A stretch of DNA of 64,000 nucleotides, taken from the NCBI GenBank assembly GCA_937929945.1, contig CALFUK010000190.1, forward strand, positions 1 to 64,000, written 5' to 3'. This DNA is from an uncultured Saprospiraceae bacterium (lineage in GTDB: Bacteria > Bacteroidota > Bacteroidia > Chitinophagales > Saprospiraceae). Made by a program: the position numbers and the translations under genes. The notes under the pieces were generated by a model. The model made no database searches. It saw only the letters and a list, made by a program, of their open reading frames with translations, and was not told where the DNA came from. This document shows, one piece after another, positions 1 through 64,000 of this stretch (position 1 is the stretch's first letter; each line of letters opens with the position of its first letter).

Positions 1-1
1 G

Positions 2-3000
2 AATAGCCTCATGTTAGCTTTTCTTGTCCTCGCTGGTCATATTGCTTATGGCCAAACCGTATCCGGTACGATCACTGATGGTCAGAATGGAGAGCCACTT
101 ATTGGTGCCTCCGTGACTGTTAAGGGCTCTACCGTAGGGACAATCACAGACATTGATGGTAATTATTCTATTGCTGCAGGCGCAGACGACGTATTAGTTG
201 TCTCTTATGTAGGATATGATGATTATGAAGAAGCAGTCGGTGGGCGGTCTCTTATTAATATGGGTGTATCACAGGGAGTCTTAATTGACGAAGTCGTGGT
301 CACTGGTTACCAATCACAGAGAAAACGTGATATCACGGGTGCAGTTGCAGTCTTGAAGTCTGATGAGCTCAATGAGGTCACAGCAGCCAGTTTCTCACAA
401 AAACTGGAAGGTCGTGTCTCTGGACTTAATATCTCTACCTCAGGTGCTCCTGGCGACGGGACAGCTATCAGGATTAGAGGAGTCTCTTCATTTCAAAATA
501 ATAGTCCTTTGATTATTATTGACGGGGTCCCTACACTTGATGAATTCAACAATTCACTCAACCCTGCAGACATCGAGTCCATTCAAGTATTGAAAGATGC
601 ATCTTCTGCTTCTATTTATGGAGCAAGAGCTAATAATGGAGTTGTCATCATCACAACTAAGAAGGGACAAAAAGGAAGTACTCAAGTCACTTATAATGCG
701 ACTGTAGGATCTCAAGCCCCAGTTGGGCGGTACAATTTAATGACTGACCCCTCTCAATATTCTGAGGTTGTATGGCGATCATTTGAAAATGGTGGGCAAG
801 ATATTCCTGCAGAAGTCCCCTATGCTGCTGGTAGAGGTGTTATACCAGAATATATCTATGCTGGTGATTACAGCGGGTATCCAGCTGGTCAGCCAGTAGA
901 TGAGTCTAACTACTCTTTCCCTAATAACTTAATCATGAAGTCTAACCCACAAGGAACAGATTGGTGGGATGAAGTATTCAGCCCAGCTCTCATTACAGAG
1001 CATACATTGGGTGTGTCTGGTGGTGGTGACAATTCTACTTTCGCCTTATCATTTGGATATTTGGATCAGAATGGTACCATGTTAGACACTGATTTTGATC
1101 GATTCAGTTTGAGAGCTAATTCAGCATTCAACAAAGGCAAATTTTTCGCAGGAGAGAATTTTGCAGTGTCAAGAGCGACCAGCATAGGACAAGCGGGAGG
1201 TAATCAAAGTGAGCAGAATACCATGACTCAGATTCTGAAGGCACAATCAATCATACCGGTTTTCGATATAACGAATGAGAACTATGCTGGAGGAAAAGCC
1301 AACGGCTTAAGTAATGGATCTAATCCAGTGGCTCGCCAGGTAAGAGCGAGAGATAATAGAGGTACATTCTATAAGGCATTGGGTAATGTCTATGGGGGTA
1401 TTGAGATTGTCCCTGGCTTAAAACTTAAGACCAGCCTCGGAGTTGAGTTCTTTAATAACTTTACTCAAGGATTTAGCTTCCCTACTTGGGAGGAGTCAGA
1501 GCCTAACGTAACTAATCAATTCCAAGAGCAGAATCAAAATGGTTTCAACTATACTTGGACGAATACTGCTACTTACAATAAAAATGTTGGTGGTGTTCAC
1601 GATATTGGTGTATTGGTGGGCTATGAAGCCATCAAAGGTTCAGGTCGTACCATACAGGGTTCATTAGGTAATTACTTTACGACAGACAGAAATGCATGGT
1701 ACCTTAATACAGGCCTTGGTGCCCCTGATTCGCGAACGGTTAATAGTTTTGGAGGATTTAGCACTTTAGCGTCAGTATTCGCTAAAGTAGATTATGCTTA
1801 TAATGACACTTACATTTTGAGTGCGACCATCAGAAGAGATGGCTCTTCTAATTTTGGTCCTAACTTTAGATATGGAGTCTTCCCAGCGGTTAGTGCTGGA
1901 TGGAGAATCTCTAATGAATCTTTCTTAGCTGATAATGACTTCATAGATGACTTGAAGATCAGAGTCGGTTATGGAGTGACAGGTAATCAAAATATTAGAG
2001 GTGGAAATGCTGTCAATCAATTTGGTGGTGGTCCAGGAAATGCATTCTATGATATTTCAGGATCTAATAGCAGCTTAGCTACTGGTTATGCATTGACCAG
2101 TAGAGGGAATGCAGATACTAAGTGGGAAGAGAATAAATCAATTAATTTCGGAATTGATGGAGCGTTCATGAATGGTAAATTAGACTTTGTATTTGATATC
2201 TACCAGAGGAATACAGATGGTCTTCTTTTCAATCCTACTTTGCCTGCCACAGCCGGATCAGCTCAAGCACCATTCGTTAATATTGCTGAGATGACTAACA
2301 AGGGTATTGATTTTGCATTGAACTACCGAGATAAGTCAAACAGTAATTTTGGTTATAACATTGGTGTGAATCTTTCAGCCTACAGAAATACCATTAATGC
2401 TATTGACGGAAGTAGAGAAGCATTCTTTTCGCCTCCTACAGGAAGGATAGGAAATATTAACTACAATCCGATTGGTGAATCAATTAGTACCTTCTATGGG
2501 TTCCAAGCTGATGGACTATTCAAATCTCAAGCAGAAGTTGATGCTCATGCTGATCAAGCAGGTAAAGCTGTCGGTCGGATTAGGTTAAAAGATCTTGATG
2601 GTGATGGCGTCATCAATGATAATGATCTTGGTTCTATCGGAAGTCCACATCCGGATCTAACGTTAGGTTTAAATCTTGGAGTCAATTTTGGAAATATTGA
2701 TGTTGCTACATTCTGGACAGCATCAATTGGAAATGAAATCTACAACTACAATAAAATCTTTGAAGTATTTAGATTTTTCAATTCTAATGTCAGAGCAGAT
2801 TTACTCGAAAGATCATTTGATCCTGTATCTAATCCTGAAGGAGATTATCCTTTGATTAGTGAAGGAGATACATTTAGTGAGATTTCTACGAGCTTCTACG
2901 TTGAAGATGGAAGTTATTTAAGGGCCAAAACAATTCAGATCGGTTATACGTTACCATCAGACTTAATCGAAAACATGGGTATAGGCTCTACAAGAATCTA

Positions 3001-3169
3001 TTTACAAGCTCAGAACTTGTTCACGTTCACTGGATATAGTGGAATTGATCCTGCTCTATCTAATTTCGGGACAATTGATAATGGCAGAAGTGATCAGAGA
3101 ATGGGATTTGATTTTGGTAACTATCCTCAATCAAAGATTATTCAGTTTGGTATTAATGCAGCATTTTAA
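2..3169 (+). CDS. SusC/RagA-family TonB-linked outer membrane receptor (5' partial)
   Basis: Outer-membrane TonB-dependent transporter that, with the SusD lipoprotein encoded 21 bp downstream, imports oligosaccharides or other polymer fragments. The reading frame is open to the window edge. The first in-window ATG (position 11) gives only a short hydrophobic stretch ending in AYGQ, so the real start probably lies outside. Numbered from that ATG: a carboxypeptidase-regulatory-like domain at about 16-95 (VSGTITDGQNGEPLIGASV), the segment DEVVVTGY near residue 97, a plug domain to about 215 (IRIRGVSSF, IIIDGVP, ASSASIYGARANNGVV), then a barrel. Near the C-terminus, LKDLDGDGVINDNDLGSIG is typical of SusC. 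Family assignment is firm; the substrate cannot be read from the sequence because no glycoside hydrolase or SusE/F gene is adjacent. Confidence 0.96.
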   Translation, partial: NSLMLAFLVLAGHIAYGQTVSGTITDGQNGEPLIGASVTVKGSTVGTITDIDGNYSIAAGADDVLVVSYVGYDDYEEAVGGRSLINMGVSQGVLIDEVVVTGYQSQRKRDITGAVAVLKSDELNEVTAASFSQKLEGRVSGLNISTSGAPGDGTAIRIRGVSSFQNNSPLIIIDGVPTLDEFNNSLNPADIESIQVLKDASSASIYGARANNGVVIITTKKGQKGSTQVTYNATVGSQAPVGRYNLMTDPSQYSEVVWRSFENGGQDIPAEVPYAAGRGVIPEYIYAGDYSGYPAGQPVDESNYSFPNNLIMKSNPQGTDWWDEVFSPALITEHTLGVSGGGDNSTFALSFGYLDQNGTMLDTDFDRFSLRANSAFNKGKFFAGENFAVSRATSIGQAGGNQSEQNTMTQILKAQSIIPVFDITNENYAGGKANGLSNGSNPVARQVRARDNRGTFYKALGNVYGGIEIVPGLKLKTSLGVEFFNNFTQGFSFPTWEESEPNVTNQFQEQNQNGFNYTWTNTATYNKNVGGVHDIGVLVGYEAIKGSGRTIQGSLGNYFTTDRNAWYLNTGLGAPDSRTVNSFGGFSTLASVFAKVDYAYNDTYILSATIRRDGSSNFGPNFRYGVFPAVSAGWRISNESFLADNDFIDDLKIRVGYGVTGNQNIRGGNAVNQFGGGPGNAFYDISGSNSSLATGYALTSRGNADTKWEENKSINFGIDGAFMNGKLDFVFDIYQRNTDGLLFNPTLPATAGSAQAPFVNIAEMTNKGIDFALNYRDKSNSNFGYNIGVNLSAYRNTINAIDGSREAFFSPPTGRIGNINYNPIGESISTFYGFQADGLFKSQAEVDAHADQAGKAVGRIRLKDLDGDGVINDNDLGSIGSPHPDLTLGLNLGVNFGNIDVATFWTASIGNEIYNYNKIFEVFRFFNSNVRADLLERSFDPVSNPEGDYPLISEGDTFSEISTSFYVEDGSYLRAKTIQIGYTLPSDLIENMGIGSTRIYLQAQNLFTFTGYSGIDPALSNFGTIDNGRSDQRMGFDFGNYPQSKIIQFGINAAF

Positions 3170-3190
3170 AAATCATACAACAAATCACAA

Positions 3191-4891
3191 ATGAAGAATA
3201 AAAATCTATTAATCATACTTGTATTAATCATCGGAGGAACTTTATTTTATTCGTGCTCTGAGGATTTTTTAAATGCACCTCCTCAAGGATCACTTGATGC
3301 AGGTACACTGGCTAACGAAGCTGGAGTGGATGCTGCACTAATATCTGCCTACTCATTATTAGACGGATGGGCAGAATCATGGGGTAGTATCTCATCACCT
3401 TGGCCAGCATCTGGTAGTAACTGGATCTGGGGTAGTGTCATGTCAGATGATGCTCACAAAGGATCAGAGGCAGGTGATCAAGGACAGACTGAAGAGTTAG
3501 AGCTCTTTCAGTGGGCTCCTGGTAATTCATATTTCAATGATAAATTTGTTATCCTATATGAAGGCATCGCCAGAACTAATGCTGCTATTGCCTTATTAGG
3601 TAATGTAGAAGGCATTGATGCAGCTAAGGCAGTAGCTGCTGCTGGAGAAGGTAGATTCCTCAGAGGTCACTATCACTTTGAAGCATGGAAAATGTGGAAG
3701 AATGTGCCTTACTATACAGAGGAAGACACTGACTTTAGAAAAGCTAACACTGCTGATATCTTGCCTAACATCATCGCTGACTTTGAAGCAGCGGCAGCAG
3801 CGCTGCCTGCTTCTCAAGGGCAGATCGGTAGAGCCACTAAGGGTGCCGCTAATGCATACTTAGGCAAAGCTCAGCTATACAATCAGAATTTTTCAGCTGC
3901 TAAAGCTGCATTGGATCAAGTCGTGAATAGTGGTCAGTATGATCTCTCTCCTTGCTTCCATGATATCTTCTCTATTGGCCAAGAGAATGGACCAGAGATG
4001 GTCTTCTCCATCCAGGCATCAGTTAATGATGGTACTTCAGAAGGTCAGAATGGAATGTTTGGTGACAGACTAAATTTCCCTCACGGTGGTAGCCCATTCG
4101 GATGTTGTGGATTTCACCAGCCGACTCAGAACTTAGTGAATGCGCATAAGGTAGATGAGAATGGTCTTCCATTATTTGATTCATTCAATGAGTCTGACTT
4201 AGCAGAAGGAGAAGCGATCGATCCAAGATTAGACTGGACTGTCGGTCGTGATGGTATCCCGTTCTTAGACATAGGTGTACATGAGCCATCATGGATCAGA
4301 GCTAGATCTTTCCAAGGACCATACAGCCCTAAGAAGTTTTCTTACGAGAGTGGCCAGAACCAGCAGAGTGGTGGATGGACCAGTACTCAGCTATCTCCTG
4401 TGAATTTCCCGATCATCAGATACTCCGACGTATTACTGATGCTCGCGGAAGCAGAAGTAGAGTTAGGTAATCTGGAAAGAGCTCGTGAACTGACTAACAT
4501 GGTCAGAGGAAGAGCTGCAGGATGTGCTCAGGGTGCAGACGGATTCAGAGCCGGTATTGGTGCAGACGAAGGAGCTGCCTACTCTAATAATAGAGTTGGT
4601 ACTTATGAAGATGCATGGACTGATGCTAATGCTGCGAGAGACGCTGTTAGATATGAGAGAAGAATAGAGCTGGCTTTAGAAGGTCACAGATTCTTTGATT
4701 TAAGAAGATGGGGCATAGCTGAGCAAGTCATGAATAAATACATCGAAGAAGAAACGCCGAAGAGACAATATTTGATCCCTTCTACAGGATACAGATCTCC
4801 TTTAAATGATTTATTCCCTTTACCTACTATACAGATCGAGTTGAGTAAAGTAGATGGGGAAGCCATGCTACAACAGAATCCAGGATTCTAA
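3191..4891 (+). CDS. SusD/RagB-family nutrient-binding lipoprotein
   Basis: Surface lipoprotein that caps the SusC channel and binds substrate. The signal peptide ends in a lipobox FYSC, with the lipidated Cys at residue 22. The TPR-rich SusD fold is shown by RFLRGHYHFEAWKMW in the N-terminal half and by the C-terminal signatures IIRYSDVLLMLAEAEVELG and RYERRIELALEGHRFFDLRRWG. At 566 residues it is of normal SusD length. It is the second gene of the susCD transcript and is followed by a strong intrinsic terminator, so the pair forms a closed unit separate from the FG-GAP genes downstream. The ligand is unknown. Confidence 0.96.
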   Translation: MKNKNLLIILVLIIGGTLFYSCSEDFLNAPPQGSLDAGTLANEAGVDAALISAYSLLDGWAESWGSISSPWPASGSNWIWGSVMSDDAHKGSEAGDQGQTEELELFQWAPGNSYFNDKFVILYEGIARTNAAIALLGNVEGIDAAKAVAAAGEGRFLRGHYHFEAWKMWKNVPYYTEEDTDFRKANTADILPNIIADFEAAAAALPASQGQIGRATKGAANAYLGKAQLYNQNFSAAKAALDQVVNSGQYDLSPCFHDIFSIGQENGPEMVFSIQASVNDGTSEGQNGMFGDRLNFPHGGSPFGCCGFHQPTQNLVNAHKVDENGLPLFDSFNESDLAEGEAIDPRLDWTVGRDGIPFLDIGVHEPSWIRARSFQGPYSPKKFSYESGQNQQSGGWTSTQLSPVNFPIIRYSDVLLMLAEAEVELGNLERARELTNMVRGRAAGCAQGADGFRAGIGADEGAAYSNNRVGTYEDAWTDANAARDAVRYERRIELALEGHRFFDLRRWGIAEQVMNKYIEEETPKRQYLIPSTGYRSPLNDLFPLPTIQIELSKVDGEAMLQQNPGF

Positions 4892-4916
4892 TTTTTTGCA
4901 GAAAAATAATTTTAGA

Positions 4917-4957
4917 TAGAGAGACTAATATCATATTGGTCTCTCTATTTTTATTTT
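4917..4957 (+). terminator. Intrinsic terminator of susCD
   Basis: A 13-bp stem (4917-4929 with 4935-4947, one G.T wobble) closes a 5-nt loop and is followed by TTTTTATTTT. It lies 25 bp after the SusD stop and has the layout of a rho-independent terminator on the + strand. Confidence 0.85.
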
Positions 4958-5055
4958 GAGCAGATTGTATCATCCGTACGTTGGTATAGTAAAGCATCAT
5001 GATTATTACTTCATGAGAAATAACTTTGTTAAGTAATTTAATAAGTCGTCAGAGT

Positions 5056-5063
5056 CATCTTTG
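5056..5063 (+). promoter_or_regulatory. Candidate Bacteroidota -7 element before the FG-GAP operon
   Basis: CATCTTTG matches the Bacteroidota sigma-ABfr -7 consensus TAnnTTTG at all but the first base and lies 14 bp before the ATG at 5078. No well-spaced -33 TTG is present, so this is tentative. It fits the strong terminator upstream, which implies a new transcript starts here. Confidence 0.3.
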
Positions 5064-5077
5064 CCACACATAAATTA

Positions 5078-8000
5078 ATGAGGGAGACATTCATCATCAT
5101 CAGCTTATTTTGTTTTTTGATTTCTTGTCAGGACGAATCTTCTGGTGGAAAGAACGTAGCTGATCAAAAGACACAATTTTCAAAACTATCAGAAGAGATC
5201 ACAGGCATCGACTTCATCAATCAGGTCGATGATGGAGAAGAATTTAATGTCTTGAGTTATCGTAATTTTTACAACGGGGGCGGAGTGGCCATAGGAGATA
5301 TTAATAATGATGGACTTCCAGATATTTTCTTCACAGCGAACATGCAGTCTAATAAGTTATACCTGAATCGAGGCGACATGCGCTTCGAAGACATCAGCGA
5401 ATCGGCTGGCATAGCAGGCCTCCGAGGATGGAGTACTGGAGTATCGATGGTGGATATTAATGCGGATGGATTATTGGACATCTACGTCTCTAATTCTGGT
5501 GACATAGAGGGAGACAATCGCTCTAACGAGCTCTTCATCAATCAGGGGGATCTCACATTTGCAGAACAAGCTAAAGCATACAACTTAGATAATGAGGGCT
5601 TCACCACACACGCGTCCTTCTTTGACTATGATCAAGATGGTGACTTGGACTGCTACATACTGAATAACAGCTTCAAAGACCCAAAACGGATTAGCTCCTT
5701 CAGCAAGACCAGAGAAGAAGATGACCTGCTGGGAGGGGACAGGCTCATGCGTAATGATGGTGAGGTATTCACAGATGTGAGTCAGGAGGCGGGCATTTAC
5801 ACCAGTGCTATAGGCTTTGGCCTTGGCGTATCTGTGAGCGATCTGAATCATGATCTACTGCCGGATATATACATCAGTAATGACTTCTGGGAGCGAGACT
5901 ACATCTACATCAATCAGGGTGGTGGCAGCTTCTCCGAAGAGCTGGCTGATCGAGTCAGCATCTGCTCCGTGTCTAGTATGGGGGCAGACATCGGAGACAT
6001 CAATAATGATGGACATCCAGATGTCTTTACCACAGACATGCTCTCAGCTGATAATTATCGGCTGAAGTCGCAGACCATGTTTGATCCCTATTTCTTAGAG
6101 AACATGAAGTATCGCTCTAGCTATCACTATCAGATACTGCAGAACTGCCTGCAAGTCAATCAGGGTGATGGCAGCTTCCAAGAAAGGGCGTCCATGAGCG
6201 GTGTATCCGCCACAGACTGGAGCTGGGGGGCACTGATTTTTGATTTTGATAATGACGGATGGAATGACATCTACGTCTGCAATGGCATCTATCGCGACAT
6301 CATGGACCAAGACTTCATTAACTTTATCGATGATAAGGAAAGTGTCAAGAAGGTCGTGAGTGAAAAGGGGAGGTATGACTTCAGAGATTTCTTAGAGTAC
6401 CTGCCATCCACTCCGATGCGCAATTATGCATTCGTCAATCAGCAAGACACACGCTTTCAGAACCAAGCAGAGGCCTTAGGCTTCGTCGACAAAGAATTCA
6501 GCAATGGCGCAGCTTATGGTGATCTGGATAATGATGGAGACTTGGATCTGGTGATCAATAATGTCAATATGCCAGCCAGCATCTATCGAAACAATGGTGA
6601 GCGATCTGAGCATCATTATCTCGGCATCAATCTCAGAGATCCTGATTCTAAAAATCCGCTGGGTATAGGAGCTACCATCAAGGTCACCACACCAGACCAA
6701 ACTCTATCACGACAGCTGTACATGAATCGAGGATTTCAGAGCAGTGTGGATCATACGATCATATTTGGGCTGGGAGATCAGGAGCAGGTCAGCGAGATAG
6801 AGATCATCTGGCCAGATCAGATACGACAGACTCTATCTGGTATCAAGAGTGATACTATACTTACGATCATAAAGGAAGTAACAGGTGAGAAGATGAAACC
6901 ACTTGCCACAGCGGCTACGTCCAGTCTATTATCAGAGCTAAAGAATATGGTGCAGGGAGGAGTTAGGCACGAAGAGGATGTCTTTAATGATTTTGACCGA
7001 GAGCGACTCTTGCACAGAATGCACTCCACTGAAGGCCCACATGTAGAGACAGGCGATCTCAATGGAGATGGCAGAGATGACTTCGTCATGCTGGGAGCTA
7101 CCGGAGATGTAGACAAAGTATTTATCCAAGATCAATCGGGTAGATTTCAGCGCTTAGCTAATCCAGTATTTGATGAGGACAGCGCATTCGAGAGTACCTG
7201 TGCAGCACTCTTTGATCATGATCAGGATGGAGATTTAGACCTAGTCATCGGCTCAGGAGGTAATGACTTCAGTAAGGGCATGCAGGGATTTTTAATGAGG
7301 TACTATGAGAACAATGGTCGGGGCGTATTCAATAAAAAAATGGAAGCCACTCCGCCAGCAGGAGGCCAGTTTTCTGTGATTGCTGCACATGACTATGACC
7401 AAGATGGAGACACAGATTTATTCATCGGAGCCAGATCCATTCCAGGTAATTATGGACTGACACCACGTAGCTTTTTGCTGGAGCGTGTCCCACAAGGCTG
7501 GAAAGATGTCACAGAGCAGAGCCTGGGTACTCTGGGGATGATCACCGATGCCAGCTGGGCAGATCTCGATGGAGATAATCGATCAGACTTATTGATCGTG
7601 GGTGAGTGGATGCCTGTCACCTATTTTACCAACACAGGATCAGGCCTATCTGGACCAAAGACAATTGAAGATTCTGAAGGCTGGTGGCTAGATATCAGTC
7701 CAGCTGATCTTGACGCTGACGGAGATCTTGACTTTGTGCTGGGTAATTGGGGACTGAATTCTAAATTCAAAGCTTCAGTAGATCGGCCCCTACGCCTCCA
7801 TGTGAAAGACTTTGATCAGAATGGTAAGTCAGAATTTGTGATCGAGTGGAATCCGCCCGCAGACGAGGAGGCCTATCCATTTCATAGTAAGATGGATATG
7901 ACGGATCAGATACCGTCACTCAAGAAGCGGGTGCTGAAATATGCTGATTACGCTCAGATGGATTTTGAGACCTTATTCTCTGCAGAAGAACGACAAGGCA

Positions 8001-8380
8001 TCAAGTCATACCAAGCCAAACGTCTCGAAAGTTCAATCCTAAGAAATGATGCTGGCCAGCTGACGCTAGAAGCATTACCTCTGGAGGCTCAGGTGTCACC
8101 CACATTCACCAGTGTGGTCCAAGACTTTAATGACGATGGCCATCCCGACATATGGCTGGGAGGCAATTTCTATGGGCTCAAACCCGAAGTGGGTCGACTC
8201 AATGCATCCAAGACGGTACTCCTCGAAGGGAGGCCTGATGGCACATATGTCAAATCCGCTGATTATACGCCTTCTACTACTGGAGAAGTCAGAGATGCTG
8301 CTATCATGACCACAGCCTCAGGTAAGCGGATCATGCTCGTCGCCAGGAATAACAGGGAGCTCAAAGTATTAGAATATTGA
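5078..8380 (+). CDS. FG-GAP/VCBS and ASPIC/UnbV (CRTAC1-like) lipoprotein, first paralogue
   Basis: Large lipoprotein with lipobox LISC (Cys 17). It is built mostly of calcium-binding FG-GAP/VCBS repeats of the form GDINNDGLPDIFF, VDINADGLLDIYV and FDYDQDGDLDCYI, which fold as blades of an integrin-like propeller. Between about residues 515 and 590 lies an ASPIC/UnbV domain (NPLGIGATIKV, FGLGDQEQVSEIEIIWP), after which a second propeller set follows. Proteins of this CRTAC1-like type often accompany SusCD loci in Bacteroidota and are thought to bind surface glycans or proteins; no enzymatic activity is established. The next gene is a tandem paralogue starting in the stop codon. Product family is clear, function is not. 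Confidence 0.93.
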   Translation: MRETFIIISLFCFLISCQDESSGGKNVADQKTQFSKLSEEITGIDFINQVDDGEEFNVLSYRNFYNGGGVAIGDINNDGLPDIFFTANMQSNKLYLNRGDMRFEDISESAGIAGLRGWSTGVSMVDINADGLLDIYVSNSGDIEGDNRSNELFINQGDLTFAEQAKAYNLDNEGFTTHASFFDYDQDGDLDCYILNNSFKDPKRISSFSKTREEDDLLGGDRLMRNDGEVFTDVSQEAGIYTSAIGFGLGVSVSDLNHDLLPDIYISNDFWERDYIYINQGGGSFSEELADRVSICSVSSMGADIGDINNDGHPDVFTTDMLSADNYRLKSQTMFDPYFLENMKYRSSYHYQILQNCLQVNQGDGSFQERASMSGVSATDWSWGALIFDFDNDGWNDIYVCNGIYRDIMDQDFINFIDDKESVKKVVSEKGRYDFRDFLEYLPSTPMRNYAFVNQQDTRFQNQAEALGFVDKEFSNGAAYGDLDNDGDLDLVINNVNMPASIYRNNGERSEHHYLGINLRDPDSKNPLGIGATIKVTTPDQTLSRQLYMNRGFQSSVDHTIIFGLGDQEQVSEIEIIWPDQIRQTLSGIKSDTILTIIKEVTGEKMKPLATAATSSLLSELKNMVQGGVRHEEDVFNDFDRERLLHRMHSTEGPHVETGDLNGDGRDDFVMLGATGDVDKVFIQDQSGRFQRLANPVFDEDSAFESTCAALFDHDQDGDLDLVIGSGGNDFSKGMQGFLMRYYENNGRGVFNKKMEATPPAGGQFSVIAAHDYDQDGDTDLFIGARSIPGNYGLTPRSFLLERVPQGWKDVTEQSLGTLGMITDASWADLDGDNRSDLLIVGEWMPVTYFTNTGSGLSGPKTIEDSEGWWLDISPADLDADGDLDFVLGNWGLNSKFKASVDRPLRLHVKDFDQNGKSEFVIEWNPPADEEAYPFHSKMDMTDQIPSLKKRVLKYADYAQMDFETLFSAEERQGIKSYQAKRLESSILRNDAGQLTLEALPLEAQVSPTFTSVVQDFNDDGHPDIWLGGNFYGLKPEVGRLNASKTVLLEGRPDGTYVKSADYTPSTTGEVRDAAIMTTASGKRIMLVARNNRELKVLEY

Positions 8381-11300
8381 TGATGCAGCAGCTGATACGG
8401 AGAGGATTAATATTAGGCTTAGTCGCGTGCTTCATGTCGTGTCAAGAGGAGGTAAGGCCGATGATGCAGTCTCTCTCATCAGACAGTACGGGCATACACT
8501 TTACGAATACCATAGAAGACAGCGAAGCCCTCAGTATACTCAACTATGAATACATCTATAATGGCGGCGGCGTCGCTATTGGCGACCTGAATCAAGATGG
8601 ACTACAGGATGTCGTCTTCACTGGAAATATTGTGGATAATGCCATCTATCTCAATCGTGGAGATATGGTTTTTCAGGATATATCCCAGCAGTCTGGTATT
8701 TTAGATTATCCGAGATGGAGCACCGGGATTACCCTTGTGGATATTAATGCTGATGGTCTGCTGGACATGTACATTACCTCCAGTGGCCATGACGGCATTA
8801 CCGATAAGACTAATCTTCTCTTGGTCAATCAGGGTAACGACGCAGAGGGTATTCCTTCCTTTGTAGATCTGGCTGAGGCCTATGGCATCAGCAGTCCGAC
8901 GAATGATACTAATGCTGCATTCTTTGACTATGACAATGACGATGACCTGGATCTATTCGTCATCTCGAATCAGATGCCGCCTGATAATCAGCCCAGCCGA
9001 TACAGAGAAAAAGTGCGTGATGGCTCATCCAAAACAGTGGACCATCTCTATCAGAATCAAGCTGATGAAGGGACAGCGCATCCCAGCTATACCGAAGTCA
9101 GTCAGTCTGCCGGTATCCTCATAGAGGGCTTCAGCCTGGGGCTTAATGTCTGTGATATCAATGAAGATGGCTGGAAGGATGTCTACATCACGAATGATTA
9201 TCTATCTAATGATCTACTGTACATCAATAACCAAGACGGTACTTTCTCAGATCAAGCTGCAGCCTACTTCAAGCATACGTCATTCTCTGCTATGGGAAAT
9301 GATGTGGTCGACCTGGATAATGATGGTGATTCAGATATCATCGTTTTGGATATGCAGCCTCAGGATAATTATCGCCGCAAGACGATGCTCCCACCTAATA
9401 AATACAGTGATTACATCAATAACGAGAAGTTTGATTTTCAATATCAATACATGCGTAATACGCTGCAAGAGAATCAATTTGATCCAGCGACTGCTGGAGA
9501 GGAGCCGGCGTTCAGTGATGTCAGTAACCTGGCTCAGATAGCGGCTACTGACTGGAGCTGGGCCCCTGTTGTCGCTGACTTTGATAATGACGGACTGCGA
9601 GACCTGATTGTGACGAATGGCTTTCCCAAAGATATCACCGACAGAGACTTCATCGACTACAGCACTGATGTGGGGATTTACGCCTCTGACGAGCATCTGC
9701 TCCCCAAAATTCCGTCCGTGCAGATTAATAATTTTGCGTTCAGAAATAAGGGTGATCTTCAGTTCGATGATGTGACGGCAGCGTGGGGCATACTCGAACC
9801 AAGCTTCTCTAATGGGGCTGCTTACGGAGATCTGGAAAACGATGGCGACCTGGACTACATTGTCAATAACATCAATCAAGAAGCTTCTGTCTATCTAAAT
9901 CAAAATGCGACGAATCATGCCGTAAGGATAAAGCTGACTGGACCTGCATCCAATCCGCTTGGCATCGGCGCCATCGTCAAGCTGTATCATGATAGCCTGA
10001 CTGTCCAGACCTGTGACTTCACGCTGAGTCGAGGGTACTTATCTTCTCACGAGCCATTCATCCACTTTGGTATAGGCACATCCACCGAGGTGGATAGCAT
10101 CACCGTGAACTGGCCTTCGGGCGGCAGATCAGTGATCGCTGATCCCAATATCCAGAAGACTATTACGATAGAGCATCAGAATAGAGTCCAGCCATCTGAA
10201 CGAAGAGATGATAGAACGAATCCAATTTTTACCGATGTCACACAGGAGACGGGATTAGAATTCACCCATGAAGAAGTCGATTTCATCGATTATAATGTGC
10301 AGCCTATGCTGCCGCATAAACTCTCACAGTATGGACCAGCACTTGCTGTCGGCGACGCGAATGGAGATGGACTCGATGATCTTTTTATATCAGGTTCGCA
10401 CTTTGAGAAAGGTCAATTCTTCCTACAGGATAAGTCTGGACAATTCAGTCAAGCTGAGCTAATCGAATATGCCAGCGAAGAAGACTATCGCTCTGAAGAA
10501 CTCGGAGCTGTGTTCTTCGATGCTGATGGGGATGGGGATAATGATCTCTATGTTGTCCATGGTGGATATGAAGTAGCAGCAGATGATCCGCAGTACCAGG
10601 ATCGGCTGTATCAAAATAATGGAGGGAGATTTATTCAGGTGATGGACGCTTTGCCAGCTATATTGACCAGTGGGGCTGCGGTAAAGGCAGCTGACTACGA
10701 TGGTGATGGTGATTTGGACCTTTTCGTCGGAGGCAGGGTCCTTCCTCAGCAATACCCGACGGCTGTCTCCAGCTACCTGCTCAGAAATGACAGCGATCAG
10801 AATCATATAAAGTTTACCGATGTCACGAAGAGTGTAGCGTCCGATCTGATTGACATTGGAATGATTACTGACGCTCTATGGACGGACTATGATAATGACG
10901 GCCGGATAGACCTAATGCTTGTAGGAGAGTTTATGCCCGTCACCCTGCTGCGGAATACCACTGATGGATTTCGTAGAGTGTCCCTCGGATCTGAGATAGA
11001 TGATGAGACGGGATGGTGGAATGGTATACTCGGCTCGGACTTTGATCACGATGGTGACATAGACTACATCCTCGCTAATGTGGGTAATAATACACCAGTG
11101 CAAATCAGCAAGGCGCATCCTTATAAAGTATATTACAAAGACTTTGATCAGAATGGGTTAAAGGATCTGGTGCCAGCCTGCCATTTTTTGGATCAGTCAG
11201 GTGAGATGGTGGAGTATCCCTACTTTGGCCGTTTAGAAATCGTGAAACAGATTAATGTGATCCGTAAAAATTATCGGAAGCATCAAGACTTAGCGGTGAC

Positions 11301-11931
11301 ACCGATGCAGGAATTATTTCCGCCAGAAGTGATGGAGGATTGTACAGTCTTGAGTGCAAGTGTATTCTCAAGTGTGCAGCTATTAAACCAAGGTGATGGT
11401 CAGTTTCACATGAAAGCTCTGCCAAGAGAGGTGCAGAAATCAGCCGTTTACGGGATGCTGTCTGAAGATGTGAATCAGGATGGACTATTAGATATCATTT
11501 TAGTGGGCAATGATTACGGAATGGAAATATCATTGGGTAGATTAGACGCACATAATGGATTAGTCGGCATAAATGATGGCAAGGGAAGCTTTAGCTTTAT
11601 GGAGCCTGGTGAATCGGGATTTTATGTGGCGGATGATGCTAAAGCCCTAGTAAAGGTGTATAATGGAGCGGCGGGCACCATCAACTATGTAGCATCGCAG
11701 AATCGAGGTCCACTGAAAGCACATCGCCTTAATGAATCATCCAAGATTGTGAAACTGCAGCCTGATGAATCTTATGCGGAGATTAAATTTCATAATGGTG
11801 ACATCCGAAAGGAGGAATTTTACTACGGACATGGATTTTTATCTCAGTCATCTAGAGTCATAAAAAAGACGACAGCTATGAAGGCCATTAAAATATTCAA
11901 TACAAAGAATCAACTGACGAGAGAAATATAG
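8380..11931 (+). CDS. FG-GAP/VCBS and ASPIC/UnbV lipoprotein, second paralogue
   Basis: Tandem paralogue of the preceding gene. The ATG at 8380 overlaps its stop as TGATG; an in-frame TTG at 8377 is possible but less likely. The lipobox is FMSC (Cys 21 from this ATG). Several blocks match the neighbour closely, for example NGGGVAIGDLNQDGLQDVVF and LVDINADGLLDMY. The ASPIC/UnbV domain lies at about 515-588 (NPLGIGAIVKL, HFGIGTSTEVDSITVNWP), and a second run of DxDxDG calcium loops fills the C-terminal half. The protein is some 80 residues longer than its neighbour, with an extra C-terminal tail. Translational coupling suggests equimolar production; a binding rather than catalytic role is inferred. 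Confidence 0.93.
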   Translation: MMQQLIRRGLILGLVACFMSCQEEVRPMMQSLSSDSTGIHFTNTIEDSEALSILNYEYIYNGGGVAIGDLNQDGLQDVVFTGNIVDNAIYLNRGDMVFQDISQQSGILDYPRWSTGITLVDINADGLLDMYITSSGHDGITDKTNLLLVNQGNDAEGIPSFVDLAEAYGISSPTNDTNAAFFDYDNDDDLDLFVISNQMPPDNQPSRYREKVRDGSSKTVDHLYQNQADEGTAHPSYTEVSQSAGILIEGFSLGLNVCDINEDGWKDVYITNDYLSNDLLYINNQDGTFSDQAAAYFKHTSFSAMGNDVVDLDNDGDSDIIVLDMQPQDNYRRKTMLPPNKYSDYINNEKFDFQYQYMRNTLQENQFDPATAGEEPAFSDVSNLAQIAATDWSWAPVVADFDNDGLRDLIVTNGFPKDITDRDFIDYSTDVGIYASDEHLLPKIPSVQINNFAFRNKGDLQFDDVTAAWGILEPSFSNGAAYGDLENDGDLDYIVNNINQEASVYLNQNATNHAVRIKLTGPASNPLGIGAIVKLYHDSLTVQTCDFTLSRGYLSSHEPFIHFGIGTSTEVDSITVNWPSGGRSVIADPNIQKTITIEHQNRVQPSERRDDRTNPIFTDVTQETGLEFTHEEVDFIDYNVQPMLPHKLSQYGPALAVGDANGDGLDDLFISGSHFEKGQFFLQDKSGQFSQAELIEYASEEDYRSEELGAVFFDADGDGDNDLYVVHGGYEVAADDPQYQDRLYQNNGGRFIQVMDALPAILTSGAAVKAADYDGDGDLDLFVGGRVLPQQYPTAVSSYLLRNDSDQNHIKFTDVTKSVASDLIDIGMITDALWTDYDNDGRIDLMLVGEFMPVTLLRNTTDGFRRVSLGSEIDDETGWWNGILGSDFDHDGDIDYILANVGNNTPVQISKAHPYKVYYKDFDQNGLKDLVPACHFLDQSGEMVEYPYFGRLEIVKQINVIRKNYRKHQDLAVTPMQELFPPEVMEDCTVLSASVFSSVQLLNQGDGQFHMKALPREVQKSAVYGMLSEDVNQDGLLDIILVGNDYGMEISLGRLDAHNGLVGINDGKGSFSFMEPGESGFYVADDAKALVKVYNGAAGTINYVASQNRGPLKAHRLNESSKIVKLQPDESYAEIKFHNGDIRKEEFYYGHGFLSQSSRVIKKTTAMKAIKIFNTKNQLTREI

Positions 11932-11965
11932 AGCTGAGATCTATCATCTTAATAAGACAATATCT

Positions 11966-14377
11966 ATGACAAAATACATTAGGCTATTCTCTCTGCTGAT
12001 CGCAGTGTCCTTGGGGCAGGTGATGACAGGACACGCACAGGAGGTAGATCGAATCCAGCTGGGAGAAAGTGACGACCAGGCCACGAGCATCCGCTGGACA
12101 GGCAGAATTACCTCCGAAGAAGATAATGAAGCAGTCATTAATGCAGTGATGAGATCCAGTGATGGTATCAATGCGACGAGTGACATTGATGGTTATTTTT
12201 CGATACCACTGACACGAGGTGAGCATCTCTTTACACTGACAGCATTAGGATATGCAGATAAATCTATCCAGCTGACGGCCTACTCATCGGCGGATCGGTC
12301 CATAACCATGAAGGTCGAGAAGGTCCTCATGGATGAGGTAGTCATCGGTGATCGGGCTGGTAATGAGAGCATCAAGGCCGTCACGCCAGGACTGCAGCGA
12401 CTGGGCATTCAAGAGCTGGAGAGCCAATCAAAATTCTTTGGCGAGATAGATGTTCTGCGCAGTCTTCAGTCCATATCTGGTGTCAGTAATACAGGAGAAG
12501 GCGCTTCTGGATTCAATGTGAGAGGTGGTAATGCGGATCAGAACCTTATACTGCAAGATGGTCATCTGATATTTAATCCTTCTCATGCCTTGGGTTTTTT
12601 CTCCCTCTTTCATCCTGACATCGTCCAATACATCGATTTATACAAAGGCGGGATACCTGCTAAGTATGGTGGGCGTACTTCTTCTGTACTCCAGGTAGCC
12701 ACCAGGCAGGGAGATCGGAAAAAACTTAAGCTTAAAGGTGGCATAGGCATGGTCTCCAGTAGACTGACCTTAGAGGGACCCATTATCAAAGATAAAGTAT
12801 CATTTATCGTCGCATCCAGATACAGCTATGCTGACTGGGTATTTGGACTCGCGAGTAATCCAGACCTGGACGAGAGTAAGGCCTTCTTCAATGATGTCAC
12901 AGCTAACATCAATGCCAGAATCACACCCACGACGAACATGGAGCTTAGCTTTCTGAGAAGTGAAGACGATTTTCAGTTTGGCAGCGAGGCCAGATTTGAT
13001 TATTCTACTTTGTCGGGCTCAGCGAGCCTGAAACAAATCATAGGGGATAATCTGAATGTATCTCTGCAGGCCAACATGGGAAGATACAGCAGCTCCTTAT
13101 TCGATCTGAAAGGCAATGATCAGTCCATGTACACTAACAAAATAGACTATACCAGAGCTAAGCTCGATGCACTCTATGCCGTGTCTGAGTCTTTTAAAAT
13201 TAATGTCGGTGCCGAATTAAATATCTATCAGATCAGTCCTGGAGAGATAGAGCCGCTCATTCCTGAGTCTATCATCATCCCCAGGAGCTTGGATCAAGAG
13301 AAGGGTAGAGAGATAGCCTTGTACGCAGAGGGCCAGTTCAATATTTCTGATAAGATAGACATCTCCGCCGGAGTCAGGTATACCCGATTTAGTAATCTGG
13401 GACCTGACCTGGTATATCTCTATCCAGATGATGAAATCAGGACGAGGCGTAATGTGATAGACTCCCTTGCATTTGGAGAAGGTGATGTGATCGCTGACTA
13501 TGCTGGATTGGAGCCGAGAGCTTCAGTCAGGTACCAGCTTGCCGAGGATGCATCGATTAAGTTTGGACTGGCCAGAACCTACCAGTATCTCGCTCAGATA
13601 TCCAATACAGCCTCAGCTACTCCCATAGATGTCTGGCAGCTATCCAATCAAAATGTAGGACCACAATACTCAGATAATGTGTCCCTAGGGTTCTTCAAAA
13701 ATTTTGTGGATAATCGATATGAAACTTCGCTGGAAGTATTCTACAGAGATATCAATGGGCTCATAGACTACAGAGACTTCGCGCAGCTGCTCATGAATGA
13801 TCAGATAGAGACAGAGCTGGTCACTGGTATCGGTAAGTCTTTTGGAGTCGAGCTCAATCTGAATAAAAGGCTCGGCAGTCTCACCTGGCAGGCTAACTAT
13901 ACCTATTCGAAATCCGAACGGCAGGTTGAGGCTAGCGCTACACAGCAGGGGATTAATAATGGATCTTGGTTTTCCTCTAATTATGATATACCGCATGTCC
14001 TGAATATGAGCCTGAACAATAAGTTCAAGAAGAGCAGCCTGTCTCTTAACTTTACCTACAGAAGTGGCCGACCTACCACAGCCCCGGTCAGCTCATACAC
14101 GAATGATAATGTACTGAATATCCCGATTTACTCGGACCGAAATCAATTCAGAAATCCAGCTTTTCACAGATTAGATCTCGCTTACACCTTAGGCCCATAT
14201 GTGAAAGGCGATAGCTGGGAGCACAGCATCACACTATCTGTTTACAATGTATATGCGAGAAGAAATGCTTACTCAGTTTATTTTCGCCAGAACCCATTCG
14301 AAAGTGTGAAAGCGATTCGAATAGCGACATTAGGTACCATCTTTCCATCCATCACCTTTAATTTTAGTTTGAAATGA
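11966..14377 (+). CDS. TonB-dependent receptor with carboxypeptidase-regulatory-like N-terminal domain
   Basis: Outer-membrane receptor of 803 residues. A Sec signal peptide ends near GHAQ, followed by an N-terminal regulatory-like domain (EDNEAVINAVM to MKVEKVLMDEVVIGD, about 40-120), a plug (GFNVRGGNADQNLILQDG, DLYKGGIPAKYGGRTSSVL) and a roughly 22-strand barrel. It is shorter than SusC-type receptors. Its stop overlaps the start of a DUF4249 lipoprotein by 4 bp (ATGA), the usual partner of this receptor type in Bacteroidota, analogous to but distinct from SusC-SusD. The gene lies 34 bp after the FG-GAP pair and probably shares its transcript. Substrate unknown. Confidence 0.92.
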   Translation: MTKYIRLFSLLIAVSLGQVMTGHAQEVDRIQLGESDDQATSIRWTGRITSEEDNEAVINAVMRSSDGINATSDIDGYFSIPLTRGEHLFTLTALGYADKSIQLTAYSSADRSITMKVEKVLMDEVVIGDRAGNESIKAVTPGLQRLGIQELESQSKFFGEIDVLRSLQSISGVSNTGEGASGFNVRGGNADQNLILQDGHLIFNPSHALGFFSLFHPDIVQYIDLYKGGIPAKYGGRTSSVLQVATRQGDRKKLKLKGGIGMVSSRLTLEGPIIKDKVSFIVASRYSYADWVFGLASNPDLDESKAFFNDVTANINARITPTTNMELSFLRSEDDFQFGSEARFDYSTLSGSASLKQIIGDNLNVSLQANMGRYSSSLFDLKGNDQSMYTNKIDYTRAKLDALYAVSESFKINVGAELNIYQISPGEIEPLIPESIIIPRSLDQEKGREIALYAEGQFNISDKIDISAGVRYTRFSNLGPDLVYLYPDDEIRTRRNVIDSLAFGEGDVIADYAGLEPRASVRYQLAEDASIKFGLARTYQYLAQISNTASATPIDVWQLSNQNVGPQYSDNVSLGFFKNFVDNRYETSLEVFYRDINGLIDYRDFAQLLMNDQIETELVTGIGKSFGVELNLNKRLGSLTWQANYTYSKSERQVEASATQQGINNGSWFSSNYDIPHVLNMSLNNKFKKSSLSLNFTYRSGRPTTAPVSSYTNDNVLNIPIYSDRNQFRNPAFHRLDLAYTLGPYVKGDSWEHSITLSVYNVYARRNAYSVYFRQNPFESVKAIRIATLGTIFPSITFNFSLK

Positions 14378-15432
14378 ACATAAAGAATCTACGATATAGC
14401 ATATTGGCTTGCTTCTGTTTAAGCTTATTCTCGTGTGTCGATGAGATAGATCTCAATGTAGATACGGAGCAGCGGACCTTGATTGTGGATGGTTTCGTCT
14501 CCGACTTCAATGCCGATTATACCTTGAAGTTGTCGCTGAGTTCTGTCATTGGTATTGGCAACGATAATATTTTGGATCCGGTCCCAGGAGCGACCATCAG
14601 GCTGCTGGATGATCGGGGTGGTATATTTCCTTATGATGAAGAAGAGCCAGGGGTGTACAGATTGAAGGGATTTGCGGCGGAGAGATTGACATCTTATCAG
14701 ATAGATATCTCACTCAGCGATGGACGCCGATTTCAGTCTAAGCCTCAAGAACTCAGGTCCAGCAGCTTGATCGATAGTATATCGTACTCGATCGAGGAAA
14801 AGTCGCTGCGTAATAATGCGGGTGACTTTAACAGCCAGCTCTTCATCTCTATGTTGATTTCTACGGATATTTCTGAGGCGGAAGAGCCACCATTTCTCCG
14901 TTGGAGAGTGGAAGGCGAGTATCAGCTGCAAGAGGGATTTCCTGGAGCGCTCAATCTGAGAAGATGCTACATTAAAGAAAATCTAGACCTGAACGACATT
15001 CGAGTCTTCGATGCATCTGAGCTAAATGGTAATGTACTTTTTGATCAAGTGATTGCAGAGACACCTTATAACTTTAGGTTCGCTGATCAATTTTGTTTTC
15101 ATGTCTCCCAATTTTCTATTTCAGAAGAAGAATTTGAATACTGGAATAATATCAAGGACATCATAGACATCAATGGAGGCTTATTCGATCCGCCTCCTGG
15201 TACAGTCATTGGTAATATCGTCAACGTAGATAATCCATCAGATATAGCGGTGGGATATTTTTCGGTGTCATCGGCATTTTTCACTAGACAATTCATCAAT
15301 AGCAATGAGCTTGATTTTTTTGTTGAGCCAAAATGCAGTACTCGAGGGTTCAGGGATATACCTTTCGGATGCAGAAACTGTGAAGAGCTGAATAACAGCA
15401 CATTAGAAAGACCAGCTTACTGGGAGTTTTAG
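14374..15432 (+). CDS. DUF4249-family outer-membrane lipoprotein
   Basis: Predicted partner of the preceding TonB receptor. The lipobox is LFSC (Cys 21). The mature start CVDEIDLNVDTEQRTLIVDG is typical of DUF4249, followed by a beta-rich region (VPGATIRLLDD, YQIDISLSDGRRFQS). The C-terminus carries a Cys cluster (EPKCSTRGFRDIPFGCRNC) that may form disulfides or bind metal. The 4-bp ATGA overlap with the receptor indicates translational coupling. DUF4249 proteins are presumed surface lipoproteins of a receptor complex; their ligands are not known. Confidence 0.9.
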   Translation: MNIKNLRYSILACFCLSLFSCVDEIDLNVDTEQRTLIVDGFVSDFNADYTLKLSLSSVIGIGNDNILDPVPGATIRLLDDRGGIFPYDEEEPGVYRLKGFAAERLTSYQIDISLSDGRRFQSKPQELRSSSLIDSISYSIEEKSLRNNAGDFNSQLFISMLISTDISEAEEPPFLRWRVEGEYQLQEGFPGALNLRRCYIKENLDLNDIRVFDASELNGNVLFDQVIAETPYNFRFADQFCFHVSQFSISEEEFEYWNNIKDIIDINGGLFDPPPGTVIGNIVNVDNPSDIAVGYFSVSSAFFTRQFINSNELDFFVEPKCSTRGFRDIPFGCRNCEELNNSTLERPAYWEF

Positions 15433-15435
15433 CCA

Positions 15436-16902
15436 ATGGAAGGACCCTTGAGACCTAGCGTATTCAGTAGTGTAGCTTTGCTTATGGGCTTGCTTCTGAT
15501 CTGTATACAGTGCCGTGATGATGATCATGCGCGTGCTAAGAAGATAGTCACAAGTCAATGCGGAAGTTGTCATGTGCTACCAGAACCACAGTCGCTGACT
15601 CAAGATGTGTGGCAAAAGAACATCCTGCCTCAGATGTCTTTCTACTACCAGTGGGAGGGCCAGTCAACGTACCCGTACGCTAATCAAAGCTTCTATCGTA
15701 AAAAAGCGGCCTTATCCATGAATGACCGCACCTGGGCTCTTATCGAATCGTATTATCTTGACAACAGCCCTGTAGAGCTTGTCGAAAGAGAAGAATCCGC
15801 ACAACAAGTCCAGACACGCTTCGAAGAGATCACACTCACAAATATCTGTGGCATGCCCTCCATCACCGCCATGCTGATCGACGAAGATGAAACCATATAC
15901 TGCGCATGTAATCAAGCACTGGTCAGTATCTCATCACTCAGTCATGTGGATACCATATTAGTGACTAAAAGTGTCATCAGCGATATAGTCAGACAAAACC
16001 CAGAAGAATTACTCTTACTCAATATCGGAGAATTAGGTCCTCACGATATAGCTAAAGGCTCGCTGAATGTCTTTGACGAACAGACAGGTACAGAGAAGCC
16101 CCTGCTTAGCCAACTATACAGACCTGTGGAAATAAATCATATTGACTCAAGCTACTACATCTCCGAATATGGAAATCTAAAGGGTAGATTTAGTTCAGTT
16201 AATCAAGAGACATTCGATCGATCTACACTAATTGAACTGCCTGGATCATATCGGAATTATCGCTTTGATATAGACCAAGATGGGGCTGACGAGACCCTCA
16301 TACAGTTCAGTCAGAGCCTGGAGGGTGTCTACGTCATGCAGGAGTCCGCTGGTGAGATAGACTATGAGCGAATCATCTCTTTTCCGCCAGAGTACGGCTT
16401 CAGCGACCTCGATACGGCCGATATGAATCGAGATGGATACGTCGACCTCATCATCACCAATGGTGACAATGCTGACTTCTCTCCAATAGACAAACCCTAT
16501 CATGGACTAAGAATATACCTAAACGATGGAGCTGGTCATTTCGAAGAATCCTATTTCTACCCCATGTACGGAGCGACTCAGCTCAAGGTGAATGACTATA
16601 ATGGAGATGGGTATCAGGATGTGATCGTTTCCTCATTCTTTCCCCGTGATATTTCTAAATCGATTGTGCTACTGGAGCAGAGCGCAGAGCAGCCGATGTC
16701 ATTTGATGACACTTACATGGAGCATGGACAGACTGGTCGATGGCTTGTTATGGAAGATGGAGATATAGATCATGATGGAGATGTTGATTTGGTTTTGTCA
16801 TCATTCGTAGCAGGTCCGACGAATCAAAAGCCGAGCGTGCTCAAAGCCTGGCTGGATGAGTCCGTCGATGTGCTGGTGCTGAAGAACCGCCACGTTCGAT
16901 AG
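15436..16902 (+). CDS. FG-GAP repeat lipoprotein with an N-terminal haem c motif
   Basis: Starts 3 bp after the DUF4249 stop. The lipobox-like sequence CIQC puts the lipidated Cys at residue 26. Soon after, CGSCH at 42-46 is a c-type haem attachment motif in a short cytochrome-like helix (ARAKKIVTSQCGSCHVLPEP), as in cytochrome-fused repeat proteins. The rest is a propeller: weak blades first, then clear FG-GAP loops such as DTADMNRDGYVDLII, NDYNGDGYQDVIV and EDGDIDHDGDVDLVL. A distal Met ligand is not certain (LPQMSFYY is a candidate). Its place in the receptor operon suggests a surface or periplasmic redox accessory, which is inference. Confidence 0.85.
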   Translation: MEGPLRPSVFSSVALLMGLLLICIQCRDDDHARAKKIVTSQCGSCHVLPEPQSLTQDVWQKNILPQMSFYYQWEGQSTYPYANQSFYRKKAALSMNDRTWALIESYYLDNSPVELVEREESAQQVQTRFEEITLTNICGMPSITAMLIDEDETIYCACNQALVSISSLSHVDTILVTKSVISDIVRQNPEELLLLNIGELGPHDIAKGSLNVFDEQTGTEKPLLSQLYRPVEINHIDSSYYISEYGNLKGRFSSVNQETFDRSTLIELPGSYRNYRFDIDQDGADETLIQFSQSLEGVYVMQESAGEIDYERIISFPPEYGFSDLDTADMNRDGYVDLIITNGDNADFSPIDKPYHGLRIYLNDGAGHFEESYFYPMYGATQLKVNDYNGDGYQDVIVSSFFPRDISKSIVLLEQSAEQPMSFDDTYMEHGQTGRWLVMEDGDIDHDGDVDLVLSSFVAGPTNQKPSVLKAWLDESVDVLVLKNRHVR

Positions 16903-16982
16903 GCCCACCTTAATCTTAGTTTTTATTGTAATTGTCATGCATCACTCAGATGATGAGCATATTTATTCTGATCTTAGGCTCT

Positions 16983-18359
16983 ATGCGCTGGAGGAATCTT
17001 TTTTTGATCATTCTATCACTCTGTGGTTCAGCACAGATTGGACTGAGCCAAGCGCGTGATGTCCAATGGATCATAGATCTGACAGACGAGGTGCTTGATG
17101 AGAGCGACCTTTGCGAGCGCTGTACATGGGTCAGTCCGATCATCACCCAGGTCAGATCTGCGGGTAGAACATTTTTCTTTTTTAGGTATAGCTGTTCTAT
17201 TGATCAGGCATTCTCGCGTATGTATAGTGTCGCGGGTGATATCGTAGGGGAGTGTGTCACAGATGGGGATGATGTATCCTGCATGGGGACGGATGCCTAT
17301 ACGGTGTATACTTTTGCAGAAGATATCACTAAGGTGTGGACTTGCTTAAAGGGCTTTGAGTGTGATTTTGCGACTCAGAATGAGATCGAACAAGAAGTGC
17401 CAATCGCAATAGATGATTCCAGATGTGCAGAAGGGATCAAGCGACTGAGCGTATCCGAAGAGTATGCTGACTTCCAGTGGTCTGGGCCTGGGATCAATAG
17501 CCAAGAGCCGAGCATTGAGGTAGATCGCTCAGCGACGTATGCTGTCACTGTCACTGATCCAGAGGGGTGTGTCTTCACTAGCGAGACTGACATAGAAGTA
17601 TCTTCACTGGAAGTAAGGGTCAAAGGACCGAATCGGTTCTGCCACCAAGAGTCCGCACTCATTGGGCTTACTGGATTTGTCTCGTATGATTGGTCGACAG
17701 GCGAGCAGGATTCTATGATCATGGTGGATGCTGGAGGTACCTATCAAGTCAAAGTGATTAATGAGTTAGGCTGTAAGGGAGTGGGATCATTTGAGCTGAT
17801 GGAGGACCGGCCGCTATCACTCCGTATCATCACTGACCAGACCGATATCATTGAGGGAGATACCATTAGCGTCACATATAGTAGTGATCCGGCTGCAGCT
17901 ACTCCTGTATCCTTTCAGTGGTTTGCCGAGGGTACATTGACCTGCAGGCAGTGCAGCAGTGCGACATTTATTCCGCTCTTGGACAATGCACTGATGCTGA
18001 CAGTAGAGGATGATCAAGGGTGCTTCAGCGAAGCTTCAGCTAGCATTTCGGTGCAAGAACTAAATCTGGACGTTTATGTACCAAATGCGATACACAGTGC
18101 CTCCCAATCTGGAAATGATCGATTTATGATCTATGGAGCGAAGAGCATCAGGCGGATCGAACGATTAGCTATTTATGATCGGTGGGGTGATCTGGTCTAC
18201 ATCCAAAAGAAAATCAAAGCTAACAGCCCCAGTAAGGGCTGGAATGGCTACAGTAATGGAGTACCATATACGGAAGATGTCTATAGCTATGTAGCAGATA
18301 TTTTATTTATTAATGGAAAGCGGAAGTCAATCAGCGGGGACTTTATGTTGTTTCATTAA
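16983..18359 (+). CDS. Secreted protein with type-B T9SS sorting (CHU_C, gliding-motility-associated) domain
   Basis: Secreted protein of about 458 residues. The ATG at 16983 gives a clean signal peptide (MRWRNLFLIILSLCGSA...GLSQ); an in-frame TTG at 16932 would add 17 unlikely residues. The N-terminal third is cysteine-rich and unrecognised. Two Ig-like/PKD-like domains follow (YADFQWSGPGINSQEPSIEV, GFVSYDWSTGEQDSMIMV). The last ~95 residues are the CHU_C domain: VYVPNAIHSASQSGNDRF, LAIYDRWGDLVY and GWNGYSNG, ending FMLFH. In Bacteroidota this domain directs export by the type IX system and attachment to the surface. It is the last gene of the run beginning at 5078. Confidence 0.88.
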   Translation: MRWRNLFLIILSLCGSAQIGLSQARDVQWIIDLTDEVLDESDLCERCTWVSPIITQVRSAGRTFFFFRYSCSIDQAFSRMYSVAGDIVGECVTDGDDVSCMGTDAYTVYTFAEDITKVWTCLKGFECDFATQNEIEQEVPIAIDDSRCAEGIKRLSVSEEYADFQWSGPGINSQEPSIEVDRSATYAVTVTDPEGCVFTSETDIEVSSLEVRVKGPNRFCHQESALIGLTGFVSYDWSTGEQDSMIMVDAGGTYQVKVINELGCKGVGSFELMEDRPLSLRIITDQTDIIEGDTISVTYSSDPAAATPVSFQWFAEGTLTCRQCSSATFIPLLDNALMLTVEDDQGCFSEASASISVQELNLDVYVPNAIHSASQSGNDRFMIYGAKSIRRIERLAIYDRWGDLVYIQKKIKANSPSKGWNGYSNGVPYTEDVYSYVADILFINGKRKSISGDFMLFH

Positions 18360-18385
18360 ATTGGCATATCTCAAGTGTCCTTAAT

Positions 18386-18426
18386 AAAAAAAGGCCTGCA
18401 AGTTCCCGGGCGGGTAACTGCAAGCC
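18386..18426 (-). terminator. Candidate intrinsic terminator for the M36 protease transcript
   Basis: On the - strand a GC-rich imperfect hairpin (18393-18426, GGCTTGCAGTT...AACTTGCAGGCC) is followed by a run of seven T (18386-18392). It lies 245 bp beyond the stop of the - strand protease gene and may also stop readthrough from the + strand operon, although on that side there is no T-tract. Confidence 0.5.
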
Positions 18427-18671
18427 AATTTAAAAGAACAACTTCCGCATTTAAGACGATATACGATGCGTGAGTCACATATTTTTACCAGCATATTTAT
18501 CAGTTTTCTTCAAATAATTTGCCTTTATTTTATAAAGAGTTGATTTTCAATATTTTATAACTCAATTATTTTTTAGTTTTTTATGAAAATTATTTGTGAT
18601 TGATTATGATTCAGATGTGACAGGCGGACCCAAGTGTGTTGGAAGAGTCTATCAGTGTCCTATTTCCGTGT

Positions 18672-21600
18672 TTAGTCATTCCCACCACATCCATCAATGA
18701 ATGCATGGAATACGGATGCCTGCTTCACTTCGAAGCCTGGCTGTAGCAGAATGCAGGTCGCAGAGTCATAGTCTACATCTCCACCAGCACCACTATCTAT
18801 GATTTGATCTGATTCGATAGCTCCGTCTACTTCATAGTCCACAGTGTATGATTGACTCCCTGTCAGCCTATTTCCATTTTGCTGCGTATACTCATTCACT
18901 CCAGGATCAATGCTGACGACTGAATACCCATTGCAGCCATTAGCATCAGTGATTGTGACTTGATACATACCAGCTGTAATGTTACTGATGCTTCTGGATG
19001 TAGCCCCGTTGGACCAAGCATAACTATAGGCTGGGCTGCCCCCAATAGCTGTGGCCGTGGCGATGCCATCACTACCACCTAGACAGCTCACAGCTTTAGA
19101 CTGGGTGGCATTGGCGATTAGTGGATTCGTCAAGTGAGTGATCGTCACTGAGGCTACAGTGCTACAGGCACTGGCATCCGTGACTGTGACAGCATAAGTA
19201 CCTGCGCTCAGCTGAGTCTCTGTCGCTGAGGTACCTCCTGATGGCCATAGATAGATATATCCCGAAGAGCCACCAGAAGCACTGACAGTAGCCTCTCCAT
19301 CTGCACTGTCAGAGCAGCTTTCTTTTTTATCTTCTTGTGCTGTAGCGCTAAGTGCATTCGCGGGCTCAGTGATGCTGACCTGGCCTGTGGCAATACATCC
19401 ATTAGCATCTGTGGTGGTCACAGCATAGCTGCCAGCGCTTAGATCGAGTAGAGATGCATTCGTACTGCCTGTGGACCACAGGTAGGTATAGTCGGATGTG
19501 CCACCTGAAGGAGTAGCGGTGATAGCTCCGTCATCTTCTCCGACGCAGCTTATATTTTGGGTCACAGATGCATCTACGGTCAGGACCGCTGCGGGCTCTG
19601 TGACCGTTACTGTAGCTGTTGCTTCGCATAGCAGGGCATCCGTGACGGTCACGGTATAGATACCTGCTGCAAGATCAGTGATGCTGCTACCACTACTGCC
19701 TGTAGACCATAGGTAAGTATACCCACCTGTACCACCCGCGGCAGCTGCTGATGCCACACCATCATCTTCGCCCGTACAACTCACCTGCTGAGTAGCTGTC
19801 GCTGTCACAGATAAAGCAGTAGCAGGTTCTGATATAGTGAGTGTCTCACTGATAGTACATTGCTGAGCATCCGTCACTGTCACGGTATATTGCCCAGCAG
19901 TCAGAACTTCAATGCGATCAGTGCTCGCACCGGTAGACCATAGATAGCTGTATCCAGTCGTGCCACCAGCGCCTGATATTTCCAGCGCTCCATCGCTACC
20001 TGAGAAGCAACTCACTGCTTGGATATCTACAGTCTGGATGGTTAGCGCAGCCTGAGGCTCCTGAATGATGAGTTGGATGGTGCCAGTGCAGCTGCTGGCA
20101 TCTGTCACTGTCAGTGTATAAGGACCAGCTGATAGATTATTAATGGAAGCCGTATTGCTACCAGTAGACCAGGCATAGCTGTAAGGTGCTGTACCGCCTT
20201 GCGCACCTCCTGAGGCTGCTCCGTCTGCGCCATTATAGCAGCTGACATCAGTCTGGTTATTAATAGCAGCCACCAGTGATTCATCACATCCATTTGGTGA
20301 AAGATTCACACATAGCTTTGCCGCATCACAGAGTGCTGTGCTTTCTGTATCAGAAGTAGCACAGGCCACATTCTCTACGACAGCATAGTAATCTTCTAAT
20401 ATCCTGATGTCATCGACCCACCATCCAGTGACATTCGTATTGTTATCCTGACCGTATACGAATCTGATGTTGACGTCCTTGTTTTTATATGCAGCGAGAT
20501 GCAAAATGGAATGGACAAATCCACCACTATTACCTGTCCAGGCAGACTTACCCGCTATATCTGGATTGCTGCTGGCACCCAGGGTACCATTGTAGGGAGT
20601 CTGGATGAAGTCCCCAGCCTCTACCATTTGCCAGGAGCTACCTCCGTCATCACTGACCTCTATGTAGCCACCGTCCCAGCCTGTCTCAGTGACGTATCTG
20701 TGATAGAATGACAGAGCAGGAGAGCTGCCCAATGAGATAAGCGGTGATATCAGCGCCATCGTTTTATTATCCAGATTGCTGGTCGGAGGATTGCTGGCGG
20801 GATTTGCTTCATTCGCTATGTACCAGGCATTAGAGGCAGAGTTGAAGTCAGTATTTACGATCATCCATTCTGACAGACCACTTCCTCGCAGTATGGATGA
20901 TGTCCAGCCTGAGCTGCCACTTTCTACATCGTCTTCGAAGCTGATGCTGGGTGGATTTGCTGTAGAGGTATTCACTACAGCGGTGACCGTGCAGATGAAT
21001 TCTTGCCCCGCATCGAGAGCAGGGTGATTGATGGTGACTGTGTTATTATTGATGTTGGAGCTGGTCGCTGGATCTGGACAGGTCACCGCAGTGATTGTGA
21101 ATACTGGATCAAAGGTGTCGCTGAGACTGATGTTATCTTGATTGCAGAAGGCATCGACACGCAGGTCATACATCACACTACCGCCATTATTGACTACGCT
21201 GGAGTTGACAGATTTTGTCACACTCATCTCTCTGATATCGAAGGCTTCTATATTATCAGAGACGATAGAGGGGGAGCCTTGCTTAGCACTGGCACCCAGG
21301 CCTCGATTAGCGAATGCTTGCCAAATGACACACTGGTGTATGCCATCGTAAAGTAGTTCGTCAGCCGCAATGATGGCATCACGCCCATCTACGAATCCTG
21401 GGTTACAGGGTTGTAGTTTTAAGCCTTCCATGACCAGCTGAAGGGCTAAATTTTGGCCACCGAAGGTACCTTCATTTCCTATGCTTCCTGCATTCGCAAT
21501 ATCACTATCATAGATGTCAGTGCCGATGCCGTATATATCGATCAGCTTCCAGGTCATATCCCAGAGCATCGTGCACCAGACAGTGCCCACTCCGTGTGGG

Positions 21601-23603
21601 ATGGATATATTGGGATTGTCCGTATCAGCATAAGTGAGCGGATTCGTATTTGTATCAGTGGAGTAGGGGAATGGTCTGATGCCATTGCCAGCAGGTGATT
21701 GGCTTCTCAAATAGCTGGCTATGCCTCTTCTTTGAGTAGCTGTGTCATCGGGCTTCATGGTAAGTACGAGTCCAAAGTAGTCACTCCAGCCTTCACCCAT
21801 TTGCTCTTCTCCCGAGAGGCAGCCTGAGTTAGACGCACCACCTGTGAGTCTGGTGGAGATACCATGACCATACTCGTGGATGATGACACCATTGTCGTAG
21901 TCAGAATCTCTGTTGTTACTGGCTATGGTATTGAAGGAGACTTCGATGGGCAGATTTTGCCTGATGGTCTGGCATTGATTCTGTGAGATCATGACGGATG
22001 GAATAGTCGGAAATGGAGCGCTACCAGCCATATTGATCGGCGGGCCTGCGACATTGTTACACATGATTACTGCGATGGCGCCAGCATTTTCAGCGTTTAT
22101 GATTTTTTCGGTGAAGTTGCACCCGCCTCTATCAATCAGTGCGATATTTCCCGATAGAGCGCCATTGTTTTGAAAGGGCAGGTCAGGATTACAGGCTGCA
22201 TGTGTCGTCCCATTAGTATCTATCACATCTATGACTGTACCGCCAAAATTAGTCGCCGGTCCAAAGCCTGCCGCTGCTGCACTATAGATGTCTTGATAGG
22301 GACTTGTCACTGTGACAGTAGATGATGAGGGTTGAGTCCATTCGTACATTTGCATGCGTGGATTAAAGCCATCAGGAGGTGAGCTGAAGACGGCATTATT
22401 TGTATCTGAGCCATCTTGCGCATCAGCTAATACATAGTCCCCAGCACTACCGCCTTGGCCATTGTTGTCATTCTGAAAGTTGCCAGCTGCTTCGTCGAAG
22501 CCATAGTGATAGCTCACATCATGGATAATGTTGTTCCAGTAAAAGAGATTGGTGACCGCGGGATCAATGTAAGTCGCAGGCGTCTGGCTGAAGTCTGGCG
22601 TATAGTCATACTCTTGTGGATCAGTCTCATTGGTAGATGCTCCTGTACCATTATCACCATTTAGATCTTCTTGAGCCCACACATTATTTCCTCGGGTATA
22701 ATTATAGTTAGTATTGCCATCCAAGTGCCAATTGAAAGGATGAGCTAAAGGATTCAGGTTGTCACTCCATGGAGAGCTGACAATACTCGTAGCACCTCCA
22801 GCGTGGGTCGGGGATTCATAGGGCATCGGGATGACTCTATAGTCACCAGAAGCAAGGGCATTGGTGCGTGATGTATGGTGATCGGATTCTCCTAAGATGA
22901 CTTTATGTATTTCAGGGTTATGATCATGACCGCATGTCTCCTCATGACTGAGATTGTCTGTAACATCGCTGTGCTTACACTCTAGTGTCCAGCTGACCTG
23001 TTTGAGGACTTGACCATTCATCGCATCTACTTTAGTGTCCCACCACACTAGGTCATCGCTTTTCTCATACACCACCGACCAGACTAATTTAAGCTCTTTG
23101 CCCATCGGGATGTATTCTAATGCTGCAATGATTTCACTCTTGGCAATACGCTGATCAGCCATCATCGTTTTTTGACTTAGACCTCGACTGGTGCTAAGGA
23201 TATCAAGACGTTCACTGATTTTTTGGCCGTGGTGACCTGCAGCTCTGACGACGGCCTGATTTGGGGTCAGTCTTTTGGCTTGGTTAGTCTCAGCCGGCAC
23301 CACCATGAAGTTCTCATGGAAGTGAACGACCTTACCCTGGCGGTCTAAGGCCATGTTAGAAATGGCATTATATATTTCTATGCCACCATGAGTCTGTATG
23401 AAGTATATGTATGTCACGCCACTCTGCTGACTGGTATGGCTGTCTATGATTTTAAAATTCTTTGCACTGAGTTCAGGCTGGCTGATCGATAATTGCTCAG
23501 CTAAGTAGGTATAGGCTTGAGTCGCTTTATCGCCTTGAGCATGGATGGAAGCATGCACAGTGAATAGTAGGAATAGGGGTATAAAGAAAAAGACGTTTTT
23601 CAT
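18672..23603 (-). CDS. Secreted fungalysin-type (M36) metalloprotease with PA domain and six SprB repeats
   Basis: Extracellular zinc endopeptidase. A signal peptide (to about 22) is followed by an FTP-type propeptide (about 30-110) and the catalytic domain with HEYGH at 576-580 and the third zinc ligand in GEGWSD (Glu 604). A protease-associated domain is inserted at about 455-560 (IALIDRGGCNFTEKI). After it come a DUF11-like segment (VVNNGGSVMYDLRVDAFC), a MAM-like sandwich (SEWMIVNTDF...LSFYHRYVTETGWDGGYIEVSDDGG split over 930-1050), six SprB repeats of about 83 residues (1108-1566) and a C-terminal '3-coathanger stack' domain ending GFEVKQASVFHAFIDGC. At 1643 residues it is far longer than M36 enzymes without repeats. 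The C-terminal domain probably acts in secretion or surface retention. Confidence 0.93.
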   Translation of the reverse strand: MKNVFFFIPLFLLFTVHASIHAQGDKATQAYTYLAEQLSISQPELSAKNFKIIDSHTSQQSGVTYIYFIQTHGGIEIYNAISNMALDRQGKVVHFHENFMVVPAETNQAKRLTPNQAVVRAAGHHGQKISERLDILSTSRGLSQKTMMADQRIAKSEIIAALEYIPMGKELKLVWSVVYEKSDDLVWWDTKVDAMNGQVLKQVSWTLECKHSDVTDNLSHEETCGHDHNPEIHKVILGESDHHTSRTNALASGDYRVIPMPYESPTHAGGATSIVSSPWSDNLNPLAHPFNWHLDGNTNYNYTRGNNVWAQEDLNGDNGTGASTNETDPQEYDYTPDFSQTPATYIDPAVTNLFYWNNIIHDVSYHYGFDEAAGNFQNDNNGQGGSAGDYVLADAQDGSDTNNAVFSSPPDGFNPRMQMYEWTQPSSSTVTVTSPYQDIYSAAAAGFGPATNFGGTVIDVIDTNGTTHAACNPDLPFQNNGALSGNIALIDRGGCNFTEKIINAENAGAIAVIMCNNVAGPPINMAGSAPFPTIPSVMISQNQCQTIRQNLPIEVSFNTIASNNRDSDYDNGVIIHEYGHGISTRLTGGASNSGCLSGEEQMGEGWSDYFGLVLTMKPDDTATQRRGIASYLRSQSPAGNGIRPFPYSTDTNTNPLTYADTDNPNISIPHGVGTVWCTMLWDMTWKLIDIYGIGTDIYDSDIANAGSIGNEGTFGGQNLALQLVMEGLKLQPCNPGFVDGRDAIIAADELLYDGIHQCVIWQAFANRGLGASAKQGSPSIVSDNIEAFDIREMSVTKSVNSSVVNNGGSVMYDLRVDAFCNQDNISLSDTFDPVFTITAVTCPDPATSSNINNNTVTINHPALDAGQEFICTVTAVVNTSTANPPSISFEDDVESGSSGWTSSILRGSGLSEWMIVNTDFNSASNAWYIANEANPASNPPTSNLDNKTMALISPLISLGSSPALSFYHRYVTETGWDGGYIEVSDDGGSSWQMVEAGDFIQTPYNGTLGASSNPDIAGKSAWTGNSGGFVHSILHLAAYKNKDVNIRFVYGQDNNTNVTGWWVDDIRILEDYYAVVENVACATSDTESTALCDAAKLCVNLSPNGCDESLVAAINNQTDVSCYNGADGAASGGAQGGTAPYSYAWSTGSNTASINNLSAGPYTLTVTDASSCTGTIQLIIQEPQAALTIQTVDIQAVSCFSGSDGALEISGAGGTTGYSYLWSTGASTDRIEVLTAGQYTVTVTDAQQCTISETLTISEPATALSVTATATQQVSCTGEDDGVASAAAAGGTGGYTYLWSTGSSGSSITDLAAGIYTVTVTDALLCEATATVTVTEPAAVLTVDASVTQNISCVGEDDGAITATPSGGTSDYTYLWSTGSTNASLLDLSAGSYAVTTTDANGCIATGQVSITEPANALSATAQEDKKESCSDSADGEATVSASGGSSGYIYLWPSGGTSATETQLSAGTYAVTVTDASACSTVASVTITHLTNPLIANATQSKAVSCLGGSDGIATATAIGGSPAYSYAWSNGATSRSISNITAGMYQVTITDANGCNGYSVVSIDPGVNEYTQQNGNRLTGSQSYTVDYEVDGAIESDQIIDSGAGGDVDYDSATCILLQPGFEVKQASVFHAFIDGCGGND
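18900..20265 (-). repeat. Six tandem SprB-type coding repeats
   Basis: Six units of about 250 bp inside the M36 protease gene. Each encodes a conserved Cys (DVSCYNG, AVSCFSG, QVSCTGE, NISCVGE, KESCSDS, AVSCLGG), then GG...YSYLWSTG, then (L/I)SAGxYxVTVTDAxxC. They differ enough at DNA level to be old duplications. In SprB such repeats form a long filamentous adhesin. Confidence 0.85.
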
Positions 23604-23954
23604 GATTGGTTAGAATTTGACTTGGTGCTGATGTGCAGCTATGGGTATTGACTTCAATGATAACTTACGGATGAAGCTGTAATATCTTCTTTAATTACCG
23701 AAATATAAAGTGGAAAATGAATCCTGTTCGTGATGTGACTTAAGTACAATAATATCTTTTGGATTAAGGCAGTTCAGGGATTGGTTGACTCTTATTTTGT
23801 CGATAGCTTAGTGTATATAGAAAACTAATACTATATTGGTTACTAACATCGATGCACTGTATGAAAGCTCTATGGTGCTGTTAGGTATCATACCCAAGTG
23901 GATGATTAAGCTTAGTTATTTACCAATGGGTATTTTGTCCTGAAATCTAAACAC
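23604..23954. promoter_or_regulatory. Divergent intergenic region before the M36 protease and the sugar-oxidation cluster
   Basis: 351 bp of AT-rich DNA between divergent genes, so it must hold promoters for both. The last ~95 bp belong to a diverged repeat whose second copy lies at 34391. Within it, TATTTTG followed by CCTGAAA (about 23931-23945) resembles a Bacteroidota -7 element close to the + strand start. No small ORF is convincing. Confidence 0.4.
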
Positions 23955-23959
23955 ATGAA
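23861..23959 (+). repeat. Dispersed ~100-bp repeat, copy A (promoter/leader of sugar-oxidation cluster)
   Basis: This copy runs into the start codon of the lipoprotein gene at 23955. It aligns over ~100 bp with 34391-34493, at roughly three quarters identity by eye in the core. The best blocks are ACCCAAGnGGATGATTAAG (23892-23910), CTTAGTTATT, and CCTGAAA then TAAAC just before ATGAAA. Neither copy encodes a long ORF across the block. Confidence 0.7.
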
Positions 23960-24836
23960 AAGAAGAAAAATAATCTCAGATGGACTCAAGGGTATCACCA
24001 TCCTTGGAGTCGCCAGCTGCAGCAGTTCTAAAGGAATAGTGGTAGATAAGCAGTTCACTTCTGACAAAGATAAACTCAAAGGTAAAGTCCAGCATTCGGT
24101 CTGTAAGTGGTGCTATAATATGCCGCTTGAAGAGCTGGCAGAAGCCGCACAAGAGATAGGCATGCAGTCCATTGAGCTACTGGACCCTGCAGACTGGGGC
24201 GTCGTCAAGAAGTATGGATTGACCTGTGCCATATCGAATGGAGCTAATCTGGGCATCCCCAATGGCTTTAACAATCCCAAGAATCACGAAGAGTTATTAA
24301 GGCAATATGCAGCGCTGATCCCACAAGCTGCTGATCAAGGCATCAAGCAGATCATTTGTTTCTCTGGTAATAAGGACGGGATGAGCTATGAAGAAGGCTT
24401 GGAAAACTGTGCAAAGGGCCTCGAGCCCGTTATGAAGCTCGCTGAGCAACATGGAGTGATGATCGTCATGGAGCTGCTCAATAGTAAAGTGGATCATCAA
24501 GACTACATGTGCGACCACACGGCATGGGGCACTCAGCTGGTGGAGAAGATGGGTTCTACCCAGTTCAAACTGCTATACGACATCTATCACATGCAAATCA
24601 TGGAAGGTGATGTGATCAGGACCATCAAAGACAATCAGCAGTACATCTCGCACTATCATACGGGCGGTGTACCAGGACGAAATGAAATAAATGATTCGCA
24701 GGAGCTGTACTATCCGGCTATAGTCAAGGCGATCTACGATACAGGTTATGATGGATACATCTCACAAGAGTTCATCCCTAAAGGGCCAGTACCCATAGAA
24801 TCCTTGCAAGAGGGAGTGATGATCTGTGACATTTAA
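23955..24836 (+). CDS. Exported hydroxypyruvate-isomerase-like TIM-barrel lipoprotein
   Basis: Sugar-phosphate isomerase/epimerase superfamily protein closest in motifs to hydroxypyruvate isomerase. Unlike cytoplasmic Hyi it carries a twin-arginine-like start (MKRRKIISDGLKG) and a lipobox GVASC (Cys 22), so it is predicted in the periplasm anchored to a membrane. Metal/catalytic residues typical of the fold are visible: Glu in VMELLNSKVDH, Asp and His in LLYDIYHMQ, His in YHTGGVPGR and Glu in SQEFIP. It opens the cluster with the GMC oxidoreductase. The export signals argue against a role in glyoxylate metabolism and favour isomerisation or lyase chemistry on an oxidised sugar; this is inference. 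Confidence 0.88.
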   Translation: MKRRKIISDGLKGITILGVASCSSSKGIVVDKQFTSDKDKLKGKVQHSVCKWCYNMPLEELAEAAQEIGMQSIELLDPADWGVVKKYGLTCAISNGANLGIPNGFNNPKNHEELLRQYAALIPQAADQGIKQIICFSGNKDGMSYEEGLENCAKGLEPVMKLAEQHGVMIVMELLNSKVDHQDYMCDHTAWGTQLVEKMGSTQFKLLYDIYHMQIMEGDVIRTIKDNQQYISHYHTGGVPGRNEINDSQELYYPAIVKAIYDTGYDGYISQEFIPKGPVPIESLQEGVMICDI

Positions 24837-24872
24837 CAAAGCTAATTATTCAACACTTATAAAATATTGAAC

Positions 24873-26573
24873 ATGTTTTTTAACTCCTCAGGAAATGAAG
24901 AAGTAACCTTTGATGCTATAGTCGTAGGCTCTGGTATCAGTGGTGGATGGGCTGCCAAAGAACTCTCAGAAAAGGGACTGAAGACTCTCGTCCTCGAGCG
25001 AGGCAGAGATGTTAGGCATGGAGATTATCCCACTGCCACAAAAGATATATGGGAATTTCCCAATAACGATAGACTGACCGACGAAGAATTAAAGGACTAC
25101 AAAAAACAAAACCGAACGGGATACACCATTCGGCATTCAACTAAGCATTGGTGGGTGAAAGATACCGAGCATCCCTATACTGAGACTAAGCCATTTGACT
25201 GGATCAGAGGATATCATGTCGGTGGACGGTCGCTTCTCTGGGGCAGACAGAGCTACAGGCTTAGTGAGATGGACTTCGAGGCTAATGCCAGAGATGGCAT
25301 CGCTGTAGATTGGCCCATCCGCTATGCGGATATTGCACCTTGGTACGACTATGTAGAGTCACATGCAGGTATTAGTGGTAGGGCAGAAGGACTCGCCCAG
25401 CTGCCAGATGGTAAGTTCCTACCCCCTATGGACTTCACCTGTATAGAAGAGCATGTAGCTAAGAAGATCAGAGCTAACTATGATGACCGAATCATGACGA
25501 TCGGACGTGTCGCTAATCTGACCCAGCAGCATAAAGGAAGAGGCTCATGTCAATACAGAAACCGGTGTATGAGAGGATGCCCTTATGGAGCATATTTTAG
25601 TAGTCAGTCATCTACACTACCTGGTGCGTATGAATCCGGTAATATGACGCTACGGCCTGACTCGGTCGTGACAGAAGTCATCTATGACCCTGAGACACAG
25701 AAAGCGAAGGGCGTGAGAATATTGGATGCCAATACGAATGAGACAAAAGAATTTTTCGCTAAGGTGATCTTCTTATGTGCGTCGACTTTCGGCTCTACTT
25801 CCATCTTGCTAAATTCTAAGTCAAAACGATTTGAGAATGGCTTAGGTAATGACAGTGACCAGCTGGGGCGTAATGTGATGGATCATCACTTCAGACTGGG
25901 AGCAAATGCTTCGACAGAAATGTTCGATGATAAATATTTTAAAGGCAGAAGAGCTAACGGGATCTATGTCCCCCGATTTCAGAATATCAGCAAGGCGACT
26001 AAGCGCAACTACCTCAGAGGCTTCGGTTATCAAGGAGGAGGTCGTCGTGAAGGCTGGTGGAGAGACGTAAAAGAATTCGAATTTGGTGCTCAGATGAAAG
26101 AGAAGCTACAAGGACCTGGTGAGTGGTCCATGGGGCTGATGGGATTCGGTGAGTGTCTGCCATATGAAGATAACCGCATCACGCTCAATGAAGACGTGCG
26201 AGACAAGTTTGGCCTACCCACGCTCACCATGGATGTAGAATGGAAGGAAAATGAATATGAGATGCGTAAAGACATGATGACGGCTGCTGCCGAAATGCTC
26301 GAGGGAGCGGGGCTGAAAAATGTAGAGGCCTATGACAGAGGAAGCAATCCTGGTCAGGGTATACATGAGATGGGTACTGCCAGAATGGGGAGAGATCCTA
26401 AGACATCAGTCCTCAACAAAAACAATCAGGTACATGCATGTAAAAATGTATACGTCACAGATGGTGCGTGTATGACCTCTGCTGGATGTCAGAATCCATC
26501 GCTGACCTACATGGCGCTCACTGCCAGAGCAGCCGATCATGCAGTCAATTCATTGAATAGAAACGAGTTATAG
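24873..26573 (+). CDS. GMC-family FAD-dependent sugar oxidoreductase
   Basis: Glucose-methanol-choline family flavoenzyme of 567 residues. The ATG at 24873 is preferred over an in-frame TTG six bases upstream. The N-terminal FAD-binding motif is VVGSGISGGWAAKEL, and the C-terminal GMC signature is GIHEMGTARMG with a later NPSLTYMALTAR. A Cys-rich loop (CQYRNRCMRGCPYGAYF) resembles that of membrane-associated sugar dehydrogenases that work with a small third subunit. The downstream gene encodes such a subunit, so this is probably the catalytic part of a periplasmic glucoside or sugar 3-dehydrogenase-like complex, exported with its Tat-signalled partner because it has no signal of its own. No dedicated cytochrome gene is adjacent. 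Substrate unproven. Confidence 0.92.
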   Translation: MFFNSSGNEEVTFDAIVVGSGISGGWAAKELSEKGLKTLVLERGRDVRHGDYPTATKDIWEFPNNDRLTDEELKDYKKQNRTGYTIRHSTKHWWVKDTEHPYTETKPFDWIRGYHVGGRSLLWGRQSYRLSEMDFEANARDGIAVDWPIRYADIAPWYDYVESHAGISGRAEGLAQLPDGKFLPPMDFTCIEEHVAKKIRANYDDRIMTIGRVANLTQQHKGRGSCQYRNRCMRGCPYGAYFSSQSSTLPGAYESGNMTLRPDSVVTEVIYDPETQKAKGVRILDANTNETKEFFAKVIFLCASTFGSTSILLNSKSKRFENGLGNDSDQLGRNVMDHHFRLGANASTEMFDDKYFKGRRANGIYVPRFQNISKATKRNYLRGFGYQGGGRREGWWRDVKEFEFGAQMKEKLQGPGEWSMGLMGFGECLPYEDNRITLNEDVRDKFGLPTLTMDVEWKENEYEMRKDMMTAAAEMLEGAGLKNVEAYDRGSNPGQGIHEMGTARMGRDPKTSVLNKNNQVHACKNVYVTDGACMTSAGCQNPSLTYMALTARAADHAVNSLNRNEL

Positions 26574-26620
26574 TATTGTTATTGAGTTGTTTACATATAT
26601 GATATTTAGATTATATAAAA

Positions 26621-26672
26621 TGTCTATGCTTATGAATATTGATACATCTTGTGGATGTTTTTTTCATAGACA
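26621..26672 (+). promoter_or_regulatory. Nested hairpin with internal T-run between GMC and subunit-3 genes
   Basis: TGTCTATG (26621-26628) pairs with CATAGACA (26665-26672). Inside that loop a small hairpin ACATC/GATGT (26644-26658) is directly followed by seven T. The inner element could act as a weak terminator or attenuator that sets the ratio of the two proteins. Confidence 0.35.
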
Positions 26673-26694
26673 CTTTCTTAATAGTTAAAAAAAT

Positions 26695-27249
26695 ATGAAA
26701 AGAAGAGAAGCTATAAAATACACCTCGCTATTCGCGGGAGCTGCCCTATCAGCGGGGACGATCTCAGCTATTGTCACTGGCTGCAAAGCTGACCCTGCTC
26801 TGGACTGGAGTCCGAAAGCTCTGGCAGCTGACCAAGCAGTGTTGATTTCGGAGATAGCAGAGAGGATTATCCCTAAGACAGATACACCTGGAGCGAAGGA
26901 TGCCATGGTGAGCAGATTTGTCGACTCGGCTATTGCGACTAATTTCACCTCGGAAGAAAAGTCCAAATTCTTTGATGGCTTGAAGTTGTTTCAGACCATC
27001 AGTCAAGATAAATTCAGCAAGTCATTCACAGAGCTCAGTCCTGAAAATATGGATGAGGTGCTGACAGCAGTGGTCGCTGACGCTAGAGGCAAAGAGGAGC
27101 ACATCTGGCCTGCCATCAAAGGGCTGACCATGACAGGCTTTTTTAATTCTGAAATCGGTATGAAAGAATTTCATAAGTATGATCCAGTGCCAGGAAAGTG
27201 GGTTGGATGCATCGATTATTCAGAGGTGGGTGCCATGTGGTCCTTGTGA
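26695..27249 (+). CDS. Gluconate 2-dehydrogenase subunit 3-like protein (Tat-type signal)
   Basis: Small partner subunit of the preceding GMC oxidoreductase. The N-terminus MKRREAIKYTSLFAGAALSAG is a twin-arginine-like signal, with a possible lipobox at VTGC (Cys 30). The mature part matches the gluconate_2-dh3 family (LISEIAERIIPKTDTPGAKDA, FVDSAIATNF). In related enzymes this subunit carries the flavoprotein across the membrane by hitch-hiking on the Tat signal and helps maturation. At 184 residues it is of usual length. The gap of 121 bp from the GMC gene holds a nested hairpin. Physical pairing with the GMC protein is inferred from family and order. Confidence 0.9.
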   Translation: MKRREAIKYTSLFAGAALSAGTISAIVTGCKADPALDWSPKALAADQAVLISEIAERIIPKTDTPGAKDAMVSRFVDSAIATNFTSEEKSKFFDGLKLFQTISQDKFSKSFTELSPENMDEVLTAVVADARGKEEHIWPAIKGLTMTGFFNSEIGMKEFHKYDPVPGKWVGCIDYSEVGAMWSL

Positions 27250-27380
27250 TGGAAGTGACTCTACAGACATTCACTGCATCGACTAGATAATGAAAACTGT
27301 CTATGACTTACTCCGTCAATTTGCCTGAGTAAATGATCTAATGGATCGTAAGTCATCGTATCAAAAAATATAAATGATAT

Positions 27381-28361
27381 ATGCAAAATCGCAGAAAATT
27401 TATCCAACAAGGTAGCTACCTGGCAGCAGCGGGTGCTATGACTCCTTTATTCATGGCTTGTAGCCAGTCAAAAAAGCCAATGGACGGAATTCGAAATAAC
27501 AGTGCTGCTTCTCAGGATGCCATGTTTTTCAAGATTTCCTTGGCGCAGTGGTCTTTTCACAAGGCTATCTTCGCGGGCGAGTTAGATCACTTAGATTTTG
27601 CAGCTAAGACGAGGAGTCTGGACATGGATGGGATAGAATATGTCAATCAATTTTTCTACGAAAAGGCTGAAGATCAGAACTACCTGAAAGAGATGAATCT
27701 GAGGGCGAATGACGCTGGAGTGAAGCAGTTATTGATCATGGTAGACCGAGAGGGTGGCTTAGGCACGATCGATGATAAAGAGCGCACTGCTGCCGTAGAG
27801 AAGCACTATAAATGGGTGGAGGCTGCCAAGACCTTAGGCTGCCATTCTATCAGAGTGAATGCCTATGGTGAAGGGTCTCGGAGTGATGTCCATGCAGCTG
27901 CTGTCTTAGGGCTCGGGGCATTAGCAGAATATGCTGCTCAAGATGGGCTGAATGTCATTGTCGAAAATCACGGAAGCTACTCTTCTGATGGATCTTGGCT
28001 ATCCTCAGTCATGAAGCAGGTCAATATGAATAATTGTGGGACCTTACCTGATTTTGGTAATTTCTGTACAAAGCGAGAGGGTGGCGCTCTATACGGTGCT
28101 AAGTGCATCGAAGAGTATGATCGCTATCAAGGTGTGACTGATATGATGCCCTTCGCTAAGGCTGTAAGTGCTAAGGCCAATGACTTCGATAATGCTGGAA
28201 ATGAGATCCACACAGACTATATGAAAATCATGAAGATCGTCAAAGACCATGGCTACAGAGGCTACGTGGGTATAGAATATGAAGGTAGCACGATGACCGA
28301 AGAGGCAGGCATCATAGGCACTAGAGATCTCCTCAGAAAGGTAGGTGCTGCTTTGTCTTAG
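27381..28361 (+). CDS. Exported sugar phosphate isomerase/epimerase-like TIM-barrel lipoprotein
   Basis: Second TIM-barrel protein of the cluster, of the xylose-isomerase-like superfamily. A Tat-like start (MQNRRKFIQQGSYLAAAG) and a lipobox FMAC (Cys 27) predict export and lipidation. Likely metal ligands are Glu in VIVENHGSYSS, Asp in LPDFGNFC and Glu in GIEYEG. It is only weakly similar to the protein at 23955, so the two are not recent duplicates. Exported proteins of this type often sit beside GMC/Gfo-type oxidoreductases in Bacteroidota loci for oxidised (3-keto) sugars, which makes this a candidate epimerase or lyase acting after the dehydrogenase. Confidence 0.87.
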   Translation: MQNRRKFIQQGSYLAAAGAMTPLFMACSQSKKPMDGIRNNSAASQDAMFFKISLAQWSFHKAIFAGELDHLDFAAKTRSLDMDGIEYVNQFFYEKAEDQNYLKEMNLRANDAGVKQLLIMVDREGGLGTIDDKERTAAVEKHYKWVEAAKTLGCHSIRVNAYGEGSRSDVHAAAVLGLGALAEYAAQDGLNVIVENHGSYSSDGSWLSSVMKQVNMNNCGTLPDFGNFCTKREGGALYGAKCIEEYDRYQGVTDMMPFAKAVSAKANDFDNAGNEIHTDYMKIMKIVKDHGYRGYVGIEYEGSTMTEEAGIIGTRDLLRKVGAALS

Positions 28362-28782
28362 TGTGAAATGACTACCAATCAAAGCTAGCACTGTATGCCA
28401 GAAGCTAGTTAAGGCAAATTAACGAAAGTACCTTTATGTGAGCTGTTGTCTTAGTAAGCTTCTCCGCCGACAGTATGACTGATGACTCTACTTCACTCCA
28501 GATATATATAATCGGTTTGCTAATTATTGTCTCAGCTATTTTTAAAGTAGTATACGAGATAAGTCAATTACTATAATAATGCTGATGCTAGGTATGAAAA
28601 TAAATCTATGCTTCTCCGATTACAATACCATGGATGCTAACGATGATTTACGAGCCATCTCGCAAGGCTGAATCGAAATTAAGTTTTGTATTTTCTTTTG
28701 TTTTATAGATTGTCCGTAACCATTTTAAGACCTCCCCTTCGGTCAGTATTTTAAGATTGTCCAGCTCCTAAACATCTATGTT
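28362..28782. other. 421-bp intergenic region before the serine protease
   Basis: AT-rich with no convincing ORF. Just before the protease start the 9-mer ATTTTAAGA occurs twice, about 29 bp apart, flanking a small GACC...GGTC hairpin. This could be regulatory but is not strong. Confidence 0.3.
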
Positions 28783-31368
28783 ATGAATATTAAATTTGCA
28801 GCCATCGCTCTGGCATTCGTGATAAGCATCTTACCTCTACTATGCTTCTCTCAGCTGAGTCAAGCTGGTCAGCCATATTCATTCTCTAAGTCAATGAGCC
28901 GAGATAAAATACCCACTGTCAAAATGAAAGCTGTGGATATGTCTGCTATCCGTAGAGAAGATAAGGTAAACGATAAGATGTCAGGCAAGCCATTTAGATT
29001 CGGTGTCGAGCAGACTGTCAATCTCAACTTAAAGAATGCAGGAGCTTGGAATACCCTGCCCAATGGAGATCGTCTCTGGAGACTTGTGATTGAGGATGCT
29101 GATGCGAAGTCAATCAATCTGGTGTATGATGAATTTTACCTTCCTCAGGATGCCAGCTTATACCTGTACAGTGAGAATTATCAGCAAATTTTAGGTGCCT
29201 TCACTGCTCGAAATAATAAGCCAGATGGAAGTTTTGCGACAGCACTCACCACTGGTGATAAGGTGTATTTAGAATATTATGAACCAGCAGCAGTCAAAGG
29301 TAAAGGTGCTATCCAAATAAAGACAGTGGTCCATGGTTATCGATCAGTCTTCACAAAGAGTAATAATGACCTGGGATTCTCAGGAGGATGTAATGTAGAT
29401 ACAGAATGCCCCGAAGGCGATGCTTGGAGAGAGCAGCTGAAGTCTGTGGGTAAAACCATTTCGGGCGGCTCGCTCTGCAGTGGTACGCTCGTCGCTAATA
29501 CCTCTGGTGATCGAAGGCCTTTATTTCTGACAGCGAATCACTGTGGGTTTTCGAATACCGTCGTAGTATATTGGCGATTCGAGCGACCACAGTGCGGATC
29601 AGGCACGCCTGACGATACGCAGACCACCAGCGGTGCCACTATCATAGCAGATGTAGACGGTAATCCTGGCGGTGCCATCAGAAGCTCAGATCATTTGCTC
29701 CTGGAGCTTTTAGAAAATCCAGCTGATGCTTATGATGTATACTTCGCTGGATGGGATGCCTCAGGTGCAACGCCGCAAGGAGTGACGGGCATCCATCACC
29801 CTGCTGGTGATGCTAAAAAGATCAGTATGGACAGCGACCTGCTGACCAGCACCGATTATTTAGATCCTGCTGTGGACCCTAATGAGTCACACTGGAGAGT
29901 GGCAGACTGGGATAGCGGGACCACAGAAGGTGGCTCGTCAGGCTCTGCTTTATTTGATGATGCGACGAAGAGAATTATTGGGCTATTGTCTGGAGGATTT
30001 GCAGCCTGTGGTAATGATGATGATGATTACTATGGCAAGTTCTCATTTGCCTGGCTGAATGAAGGGACGACTGAGCCCAGTGAAAGACTGAAAGACTGGC
30101 TGGACCCTAATGACACTGGGGTATCAGCGATTGATGGCTATGGAGTGTCTGACATCATATTGAAAGCTGGTGATGCAGTACGGAGCACTTGTGATTCAGA
30201 TATACTCTATCAATTTGATCTGATGCTATCTGACCAAGTCACAAATGATGTGAGCCTCAATGCTTCAGGGGCTCCTACAGCTGTCACCACCAGTTTTGAT
30301 ATGAATCCGATATCTCAGAGTGGATCATATAGCTTGATGCTTACAGGTATCGCGAGTGCTGCTCCTGGTAGCTATTCAATCATAGTGACGGCGACTGATG
30401 GCACGACAACTGCTGATTTTGCCTTCCAGCTGGTCATAGAAAATAACATAACTGCTGAGCCTGTCCTGTTAAGTCCATCGGATGGGACCAGGGTCGAAAC
30501 CTTAAATCCTGAACTCACTTGGATTGATATCAATGCAGCTTCATATCAAGTAGAAATTTCAACTGATATGAGCTTTAGCACCGTAGTTCAGACTAGTATT
30601 TCTAACACCGCCTCAGTCAGTATACCTGACTTAATGAGTAACACCATTTATTATTGGAGGGTCAAGGGGGAGAATACCTGCGGTGAAGGCCCCGCTAGTG
30701 CAGTCTTCCGTTTTCAAACCAGCGATATCTCTTGCAGGACATATAGTAGTATGGATACACCGATCAGTATTTCTGACGGCCCGCCTCCTAATGAAATCAC
30801 TAGTGTCATATCTGTGTCTGATGCAGTTAGCATTTCTGACGTAAATGTATTGGGACTCGAGATTCAGCATACTTGGATTTCAGATTTGCTTGTGAGTATA
30901 GAGCATGTCGAGACAGGGACTTCTGCGCTTATTATCGAAAATGCATGTGATGATGAATTCAATATTTTAGGTGACTTTGATGATGCTGGAGACGCACTGG
31001 AGTGTCCACCCTCTGGAGGTGTCTATGTCAGTAAGGAGCCGCTGTCAATTTTTAGTTCAGAATCTTCTGCTGGTAGCTGGAGACTCACCGTCGAAGACCA
31101 ATTTACAGAGGATGGAGGCTCACTCGAGTCATGGTCAATAGAGGTCTGTGGTAGCTTTTCCGATCTGGACTGTCCTCCGAATTATGATTTGACTGGCGCT
31201 CAAAGTCAAAATCAGGTGTATGTGAGTGATGGCAAGATTAGTTCAGAGCAAATCATCACGAGCAATGCTGTTGTGGAGTATAATGCAGGCAACTCAGTAT
31301 TGCTGAAGAAAACATTTGAAACTACACTTGATGTCTCGTTTCATGCTTATATAGATGGGTGTAACTGA
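28783..31368 (+). CDS. Secreted lysyl-endopeptidase-like serine protease with P-domain and 3-coathanger stack C-terminus
   Basis: Extracellular chymotrypsin-fold protease. The signal peptide is followed by a pro-region of about 180 residues, then a catalytic domain resembling lysyl endopeptidase: CNVDTECPEGDAW, His 253 in LTANHCG, Asp 303 in SSDHLLLELLENP and Ser 386 in EGGSSGSALF. After it come an Ig/FnIII-like region (PVLLSPSDGTRVETLNPELTW, YYWRVKGENTCGEGPAS), a proprotein-convertase P-like domain (about 665-800, WISDLLVSIEHVETG, GSWRLTVEDQF) and the C-terminal '3-coathanger stack' domain ending in VSFHAYIDGCN. The last domain is shared with the M36 protease and the protein at 59172. Stand-alone transcript by position. 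Confidence 0.9.
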   Translation: MNIKFAAIALAFVISILPLLCFSQLSQAGQPYSFSKSMSRDKIPTVKMKAVDMSAIRREDKVNDKMSGKPFRFGVEQTVNLNLKNAGAWNTLPNGDRLWRLVIEDADAKSINLVYDEFYLPQDASLYLYSENYQQILGAFTARNNKPDGSFATALTTGDKVYLEYYEPAAVKGKGAIQIKTVVHGYRSVFTKSNNDLGFSGGCNVDTECPEGDAWREQLKSVGKTISGGSLCSGTLVANTSGDRRPLFLTANHCGFSNTVVVYWRFERPQCGSGTPDDTQTTSGATIIADVDGNPGGAIRSSDHLLLELLENPADAYDVYFAGWDASGATPQGVTGIHHPAGDAKKISMDSDLLTSTDYLDPAVDPNESHWRVADWDSGTTEGGSSGSALFDDATKRIIGLLSGGFAACGNDDDDYYGKFSFAWLNEGTTEPSERLKDWLDPNDTGVSAIDGYGVSDIILKAGDAVRSTCDSDILYQFDLMLSDQVTNDVSLNASGAPTAVTTSFDMNPISQSGSYSLMLTGIASAAPGSYSIIVTATDGTTTADFAFQLVIENNITAEPVLLSPSDGTRVETLNPELTWIDINAASYQVEISTDMSFSTVVQTSISNTASVSIPDLMSNTIYYWRVKGENTCGEGPASAVFRFQTSDISCRTYSSMDTPISISDGPPPNEITSVISVSDAVSISDVNVLGLEIQHTWISDLLVSIEHVETGTSALIIENACDDEFNILGDFDDAGDALECPPSGGVYVSKEPLSIFSSESSAGSWRLTVEDQFTEDGGSLESWSIEVCGSFSDLDCPPNYDLTGAQSQNQVYVSDGKISSEQIITSNAVVEYNAGNSVLLKKTFETTLDVSFHAYIDGCN

Positions 31369-31407
31369 TCGTATGCGGTATTGATGAAGCTTGGAGGTCG
31401 CTTTGAT

Positions 31408-31590
31408 TTATAAGGACGTGGCAGTTTTAGGGCTTACTTGTTCAGTGGCACCATGGATGATCTCATAAATACCCCAATCGATGCGTTTCTGAAACTCCAA
31501 TTCTGAGATGAACTGAATGATATTAGTAGATACGTGCTTGATAATGTATCCGACGGGTTTCTTCTCGATAATTTGAATTTGTTGAACCAT
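31408..31590 (-). CDS. Unrecognised microprotein, paralogue 1 (60 aa)
   Basis: I do not recognise this family. It is taken as a gene because it aligns without gaps over 42 residues with the 51-residue product at 31982-32137 (13 identities plus many conservative changes). Shared positions are I-x-I, K, GY(I/V)I, S, Q-x-I, R(I/V) and the motif WG(I/L)Y(E/D)(I/L). It has no signal peptide or membrane segment, so it is probably cytoplasmic. It lies in otherwise gene-poor DNA, downstream of and opposite to the protease gene. Confidence 0.6.
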   Translation of the reverse strand: MVQQIQIIEKKPVGYIIKHVSTNIIQFISELEFQKRIDWGIYEIIHGATEQVSPKTATSL

Positions 31591-31981
31591 TGGAGTTGAT
31601 TTCTATAATATGTAAAACAAATTAGACTAAATAGTAATGTTTATCAAATTTAAAGTCGAATGTTCTTAATGTGTAGGCGTATTGGTGAATACCTGTAAGT
31701 GATCTGTAGACGACTTTGTTAACATATTATGAATAATACGTATATGATAGTTTCACGTTTGATTTTCGAATAGCAATTTAGTTTGGGAAAAGTTAAAGAT
31801 GCAAGCTTCTGGTGACACACTTAGGGATGTGTGAAGAGCCTAAAGAATGGGCTGGTACTGCTTAAGGATATAATTTGTTATGATCTAACCCAGGATAATT
31901 AATTTTGGAATCGCCCCTTTAGCAAAGAGAAGCCTTTACAAATCATACTGACGAATAACTCCGATATAATTAAAATATTTT
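31591..31981. other. 391-bp spacer between the two microprotein genes
   Basis: AT-rich, with no plausible ORF on either strand. It presumably contains the promoter of the 60-residue microprotein near its right-hand end on the - strand minus the coding part; only a weak CACAC/GTGTG hairpin near 31815-31840 was noticed. Confidence 0.3.
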
Positions 31982-32137
31982 CTAGTTTAACATCTCTGGG
32001 TTCATGAGGTCGTAGAGTCCCCATTTGACTCGATTATTCAGTAATCCTTTGGGTATGATCTGCTTGGCTTTGGATGAGAGAATGGTGATGACGTAGCCTT
32101 TATCAAGCTTTTTATCGATTTTTATTTTTAAGGGCAT
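31982..32137 (-). CDS. Unrecognised microprotein, paralogue 2 (51 aa)
   Basis: Read on the - strand from ATG at 32137 to TAG at 31982. The product begins MPLKIKIDKKLDKGYVITIL and ends RVKWGLYDLMNPEMLN. It matches the 60-residue protein at 31408 with identical spacing between the GY(V/I)I block and the R(V/I)xWG(L/I)Y block. Both genes have TAGAAA about 12-14 bases before the ATG. It is basic and soluble-looking. Conservation of a gapless alignment between two separate short frames is the evidence for coding; the function is unknown. Confidence 0.6.
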   Translation of the reverse strand: MPLKIKIDKKLDKGYVITILSSKAKQIIPKGLLNNRVKWGLYDLMNPEMLN

Positions 32138-32595
32138 AGGGTGCTTAGTTTCTACAAATAATTAACGAATGTTAAGTGACTTATCTTATAAATTCAATTG
32201 ACTAAATTGTCCATAATGTACGTCGAGAGACTTAAGTCATATAATCTGATGTATATTTCACACCATCACAATATAATATTTGTCATAATCCTAAGTCTGA
32301 ACAGGATATATTTCCCAATAAAGGCAGCTTGTACTGGATGCAAAAGAAGGTAAGAGTCGTATGAGCATAAAAGAATAGCAACACAATTTTTCTTCAATTT
32401 CATCAAATTTCCAGCAGTTGGCATTCTCTAATGATGCGGCCTTAAGTTGATTGCGCCTCTTTTATGTGTTGTGATATGTGCTATTGGAGAATATTATTCT
32501 CATATTATGATTAAATTTAATATAAAATAATATTTTGATGCGAGACTGGTCATAGCATTGAATCAGTATTTTATATGGCACACAAATAATTGCTT
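32138..32595. other. Gene-poor AT-rich stretch before the SulP gene
   Basis: 458 bp with no supported gene on either strand. Its left end must contain the promoter of the 51-residue microprotein (- strand) and its right end leads into the SulP promoter. Confidence 0.3.
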
Positions 32596-32603
32596 TACTT
32601 TTG
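32596..32603 (+). promoter_or_regulatory. Bacteroidota -7 element of the SulP gene
   Basis: TACTTTTG is a perfect match to TAnnTTTG and lies 24 bp before the ATG at 32628. It overlaps an in-frame TTG at 32601, which therefore cannot be the translation start. No clear -33 TTG at the best spacing. Confidence 0.5.
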
Positions 32604-32627
32604 CAGCCTGAAAGTAAAAGCGTAGTC

Positions 32628-34178
32628 ATGGATTCAGTCATTAAATTATTCGATCTCAGTCAAAAGGTAAACTACAAGACAGAGATATTGTCAGGCTTGA
32701 CAGTAGCCTTAGCCTTAGTGCCAGAAGCGATTGCCTTCGCTATGATAGCTGGTCTGTCGCCACTCACAGGTCTCTATGCTGCCTTTAGCGTCGGGCTGAT
32801 CACCTCGATCTTAGGAGGAAGGCCTGGCATGATCTCAGGAGCTACTGGTGCTGTGGCCGTGGTTATCGTCGCCTTAGCTAAAAGTCATGGGGTAGAATAT
32901 ATATTTGCAGCTGTCGTCTTGGCTGGTATCATTCAGATGTTAGCTGGTATATTCCGGCTGGGAAAATTCATCAGGCTGGTCCCTCATCCTGTCATGTTTG
33001 GTTTTGTGAATGGGCTTGCCATTGTCATCTTCTTAGCACAGCTCGACCAGTTCAAGATTATGGGAGACGCTGGTGTCCTGCAGTGGATGACTGGCATGCA
33101 GATGTACAGTATGTTAGCCTTAGTCTTACTTACGATGTTGATCATTTGGGGATTGCCTAAGATCACCAAGGTCGTACCTGCTTCCTTGACAGCTATCATT
33201 GTCATCTCTGCGATTGCCATAGGATTTGGCATGGATACAAAGACGGTAGGTGACATTGCTTCCATCCAGGGAGGCTTTCCACCTTTTCATATTCCTGCGA
33301 TCCCTTTCACTTTCGAAGCTCTCTCCGTGGTGTTCCCATATGCTTTAATCATTGCTGGTGTTGGCCTGATAGAGAGTCTGCTCACCTTGAATCTCATTGA
33401 TGAGATCACGGAGACGCGAGGAAATGGTAACAAGGAGTGCATTGCTCAGGGTCTGGCTAACTTTGTGACGGGCTTATTCTCTGGTATGGGAGGCTGCGCT
33501 ATGATAGGGCAGTCTCTAATCAATATTTCATCAGGTGCCAGAGCGAGACTTTCTGGCATCGTCGCTTCCTTGATGCTCTTAGTCTTCATCATGTTCGGTG
33601 CTTCCATCATAGAGCAGCTACCCATGGCCGCCCTGACAGGACTGATGATCATGGTTGCCATCGGTACCTTTGAGTGGGCGAGTCTGAGGTCATTCGGTAA
33701 GATGCCTGTCCAAGATGTCATTGTCATGGTCTTAGTATCGCTGATCACCGTCTTTTTGCATAATCTCGCTTTGGCAGTCTTAGCTGGTGTGATCATCAGT
33801 GCACTGGCCTTCTCGTGGGAAAATGCCAAGCGCATTAGAGCTAGAAAGCACACGGATGAGGATGGCGTAAAGCACTACGAAATATATGGTCCATTGTTTT
33901 TTGGATCGGTTACAGCATTCAATGACAAATTTGATGTGCAGGAGGATCCCGAGAATGTGATCATAGACTTCTACGAGAGTAGAGTAGCTGATATGTCCGG
34001 TATCGAAGCGCTCAATAGGATAACACACCGCTACAAAGCCGCTGGCAAGACTGTTCAGCTCAAGCACCTCAGCACCAGATGCAGAAAGCTACTGGCTAAA
34101 GCTGATAACATCGTGGACCTCAATATCATCGAAGGTGGTAAGGTGAAGGATTCCAGATCTACCTTTGACCTGGCTTGA
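32628..34178 (+). CDS. SulP/SLC26-family anion transporter with C-terminal STAS domain
   Basis: Inner-membrane anion transporter of 516 residues, probably for sulfate or bicarbonate/dicarboxylate. The SulP signature region ALVPEAIAFAMIAGLSPLTG lies near the N-terminus, followed by about 12-14 membrane segments, and a cytoplasmic STAS domain covers roughly the last 90 residues (VIIDFYESRVADMSGIEAL). The ATG at 32628 is chosen because the promoter element overlaps the only upstream candidate. No sulfur-assimilation or carbonic-anhydrase gene is near, so the substrate is open. Single-gene transcript by position. Confidence 0.93.
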   Translation: MDSVIKLFDLSQKVNYKTEILSGLTVALALVPEAIAFAMIAGLSPLTGLYAAFSVGLITSILGGRPGMISGATGAVAVVIVALAKSHGVEYIFAAVVLAGIIQMLAGIFRLGKFIRLVPHPVMFGFVNGLAIVIFLAQLDQFKIMGDAGVLQWMTGMQMYSMLALVLLTMLIIWGLPKITKVVPASLTAIIVISAIAIGFGMDTKTVGDIASIQGGFPPFHIPAIPFTFEALSVVFPYALIIAGVGLIESLLTLNLIDEITETRGNGNKECIAQGLANFVTGLFSGMGGCAMIGQSLINISSGARARLSGIVASLMLLVFIMFGASIIEQLPMAALTGLMIMVAIGTFEWASLRSFGKMPVQDVIVMVLVSLITVFLHNLALAVLAGVIISALAFSWENAKRIRARKHTDEDGVKHYEIYGPLFFGSVTAFNDKFDVQEDPENVIIDFYESRVADMSGIEALNRITHRYKAAGKTVQLKHLSTRCRKLLAKADNIVDLNIIEGGKVKDSRSTFDLA

Positions 34179-34604
34179 TACTCGGGTTTAGCTATTTTTC
34201 CCATATTTAAGCAATCTATGAGATAGAAGGCGCACTCTTACCTGAAGTATTTGATGAGGTGATGATCCACGTATTACAGACTGGCCATTGAGGAGTTATT
34301 GTCATTAGCTGAGCACATCCCCCATCATTAGACCATCTATCTGTAGCTAACACTTAGATGCCCCTTCCTATGAAAGCATCCACAGCTCTTATGAAACGTC
34401 TATGACGTGGATGATTAAGACACCCAAGCGGATGATTAAGTCTTAGTTATTAGCTGATTGGCATTTCGCCCTGAAAATTTAAACCTATGAAATGATATGA
34501 TTTGTACATTATATGTGTGGAAGATTCTTATTTTAAAGGTCTGTTTTAGAGGTTGGTGCGACTTATGAAGCCCCATCCGCGCATTATTAAAATATTGTCA
34601 TCAA
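34179..34604. promoter_or_regulatory. 426-bp intergenic region before the Crp/Fnr gene
   Basis: No ORF of note. It contains copy B of the dispersed repeat (34391-34493) and, after it, about 110 bp leading to the GTG start of the Crp/Fnr-type gene. It probably holds that gene's promoter and operator. Confidence 0.4.
34391..34493 (+). repeat. Dispersed ~100-bp repeat, copy B (upstream of Crp/Fnr gene)
   Basis: Diverged copy of 23861-23959 in the same orientation. Here the 11-mer GGATGATTAAG occurs twice, at 34409-34419 and 34430-34440, 21 bp apart. The start codon position of copy A is conserved as ATGAAA, but a TGA follows at once, so the copy is not coding. Confidence 0.7.
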
Positions 34605-35189
34605 GTGAATAGGCACGAGCAAACAGAAATAATAAAAAATTCATTTCCGTTTCTGACAGATGACGATGTTGTCCAGATCTTGGACATAGCAGAATACAGA
34701 GCTTGTAAGCACCGTACAGTCCTCATCAAAAGTAAAGAGATTAACAACACCATATTTTTTATCATGGAGGGCATGATCAGAGGCTACTTTATCAATGATA
34801 AGGGCATAGAGAAGAATATATTCCTTAGGCCTGAGCGTACCCTATCTGGCGACCCTAACTCTCTTTTCGAGCAAAAAGAAGCTAAATTCACCTTTGAAGC
34901 CATCACTGATTCTAAGTTTTTGTGCTTTCAGCAATCTGACCTACAAGCACTCATGAGCCGTAACCCGCGCATCATGAAGCTATACATGGCTGGCCTTCAG
35001 GAGAATATTCAGACGATGGTGATGCGCATCGAGTCGCTTATAGACCGTATGCCTGAGCAGCGTTATGATGAGCTGCTGAGTAAGCATCCTCAGTTTTTCC
35101 AAAAAGCTTATCATAAGCACATCGCTAACTATCTGGGGATCACCTCCGTCTCGTTGTCAAGAATCATCAAGCGTAAGCTCCAGAAGTAG
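34605..35189 (+). CDS. Crp/Fnr-family transcriptional regulator
   Basis: Cytoplasmic regulator of 194 residues. An N-terminal cyclic-nucleotide-binding-like domain (about 20-115: TVLIKSKEINNTIFFIMEGM, FLRPERTLSGDPNSLF, FEAITDSKFLCF) is followed by a dimer helix and a C-terminal helix-turn-helix (HKHIANYLGITSVSLSRIIK). The cAMP-contact Arg-Ser pair of true Crp is not evident, nor are Fnr Cys ligands, so the effector is unknown, as in most Bacteroidota members. The start is a GTG at 34605; no in-frame ATG exists near it. Possibly regulates the hydroxylase/CDGSH gene 128 bp downstream. Confidence 0.88.
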   Translation: MNRHEQTEIIKNSFPFLTDDDVVQILDIAEYRACKHRTVLIKSKEINNTIFFIMEGMIRGYFINDKGIEKNIFLRPERTLSGDPNSLFEQKEAKFTFEAITDSKFLCFQQSDLQALMSRNPRIMKLYMAGLQENIQTMVMRIESLIDRMPEQRYDELLSKHPQFFQKAYHKHIANYLGITSVSLSRIIKRKLQK

Positions 35190-35317
35190 GCGTATCTTAA
35201 AGTGCAGGATGTCGATAGCTTGACTTATGATAATAAAGGAAGCTCAGCATCAGAACTTAACGAGTGTATAGCTGAATCCCATTCATTCTGTTCTAACTTT
35301 AGAAAAAGTATAAGAAC

Positions 35318-36403
35318 ATGGAAACACTTTTAAACACCCCTAACATAGATCTTTACGCTGTGCTTGCTATTCTGGGCCTATTCGGTGCCGTAGAGTTTAT
35401 CTTAGGGCACTATCATAATACACAGCGCTCCAAGGATGACTGGATATTAGAGTCGGTTGGCTTCTTCGTTGTCGCTGGCACCAAGCTCTTGATTGTATTT
35501 CTGCTGGTGACCATTGCAGATGGGCTATTCCCACAAGCCTCTAATGCACTGCAGCACTGGTCACTCTGGCTATCCATACCGTTCTATCTTTTTATTGATG
35601 ATGTAGCTCAGTACTGGTATCATAGGTCAGCACACGAGTATGAGTGGCTGTGGAAGCATCACAGAGTACATCACCAAGCAGAGGACATGGGTATCCTCAC
35701 GGCATACCGTAACAGCTGGGTATACTATCTCCTGATGCCTAATCTCTGGTGGGGTGGAGTAGCTACTTATTTAGGGCTCGCGCCAGCGGTGATCTTTGGA
35801 CTGATCTTCAAGCAGATCATTGTCACCAGTACGCATAGCACATGGAAGTGGGATAAAGTGCTTTATAGGGTCAAAGCACTGCATCCAGTCGCATGGGTCA
35901 TAGAGCATATCTTCATTACACCTGCATTTCATTTTGCCCACCATGGTAAGTCTCAGGCTGATCACATCAGTGATCCTAATGGTAACTTTGGCAATACCTT
36001 TTCGCTGTGGGATCAGATGTTTGGTACGGCAAAATTCACCAGGCTTTACCCAGCAGAGTTTGGACTGCAGACCGACCCTGTGGATCCGTGGTACGCACAG
36101 CTACTCTATCCCTTCCTGAAGTCGCCGAAAGAAGGGAGCGAAATATCTAAGAGCTACAAAAAAGAAAAACACATCGGTCAGGAACCACTCAGGACAACTT
36201 TAGAAGCGGGTAGTTATCTGTATTGTCAGTGCGGCTACAGCAGTGAGCAGCCCTTCTGCAATGGCGCTCATCATGGCAGCAAGTTCAAGCCCTTGGTGCT
36301 CGACATCAAGAAGTCGACTAAGGTCTCGCTCTGTACTTGTAAGCTATCTAAGACACCGCCTTATTGTGATAACTCGCATTTGAAAATGGATGTGAATGCT
36401 TAG
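35318..36403 (+). CDS. Sterol-desaturase/fatty acid hydroxylase fused to two CDGSH iron-sulfur motifs
   Basis: Integral membrane di-iron oxygenase of the fatty acid hydroxylase superfamily. About four membrane segments carry His clusters HRSAHEYEWLWKHHRVHH and FHFAHHGKSQADH. A C-terminal extension holds two CDGSH-type 2Fe-2S sites: Cys303, Cys305, Cys314, His318 (CQCGYSSEQPFCNGAH) and Cys339, Cys341, Cys350, His354 (CTCKLSKTPPYCDNSH). The usual Asp-Gly is Asn-Gly in the first and Asp-Asn in the second, but all cluster ligands remain. The fusion suggests that the iron-sulfur module passes electrons to the di-iron site or senses redox state; the substrate (lipid, sterol or carotenoid-like) is unknown. 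Confidence 0.9.
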   Translation: METLLNTPNIDLYAVLAILGLFGAVEFILGHYHNTQRSKDDWILESVGFFVVAGTKLLIVFLLVTIADGLFPQASNALQHWSLWLSIPFYLFIDDVAQYWYHRSAHEYEWLWKHHRVHHQAEDMGILTAYRNSWVYYLLMPNLWWGGVATYLGLAPAVIFGLIFKQIIVTSTHSTWKWDKVLYRVKALHPVAWVIEHIFITPAFHFAHHGKSQADHISDPNGNFGNTFSLWDQMFGTAKFTRLYPAEFGLQTDPVDPWYAQLLYPFLKSPKEGSEISKSYKKEKHIGQEPLRTTLEAGSYLYCQCGYSSEQPFCNGAHHGSKFKPLVLDIKKSTKVSLCTCKLSKTPPYCDNSHLKMDVNA

Positions 36404-36546
36404 TCTATTCATTTTGCTTGACTAAGTCTATTGCATTACCTTATACTTAACAATCCTGAGCTACAATCATATGTGGCTGTTAAAATTTAATGCTTAAAAA
36501 TCATTAAAAGCATAATCTTCGCATTCAATAGTGTGTTATCAATAAG

Positions 36547-37296
36547 ATGAGAATACGATTATTCATTTTACTCGGCATACTTTGCTTGTCCTGTCAGGAT
36601 TCGGTGATGGTAGATGATGATACTCTTTCCAATTATCTGCAAGCGAATAGCGCTTTGAGCTTAGATGAAGTGGTAGCCTGCGCTGGTGGAAATGAAGATG
36701 GGCTTTTAGGCTCAGTGTCACAGCCGATCGATGTCTTTTTTTATCCTGTCAGTGGAGCCACAGAATTTAGATACTTTGAGTATAATGGCACCGCAGCGCC
36801 TCAAGACTTTTCTAATTATGTAGCCAAAGACCTCAGTAGCGAACCCATCTTCAATGGCTATCTACGCAAGTTCAATAACGGCCCAATCAATGATGATCGA
36901 TATGGGATTGTGACTTTTAAGACGTCGACTAAGCTGCATGTATCTAATCCGATCAGACTAAAGACGAATACTAAGCCAACGGAGGAAAATTCAACATTGA
37001 TCACTGTGAATCAAAATGGCGTGAATCCATCATTTGAGTGGGAGGACGGCCTGATAGATGAGAATGCAATTTACTTTCACGTGATTTCTGATTCTAATAA
37101 TGAGTTCATATCAGGAACTTACACTGTGGATAAGCAGTTTAGCTTTTACGATCTGAGCAATGTGGTCTTTAACATTACTGATACTACCTCCATACCTGCA
37201 TTAGAACCAAATCGAGATTACAAGTTCACTTTGATGGCAGTCAGTGAGGATAATTGGATTAATCTATATGCAGAGAAATTGTTTTTTACGCAGTAG
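36547..37296 (+). CDS. Hypothetical lipoprotein
   Basis: 249 residues with lipobox CLSC (Cys 16). I recognise no family. The mature region appears all-beta, with an Ig/FnIII-like look (VNPSFEWEDGLIDENAIYFHVI, YDLSNVVFNITDT, PNRDYKFTLMAVSEDNW). A TAATCTTCGC sequence about 30 bp before the ATG resembles a Bacteroidota -7 element. Likely a surface or periplasmic binding protein; neighbours give no clue. Confidence 0.7.
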   Translation: MRIRLFILLGILCLSCQDSVMVDDDTLSNYLQANSALSLDEVVACAGGNEDGLLGSVSQPIDVFFYPVSGATEFRYFEYNGTAAPQDFSNYVAKDLSSEPIFNGYLRKFNNGPINDDRYGIVTFKTSTKLHVSNPIRLKTNTKPTEENSTLITVNQNGVNPSFEWEDGLIDENAIYFHVISDSNNEFISGTYTVDKQFSFYDLSNVVFNITDTTSIPALEPNRDYKFTLMAVSEDNWINLYAEKLFFTQ

Positions 37297-37462
37297 AGAT
37301 TTATTGGATTGCCGTAATTCGGAAGGCCAGGGGGGGTATAGTATTTATATGGTCAATTTAGTATTCTATAAATACTATCTTACAAAATGATATTTAGGAT
37401 GTCAGATGTACTGAGCTCTCGTGGTGCTACATCCCATTAGTAAGGGCATCTATTAATGAATA

Positions 37463-37984
37463 ATGAAAAACATGTTCAAAGGCAATCTAATTGAAAATCA
37501 AAAGTACTATACCCTCAGGAGCAAAGAGCTATTATTTAAGATACTTCCTTCTATAGCTATAGGAGTATTTGTCAATTTTAGAGAATTGCCAATTTGGGTA
37601 ACCATAGGATCAATCATTTTCTATTTGATCCTGATGTATTTCACCGTAAGAAATCAGCGAGAAATGCTAAATCTTTCGACTAAGCGAATCGAAATATCTC
37701 AGCACTCAATAGAACTTAAAGAGTCAGATGGTCACCTAATCGAGAAGATCAAAATCGATGAAGGTGTTAGATTAATCGTTAAAGAGGAGTACAAGATGGC
37801 TCAAGAGACGATGAAGGATGTCATAGAAGAGATAAAGAGAAATCCTGAAGATCACTTCCTTATCGTTGAGATTGATAATATCCAGAAGAGATATGATTTT
37901 GTCATTGAATCCCATTATATGTTGAATCAACTCAATAAGTTAATCCGAATGTGGAAACAGCAGAGATTGGTGAGTCATATATGA
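37463..37984 (+). CDS. Hypothetical two-TM membrane protein with cytoplasmic PH-like tail
   Basis: 173 residues. Two membrane segments (about 26-40 and 44-62: ILPSIAIGVFVNF, VTIGSIIFYLILMYF) are followed by a charged domain of about 110 residues with alternating beta-like segments and a helix (EEYKMAQETMKDVIEEIKR). Such topology recalls bacterial PH-domain membrane proteins, but I cannot assign it firmly. Independent of the lipoprotein gene upstream (166 bp gap). Confidence 0.65.
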   Translation: MKNMFKGNLIENQKYYTLRSKELLFKILPSIAIGVFVNFRELPIWVTIGSIIFYLILMYFTVRNQREMLNLSTKRIEISQHSIELKESDGHLIEKIKIDEGVRLIVKEEYKMAQETMKDVIEEIKRNPEDHFLIVEIDNIQKRYDFVIESHYMLNQLNKLIRMWKQQRLVSHI

Positions 37985-38027
37985 TATGGTAATTCGGGAA
38001 TAGCACTGGAAATGCTAAATATCTATA

Positions 38028-38048
38028 GCCCGGTACGAAGTGCCGGGC
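38028..38048. other. Small GC-rich hairpin after the two-TM protein gene
   Basis: GCCCGG...CCGGGC forms a 6-7-bp stem in AT-rich DNA, 44 bp after the stop at 37984. There is no T-tract, so it is at most a weak terminator or an mRNA-end stabiliser. Confidence 0.35.
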
Positions 38049-38321
38049 AAGGTTATTGACGAGGCGTTAATTTGGCGGATTTTTTTGTAAAAATTGTGAC
38101 AAATTAAATCTCTGTTTACCTTGTTTTTTGATGATATATGCGATAAACGGGGTAATGTAAAGCATTCATTTTCAAGAGTAAAGTGTTTGAATACCATGTA
38201 GTTAATTGGGAATCAATAATTTATATTTAATTCAACTTTAGAATTTTCTCTCCTGAATATCCCCAGTATTGCTCGCTAAAAACCACTATTTTGGTATTAC
38301 TAAAAAAGCCACATATAAATC

Positions 38322-38501
38322 ATGAGTCCAAAAGTCTTCAAATTCGCTAGAATTATCATCATCTTAGTAGGGGTGACAGCACTCGTTGATGTTGCTACCA
38401 CACTCTATAGTGGAGGAACATTAATGGACTCTGCAAAGGATCTGGTTTTCGGATTGGGAATGATGTGCTTTTACTTTGTCAAACCAAAACAAGAAGGCTA
38501 A
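38322..38501 (+). CDS. Small hydrophobic membrane protein (59 aa)
   Basis: Frame from ATG 38322 to TAA 38501. The product starts MSPKVFKFARIIIILVGVTA and has one clear membrane segment, then a second hydrophobic stretch (LVFGLGMMCFYFV), then a basic tail VKPKQEG, which gives a helical-hairpin topology. Positive charges before the first and after the second segment place both ends inside. I do not recognise the family. Support is from composition and a proper start and stop only. Confidence 0.5.
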   Translation: MSPKVFKFARIIIILVGVTALVDVATTLYSGGTLMDSAKDLVFGLGMMCFYFVKPKQEG

Positions 38502-38576
38502 ATATCTCATAGCTTCCAGATTTTTGCTCTTTAAGGATTTCATGCCTTTATGATGATCAGATTATGATTTTTTCTT

Positions 38577-39785
38577 TTAACTCAACAATGAAATCAATAC
38601 GCCTGCAGCCACTGCCGACCCGATCACCCCACTAATATTGCTAGACATCGCATACTGGAGAATGTGATTTTTAGGATCATGCTTGAGCGCTATGTCATTT
38701 GCTACTCTGGAGGCCATGGGTACGGCACTCAGGCCAGTTGCCCCAATCAGTGGATTGATCTTCTTCTTAGAAAATAGATTGTAGATTTTCACCGCCATGA
38801 TACCCCCTAATATAGAAATACAAAAGGCGATGAAGCCACCTAAGACAATCAATAAAGTTTCTCGATTTAAGAACGTTTGAGCTGTCATGGTAGCGCCAAT
38901 GGCTAAGCCTAAAAAGATGGTAGCAGTATTCATGATGGTCTCTGTGGCTGCCGAGTATAATCTATTTGTGTCAGTCCCGATCTCTTTAATCAGATTCCCA
39001 AATAACAACATACCGATCAATGGAGCAGAGGATGGCACTAACAATGTGACGATGCCTCCAAGGAGGATAGGGAAGAGGATCTTAGCAGTCCTTAGGTCTT
39101 GTATTTTTAGCTTCGTTGGATAGAGCTTATCCTGTTCTTTCATATTAATGAGCAGTTCCTTCTTGGTGATGGAGAACTTGACCACGAAGGGAATGATGAT
39201 CGGTACCAGCGCCATGTATGAGTAAGCGGCAATGGCTATCGGGCCCAGCAAGTGAGGCGCTAAGATGATAGAAGTGTAGATGGCTGTCGGGCCATCCGCC
39301 CCTCCGATGATACCCAGTGCGCCCGCTTCTTTGAGTGTAAATCCCATGACCACGGCTGCGATCATGACTGAGAATATACCGAGCTGAGCCGCTGCTCCAA
39401 AAAAGGCAAGTTTCAAATTACGTAGCATGGGGCCGAAATCTGTCATCGCTCCCACACCCATGAAGATCAAAGGTGGTAAGAGCCCCGTTTTGATCAGGCT
39501 GTAGTAGATCAGATTCATGAGGCCAAACTTCTTAGCGATCTGCAAGATGTGCATGTCATTGATCTCAGGTGCCATCTCAGGAGAGATCACATCCATGTTA
39601 CCTCCAGGAAAATTAGCCAGCAATATGCCGAATGCGATCGGTATGAGCAGTAGAGGTTCATAGCGTTTTTGGATCCCCATATAGAGAAATCCCAAGGCTA
39701 CAAAAATCATTAAGATGCTTCCTGGAGAATGAATTAATTCTCCGAAAGAGGTCATGTCGTACAGCTTCTCTAGTATTTCTCCCAC
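38577..39785 (-). CDS. oadB: Sodium-translocating decarboxylase, beta subunit (OadB-like)
   Basis: Polytopic inner-membrane subunit that couples decarboxylation of carboxybiotin to Na+ export. The conserved core motif GIIGGADGPTAIYTS and the C-terminal SSNISGVIGSAVAAGV are both present. The start at 39785 is GTG, 1 bp after the alpha-subunit stop, and the sequence ahead reads AAGGTGGGAG; an ATG eight codons later would also keep the family core. Third gene of a gamma-alpha-beta operon. 402 residues is the normal length. Confidence 0.94.
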   Translation of the reverse strand: MGEILEKLYDMTSFGELIHSPGSILMIFVALGFLYMGIQKRYEPLLLIPIAFGILLANFPGGNMDVISPEMAPEINDMHILQIAKKFGLMNLIYYSLIKTGLLPPLIFMGVGAMTDFGPMLRNLKLAFFGAAAQLGIFSVMIAAVVMGFTLKEAGALGIIGGADGPTAIYTSIILAPHLLGPIAIAAYSYMALVPIIIPFVVKFSITKKELLINMKEQDKLYPTKLKIQDLRTAKILFPILLGGIVTLLVPSSAPLIGMLLFGNLIKEIGTDTNRLYSAATETIMNTATIFLGLAIGATMTAQTFLNRETLLIVLGGFIAFCISILGGIMAVKIYNLFSKKKINPLIGATGLSAVPMASRVANDIALKHDPKNHILQYAMSSNISGVIGSAVAAGVLISLLS

Positions 39786-39786
39786 C

Positions 39787-41643
39787 TTACTTGAGTTTTA
39801 TGATTGGCTCGTCTTCTTCTACGTCGTCACCGTGCTTATAAAGTATTTCGACTACGGTCCCGGCATGGTCAGCACTGATTGCATTGATGACTTTCATGGA
39901 TTCGATGTAGGCTACGATGTCGCCGACTTGCACTTCATCTCCTATCGAAATCGCTTTTTCTGATGAGCTTTTTGTCAGGTAGAATCTGCCTTCTAAGGGG
40001 GCTACGATTTCCTTGTATTGTCCTGTATCTCCGGCAGATGCTGCTGTACCTTCGGTCGTCGAGGTGGCATTTCCATCATTCCAGTCGATGTCTACTAGAT
40101 ATGATTTGCCATCAATATTCAGCTTGACCTGCTTGGGTAGATCTGCGGCTGGCAGTCCGCCTGGTGATGTGGCGGCCTTAGATTCAGTTATTTTCTGCGC
40201 TAAGCTCTCCTCGAATCTCTCCTTCGCTTTACCAGATTTGTAATCCTCATACTGCGCAGGATGCATGGCATATTCGAATAGTTCTTCGTCGTCTGGTCCA
40301 GTGTCCCAACTCTGCTCTTTCATTTTGTCTCGGTACAGCTCGAGTTCATCTGGATAGAGATCTTGCGGATTTCCTTCAAAAAATTCTCTGTCTTGAGCCT
40401 TAGCTAAGCTGAGTATTTCTTCGCCTAATGGACCTGGTAATTTTCCGCTTTTTCCGATGATCATTCCCCAAGTGTTTTCGTCGAGCATGGACCATCTTTC
40501 TTTACCTTTTTCCATTTGCAGTACATTCATTAGAGCTGCATTTTTCACATATTGGCTGAATGGTGTGACAAGTGGGGGATAGCCCAGCTTAGGCCAGACA
40601 TACTTGACTTCATCGAAGAGTTTGATCAGCAGCTGGTCTTGTGTCAGTGTAGGTTTATCTCTTTTGGTCATCCACTTATTCAGGCTTGCCAGATTCTTCT
40701 CCAGATCAGCCATCAGACTGCCCATCATCCCTCCAGGCAGCCCAGGGCCGATCAGGAGTGAGTTCATGTATCGATTACGCGGATTGATGAAGTAGCCTAA
40801 GAAGTCATCCATGAATGACTGGGTCATAGCTCTCACCTCCATGTACGCATTATTGTCATAGTCTGCCACGGAGAAGCCGGCATCTACCAGCATGGCGTGG
40901 ATTGTCAATAGGTCTGCATGACCTGTGCCCCATGAGAGTGGCTCCATACCTACATCGATGATGTCTGCACCATTGCGTGCAGCCTCCAGTGCTGAGGCTA
41001 CGGAGAAGCCCGGTGTGGAGTGACCATGATATTGTATGGTTATATCAGGATGTCGATCTTTGATGCCTTTGGTGATTTTACCGATGGATACAGGTCTGCC
41101 GATGCCTGCCATATCTTTGATGCAGATCTCTTCTGCACCTCTTTCAATGTACTGTTCTGCGAGATTGATGTAGTACTCTACGGTGTGGACGGGAGAGTGG
41201 GTCAGGCTGAGTGCCGCCTGCGCCACCATACCTCCAGCCTTGGCATATTGGAATGACAGCTCGAGATTCTGCGGATTGTTCAGGCCGTCGAAGGATCGGG
41301 ATATATCCGTACCCTGAATCTTTTTAAGTTTGAACATCAGCTCTCGGACATCTTTTGGTACAGGACTCATCCGGATTCCATTGAGCCCGCGCTCTAGCAT
41401 TTGAGTCTGGATACCGGCCTTATTGAAGGCAGTGGTCCATTCTCTTACGGAGTGATTCGGATTCTCTCCGTACAGTAGATTGATCTGCTCAAATCCACCT
41501 CCATTCGTCTCTACTCGGTGGAAGCAGCCCATTGCGACGATGGCATCTGCTACACTGACTAACTGATCTTTCCTCGGCATGTACTTCCCTGATGATTGCC
41601 ACATATCTCTGTACATCAGGGCCAGTTTTATCTCTCTTCCCAT
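39787..41643 (-). CDS. oadA: Oxaloacetate decarboxylase alpha-type subunit (carboxyltransferase plus biotin carrier)
   Basis: Cytoplasmic subunit that moves the carboxyl group from an oxo-acid to biotin. The N-terminal pyruvate-carboxylase-type carboxyltransferase TIM barrel has the metal and carbamyl-lysine sites in recognisable form: RDMWQSSG (family usually RDAHQS), EICIKDMAG and YHGHSTPG. A conserved carboxylase domain follows, then a linker rich in Ala/Ser/Thr, and a biotinyl domain with ESMKV, the Lys (584) lying 34 residues from the end. The carboxyltransferase is divergent from proteobacterial OadA, so the true substrate may be oxaloacetate or a related keto-acid. Encoded between the gamma and beta genes with 1-4 bp gaps. 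Confidence 0.9.
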   Translation of the reverse strand: MGREIKLALMYRDMWQSSGKYMPRKDQLVSVADAIVAMGCFHRVETNGGGFEQINLLYGENPNHSVREWTTAFNKAGIQTQMLERGLNGIRMSPVPKDVRELMFKLKKIQGTDISRSFDGLNNPQNLELSFQYAKAGGMVAQAALSLTHSPVHTVEYYINLAEQYIERGAEEICIKDMAGIGRPVSIGKITKGIKDRHPDITIQYHGHSTPGFSVASALEAARNGADIIDVGMEPLSWGTGHADLLTIHAMLVDAGFSVADYDNNAYMEVRAMTQSFMDDFLGYFINPRNRYMNSLLIGPGLPGGMMGSLMADLEKNLASLNKWMTKRDKPTLTQDQLLIKLFDEVKYVWPKLGYPPLVTPFSQYVKNAALMNVLQMEKGKERWSMLDENTWGMIIGKSGKLPGPLGEEILSLAKAQDREFFEGNPQDLYPDELELYRDKMKEQSWDTGPDDEELFEYAMHPAQYEDYKSGKAKERFEESLAQKITESKAATSPGGLPAADLPKQVKLNIDGKSYLVDIDWNDGNATSTTEGTAASAGDTGQYKEIVAPLEGRFYLTKSSSEKAISIGDEVQVGDIVAYIESMKVINAISADHAGTVVEILYKHGDDVEEDEPIIKLK

Positions 41644-41647
41644 AGGA

Positions 41648-41893
41648 TTATTGCTTTCTGATTTTTGTTATGCTTGCCTTACCTCCTGACCACTGTGCTA
41701 TGGCTTCTTGGATTACCTGCTTGGGGATGTGCTCCTTGGGGGCTTCGCTTTCTTCTTTATTGAGGACTAATCCATAGGTATTGAGTATCCTGATCAGGAC
41801 ATTGGCTGACAGCACGACCATCAGTAGGATAAAGAATACCGACGTCATACCTACGAGTAGGATGGTCACCGCTTGACTGATTGTATCACTCAT
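41648..41893 (-). CDS. oadG: Sodium pump decarboxylase gamma subunit (OadG-like)
   Basis: 81 residues with one N-terminal membrane helix (AVTILLVGMTSVFFILLMVVLSANVLI, here split over about 8-34) and a charged cytoplasmic tail, the form of OadG, which holds alpha and beta together. First gene of the operon; 4 bp separate it from the alpha gene. Sequence conservation in this family is low, so the call rests mainly on topology, size and position. Confidence 0.85.
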   Translation of the reverse strand: MSDTISQAVTILLVGMTSVFFILLMVVLSANVLIRILNTYGLVLNKEESEAPKEHIPKQVIQEAIAQWSGGKASITKIRKQ

Positions 41894-41920
41894 GTAGATG
41901 ATTATATTTTAATGATAGAT

Positions 41921-41929
41921 GCAAAATAA
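41921..41929 (-). promoter_or_regulatory. Candidate -7-like element of the oad operon
   Basis: On the - strand TTATTTTGC lies 28 bp before the gamma-subunit ATG. It is one base away from the TAnnTTTG pattern. The same 9-mer precedes the PQQ dehydrogenase gene. No -33 element is visible. Confidence 0.3.
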
Positions 41930-42050
41930 TGTAAGATTCACCTATATTTTGCTAAGATGATAATAGTTAATTCGATTAACTAATTTTAGATCATATAAGT
42001 GGAGGATCATAACTCAAAAAAGCCATGTATCTTTCGCATGACACTGAAGG

Positions 42051-42094
42051 AAAAAGAAGCTGAAAGTCATGATCATGGTCGCTTTCAGCTTCTT
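42051..42094 (-). terminator. Intrinsic terminator of the BNR/VPS10-like gene
   Basis: A perfect 13-bp stem (42054-42066 with 42082-42094, AAGAAGCTGAAAG/CTTTCAGCTTCTT) with a 15-nt loop, followed on the - strand by TTTTTCC. It starts 12 bp after the stop at 42106. Confidence 0.85.
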
Positions 42095-42105
42095 GAATAG
42101 TTGGC

Positions 42106-45100
42106 TTATTTATTTGTGCTGAGCTTCGGTAGAGCTTGGCCTTCTATCCATGGCGCTCCTATAGCCTGCAGCCCGGATTCTATGCTGGGGATAAGACTAT
42201 CCTTGATATTTTCTAAGCTCTCTCTCATGGCTCCAAATTCTGATTTGGCTATATCCAAGCTTTGCTTTTGCGTTTCTGTTGGGCCATAGCTTGAAGAAAG
42301 TCCTCTCATGGCAGTCCAAAGTCTATTTCTGAGCGTAGGATTATTTCGTTCTCCGATTTCATCTTTCGCCGGATTGCCATTCATTGTCATGTCTACCTGA
42401 AGAAGGCTTTTATCGAGATCAAATAGCTGCTTCACCAGCTCAGTCGATTCTCGTTCTGCACTGTTCATAGCTTTTCTGAGTGCAGTAGCTTTATGTTGCA
42501 GGTGTTCGAGCATCATACCAGCTGCAGAGATGGCTTGCTGCGTCTCATCGAAGTCTTGCTTAAATGCCATGACCTCAGAGGCTGGTTTGGGAGTGAGTGC
42601 GGGCTCTAATAGTGGCACTACATCAAAAGATTCTGGTCCTGCTAAGGTCGTCACTTCGCCATCGATGACTTTAGTTACTGTGACATTATATGTTCCATAA
42701 GGTACTTCCATGCCGCCGCGCCAGCCTCCGCCATCAGCTACGCCAACAGCATTTTTAGATGTCGCTCGGAGATTCCAGCTGACTTGATTCAGCCCTTTGG
42801 AAGATTTGCCTTCGATTCTTTTGATCAGTTTATCCTGGCTGTCACGAATGGTGAGCCAGATCATATCTTCGACATTTTGCGATTCTGCCGCCAGAGCATC
42901 CCAGCCTGGAAAAGGAATGTTCTGGTTGTTCTTATTCATATCCTTTTCTTTCTTTTTTCGCATTTTCTTTTCATCTGTGAACCCTTCCTTCAGGTAGTAC
43001 CGGATGACTGCACCATAAGGTGGATTTTCTCCCGTATAGTATGCGGCACCCTGCTGTCCAGCCATATCCCTTCGGTAGAATTTATGGGCATCTTTGATCG
43101 GTAAGATTGTAGCATCGCTGGCGATCAGTTCTTGATTCATGTGACGTAGCGCACTGTAGTCATCTAGCACATAGAATCCTCTGCCAAATGAAGCTCCCAC
43201 CAGATCGTTCTCTCGCTTCTGGATGACCAGGTCTCTGAATGATATGGTCGGCGAGCCTTTTAGCTTATTCCAGTGACCACCGCCATTGATGGTGAAATAA
43301 ATACCAAATTCTGTAGCGGCGAAGAGCAGGTTGGGATCCACATGATCTTGGACGAGTCTCCAGCACAGGTGCTTATCTGGTATATTGCCTTTGATGCTTT
43401 TCCAGCTCTTACCGTAGTCAGTGGTCTTGAATAAATAGGGCTTAAAGTCACCATACTTATGATTGTCCAGTGCGATGTAGGCTGTACCTTCGCTGTGCAG
43501 ATCGGCCTTGATGTCGTTTACAAAGGCAGTCGCGGGTACACCTGGCAGTCTATTGGTCTCCATCTTGGACCAGCTGCTACCAGCATCTGTGGTGACCTGG
43601 ATGATGCCATCATCAGTCCCTGCGTAGATGATGTTTTCATTGAGCGGCGACTCTGATAAAGAGGTGATGGTATTATAGTTGGACATGGCACCGACATCCC
43701 AGGGATTGTCCCAGCTCTGCACCCTTCCCATGATGGGTAGTGCGATACGCTCTTGGTCTTTTGTCAAGTCTTCTGAGATGGCAGCCCAGCTATCTCCTCT
43801 ATCTTCTGATCGCCATACGCGCTGAGAGGCGAAGTAGAGCCGCTTAGGATCATGAGTACTGACGACGATCGGAGCATCCCAGTTAAAGCGTTCGAAGTCT
43901 TCATCAGCTCCAGCCTGTGGCTGGATGGATACCATCTCACCCGTGATCTGGTCTATGCGGAAGAGTCCTCCCTGCTGTGTCTCTGCATAGGTGATGTTAG
44001 GATTTCCATGCTCGGTAGCTGACTGATGACCATCGGCGAAGAGGGTTTTCCACCAGTCAGCATTGCGGATGCCCTGCTGAGAGTTAGTGCGGGACATACC
44101 TCCGTGGGATCCATTATCTTGGGTACCACCATATATTTTATAGAAGGGCTTACTGTCATCTACGGCCACTTTATAGTACTGTGTCAAGGGAAGATTATCA
44201 ATGAATCTCCAGTGCTCCGCTAAGTCAAAACTCTCGTAAATACCAGCGTCTGTCCCCACTAATAAGTAGTCAGGGTCATCTGCTCTGAAAGCGATGGCGT
44301 GATTATCTGAGTGCTTGTCTTTTTCTTTCAGACGTCTGAAATTAGCACCACCATCATCACTCACCTGTATGCGGACATCCATCAGGTAGAGTCTGTCAAA
44401 AGCATGTGGCGAAGCATAGAGCTCCTGATAATAGTGTGGTCCTGTAGCGCCTGATACGGCATCTGACATTTTGGACCAAGATGATCCCCGATTCGTTGAT
44501 TTATACACCCCACCTTTGGTGCGATCTAACTCTATCGCAGCGTAGATGACGTCAGGCTGCTGTGGGGATATGGCGATCCCGATCTTACCGAGATTAGATC
44601 CTGGTATGCCAGATGTGAGCTTCTCCCAGGTCTCGCCTCCATCAGTGGATCGGTGGATGCCAGAGTCTGGTCCGCCGCCCATATAGGCGGCTACGGTGCG
44701 ATGCCGCTGCCATGTGGCAGCATACATCAGGTCAGGATCGCGTGGATCCATGGCGATGTCCGTGACACCTGTCCACTCATTCCCGCCGAGTACCTTATTC
44801 CATTTACTACCGCCATCAGTCGACTTATACAGACCACGCTCGCCGCCTTTATTCCACAGCGGTCCTTGGGCAGCGACCCAGATGACATCAGGGTTAGTGG
44901 GGTGGACGATGATCTCCGAGATGTGCTGTGATTCTTTCAGTCCCATATTGGTCCAGCTGGCGCCTCCATCTTGACTCTTGTAGACACCGTCTCCGAAACC
45001 GACATGTCTACCGCCCACATTCTCACCTGTGCCGAGCCAGATGGTATGCGGATTATTAGGATCTATCGTGATGCATCCAGTAGAGTATGATGGCTGATCA

Positions 45101-45360
45101 TCAAAGATCGGGTCCCAAGTGACCCCTCCGTTCGCTGTCTTCCAGACGCCGCCAGAGCCGACGGCCACATACCAGATATTATCATCGTCAGGATGAATGG
45201 CTATGTCTGCTATTCTGCCAGAGGTGAAGGCAGGACCGATGCTTCTCAGGCTTAGCGCGGAGTAAAGCTCATCGCTTTCGAGGGTGATTTTATCCTCTTG
45301 GCTGATCATTCCAAATGTGATCAGGCAGATGAAGGATATAGTGCTAATTAGTCTAATCAT
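42106..45360 (-). CDS. Secreted VPS10/sortilin-like BNR beta-propeller protein
   Basis: 1084-residue exported protein. A signal peptide (to about 20) is followed by many Asp-box/BNR repeats over the first ~700 residues (GVWKTANGGVTWDP, GVYKSQDGGASWTN, GLYKSTDGGSKWNK, GIHRSTDGGETWEK), forming one or two large propellers like sortilin or photosystem assembly factor Ycf48. The C-terminal ~350 residues carry an Ig-like segment (IKRIEGKSSKGLNQVSWNLR, YGTYNVTVTKV) and a helical region rich in Glu/Gln. Annotated widely as 'glycosyl hydrolase', but sialidase catalytic residues are not evident, so hydrolase activity should not be assumed. Monocistronic: own terminator downstream, 427 bp divergent region upstream. 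Confidence 0.88.
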   Translation of the reverse strand: MIRLISTISFICLITFGMISQEDKITLESDELYSALSLRSIGPAFTSGRIADIAIHPDDDNIWYVAVGSGGVWKTANGGVTWDPIFDDQPSYSTGCITIDPNNPHTIWLGTGENVGGRHVGFGDGVYKSQDGGASWTNMGLKESQHISEIIVHPTNPDVIWVAAQGPLWNKGGERGLYKSTDGGSKWNKVLGGNEWTGVTDIAMDPRDPDLMYAATWQRHRTVAAYMGGGPDSGIHRSTDGGETWEKLTSGIPGSNLGKIGIAISPQQPDVIYAAIELDRTKGGVYKSTNRGSSWSKMSDAVSGATGPHYYQELYASPHAFDRLYLMDVRIQVSDDGGANFRRLKEKDKHSDNHAIAFRADDPDYLLVGTDAGIYESFDLAEHWRFIDNLPLTQYYKVAVDDSKPFYKIYGGTQDNGSHGGMSRTNSQQGIRNADWWKTLFADGHQSATEHGNPNITYAETQQGGLFRIDQITGEMVSIQPQAGADEDFERFNWDAPIVVSTHDPKRLYFASQRVWRSEDRGDSWAAISEDLTKDQERIALPIMGRVQSWDNPWDVGAMSNYNTITSLSESPLNENIIYAGTDDGIIQVTTDAGSSWSKMETNRLPGVPATAFVNDIKADLHSEGTAYIALDNHKYGDFKPYLFKTTDYGKSWKSIKGNIPDKHLCWRLVQDHVDPNLLFAATEFGIYFTINGGGHWNKLKGSPTISFRDLVIQKRENDLVGASFGRGFYVLDDYSALRHMNQELIASDATILPIKDAHKFYRRDMAGQQGAAYYTGENPPYGAVIRYYLKEGFTDEKKMRKKKEKDMNKNNQNIPFPGWDALAAESQNVEDMIWLTIRDSQDKLIKRIEGKSSKGLNQVSWNLRATSKNAVGVADGGGWRGGMEVPYGTYNVTVTKVIDGEVTTLAGPESFDVVPLLEPALTPKPASEVMAFKQDFDETQQAISAAGMMLEHLQHKATALRKAMNSAERESTELVKQLFDLDKSLLQVDMTMNGNPAKDEIGERNNPTLRNRLWTAMRGLSSSYGPTETQKQSLDIAKSEFGAMRESLENIKDSLIPSIESGLQAIGAPWIEGQALPKLSTNK

Positions 45361-45787
45361 GCTATTATATATTTAAGTGATTAAAGTAATCATTGTTAGG
45401 CTATTTATATTTAAAAATGGGGAATATTATCATAGGAAGAGAGAATGATGTCTACCCAAGTATGACTGATATGACCACAGAACACATATTGATTATATTT
45501 AATATGTAGCTATTTATTATAATAGTAGAACTGGCTGATTCATTTCTTCAGTGCGGTATTTTTCTTTTCGGATATTCTAATTTTTCGCAAATATGTCGTT
45601 TATCTGAAAATAAGATACTATCGTAGATGCAACGAAAATTTTAGTAGTAATCTATTGGTGATGTACTATCAATAATCATCAGCCTTGGGTGGCTAATGAA
45701 GCTTGTCAATTATTAATGTTGACAATGACAGCAAATTACCTTAGCTTGGCATTGGACGTCTTTAAGGGGCTATTAATATACCATCAG
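45361..45787. promoter_or_regulatory. Divergent 427-bp intergenic region
   Basis: Separates the BNR gene (-) from the MG2/plug gene (+), so it contains both promoters. TAATTTTTCGC at 45578-45588 resembles a + strand -7 element but is 200 bp from the start. No ORF beyond the N-terminal in-frame extension of the next gene was found credible. Confidence 0.3.
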
Positions 45788-48241
45788 ATGAAATACCTTT
45801 TTAGTTTGCTGCTTCTATTTATGTTCTGCACCGTAGGGTTAGTGGGACAGGGAGACCAAGTGTCACTTACAGATGGTGAGAAAATATACTTGCACACTGA
45901 CAGAGACTTCTATATCGGGGGCTCAGAGATTTACGGCAAGTTATACCTCACTGATGTACAAACTAATCTACTCGGATCAAAGAGTCAGGTGGCTTATGTG
46001 GATCTACTGAATGAAGCAGCGGATGTGGTAGACAGTAAGATCGTCAAGCTAATCGATGGTGTGGCTGATCTTTCTTTCTTATTAGCGCCAAGCCTGCCTG
46101 GAGATGAGTATATCCTGCGGGCCTATACAAAGTATATGCAGAACGAAGCTGAGGCCTTCTATTTTCGTAAGATAATATACATCAGCGACTATCAGAATCC
46201 TAAGCCTACAGAGCGATCTACTGAACAATCAAACCAGGTCATGGTCAGCTTTTTTCCAGAGGGCGGTCATCTGGTCGATGGTCTCTCATCGAATGTAGCA
46301 GTCATGAGCAGAGATCAGTCAGATCAAGCGGTACCTGCAGAAATAAAAATCTTAAGTTCGGCATCAGAATCCATCGTAGTACAGACAGACTCTCGTGGCT
46401 ACGGTCGCTTCTCCATAGTAGCTAAGGCTGACGAGCGCTACAGCGTCATGGTGAATGGGATCAAACATACTGAAGCAGAGATGCCGAAGGTCCGAACAGC
46501 TGGTGTCGCCCTACAAGTCGATGTAAATGAGGATCATGCGACTATCCGCGTGAGTAAGACAGCGTCGCCCCGTACAGCGGGAGAATTGATATGCATTATC
46601 CACACCATGAATCAGGTGATCAAGGAGGAGGTCATAGAAGATCAGGAAAAAGCATCGCTGGATATACCTCTTGCCCAATTAGCTATGGGTATCAATCACA
46701 TCACCATATTTAATCAACAGGCGGAGGTGCTGAGTGAGCGTCTGATCTTTAATCATCAAGGAGTGAGTGGCTATAATGTAGACCTCAATCTCGATCAGGA
46801 GACTTATGGTAAGCGAGATTTAGTAGAGCTCGAAATAGACGCTTATGATGATGATGGGGAGCCGCTTATCTCCAATCTGTCACTGTCGGTGATCGACCGA
46901 TATATGACTTATGATAATCCAAACAATCATGATATTAGATCATATATGTGGTTAGGCTCGGAACTAAGAGGCAGGATAGAGAAGCCTCGATCCTATCTTT
47001 ATGATCTTGAAGATCCTGATATTGAAGGCATTGATCTATTGATGATGACCCATGGATGGAGAGGGATCAAAGAGCAGCAAGATGCCTCACTCATGGAGGC
47101 GGAGACAGGACTTAGTATCAGAGGCACAGTCCACAAGAAAGATAAACCTGATAAGCCAGTCAAGGCTATAGGTAATCTGACTGTCATGGATGATCGATTC
47201 GAAATACACAATTTCGAGACAGATGAATCAGGTCAGTTTGTGTTGCAAGGTCTCACACTGCGTGACTCGGTCTCCCTCATTTTTCAGGCAGCTGTCGCAA
47301 AGAAAAAATCTAAACCAAGAGATCCTGATGATACTGCGCTGAAGGGAAATCGAAATGTAGATATCGTCATTCATGAAAGAGAGGTGCCACAGCGTTCTCT
47401 AGTAGACATGCAGGCGCTCAATGCTGCAGCTTTTTATAATGACTTAGAGGTGGATGCTGCCAGCATTGTCAGGTTTAATGAAATTAATATCAATACAGGA
47501 GATGCCAGTATTGCTATGAGTGTAGAGTTAGATGAGTTTGAGGTCAGGGCAGAGCGCGCAGAGGAAGTCGTAGCCTACCATGAGGATGTCATGCAGTACA
47601 CACAGCCTAACGCCAGAATCTTTGCCGATGACATGCCACTGTTAGAATCTTACTTTGATATATATGGCATGATCCGTGGACGCATACCAGGGCTCAAATT
47701 CGAGGCTCCCCTCAGTCCTGAGGATGGAAAGCATCGATTAATATTTAGAGGGGAAAGATCATTTAAGCTGGCGAGAGGGGCCCGATTCATGATCAATGGC
47801 TCTTTTGTTTCTGTCGGTCTAGCTGAAGCGATTCGGCCGACGCAGGTAGCATTCATAGATGCTGTAAGTAGTCTGAGTCAGCTCACGGCCTATGGCGGAG
47901 CGGGGGCTAATGGGATCATTATGATTTACCTGAAGCCGCCAGGAAGCCAGCAAGATCAGACAACTGAGACCTATAATGGTATTTTAAATTACATCTATCA
48001 AGGCTATGACACCGTACGACAATTCTATGTTCCTAACTACAGCATAGAAAATGATGAGACTCTAAGAGACGATCGGATGACCCTGCACTGGGAGCCTGAG
48101 ATCATCACTGATGAGGACGGTATAGCTTACGTACGATTTTACACGGGAGATAGAAATACGATTTATGAGGTAGAGCTGCAGGGCTTGACCATAGACGGAT
48201 TGCCGGTCACTGCACGCACTAGCTTCTTTGTGAATGAATAG
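45788..48241 (+). CDS. MG2-like and TonB-plug-domain exported protein without a beta-barrel
   Basis: The ATG at 45788 gives a good signal peptide (MKYLFSLLLLFMFCTVGLVGQ); earlier in-frame starts would bury it behind 33 residues. The N-terminal part resembles macroglobulin MG2 domains (EKIYLHTDRDFYIGGSEIYGK, PGDEYILRAYTKYM), middle domains are Ig/carboxypeptidase-regulatory-like, and a plug-like domain lies near 650-760 (MIRGRIPGLKF, ARFMINGSFVSVGLAEAI, YGGAGANGIIMIYLK). The last ~100 residues (VRFYTGDRNTIYEVELQGLT) form another beta sandwich. There is no room for a TonB barrel. This class is common in Bacteroidota; its task is unknown, perhaps assembly or handling of a surface complex. Overlaps the next gene by 8 bp. 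Confidence 0.88.
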   Translation: MKYLFSLLLLFMFCTVGLVGQGDQVSLTDGEKIYLHTDRDFYIGGSEIYGKLYLTDVQTNLLGSKSQVAYVDLLNEAADVVDSKIVKLIDGVADLSFLLAPSLPGDEYILRAYTKYMQNEAEAFYFRKIIYISDYQNPKPTERSTEQSNQVMVSFFPEGGHLVDGLSSNVAVMSRDQSDQAVPAEIKILSSASESIVVQTDSRGYGRFSIVAKADERYSVMVNGIKHTEAEMPKVRTAGVALQVDVNEDHATIRVSKTASPRTAGELICIIHTMNQVIKEEVIEDQEKASLDIPLAQLAMGINHITIFNQQAEVLSERLIFNHQGVSGYNVDLNLDQETYGKRDLVELEIDAYDDDGEPLISNLSLSVIDRYMTYDNPNNHDIRSYMWLGSELRGRIEKPRSYLYDLEDPDIEGIDLLMMTHGWRGIKEQQDASLMEAETGLSIRGTVHKKDKPDKPVKAIGNLTVMDDRFEIHNFETDESGQFVLQGLTLRDSVSLIFQAAVAKKKSKPRDPDDTALKGNRNVDIVIHEREVPQRSLVDMQALNAAAFYNDLEVDAASIVRFNEININTGDASIAMSVELDEFEVRAERAEEVVAYHEDVMQYTQPNARIFADDMPLLESYFDIYGMIRGRIPGLKFEAPLSPEDGKHRLIFRGERSFKLARGARFMINGSFVSVGLAEAIRPTQVAFIDAVSSLSQLTAYGGAGANGIIMIYLKPPGSQQDQTTETYNGILNYIYQGYDTVRQFYVPNYSIENDETLRDDRMTLHWEPEIITDEDGIAYVRFYTGDRNTIYEVELQGLTIDGLPVTARTSFFVNE

Positions 48242-49364
48242 ATATATGAGGAATACAATCACCAGTCTATTGTGCTGTGGGATCTGCCTTTGGTTTGCAG
48301 AGAGTGTCTCTGCTCAGATGATCAGTCAAGTAGTTTACGACAGCATAGAGCAAAAGCCCATTACTGATGTCTATGTGTTTATCAATGACAGCTCTATCGG
48401 TACCAATACTGATGATGGAGGGATCTATCAGTTAGACCTGAATGGTATGACGAATATCAGTATCATCTTTTCCCACTTGAGCTATGACACCTATCAGATA
48501 AACTTGGAGCGCCAGTCGAACCTCCGAGATACGATCTATCTATCTCCGTCCGTACTCAGCTTAGAAGAAATAAACGTCGTCGAGAAAGGGGATAAGAGGC
48601 TGAGAGCTAAACGGATGAAGAAATTTGTCAATGCCTTCTTGGGAGAATCTAAGGAACGCCGACAAGTATCAATCCTTAATCCTGAAGTCTTGCTGCTTTT
48701 CGAAGAAGATGATAAACTGTATGCGACGGCTAATCAGGCCCTCATGATTGAAAATAGGCGCTTAGGCTACACGCTGCAGTTCTACCTCAAGGAATTTGAG
48801 CTGACTGAAAATGATGATGTGATATACAAGGGGAATATCAGCTTTAAGCCATTGGAGGCCACAGGTAAGAAGCTGGCTAAGTATAAGCGCAATCGAAGAC
48901 GAACCTACGCAGAGACTCATCGAAGTTTCTTTAAAGATTTAGTCAATCATCAAGTCATGCCTGAAGATTTCTACATCGGATACACCCAGATGAATTACAA
49001 TCGAGAATTTGTGGATTTCCAAAGTACTTCAGTTGATTCTTTTCAAATCATTGCTGTCGATACGAATGTGTATCAGATTCCTATACGTAATTATTTCACT
49101 GTGCGCTATAGGAAGATCAAAGAACTCCAACATAAACCCCCAGCACAAAGAATGAGCCCTACCTTTACCACTGGTCTGAAGCAAGTAAAAATGCGTCAAG
49201 ACGATTCGTCGACATCATACATTACTTCGGCTACTGATCAGATCTTAGTCGATCGACTGGGTCGCATACTGAATCCATTGGAGCTGGAAGAATATGGATT
49301 TTGGGCCAGTAAGCGCATTGCCTCGATGTTGCCATTTGATTACTTACCAAGTCAGAAAGAATAA
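48234..49364 (+). CDS. Exported carboxypeptidase-regulatory-like domain protein
   Basis: 376 residues; ATG at 48234 overlaps the previous stop, and an ATG at 48246 is an alternative. A signal peptide ends near SVSAQ. The N-terminal domain is carboxypeptidase-regulatory-like (QVVYDSIEQKPITDVYVFIN, GGIYQLDLNGMTNISIIFSH), ending in LSLEEINVVEKGDKRLRAKR as in TonB receptors, but no plug or barrel follows. The remaining ~260 residues are beta-rich with long basic segments (KKLAKYKRNRRRTYAETHRS) and recall the DUF5686-like group; I cannot be firm. Coupled to the MG2/plug gene, so the two likely act together. Confidence 0.8.
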   Translation: MNRYMRNTITSLLCCGICLWFAESVSAQMISQVVYDSIEQKPITDVYVFINDSSIGTNTDDGGIYQLDLNGMTNISIIFSHLSYDTYQINLERQSNLRDTIYLSPSVLSLEEINVVEKGDKRLRAKRMKKFVNAFLGESKERRQVSILNPEVLLLFEEDDKLYATANQALMIENRRLGYTLQFYLKEFELTENDDVIYKGNISFKPLEATGKKLAKYKRNRRRTYAETHRSFFKDLVNHQVMPEDFYIGYTQMNYNREFVDFQSTSVDSFQIIAVDTNVYQIPIRNYFTVRYRKIKELQHKPPAQRMSPTFTTGLKQVKMRQDDSSTSYITSATDQILVDRLGRILNPLELEEYGFWASKRIASMLPFDYLPSQKE

Positions 49365-49446
49365 GTCATTGAGCCTCTTGCCAGTCTATAGGGCAAACAA
49401 GTGAAGGGTGGTGCAGTTTTTTTTTGACAGTAGAATTAATGTCTAT

Positions 49447-50511
49447 TTACCTCAAAGCATACATTTTCCCACTGTACCATTTTTTCACTATCTCCAGTGC
49501 GGGCTTATTCTGAACGGTGAAGCTGGTATTGTGTTCATCTATATGGTGGCCGAACCATTTCCATGAGAAGCCTCCAGCGACCCAGGACTCATTCCAGAAG
49601 GCTTGAAATAGGGCTTCGTATAAGTTGCTCTGTGCTTCGTTATTAGGCTTTATTTTTTCTCCTTTATCATGCGTCCACGGGCGTCGCCCTGCATAGGGAA
49701 TATTGCGATAGCCGAATTCGGATAGGAGTATTTGTTTCTCATATTTTTGGCTGACTCTTTTTAGATTTTTTGCAATGGATTTCCATTTCTTTCGTGTGCG
49801 CTTGACTTGTGGTGTTTTGCTTTTACTGACGGGAAAATACATGTCGACACCCACATAATCCAGATCATGCCAGAAAGATATTTTTTCATATTCATCCCAG
49901 TTTGCAGAGTAAGTCACTTCACCATCGTAGATGGATCTCACCTTTCTGATCAGGGCAGTCCAAAAGGCAGGGCGGTGATGGCTGAATGTTCTGAGTTCTG
50001 TGCCGATCGAGAATAGCTCTACACCAGCATCAGCTGCGATCTTGGCCACTTGTAAGATATAGGCTTCATATTCTGATTCTAAAATTCGCCAATCTGCCTC
50101 TGTTCGAGCTTTGAGGTCGCCTCTCCATTCCGCACCATCGGTTTTGTCCGCAGGAGTCGGAGCGCCAAGTTCTATGTGAGGCTTGATGAATACACGGAGA
50201 CCGGCCTGCTTAGCCATGGCGATGCTCTGGGTGCTGGCCTCTAAGGTGTTGCCCCAGTAAGAGGTCTGTTCATCTGGTAATATCTGCAGCGTCGCTCGAT
50301 CCAGAGTAGCGACAGGTATGATAGCGATCCAGTTGGCATTGGTCGTTTTCAGATCTTCGAACATCTCCGCTGTCAGGTATGGTGTCCCTGGTGCATTGAA
50401 GCTCATGCCATTTATCTTCTGTCCATAGGAGATGCCATAGCAGGACAGCAGTATGAGGAGAATGGATGATACCACCGATATATAGCTTATGATGTATTTG
50501 ATTAGGTTCAT
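49447..50511 (-). CDS. Glycoside hydrolase family 113-like TIM-barrel protein
   Basis: 354 residues with an N-terminal signal/anchor segment and a (beta/alpha)8 barrel resembling GH113 endo-1,4-beta-mannanases. The likely catalytic pair is Glu 172 (SIGTEL, acid/base) and Glu 265 (LLSEFGYR, nucleophile). Other family marks are GMSFNAPG, WIAIIPVATL, VFIKPHIEL and DYVGVDMYFP. It closes an operon with an Omp85-like protein and a DUF547-barrel protein, so its substrate may be a cell-envelope or exported glycan rather than a food polysaccharide; no binding module is attached. Confidence 0.85.
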   Translation of the reverse strand: MNLIKYIISYISVVSSILLILLSCYGISYGQKINGMSFNAPGTPYLTAEMFEDLKTTNANWIAIIPVATLDRATLQILPDEQTSYWGNTLEASTQSIAMAKQAGLRVFIKPHIELGAPTPADKTDGAEWRGDLKARTEADWRILESEYEAYILQVAKIAADAGVELFSIGTELRTFSHHRPAFWTALIRKVRSIYDGEVTYSANWDEYEKISFWHDLDYVGVDMYFPVSKSKTPQVKRTRKKWKSIAKNLKRVSQKYEKQILLSEFGYRNIPYAGRRPWTHDKGEKIKPNNEAQSNLYEALFQAFWNESWVAGGFSWKWFGHHIDEHNTSFTVQNKPALEIVKKWYSGKMYALR

Positions 50512-50544
50512 GATGACTGATTCATTTATGGTGAGCTGTCCTGT

Positions 50545-51822
50545 TTAAAAGTATTGGCCTAGACCGACGACGAATCCTCTTTGGTGCTGATTTAGCACAT
50601 CTACCGCATAGTCGAGTCGAAGGGTAGCACCATATATTCTATGATAAATGATTCTGATACCGCCACCGACGAATATTCTAAATTGATCGGGATCGAAGAG
50701 GTCTGTTAGCTGTCCACCTGGATTTCTCCACGTTCCAGCATCAGCGAATGAAACGACTTGGATCCCCCATCGACTATTTTCTAACAGGGCTTGCCGATAT
50801 TCGGTATTCAAAATGAGCTGTGCGGTGCCTCGATCGATTCGATTGCCGATGCCTCTGATGTTGACATGGCTGTCCGCTACGAAGGGGGCGAATGGAGAAT
50901 CATTGTTACTGGCCACGCCTATTCTGAATCGATTGGCCAGATTTCCTCTTGCACCTATTCTGGCATAGGTCTTGGCCTGCAGCAGGATGCTGTGAAACCA
51001 GCTGCGATCATCAGTGTTATAGACATTCTGCAGCAGGGCATTCCATTCGATTCCTTTTAAGTAGAAGTAATGGTAGTTCAAGTGATTTTCACTGTATTGA
51101 AGTTTTGTGAGCCATTTTACTTGTTTTAGTTGATCAGGTCCTACGGAGACATCAGAGAACTGTTCTTGGCTTTTTTTATAATTTTCAATGAAGTATGTAG
51201 CGCCAAATTCAAATTGACGATGCAAGTCTAAGTGGCGGATCGCAGTCAAGCCGATGCCGTCATTGCCATATTCATAGTTGACCGTCGCCTCTGGAAAGTA
51301 GAGTGGCTCCAGTGATGACCAGGAGCTGATGCTTGCTGTGTAGCCCCAGTCAGATTGCTTGATTCTCTGATTCTTATAATATACATTTCCACTATGTCTG
51401 CCATCATTGTTTAGGTAGGCGGCGCTGAGTACCTGGCCTTTTCCCAGCCAGTTGATGTCCGTGAAGCCCACCTGAAACCAGATGTTATCTGTGATGCCCC
51501 CTGAGTTTAAGATGGGCAGCAGGGTTCTTCGTTCTTCGATTTCAAATACGAGTTGCTCTATGCCGTCATGATTCTCTTTTCTATAGTCTACGTGTGCGAT
51601 GCCAGAGAGATTCTTAAGACGCTGTACATCGCTCAGGATGAGGCTATCGCTTGGGTCGGTGCTTTGGTGGGATAAGATGAACTGAGTCAAGTATTCTTCA
51701 TCTGACTTTTCTATGCCTTCAAATCTGATATTGCCTACTGACTTAGAGTTCGCCTGCTGACCATAGCATACATCAATGGTCATAATGAAAGCGAAGATGA
51801 GTAATAGGATATTATAGTGCAT
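50545..51822 (-). CDS. Omp85/BamA-like outer membrane protein with short POTRA region
   Basis: 425 residues. After a signal peptide (ending CYGQ) comes a single POTRA-like domain (about 25-95: VGNIRFEGIEKSDEEYLTQF, LVFEIEERRTLLP), then a 16-strand-type barrel (TDINWLGKGQVLSAAYLNN ... GGGIRIIYHRIYGATLRLDY ... FVVGLGQYF). With one POTRA it is nearer to TamA/ShlB-like or Bacteroidota-specific Omp85 proteins than to essential BamA. It lies 23 bp downstream of the DUF547-barrel gene and 33 bp upstream of the GH113-like gene. It may insert or export a product of the operon; inference. Confidence 0.85.
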   Translation of the reverse strand: MHYNILLLIFAFIMTIDVCYGQQANSKSVGNIRFEGIEKSDEEYLTQFILSHQSTDPSDSLILSDVQRLKNLSGIAHVDYRKENHDGIEQLVFEIEERRTLLPILNSGGITDNIWFQVGFTDINWLGKGQVLSAAYLNNDGRHSGNVYYKNQRIKQSDWGYTASISSWSSLEPLYFPEATVNYEYGNDGIGLTAIRHLDLHRQFEFGATYFIENYKKSQEQFSDVSVGPDQLKQVKWLTKLQYSENHLNYHYFYLKGIEWNALLQNVYNTDDRSWFHSILLQAKTYARIGARGNLANRFRIGVASNNDSPFAPFVADSHVNIRGIGNRIDRGTAQLILNTEYRQALLENSRWGIQVVSFADAGTWRNPGGQLTDLFDPDQFRIFVGGGIRIIYHRIYGATLRLDYAVDVLNQHQRGFVVGLGQYF

Positions 51823-51845
51823 CAGAAATAGGCTTAATTGACTGA

Positions 51846-53411
51846 TTATATATTGAATCTAAACCCTACATTAAACGTAGAAGCTTGACCTCCAGTATTA
51901 GCTAAGAATTTATTAGTGAAGTCTGTCACTAATAATTCTAATTCCAGACTGGGGGTGAATTGGTACTTAGCTCCCAGACCGTATTGGTAAAAGTAGTCAA
52001 AGTCACTTTGCCAGTAGGGAGAAAACCCACCCAGAGTGTATAATGTCGTCTTGGGATTAGGAAGATAGCTGAATATTAATGTTGCTGGAGTCGATAGTCG
52101 ATTCAAGTGCCCTGCACCTTGGCTGCCTATGTCTTCGATTAATAAGTCTAGCTCTGTGAATAATGAAAAATTCTGACCGATGGAGAAGTCATTGAAAAAT
52201 TGAGTGTTCCAGGTAGGGCCCGTCCAGTCAATGTAGGGCTGCGTAGAGCTTCCTGCTAGATCACTGCCGATAGGAAATACGAATGAACTTTGGATCGAGA
52301 AGTTAGTCCAGCTCTCTACCGGGGCATAGCGGATCTGTGGACCGAATGCTGTCAAGCCTTGTCTGGAAGACCTTGAGTCACCCCCTGATATCACGCTTAG
52401 TGGAGAAGAGTCTGCTACATCATTTCTCACTCTTCTGTATCGTGTATTGAATCCGATGTTCCATTTGTTACTGATGCCGTATAAAAAACTAACTGAAGTG
52501 GTTAAGAAGGTAGCTCTGTCTGTCAGAGCATCATTATTACCAGTCTGTTGAGTGTATAAATTGTTGAATATCTTAGTTTCTGTAGTGCCTTTGGGGATCA
52601 CGGAGGATACAACATACCTGGCTGCATTGGCAGCACTGGATGATGTGCCATCAACACTTGAGGTACTGATAGCTTGATCATTCAATGTCCAATCATAAGG
52701 GTAGTATGATATTTTTGCATTGGCTGGAATTGCAGTGTTGCGGTATTGATTAATGAATTTGATGACCTCTTCTTTATTGCCGCCAAAATCATTCTGGTAC
52801 CACTTGAAGATCTGAGACAGCTCTACTTTATTGCCACTATTCTTCAAGAATGATGGATCATTAAGAGCTAAAGTAGTCTGCTGCTCTAACTGAGTGTCTA
52901 AAGACTCAGGAGTATAGGCGAAGTCAGTAATCGGTGGACAACCTAATGCGCCACAAACAAGCACGAAGTGTAACCTCGCATCTTGGTATGGTGTGAGAAG
53001 CTTTTTCTTTTCTAAATTATTCAGCGTAAAGGATTCGCCTGCTACCCTTACTTTCTTTCGGTCAAAGAAGCCACCAATCGATTGCACCGACTCAAGAGGG
53101 TAGCCCTGTCTAGCCTGATTGATGACATGCAGGTTATAGGCGTTGATGTAGAATGCCTTTTGCGTAGCATCAGATGTACCAGAAAGATCAGCATCCTCAA
53201 CCTTCATGATCAGTACATCTAAGTCTTTACTCGTTTTGAGTTGAGCGTAATCAAGCGTACCATTTTTGACTTCTGCTTGAAAGAATGCGTCGACACTGGT
53301 AAAGAATGACTGATTGATGGTCTGAGCGTGGGTCGCAGGCAGTCCAATTAGAGTGAGGAAAAGGACGGCCGCTGATAGTGAGATGAAAACTGATTTTTTT
53401 ATGAAATTCAT
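51846..53411 (-). CDS. DUF547 domain fused to an outer-membrane beta-barrel
   Basis: 521 residues with a signal peptide ending THAQ. Residues ~35-235 are a DUF547 domain (FYINAYNLHVINQARQGYP, LHFVLVCGALGCPPITDFAY, LSQIFKWYQNDFGG), a fold often compared with transglutaminase/cysteine-peptidase-like enzymes, with the conserved Cys in VCGALGCPP. From ~255 the chain becomes a run of amphipathic strands (TTSVSFLYGISNKWNIGFNTRYRRV split; TNFSIQSSFVFPIGS; QFTPSLELELLVTDF) and ends STFNVGFRFNI, a typical barrel end. DUF547 proteins are usually without a barrel, so this one is tethered in the outer membrane. First long gene of the envelope operon; a thioredoxin-like gene is 69 bp upstream. Confidence 0.85.
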   Translation of the reverse strand: MNFIKKSVFISLSAAVLFLTLIGLPATHAQTINQSFFTSVDAFFQAEVKNGTLDYAQLKTSKDLDVLIMKVEDADLSGTSDATQKAFYINAYNLHVINQARQGYPLESVQSIGGFFDRKKVRVAGESFTLNNLEKKKLLTPYQDARLHFVLVCGALGCPPITDFAYTPESLDTQLEQQTTLALNDPSFLKNSGNKVELSQIFKWYQNDFGGNKEEVIKFINQYRNTAIPANAKISYYPYDWTLNDQAISTSSVDGTSSSAANAARYVVSSVIPKGTTETKIFNNLYTQQTGNNDALTDRATFLTTSVSFLYGISNKWNIGFNTRYRRVRNDVADSSPLSVISGGDSRSSRQGLTAFGPQIRYAPVESWTNFSIQSSFVFPIGSDLAGSSTQPYIDWTGPTWNTQFFNDFSIGQNFSLFTELDLLIEDIGSQGAGHLNRLSTPATLIFSYLPNPKTTLYTLGGFSPYWQSDFDYFYQYGLGAKYQFTPSLELELLVTDFTNKFLANTGGQASTFNVGFRFNI

Positions 53412-53480
53412 AATATTGTGTTTTGTGATGCTAACTTAAAGTTTACATCGATTGAAAATAATTACTTACCCGTTTTTCTG

Positions 53481-53831
53481 TCAAGCGGATTTTTTTTGTG
53501 TGAGTGCTGGAAACGATGTTTCTATTGAGCTGGCTAGTGAGCTGAAGCCAATCGTCCCATTGAAGACCTGATCAATCTGGCCATTATTGATGATCAATAT
53601 GATTGGATTCTTAGACACCATCAGCTCCTGTTTCATCAGATGAGATGGCTGTTCTAATTTGATGTAGTTCAGATGATGACCGTAGGCTGCTTGTACCTTA
53701 GTCATGACTTCTTCCATCAAATAGTTTTCATTGTCACAGCTGAAGCATATGTATACGAGTACTGGTGCAGTGTAATGCTTGGTTGATTCAAGCAAGTCTG
53801 CGATGGTCGTTATTTGATTTTCTGAGTTCAT
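53481..53831 (-). CDS. Thioredoxin-like cytoplasmic protein with CFSC motif
   Basis: 116 residues, no signal peptide. A thioredoxin fold is suggested by the strand VLVYICFSCDNENY, where CFSC occupies the active-site position (CGPC in thioredoxin), and by the cis-Pro region SKNPIILIINNGQIDQVFNG. The usual Trp before the motif is Ile. It may be a disulfide reductase or bacillithiol/thiol-related partner; low similarity makes the exact role open. It lies at the head of the DUF547 operon and divergent from the PAS/AAA+ regulator. Confidence 0.72.
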   Translation of the reverse strand: MNSENQITTIADLLESTKHYTAPVLVYICFSCDNENYLMEEVMTKVQAAYGHHLNYIKLEQPSHLMKQELMVSKNPIILIINNGQIDQVFNGTIGFSSLASSIETSFPALTQKKSA

Positions 53832-53969
53832 AATTTCGTGTTTCTATCTTTACTACCCTTGAGATCGTATAATAGTTGCCTGGTATTTATGTGTAGGTTG
53901 TATCTAATTGATTATCAAAGATGTATGAGCGTTTATTCTTTTCATAAGGAAGATGTGATTTTAATTTAA

Positions 53970-53993
53970 TTACGATATATCGTAAGTTTACGA
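53970..53993. promoter_or_regulatory. Triple half-site operator-like palindrome
   Basis: TTACGA-TATA-TCGTAA-GT-TTACGA: the first two half-sites form a perfect 16-bp palindrome (53970-53985), and the middle and last form a second inverted repeat sharing the centre site. It lies 36 bp before the ATG of the PAS/AAA+ regulator and 138 bp before the divergent thioredoxin-like gene. Confidence 0.55.
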
Positions 53994-54029
53994 AAAATAA
54001 CTGTCGGCTATTGTACATAAAAATTTTAG

Positions 54030-55802
54030 ATGCTAACTCCAATCCAACAATTACCACAACTATCCTATCAGGCCTTAGATGATTTACCAGAGCCAGTCTT
54101 TTGGTTTGATGATCAGGGTGACTTTGTCGATGTCAATCAACATGCGACCCTGCACTGGGGATACACGAAGGAAGAATTATTAGAGCTCTCCATTTTTGAT
54201 CTGAATCCCACCATGACTCGAGATATCTGGGATGAGCACTGGATCAAGAAGATGAATGACCCTTCTACATTTGAGAGCAAGCACCAGAAAAAGGATGGCA
54301 CCATATTCCCTGTAGATATCACAGACAACTTTGTCACCAGTGAAGGCAAGACCTACTGCTGTGCCATCATCAGAGATATCACCGAACGTAAGCGAGCAGA
54401 TCAAATCGCACGATTATCTGATTTTACTGTGCAGAGTGCAGGTGATGCTATTTTCTGGTTAGGCTTAGACGGATCCATACTGAATGTGAATCAAGAAGCA
54501 GTGACGCGATATGGATATGCCAAAGAAGAACTAATTGATCAGACGATTTTCATGATTGCTCGTGAGATGTCTGCTGGGGCATTTGCTGGTATCTGGGATC
54601 GATTGAAGAATGAGAAGCGTCTCGTATTTGAGGGCGAACATTTTACCCGATCTGGAAAAAAGATTAGTGTGGAGGTCAACGCAAATTATTTTGAGTTTGA
54701 AGGACAAGAATACACGACCTCCATCGTCAGGGACATCACTGACCGAAAGCGTAAAGAGAGTGCACTGCGTGGAGCACTCTTAGAAATCAGAGAACTAAAA
54801 GAAAAATTAGAAGCTGAGAATAATTACCTGAATGAAGAAATAGAGCTAAAAAATAACATCGGAGAGATCATCACTGAGAATGCTTCCTATAAAAAAGTAT
54901 TGAGCCAAGTAGAACAAGTAGCTGATACAACAACCACTGCACTGATCACAGGAGAAAGTGGAACCGGGAAAGAGCTATTGGCGCGAGCCATCCATCAGCT
55001 CAGCCAAAGAGCCGACAGACCGATGATCAAGATCAACTGTGCTGCGCTACCGATGCACATGATTGAGAGTGAACTCTTTGGTCATGAGCGAGGCGCATTC
55101 GCAGGAGCAGTCCATAAGAAAATAGGCAAGTTCGAACTGGCTGATCAGAGCACACTTTTTTTAGATGAGATAGGAGAGATCCCCTACGAGCTCCAATCCA
55201 AGCTGCTGAGGGTCTTGCAAGAGGGAGAGTTCGAGCGCTTAGGTGGGAATGATTCTGTGCATGTCGACACCCGCCTCATCATATCTACTAATAAGGATTT
55301 AGTCAAAGAAATAGAGGCAGGGCGATTCAGAGAGGATCTATATTATCGCATCAATGTATTTCCGATAGAGACGATTCCATTGCGTAAAAGGAAAGAGGAT
55401 ATTCCTCTATTGACACAGTTCTTTTGTCAGAGCATCGGCAAAAGATTGGGTAAGCATATCTCAGATATTCCTCAAAAAACGATTCAAAGACTACTACAGT
55501 ATGATTTCCCAGGTAATGTCAGAGAGCTGGAAAACCTTATAGAACGAGCTGTGATAACATCTAAGGGCAGCCGACTCAATCTGGTAGATTTTAACCCAAA
55601 GCAGAAACAACAGAAGCTTAAATCATTTGTATCATTAGAAGCATATCAGAAGCAGTACATAGCCGAAGTCTTACAGCATACTAACTGGCGAGTGAGCGGC
55701 AATAATGGAGCCTCCGTCATCCTCGGTATTCCTCCCACGACCTTATTCTCTAAAATCAAGAAGTTGGGCATCAAGCGCAGTAATGCTGTAGAATTTGACT
55801 AA
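54030..55802 (+). CDS. PAS-PAS-AAA+ (sigma-54-activator-type) regulator with Fis-type HTH
   Basis: Cytoplasmic regulator of 590 residues. Two PAS domains (about 10-125 and 130-250; each ends in a PAC-like stretch CCAIIRDITERKR / TSIVRDITDRKR) are followed by a coiled coil (about 250-285) and an AAA+ domain with Walker A GESGTGKE (308-315), Walker B TLFLDEIGE, and a C-terminal Fis-type HTH (NWRVSGNNGASVILGIPPTTL). The loop that contacts sigma-54 reads GAFAGA (355-360) instead of GAFTGA. The threonine is normally important for sigma-54 activation, so this protein may use another mode. A triple half-site operator lies just upstream, suggesting autoregulation. Confidence 0.93.
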   Translation: MLTPIQQLPQLSYQALDDLPEPVFWFDDQGDFVDVNQHATLHWGYTKEELLELSIFDLNPTMTRDIWDEHWIKKMNDPSTFESKHQKKDGTIFPVDITDNFVTSEGKTYCCAIIRDITERKRADQIARLSDFTVQSAGDAIFWLGLDGSILNVNQEAVTRYGYAKEELIDQTIFMIAREMSAGAFAGIWDRLKNEKRLVFEGEHFTRSGKKISVEVNANYFEFEGQEYTTSIVRDITDRKRKESALRGALLEIRELKEKLEAENNYLNEEIELKNNIGEIITENASYKKVLSQVEQVADTTTTALITGESGTGKELLARAIHQLSQRADRPMIKINCAALPMHMIESELFGHERGAFAGAVHKKIGKFELADQSTLFLDEIGEIPYELQSKLLRVLQEGEFERLGGNDSVHVDTRLIISTNKDLVKEIEAGRFREDLYYRINVFPIETIPLRKRKEDIPLLTQFFCQSIGKRLGKHISDIPQKTIQRLLQYDFPGNVRELENLIERAVITSKGSRLNLVDFNPKQKQQKLKSFVSLEAYQKQYIAEVLQHTNWRVSGNNGASVILGIPPTTLFSKIKKLGIKRSNAVEFD

Positions 55803-55839
55803 GTCCTATCTGATCGAATTCAGTTGAAATTGGAGAGGC

Positions 55840-56379
55840 CTAATGATTAATTATCAATCCGTACTCTTTTTGAGTCAGCGCATACCGATGTTCATCCCAT
55901 AGCTGTCCATCCTTAGTGATGGCATCTTTACAGATGCACTCTTTCTGGAATCCACATTTCGATAGCACCCTCATGGAGCCCTTGTTATAATCGAATATGC
56001 CTGCATGGAGTCGCTTGAAATCTAACACTTCAAATGCATATCTGGTCACTAAACTGACAGCTTCTGTCATGATGCCCTGACCCCAGTATGGCTCGCCAAG
56101 CCAATAGCCTATGTCAGCGGTTCCTCGGTATACATCCGTCAAGGGTACAAGACCTATCATTCCTGCAAATCGCCCATTGACTTCAATAGCAAAGCTGTAC
56201 TGGGTCTCCTCCTGTAGGATGAGGCTGATGTAGAAGTCTGCATCTTCTATGCTGTATGGATGAGGAAAGATATCTCTAAGGTTGCGCCAGATAGTGCGAT
56301 TGTCAGCAAGTACCGCCAGCTCGTCTCTGTCTGAGGGCCTAAGTTGTCGCAGCAAAAAGTGTGAACCGTGTAGCTTCAT
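55840..56379 (-). CDS. GNAT-family N-acetyltransferase (RimJ/RimL type)
   Basis: 179-residue cytoplasmic acetyltransferase. The start HFLLRQLRPSDRDELAVLADN and the acetyl-CoA motif YWLGEPYWGQGIMTEAV (Q-x-x-G-x-G/M type) match the RimJ/RimL group, which acetylates protein N-termini or small molecules. It begins 10 bp after the PQQ dehydrogenase stop, so it is probably co-transcribed, but no functional link is evident. Convergent with the AAA+ regulator. Confidence 0.9.
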   Translation of the reverse strand: MKLHGSHFLLRQLRPSDRDELAVLADNRTIWRNLRDIFPHPYSIEDADFYISLILQEETQYSFAIEVNGRFAGMIGLVPLTDVYRGTADIGYWLGEPYWGQGIMTEAVSLVTRYAFEVLDFKRLHAGIFDYNKGSMRVLSKCGFQKECICKDAITKDGQLWDEHRYALTQKEYGLIINH

Positions 56380-56389
56380 GATTTTTTAT

Positions 56390-58486
56390 TTATAGACTAA
56401 ATGCCAGCCAATGATCTCCTGAGTCTGATCCCAACTTACCACCTCCGCAGGCTATGACAAGATATTGCTTTCCATTGATACTGTAGCTGGCTGGAGTCGC
56501 ATAGGCAGCAGCGGGCAGCGTATATGCCCACAGCTCCTCTCCAGAGCTGCGGTCGAAGGCACGTATTTTATTATCCATAGTAGCCCCGATGAATATTAAA
56601 TCGCCAGCAGTCACAATTGGTCCTCCGTAATTCTCTGTGCCTGTGATTGGCATGCCCACTGCTGTCAGCTCGGCATGTTCTCCTAGAGGGATCTGCCAGT
56701 TTATTTTGGCGCTTTCTACATTGATCGAAGTGAGCTGTCCCCAGGGCGGAGTGATCATCGGGTAGCCGTCTGGGGCATAGAGTTTCTTGTAGCCACGCAT
56801 GGCATAAGGATAGGGCCAGTCTGAGCTGAGTGCTTTCTCGGTGTCATCTTCACCATTAATGTAGTGATATACGGCTTCGATTGATTCGTCATCTATATAG
56901 CCGAATGAGGGCATGATGCCTTTACCATGCTTGATGATCTGCGAGGCTTCTGCGATAGAGATTCTGTCTTTTAGATTCACTAAGGAGGGGATATTACCGT
57001 AGAGTTGATTACTTTCAAAAGTCTGTCCGTGACAGCTTTGGCAATGTGCTTGGTAGGTTCTTTCACCTTTTGAGGCTGGCTTTACTTTATCCATCACGTT
57101 CAGCCAAGCGACTTCATTAGAGTTGATTATTAGATTGCCGTGCTCAGGATCATAAGCAGCTCCTCCCCATTCGCCACCCCCATCAAATCCTGGAAAGATG
57201 ATTGTCCCCTTTTCGCTCGGAGGCTCATAGGTACCTGCTGTGTGATTGCTATTCTCCCAAATAGCTTCTGCATAAGCACGTGCTGCAGGGTTGCGTGTAG
57301 CAAGATTCTCAGCAGTGAGTTCTGTCCTGGAGAATGGAGGGAAAGTAGTGGGGAAGGGTTGTGTCTTCCAAGCCTGTTCTCCGAGGAGCTCAGAGGATGG
57401 GACTGGCTGCTCTACAATGGGGTAGAGGGCTTCTCCAGTCAGGCGATTGAAAATGAAGACAAAGCCATTTTTGGTGATTTGGGCAATGGCCAGGATAGAC
57501 TCTCCATCTTTCTCCATTGTGAAAAGATTAGGAGGTGCTGGCAGGTCTTTGTCCCAGATGTCATGATGTACAGCCTGGAAGTGCCACACATATTCTCCCG
57601 TAGATGCACGAAGTGCCAGTAGTGAGTTAGCATAAAGATTACTACCATGTCGATCACCTCCATAGAAATCATAAGCAGCTGATCCAGTAGGACAGTACAC
57701 TAAGTCATTTTCGATATCGAGTGCCATACCACTCCATACATTAGCCCCTCCGACACGCTTATAGGCATCCTGAGGCCAGCTGTCGTAGCCTGCTTGTCCA
57801 GGCTTTGGGATGGTATGAAAAATCCACTTTTGCTCACCTGTATGTACATCGAAGGCTCTGATGTGGCCTGGGGCAGCACCAGTGCTTTCTGATACGCGCC
57901 CACCGATGATCATCAAGTCTTGATAGATGATGCCAGGTGTATTCGCTAAGACGAGCAGGCTGTCATTAGTCCCCAGGCCCTGCTGCAGGTCAATGTATCC
58001 ATCTTGTCCAAATTCGTCTCTGAGGCTGCCGTCAGAAGGGTTTAAGGCTATCACATATTGACCAGCTCCATAAAGTAATATGTCATGATCTGCTCCTTCA
58101 TGATACATGAGGCCCCGATTTACCCCCATTCCAAAATTATCGAAGTCGTCACTGTAGGGGTTATAACTCCATAAGAGCTCGCCTGTGGCCGCATCCAGTG
58201 CGATGACCTTTAGCGAGGCTGTTGTACCATATAAGACTCCATTTATGACTAGAGGATTACACTGTATCTGTGATCGATGATCAGGGTGTGCTTCTCCTCC
58301 ATCATACTGCCAGGCTACCTGGAGCGCGCTGACATTATCTCGATTAATCTGATCAAGTGGGCTATACTGAGAAGAAGCGTGGTCTCCCAGATAGGTGGAC
58401 CAATTGATGAATTCATCACTTTGACTGCCAGGCTTGCTACAGCTGCTCAAGAGACAAAATAGGAAAATAGACACGATGTACTTCAT
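56390..58486 (-). CDS. PQQ-dependent quinoprotein dehydrogenase lipoprotein with internal cytochrome c domain
   Basis: Membrane-anchored periplasmic dehydrogenase of 698 residues; lipobox LSSC (Cys 16). An eight-bladed propeller is seen from tryptophan-docking repeats (VIALDAATGELLWSYNP, IRAFDVHTGEQKWIFHT, LLALRASTGEYVWHFQ, IRAFDRSSGEELWAYTL). A c-type haem domain with CQSCH (482-486) is inserted before the last blades rather than placed at the end. Likely oxidises a sugar or alcohol and passes electrons through its own haem. No pqq biosynthesis genes are in the window, so the cofactor may be made elsewhere or scavenged. Substrate unknown; glucose is only the family default. Confidence 0.93.
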   Translation of the reverse strand: MKYIVSIFLFCLLSSCSKPGSQSDEFINWSTYLGDHASSQYSPLDQINRDNVSALQVAWQYDGGEAHPDHRSQIQCNPLVINGVLYGTTASLKVIALDAATGELLWSYNPYSDDFDNFGMGVNRGLMYHEGADHDILLYGAGQYVIALNPSDGSLRDEFGQDGYIDLQQGLGTNDSLLVLANTPGIIYQDLMIIGGRVSESTGAAPGHIRAFDVHTGEQKWIFHTIPKPGQAGYDSWPQDAYKRVGGANVWSGMALDIENDLVYCPTGSAAYDFYGGDRHGSNLYANSLLALRASTGEYVWHFQAVHHDIWDKDLPAPPNLFTMEKDGESILAIAQITKNGFVFIFNRLTGEALYPIVEQPVPSSELLGEQAWKTQPFPTTFPPFSRTELTAENLATRNPAARAYAEAIWENSNHTAGTYEPPSEKGTIIFPGFDGGGEWGGAAYDPEHGNLIINSNEVAWLNVMDKVKPASKGERTYQAHCQSCHGQTFESNQLYGNIPSLVNLKDRISIAEASQIIKHGKGIMPSFGYIDDESIEAVYHYINGEDDTEKALSSDWPYPYAMRGYKKLYAPDGYPMITPPWGQLTSINVESAKINWQIPLGEHAELTAVGMPITGTENYGGPIVTAGDLIFIGATMDNKIRAFDRSSGEELWAYTLPAAAYATPASYSINGKQYLVIACGGGKLGSDSGDHWLAFSL

Positions 58487-58580
58487 GCTAAGCAGTTATA
58501 AGATCTGAATTTACAGAGAGAGCCTTTAGACATGTAACTTTCTTGACTCTCATTATGACTTTGTCAGATACAGATACACG

Positions 58581-58589
58581 GCAAAATAA
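58581..58589 (-). promoter_or_regulatory. Candidate -7-like element of the PQQ dehydrogenase gene
   Basis: TTATTTTGC on the - strand, 94 bp before the ATG at 58486; identical to the element before the oad operon. Tentative, with no -33 match. Confidence 0.25.
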
Positions 58590-58752
58590 ATATTTTGTAG
58601 CATACCTGTATTTTATTCATAGAATGTCGTACCCCTTATAACACCTTCGAGAGTCATCCGTTATGATGTAAGCTGTCTTGAAGTAAGTCATCTACTACAG
58701 AGGCAATCGTACTTTCTGACTTTTTCATTCCATTATTAAAAATGTAGGTTCT

Positions 58753-59124
58753 ATGAAGTTTTTATTGATAGCATTTATTTTTCTCGGCTACTTCACCACC
58801 TGCAAAGAGGAAGTAGGCTCGAAGTTAGATCAGATTATCGTATACAGTGCCGATGGCGTAGACATTGTTTTAGATAATGTGAGAGACAGCAGATGCCCTA
58901 CCGATGCTACCTGTGTCTGGGAGGGTAACGTCATCGTCGACATGATTCTACTGAAAGCTGATGAGCAAGAACCTTTCACACTACATTCAGCGGCTCAAGA
59001 AGGCCCCCAAGAGATGAAAGTCTTAGATGTGAATGTCAAATTGATCGACATAAAGCCATACCCTGTTTCTGCTCAAAGAGAGTATGAGCTATCGGAATAT
59101 GAAGTGGAACTGGAGGTACAGTAG
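58753..59124 (+). CDS. Small lipoprotein with CP-x-D-x-x-CVW motif
   Basis: 123 residues, lipobox FTTC (Cys 17). The motif DSRCPTDATCVWEGNV is characteristic of a group of small Bacteroidota lipoproteins of unknown function; the two Cys probably form a disulfide. The remainder is beta-rich (FTLHSAAQEGPQEMKVLDVN, YELSEYEVELEVQ). Isolated between two - strand operons. Confidence 0.8.
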   Translation: MKFLLIAFIFLGYFTTCKEEVGSKLDQIIVYSADGVDIVLDNVRDSRCPTDATCVWEGNVIVDMILLKADEQEPFTLHSAAQEGPQEMKVLDVNVKLIDIKPYPVSAQREYELSEYEVELEVQ

Positions 59125-59171
59125 AAAATCATAATTATCCTAATCTTTCAAGACAGAGAACTGGCTTTTAT

Positions 59172-60992
59172 TTAGTTGCTATTTCCTGGCTGACAAGCCT
59201 GAATGAAGGCATGAAAGGAAGCTTGCAGCTTTACCTCGAATCCTTCTTTCAATAGGATATAGTCTGCTGCATTATAATATAGATTTTTACCTGCATTGAC
59301 TATTCCATTAGTCTCAATACCAATATTTGCAGCTTTAGAGCTGTTAAGGGCATCATTCTGCAGCTGTATGACGTAGTCGTCACAATTATTGACATCGCAA
59401 TGGTCAGGTACGCCATCTCCGTCAGTATCTACTGCATCGTCTCCTCCACTACAGATATCGAGGTTATCACATATGCCATCATTGTCACTATCTGAACTGA
59501 TAAAATCACCTAACACCTCTAATTCAACAATATTCATAATGTCTGAACCATCATTATTGCCAGATTTTTGGAGGCGTACGTATCGACCCATTTGCCCGAT
59601 AGGGACTACGACTCTTGCATCATTTGATACATTACCTAATTGGTAGGAGAAATCAGCATTTGCCAGAGCCTCTGTTATATCTGTGTTAGAAGCAAATGGA
59701 CTATTTGATATGAGTACGTAGACGTTATTCAATCTATTTTGGCAACAATTTATTCTATTCCAAATCACGACCTCATCGATGTCCTGTATTGATCCTAAAT
59801 CGATTTGTACCCAGTCATGTGTTGATTGGCCAGCGGTGGAGCTCAGATTTGAGACAAAAATACCGTCATTTAAATAATTTTCATTTACATTTTGATTGTA
59901 GACAGAATTCATACTGGGTGTACCTGCCAATGCAAGATTTGACTTTGCAGAGCAGTTACAATTGAAATCATATACTGAGATGTCTGTACAAGGGTCTGCA
60001 TCATCACAAATTTGTCCGAATAATGGACAGCAGGCATCTGTTTCCGGTGCTCCTGCATTAATCCATGCTTGAATTAAGTTAAGCTCATTGGCATCTATCT
60101 GGCCTCCCACACGGTCATTCATACTGAGTCCATTTATAGGGCTCCCGCATCCTGCATATCCTTCTATATTTATGATTTGGGCTATTGTATTACCCGTCAT
60201 TATGTCCATGCCGCATTTGTTTCCTCCTTCTAAAAAACCAGCATAGCTTGTCAGATCTAATCCGCTTGAGCCATTGACACCATGGCAGCCTGTACATCCG
60301 TTATCTTGAAATAGAGGGCCAACTTGTGCCCATCCTCCCGTATCACAATCATCATCATTATTCGTCACATATCCATCGATCAGGGATGAACAGCTTTGGC
60401 TGCTTATAGACTTATTTCCTAATCCATCTCCATCAGCATCAAAATAATAAGTAGCAATACCGAGACCATCACACACTCCACATTCATCTATTGAGCCACT
60501 ACATGCATTCGCATTCACATTAAACTTTAATTCTGCAATTGAAGCACAATTACCATTGTCAAATGTAGATACTACTGTTACAAGTACATGCGAGACTAGG
60601 CCATGTTCCCTTAATGCAGGCCCAGCAAAACCTGCATAATTATTGGTCTCTGGGGCTCTATCCCATAGAAAAGAAGAACTACTAATTTGCTGCCAACTGA
60701 CTCCGTCGGCTGATACATCAAATATAATTTCCCTCGCACCTGAGCCACTCTTTCCTGTGATGTTGGCATTCCAGATATGCGTCCCAATGATCTCAATTGG
60801 CTCATCAAATTCAAACATAATCCAATGGGTATTACCTCGTAGAGAATTAGGGTTTTGACTAAGCTGGCAAGATTCCCAGGATTCTGTCCAATAATCTACA
60901 TCCCCTGTACATTGGCCATATAGAGGCGTCCAAAATAACAAGGATGTAACTAAGCTTAATAAACAAACTATAAATGTATATTTCATTTTCAT
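59172..60992 (-). CDS. Secreted discoidin / cytochrome-motif / TSP3 protein with 3-coathanger stack C-terminus
   Basis: 606 residues with signal peptide (to about 27). Order: F5/8-type (discoidin) domain (about 30-165, WIMFEFDEPIEIIGTHIWN), a short Cys-rich piece (SIDECGVCDGLG), a haem c motif CTGCH (233-237) within a cytochrome-like segment, a second discoidin domain (about 350-495, DWVQIDLGSIQDIDEVVIWNR split, GRYVRLQKSG), a thrombospondin type-3 Ca2+ stretch (DSDNDGICDNLDICSGG, DTDGDGVPDHCD) and a C-terminal domain ending LKEGFEVKLQASFHAFIQAC. Third gene of the DUF1800-DUF1501 operon, so probably exported with those proteins and held at the surface. Confidence 0.85.
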   Translation of the reverse strand: MKMKYTFIVCLLSLVTSLLFWTPLYGQCTGDVDYWTESWESCQLSQNPNSLRGNTHWIMFEFDEPIEIIGTHIWNANITGKSGSGAREIIFDVSADGVSWQQISSSSFLWDRAPETNNYAGFAGPALREHGLVSHVLVTVVSTFDNGNCASIAELKFNVNANACSGSIDECGVCDGLGIATYYFDADGDGLGNKSISSQSCSSLIDGYVTNNDDDCDTGGWAQVGPLFQDNGCTGCHGVNGSSGLDLTSYAGFLEGGNKCGMDIMTGNTIAQIINIEGYAGCGSPINGLSMNDRVGGQIDANELNLIQAWINAGAPETDACCPLFGQICDDADPCTDISVYDFNCNCSAKSNLALAGTPSMNSVYNQNVNENYLNDGIFVSNLSSTAGQSTHDWVQIDLGSIQDIDEVVIWNRINCCQNRLNNVYVLISNSPFASNTDITEALANADFSYQLGNVSNDARVVVPIGQMGRYVRLQKSGNNDGSDIMNIVELEVLGDFISSDSDNDGICDNLDICSGGDDAVDTDGDGVPDHCDVNNCDDYVIQLQNDALNSSKAANIGIETNGIVNAGKNLYYNAADYILLKEGFEVKLQASFHAFIQACQPGNSN

Positions 60993-61027
60993 TTATTTCA
61001 CTGCTTGAACAGCTAATGAGTAATCAC

Positions 61028-62446
61028 TTATGCTAAAAAGCCTATTGGCATCTGACCTGAAGCAGGAGTCCAAAAATTATTGATATTAGGCAAAATGTAA
61101 TTTAAATCAGAATGTGAGGCTCCAAACCAAAGTGCCAATTCTGCAAAGTATTCATCTGTAGATGTGGTGGGTATATATCTGCCTCCACCCGTATCTAGAG
61201 GATTGCCTAAGTAAACTTCTGGATATTGTCCATATATTTTCTGACCATCCACTGCTCCTCCCATGATCAGTGTATGTCCTCCCCAAGCATGGTCTGATCC
61301 ATCACCATTAGTAATCAGCTTTCGTCCGAAGTCTGATATCGTAAAGGTGGTCACATTATTTGCCACATTCAGTTCTTCCAGTGCTTGATAAAATGATCCC
61401 ATAGCATTATCTAATGTTCGCATCAGATTGCCATGATCTGCTATATTTTGATCATGATTATCAAAGCCTTTGAGCTTTATAAAAAAAGTTTGGTTCTGTA
61501 CATTTAGCATGTTGCGTGCGGCAATCGTTCTGGCCACCATGTTTAAATCTTGAGACAGACTATCATTACCAAAATTAGTATTGACAGTCTGAGCATTGGC
61601 TAGTGCTGCATCGAACTCTATAGAATTAGACTTAGATCCAGAGATCACATCAGAATAAGCTTGTTTGAAAATATTTTGATAGTTGACATCCATGATATTA
61701 TCTAAAGTCTGTCGCTTTAGATTTTCATAAAATCCTAAATTGTCAGACTTATTGATCAGTGTACTACCATTTTGAGAATTTTTAATGGTGTAAGACAAGA
61801 CATTATTACCTCTTTGGAATAGGTTGGTACCACTCAAAGAGACACTCATGGACAAGTTTTGATTAGCATTATTTTGCTGAAGTATGTCTGCTAGTCTTCC
61901 GCCCCATCCGATATTTTGCTGGGCATCTAAAGGAAGTGATGTCTGCCATCTATCCGTCTGATGGGAATGTGAGAATAAACCTAAAGGTAGGCCGACCTTA
62001 TTATTATAATCATTCAGCGTGGTGGGTTGTTGTAATACACCACAGTTAGCGACGAAGGCGGCATTACCATTTTGAAACAAAGATTGGATTTTGGGCATAT
62101 TAGGATGCAGTCCAAATGATTGACCTCCCGTATTTGTCGCTGAGATAGGTAGTAAATTATTCTTAGGAATTGCCAGATTGGTTCGAGATGCAGCATAGTT
62201 ATTGTACGGTCCATTGTCCCTAGGCACCAGCATATTAAAGCTATCATTACCTCCAGCTAAATAGATACAGACCAGAGCTTTGTAGGGCATCTCGCTGGCA
62301 TTTACCCAGCTTCGATTAGCTGCTGCTGCTGACGCTGCTAAGCCCAGGCTAGACATACCAGATAATAGCGTTGTGACCCCCACATGGGCGCAACCTAGGC
62401 CCAGGGAATTTAAGAATGATCTTCTGGAATTCATTTTGTGCATCAT
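61028..62446 (-). CDS. DUF1501-family protein with Tat signal
   Basis: 472 residues. The N-terminus has a twin-arginine signal (MNSRRSFLNSLGLGCAHVGV); the ATG at 62434 may be the true start. The mature protein shows the DUF1501 marks YKALVCIYLAGGNDSFNMLV, FSHSHQTDRWQT and FTISDFGRKL with a conserved HAWGGHTLIMGG. The fold is sulfatase/alkaline-phosphatase-like, yet no activity has been set for the family. Partner of the DUF1800 gene 4 bp upstream; the two nearly always occur as a pair. Confidence 0.92.
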   Translation of the reverse strand: MMHKMNSRRSFLNSLGLGCAHVGVTTLLSGMSSLGLAASAAAANRSWVNASEMPYKALVCIYLAGGNDSFNMLVPRDNGPYNNYAASRTNLAIPKNNLLPISATNTGGQSFGLHPNMPKIQSLFQNGNAAFVANCGVLQQPTTLNDYNNKVGLPLGLFSHSHQTDRWQTSLPLDAQQNIGWGGRLADILQQNNANQNLSMSVSLSGTNLFQRGNNVLSYTIKNSQNGSTLINKSDNLGFYENLKRQTLDNIMDVNYQNIFKQAYSDVISGSKSNSIEFDAALANAQTVNTNFGNDSLSQDLNMVARTIAARNMLNVQNQTFFIKLKGFDNHDQNIADHGNLMRTLDNAMGSFYQALEELNVANNVTTFTISDFGRKLITNGDGSDHAWGGHTLIMGGAVDGQKIYGQYPEVYLGNPLDTGGGRYIPTTSTDEYFAELALWFGASHSDLNYILPNINNFWTPASGQMPIGFLA

Positions 62447-62450
62447 TTTA

Positions 62451-64000
62451 CTAGAGTTGAATTATGTAGTCTGCTGACATCATGACATAGTATATACAAT
62501 CACGTACAGCATTCAGGTTGCTGTAGTTATTTATATTTGCTTCATTACTTGCTATCGTCGAGATGATTATATTTCTGACATCGCTAGAGAGCTGGCCACG
62601 GCATAGCAGAATATTTAGACGATCTAATAGCTGCGCTGTACCGCCTGATTGATAAATGGAAATTTCATCTGACAAATCTAATGTTGGAACGTCATTATTA
62701 TTAATGCCGAGAAACTGCCCAGATTTTGTACGGTTGTCAAAGGGTCTGTCTTTTAAGGCATCTTCTACTTCATTGATGTATGATATAGCGGTGACGGTAT
62801 TTAGGATTTCGAATTCAGGCGATGTCAAGTCTTGGGGAGCGATAAACATATCCTCTGCGTAATCAGGTGTGAAAAAATTAAATACAGACGGCGAATTATT
62901 AAATCCCTGTAGTATTTTCTCAACGTATTCTTTATCGTCATTCATCCAGATTTTACCTGAAGGTGTTTCCAAATCGAAGGCTTTGAATAATTGAATAAAT
63001 CTTTCTAAAGGTTGGATCAATTTACCAGCTGTAGGATTAGTGATATAATCACACTCCCTGGCTTCTGGGTCGAGTAGGATCGCTCTCGTAAATGCTTCCA
63101 TATCTCCTCGTACACCTTGTCCATTATCTTCGAATATTGTAGCTACTCTCTTTACATAAGCTGGTGATGGATTAGACTTGATTAAGTGTTGGATCATCGT
63201 CTTACTAAGAAATGGCGCTACATTAGGATGATTAAAGAGAATGTCAAGTGCGTCATTGATGTCCTTCATTCCTGTTTGTCCAGCTGGTAGAGTCGTCCCC
63301 AAAAATGTCTTTTCTCCTTCTGAATGAAAATCATCAAACATTTTCATTGGACTGGTCCAATCTCTAGATGGGTACCCTAGTCCAAAAGAATTATTGTTTG
63401 CGCCTGTCTTTTTATTCTTAGAAGCTGCCAAGCCTGTAAATACCTTAGCTAACTCAGCTACATCGTCAATATTGTAGGTAGGTATGGGCTCGCCATTAGA
63501 ATCAAGTTTGGGAGTGCCGTCCAATTCTAATTCATGTATGCCAATGGTAAATAATTGCATGATTTCTCTGGCAAAATTTTCATCAGGTAGTGAGCCATTG
63601 TCAGGGTTAAATTTTCTGTTTTTGTAATGGCTCAAGTAGACACCCATTGACATACTCATCGTGACATTATATAGTAGGTCTTCAAAATTGCCAAAGGCAC
63701 CCTTATACAGATAATCATAGTATAAGGCGTGGCCTAGGTTATGGTTGATTTCTCGATGTGTTTCTTGGATCACGAATATTTGTGACCATGCGAATGCCAT
63801 GCGCTGGCGTAGCGCATCTTCTTGTTCCATAATCATTTCATAGAAAGCGAAATCCAAGACCATTTCAAAAGATCTATCATCTCCTTGTATAGGATCAATT
63901 TCATTTGTCCATAAGGCTTCTACTCGATCATACATGGATCCAGAGGTCATATTGATCTGTTCATCCAGCCATGCTTCGATGCCTATTGATTGCATATGTA
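62451..64000 (-). CDS. DUF1800-family protein (5' partial)
   Basis: The frame is open to the right edge of the window. The first in-window ATG (63995) precedes IGIEAWLDEQI, a segment that in full-length DUF1800 proteins follows a further 50-100 residues including the signal peptide, so the start lies outside. Family marks: RQRMAFAWSQIFVI, NGSLPDENFAREIMQLFTIG, DDVAELAKVFTG, PFLSKTMIQHLIKSNPSPAYV and ILLDPEAR. Function unknown; always linked with DUF1501. First seen gene of the operon running to 59172. Confidence 0.92.
   Translation of the reverse strand, partial: HMQSIGIEAWLDEQINMTSGSMYDRVEALWTNEIDPIQGDDRSFEMVLDFAFYEMIMEQEDALRQRMAFAWSQIFVIQETHREINHNLGHALYYDYLYKGAFGNFEDLLYNVTMSMSMGVYLSHYKNRKFNPDNGSLPDENFAREIMQLFTIGIHELELDGTPKLDSNGEPIPTYNIDDVAELAKVFTGLAASKNKKTGANNNSFGLGYPSRDWTSPMKMFDDFHSEGEKTFLGTTLPAGQTGMKDINDALDILFNHPNVAPFLSKTMIQHLIKSNPSPAYVKRVATIFEDNGQGVRGDMEAFTRAILLDPEARECDYITNPTAGKLIQPLERFIQLFKAFDLETPSGKIWMNDDKEYVEKILQGFNNSPSVFNFFTPDYAEDMFIAPQDLTSPEFEILNTVTAISYINEVEDALKDRPFDNRTKSGQFLGINNNDVPTLDLSDEISIYQSGGTAQLLDRLNILLCRGQLSSDVRNIIISTIASNEANINNYSNLNAVRDCIYYVMMSADYIIQL

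Follow-up and report, generated by a model that had tools for sequence, protein, structure and literature searches.

In the window analysed here, a 64,000-nucleotide stretch of DNA from an uncultured Saprospiraceae bacterium, two small ORFs with ATG starts lie on the minus strand in seemingly empty DNA: P1 (31408–31590, 60 aa) and P2 (31982–32137, 51 aa), separated on the same strand by a spacer of 391 bp (31591–31981). A first-pass annotation, made from the sequence letters, had described exactly these frames, lengths and spacing and had proposed that the two products are paralogues. The proposal is borne out: residues 1–46 align without a gap and with 14 identities, initiator Met included (the earlier count was 13 over 42 residues), single-pair BLASTP gives E = 2e-7, and the BLOSUM62 local score is 68, compared to 44 for the best of 5000 shuffles of P2. 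Since no shuffle comes near the observed score, the relationship is real. The two proteins differ in charge, P1 being near neutral (pI 6.7) and P2 basic (pI 9.9). Sigma-70 promoters around the pair are at chance level and no terminators were found; the separate transcripts that the first-pass annotation read from the spacing are not confirmed. Scanning the window for Rfam families and tRNAs returned no match.

Conservation of the locus in congeneric genomes

P1 and P2 are the only family copies found in their own genome. Both available congeners (G001 and G002) carry three copies in tandem at the equivalent locus, and each has one further copy behind moaA-moeA. Along the gene strand the order in the congeners is a (P2 type), b and c (P1 type), followed, in convergent orientation, by the genes for the TIM barrel and for gluconate dehydrogenase subunit 3; the window keeps the order a to c but lacks b. 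The orthologues of P1 are found at L032:8023-8181 (G001) and L033:8370-8522 (G002), those of P2 at L032:6859-7017 and L033:7754-7915, and in a tree based on few columns and with modest support P1 joins the c copies and P2 falls close to the a copies. Synteny is anchored on the P1 side of all three congeners by the genes for gluconate 2-dehydrogenase subunit 3 and a xylose-isomerase-like TIM barrel (26695–28361, plus strand, in the window), and on the P2 side by a cNMP-binding regulator and a fatty-acid hydroxylase/CDGSH gene (34605–36403, plus strand; L033:1965-3737). The hydroxylase gene is present in the window and G002, and L032 retains the regulator at 1140-1733. Two further observations concern these flanks. 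The window's hydroxylase (35318–36403, plus strand) is fused to two CDGSH iron-binding motifs, and a gene for a trypsin-like protease with a proprotein-convertase P-domain (28783–31368, plus strand), lying between P1 and the TIM-barrel gene, is absent from the corresponding place in both congeners.

The spacer between P1 and P2 is the position occupied by b in both congeners, and no recognisable remnant of this third copy was detected in it (best tblastn E 0.11, frames full of stops). The b copy is poorly conserved between G001 and G002, therefore copy loss belongs to the picture. The G001 representative (L032:7655-7846, plus strand) has lost the conserved Trp, has an unrelated C-terminus and resembles a decaying paralogue.

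Over residues 1–45, P1 is 60–62% identical to its orthologues. Codon by codon, P1 retains 27–28 of 45 residues and P2 25–29 of 50, while 28–42% of the bases differ, and in neutral simulations the observed amino-acid identity was reached in only 0–3 of 5000 replicates. The codon changes show a strong synonymous bias, and dN/dS against G002 (NG86), calculated with dS near saturation, comes to 0.17 for P1 and P2 alike. The frames are present and intact in both congeners, the dN/dS against G002 is below 1, and both genes have orthologues under purifying selection at a conserved locus; a lack of homologous frames or their disruption, named in the first-pass annotation as grounds for discarding the pair, was not what we found. 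P1 and P2 are real, conserved, selected and duplicated protein genes.

A small-protein family of the Saprospiraceae

A profile built from the window-type copies picked up a second type of small ORF, referred to below as the cold-shock type after the genes beside it, with the consensus SIKVKVxKETSxTVTVxxxSLNRKMPVPRxEFEKRVxxGLYEVV. The two types are clearly related (hhalign probability 95.6%, E 1e-8; hmmsearch E 8e-12 to 2e-8) and share the pattern K-[IV]-x-[IV] ... P-x-x-x-[FL]-x-x-R-[IV]-x-x-G-x-Y-[ED]-[IV], in which Gly40 is invariant and Tyr42 nearly so. Gly14 and Trp39 mark the window type. P1 and P2 match the other branch, carry Gly40 and Tyr42, and are basic at position 36. The family is mostly basic, with a median core pI of 9.9, P1 being exceptional at 6.7, and no signal peptide was seen in its proteins by inspection. 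A putative shared promoter motif, TAnnTTTG, precedes 4 of 36 members where shuffles give 2.6 on average, a difference that is not significant.

With a combined profile of 29 members (A9, which includes P1 and P2 by construction, as do their own A9 scores), the family was found at E 0.01 or better in 38 of 150 Saprospiraceae genomes, representing 29 of 112 genera. A draw of 398 genomes from the whole order yielded 25 with matches, 22 of them in Saprospiraceae; the other three had per-genome E values of 0.004–0.005, which is what chance gives in 398 genomes. When 296 genomes drawn from across the phylum were searched with the narrower profile A3, a single match appeared, again within Saprospiraceae. 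Among named public genomes, the carriers of the second type were Saprospiraceae-type Bacteroidota, including Phaeodactylibacter and Flavilitoribacter nigricans. That the family exists is almost certain; its proteins are about 50–60 aa long and it is restricted to Saprospiraceae, no member being reliably found outside.

None of the 29 A9 members has a credible match in Pfam. For the members tested, there was no credible match in NCBIfam, PHROGs or PADLOC and no significant one in PDB, and viral contigs contained no relative. The literature, within the terms tried, does not report the family. As PADLOC gave nothing, a defence-system family was rejected. The earlier suggestion of a small paralogous pair from an unrecognised family therefore holds, for a conserved family under selection and without a Pfam or NCBIfam match.

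Gene neighbourhoods of the relatives

At 24 named loci, within about 2 kb and on the same strand, we found a cold-shock gene (CSD, PF00313) in 14 cases and a gene that we call YYFTIK in 16, while rpoD was immediately upstream in five and the ribosomal protein gene bS21 in one; several of these loci come from one genus, so that the counts are not all independent. Pfam confirmed the identity of the neighbours (CSD 1e-18, Ribosomal_S21 7e-15, and sigma-70). In some clusters the order is family member, CSD, YYFTIK, TnsA-like gene and a further family member. The same neighbours accompany divergent members that had not been used to find the named loci (L060, L062-L065, L078, L081, L151, L152 and L167), and bS21 lies near two others (L068 and L069).

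Two of these neighbours deserve a description of their own. YYFTIK (L102:4884-5096, plus strand, and homologues; G000:C4:6082-6273) is a second unnamed family, whose proteins of about 70 aa (GKxKYYFTIKSxPNNITxFR...WLGKWDGKKF) match nothing in Pfam. It is widespread in Saprospiraceae, with matches at E below 1e-9 in 10 of the 14 genomes searched, and often adjoins CSD or bS21 genes. The small TnsA-like protein (L102:5490-5942, plus strand, and homologues) is conserved in the cold-shock cluster; its similarity to the N-terminus of TnsA-like endonucleases is weak, with a Pfam E of 0.007 that does not pass the cut-off.

Most cold-shock-type members thus share a co-directional cluster with CSD, bS21 or YYFTIK genes, although the family itself is not a CSD. 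The window members lie outside any such cluster. Like the moeA-locus and G045 copies they are solo genes, and RNA-related neighbours are absent from the window, moeA and thymidine-kinase loci. The window's own genome has CSD and YYFTIK genes elsewhere, with no family member beside them. Gene neighbourhood of this kind suggests a shared process and not a molecular activity.

Predicted structure and possible function

The AlphaFold2 model of P1, based on 25 sequences, is a beta-beta-beta-helix-beta unit (strands 3–11, 14–19 and 24–29, helix 30–38, short strand 42–44) with pLDDT of at least 90 at 43 of 60 residues, block means of 93–96 over residues 1–40, and a disordered tail. A cold-shock-type member was modelled with the same topology and lower confidence. 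Foldseek searches against PDB gave best E values of 0.14 and 0.58, neither of them significant. The top neighbours, at E 0.14 and worse, included PWWP, SH3, Tudor, KOW, IF5A and integrase C-terminal barrels, with a similarly weak match to a small subunit of the green sulfur bacterial photosynthetic complex; a viral fold library likewise gave no significant match. Because no structural match is significant, an SH3-like reading is a resemblance only and not a classification. The likeness to SH3-like nucleic-acid-binding barrels (KOW of SPT5, IF5A, PWWP) consists of the predicted short antiparallel beta meander plus helix. Unlike those barrels, with which it has no sequence similarity and TM-scores of 0.4–0.5 over 25–48 aligned columns, the family protein stands alone as one unit of about 45 residues that contains a single helix.

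Since other members adjoin cold-shock and ribosomal-protein genes, the family proteins probably help to handle RNA. The reading that we favour, although we put it at slightly under an even chance, is that they are small, mostly basic, nucleic-acid-binding (probably RNA-binding) beta-barrels of the cold-shock and translation sphere. P1 and P2 would fold into a compact beta-beta-beta-helix-beta unit similar to a small SH3-like barrel, whose basic residues would contact nucleic acid, most likely RNA, and which might act alongside cold-shock and translation functions, e.g. as an RNA chaperone or a regulator of translation or transcripts. Counted against this are the near-neutral P1, the non-significant fold matches and the window-type copies without RNA-related neighbours.

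The main rival, tentative and rather less than probable in our estimate, is an SH3- or chromo-like microprotein whose small barrel would bind to another protein (RNA polymerase, a sigma factor, the ribosome or another regulator) instead of nucleic acid. SH3, PWWP and Tudor domains among the weak structural neighbours speak for it, as do the five loci directly behind rpoD and the aromatic contact that Gly40, Tyr42 and, in the window type, Trp39 could form; yet it has no significant fold match either, it sits poorly with the mostly basic core, and bacterial chromo-like domains are consistently found in secreted proteins (PMC5906684), whereas the P1/P2 family shows no signal peptide. We regard as improbable a small antitoxin or DNA-binding regulator with an AbrB/MazE-like swapped barrel, or a CsrA-like protein. 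To the eye, the cold-shock type does recall CsrA/RsmA (PF02599) in its similar size, beta-rich nature and V-x-V ... V-x-R-x-E-[IF]-x-x-R spacing (V-x-R-x-E-F-x-x-R), as the succession of Pro, helix, Gly and strand recalls AbrB, and a phage 'antitoxin' was among the non-significant viral fold matches. Against reference sequences, however, hhalign probabilities were 0.1–1.7% for CsrA (hence below 2%) and 0.1–0.5% for AbrB/MazE, and neither CsrA nor AbrB came up among the 50 best fold matches in PDB. The proteins lack the N-terminal strand of CsrA, no CsrA was found above the cut-off in 31 relatives, and there is neither a neighbouring toxin partner nor a PADLOC match. Homology to CsrA and to AbrB/MazE antitoxins was accordingly rejected, in both cases for lack of profile similarity.

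That P1 and P2 are non-coding or decaying frames, i.e. chance ORFs or pseudogene remnants, is hardly credible. They are short, lack a recognisable promoter and lie in an AT-rich spacer, and the b copy is poorly conserved in the congeners and gone from the window; but intact orthologues, synonymous bias, the spread of the family over 38 of 150 genomes and a confident fold refute a chance origin. One of the two copies may recently have lost its function. As to the roles offered in the first-pass annotation, 'antitoxin-like' fails, with no toxin partner, no antitoxin match in PADLOC, Pfam or NCBIfam and no AbrB/MazE profile similarity, while 'regulators or structural microproteins' is still in keeping with both the small beta-barrel that is predicted and the cold-shock and ribosomal context of the relatives.

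Returning to the RNA-binding reading, the ancestral job of the family would have been in the cold-shock response or translation, and the window branch would have left the cold-shock cluster, diverged, relocated and given rise by duplication to solo genes in tandem, three in the congeners and two here. In its most specific form, which is doubtful as a whole, the proposal is of minimal (about 45-residue), lineage-specific barrel RNA chaperones or translation regulators in a Saprospiraceae cold-shock operon of CSD, bS21, YYFTIK, TnsA-like and P1/P2-family genes, from which a derived branch escaped and expanded in tandem.

DNA that looked empty in an environmental Bacteroidota genome thus carries selected genes of a family absent from Pfam and NCBIfam. 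Through its tie to a recurrent cold-shock/bS21 cluster, in a lineage in which a search of 31 relatives detected no CsrA, this family offers a testable handle on stress RNA biology.
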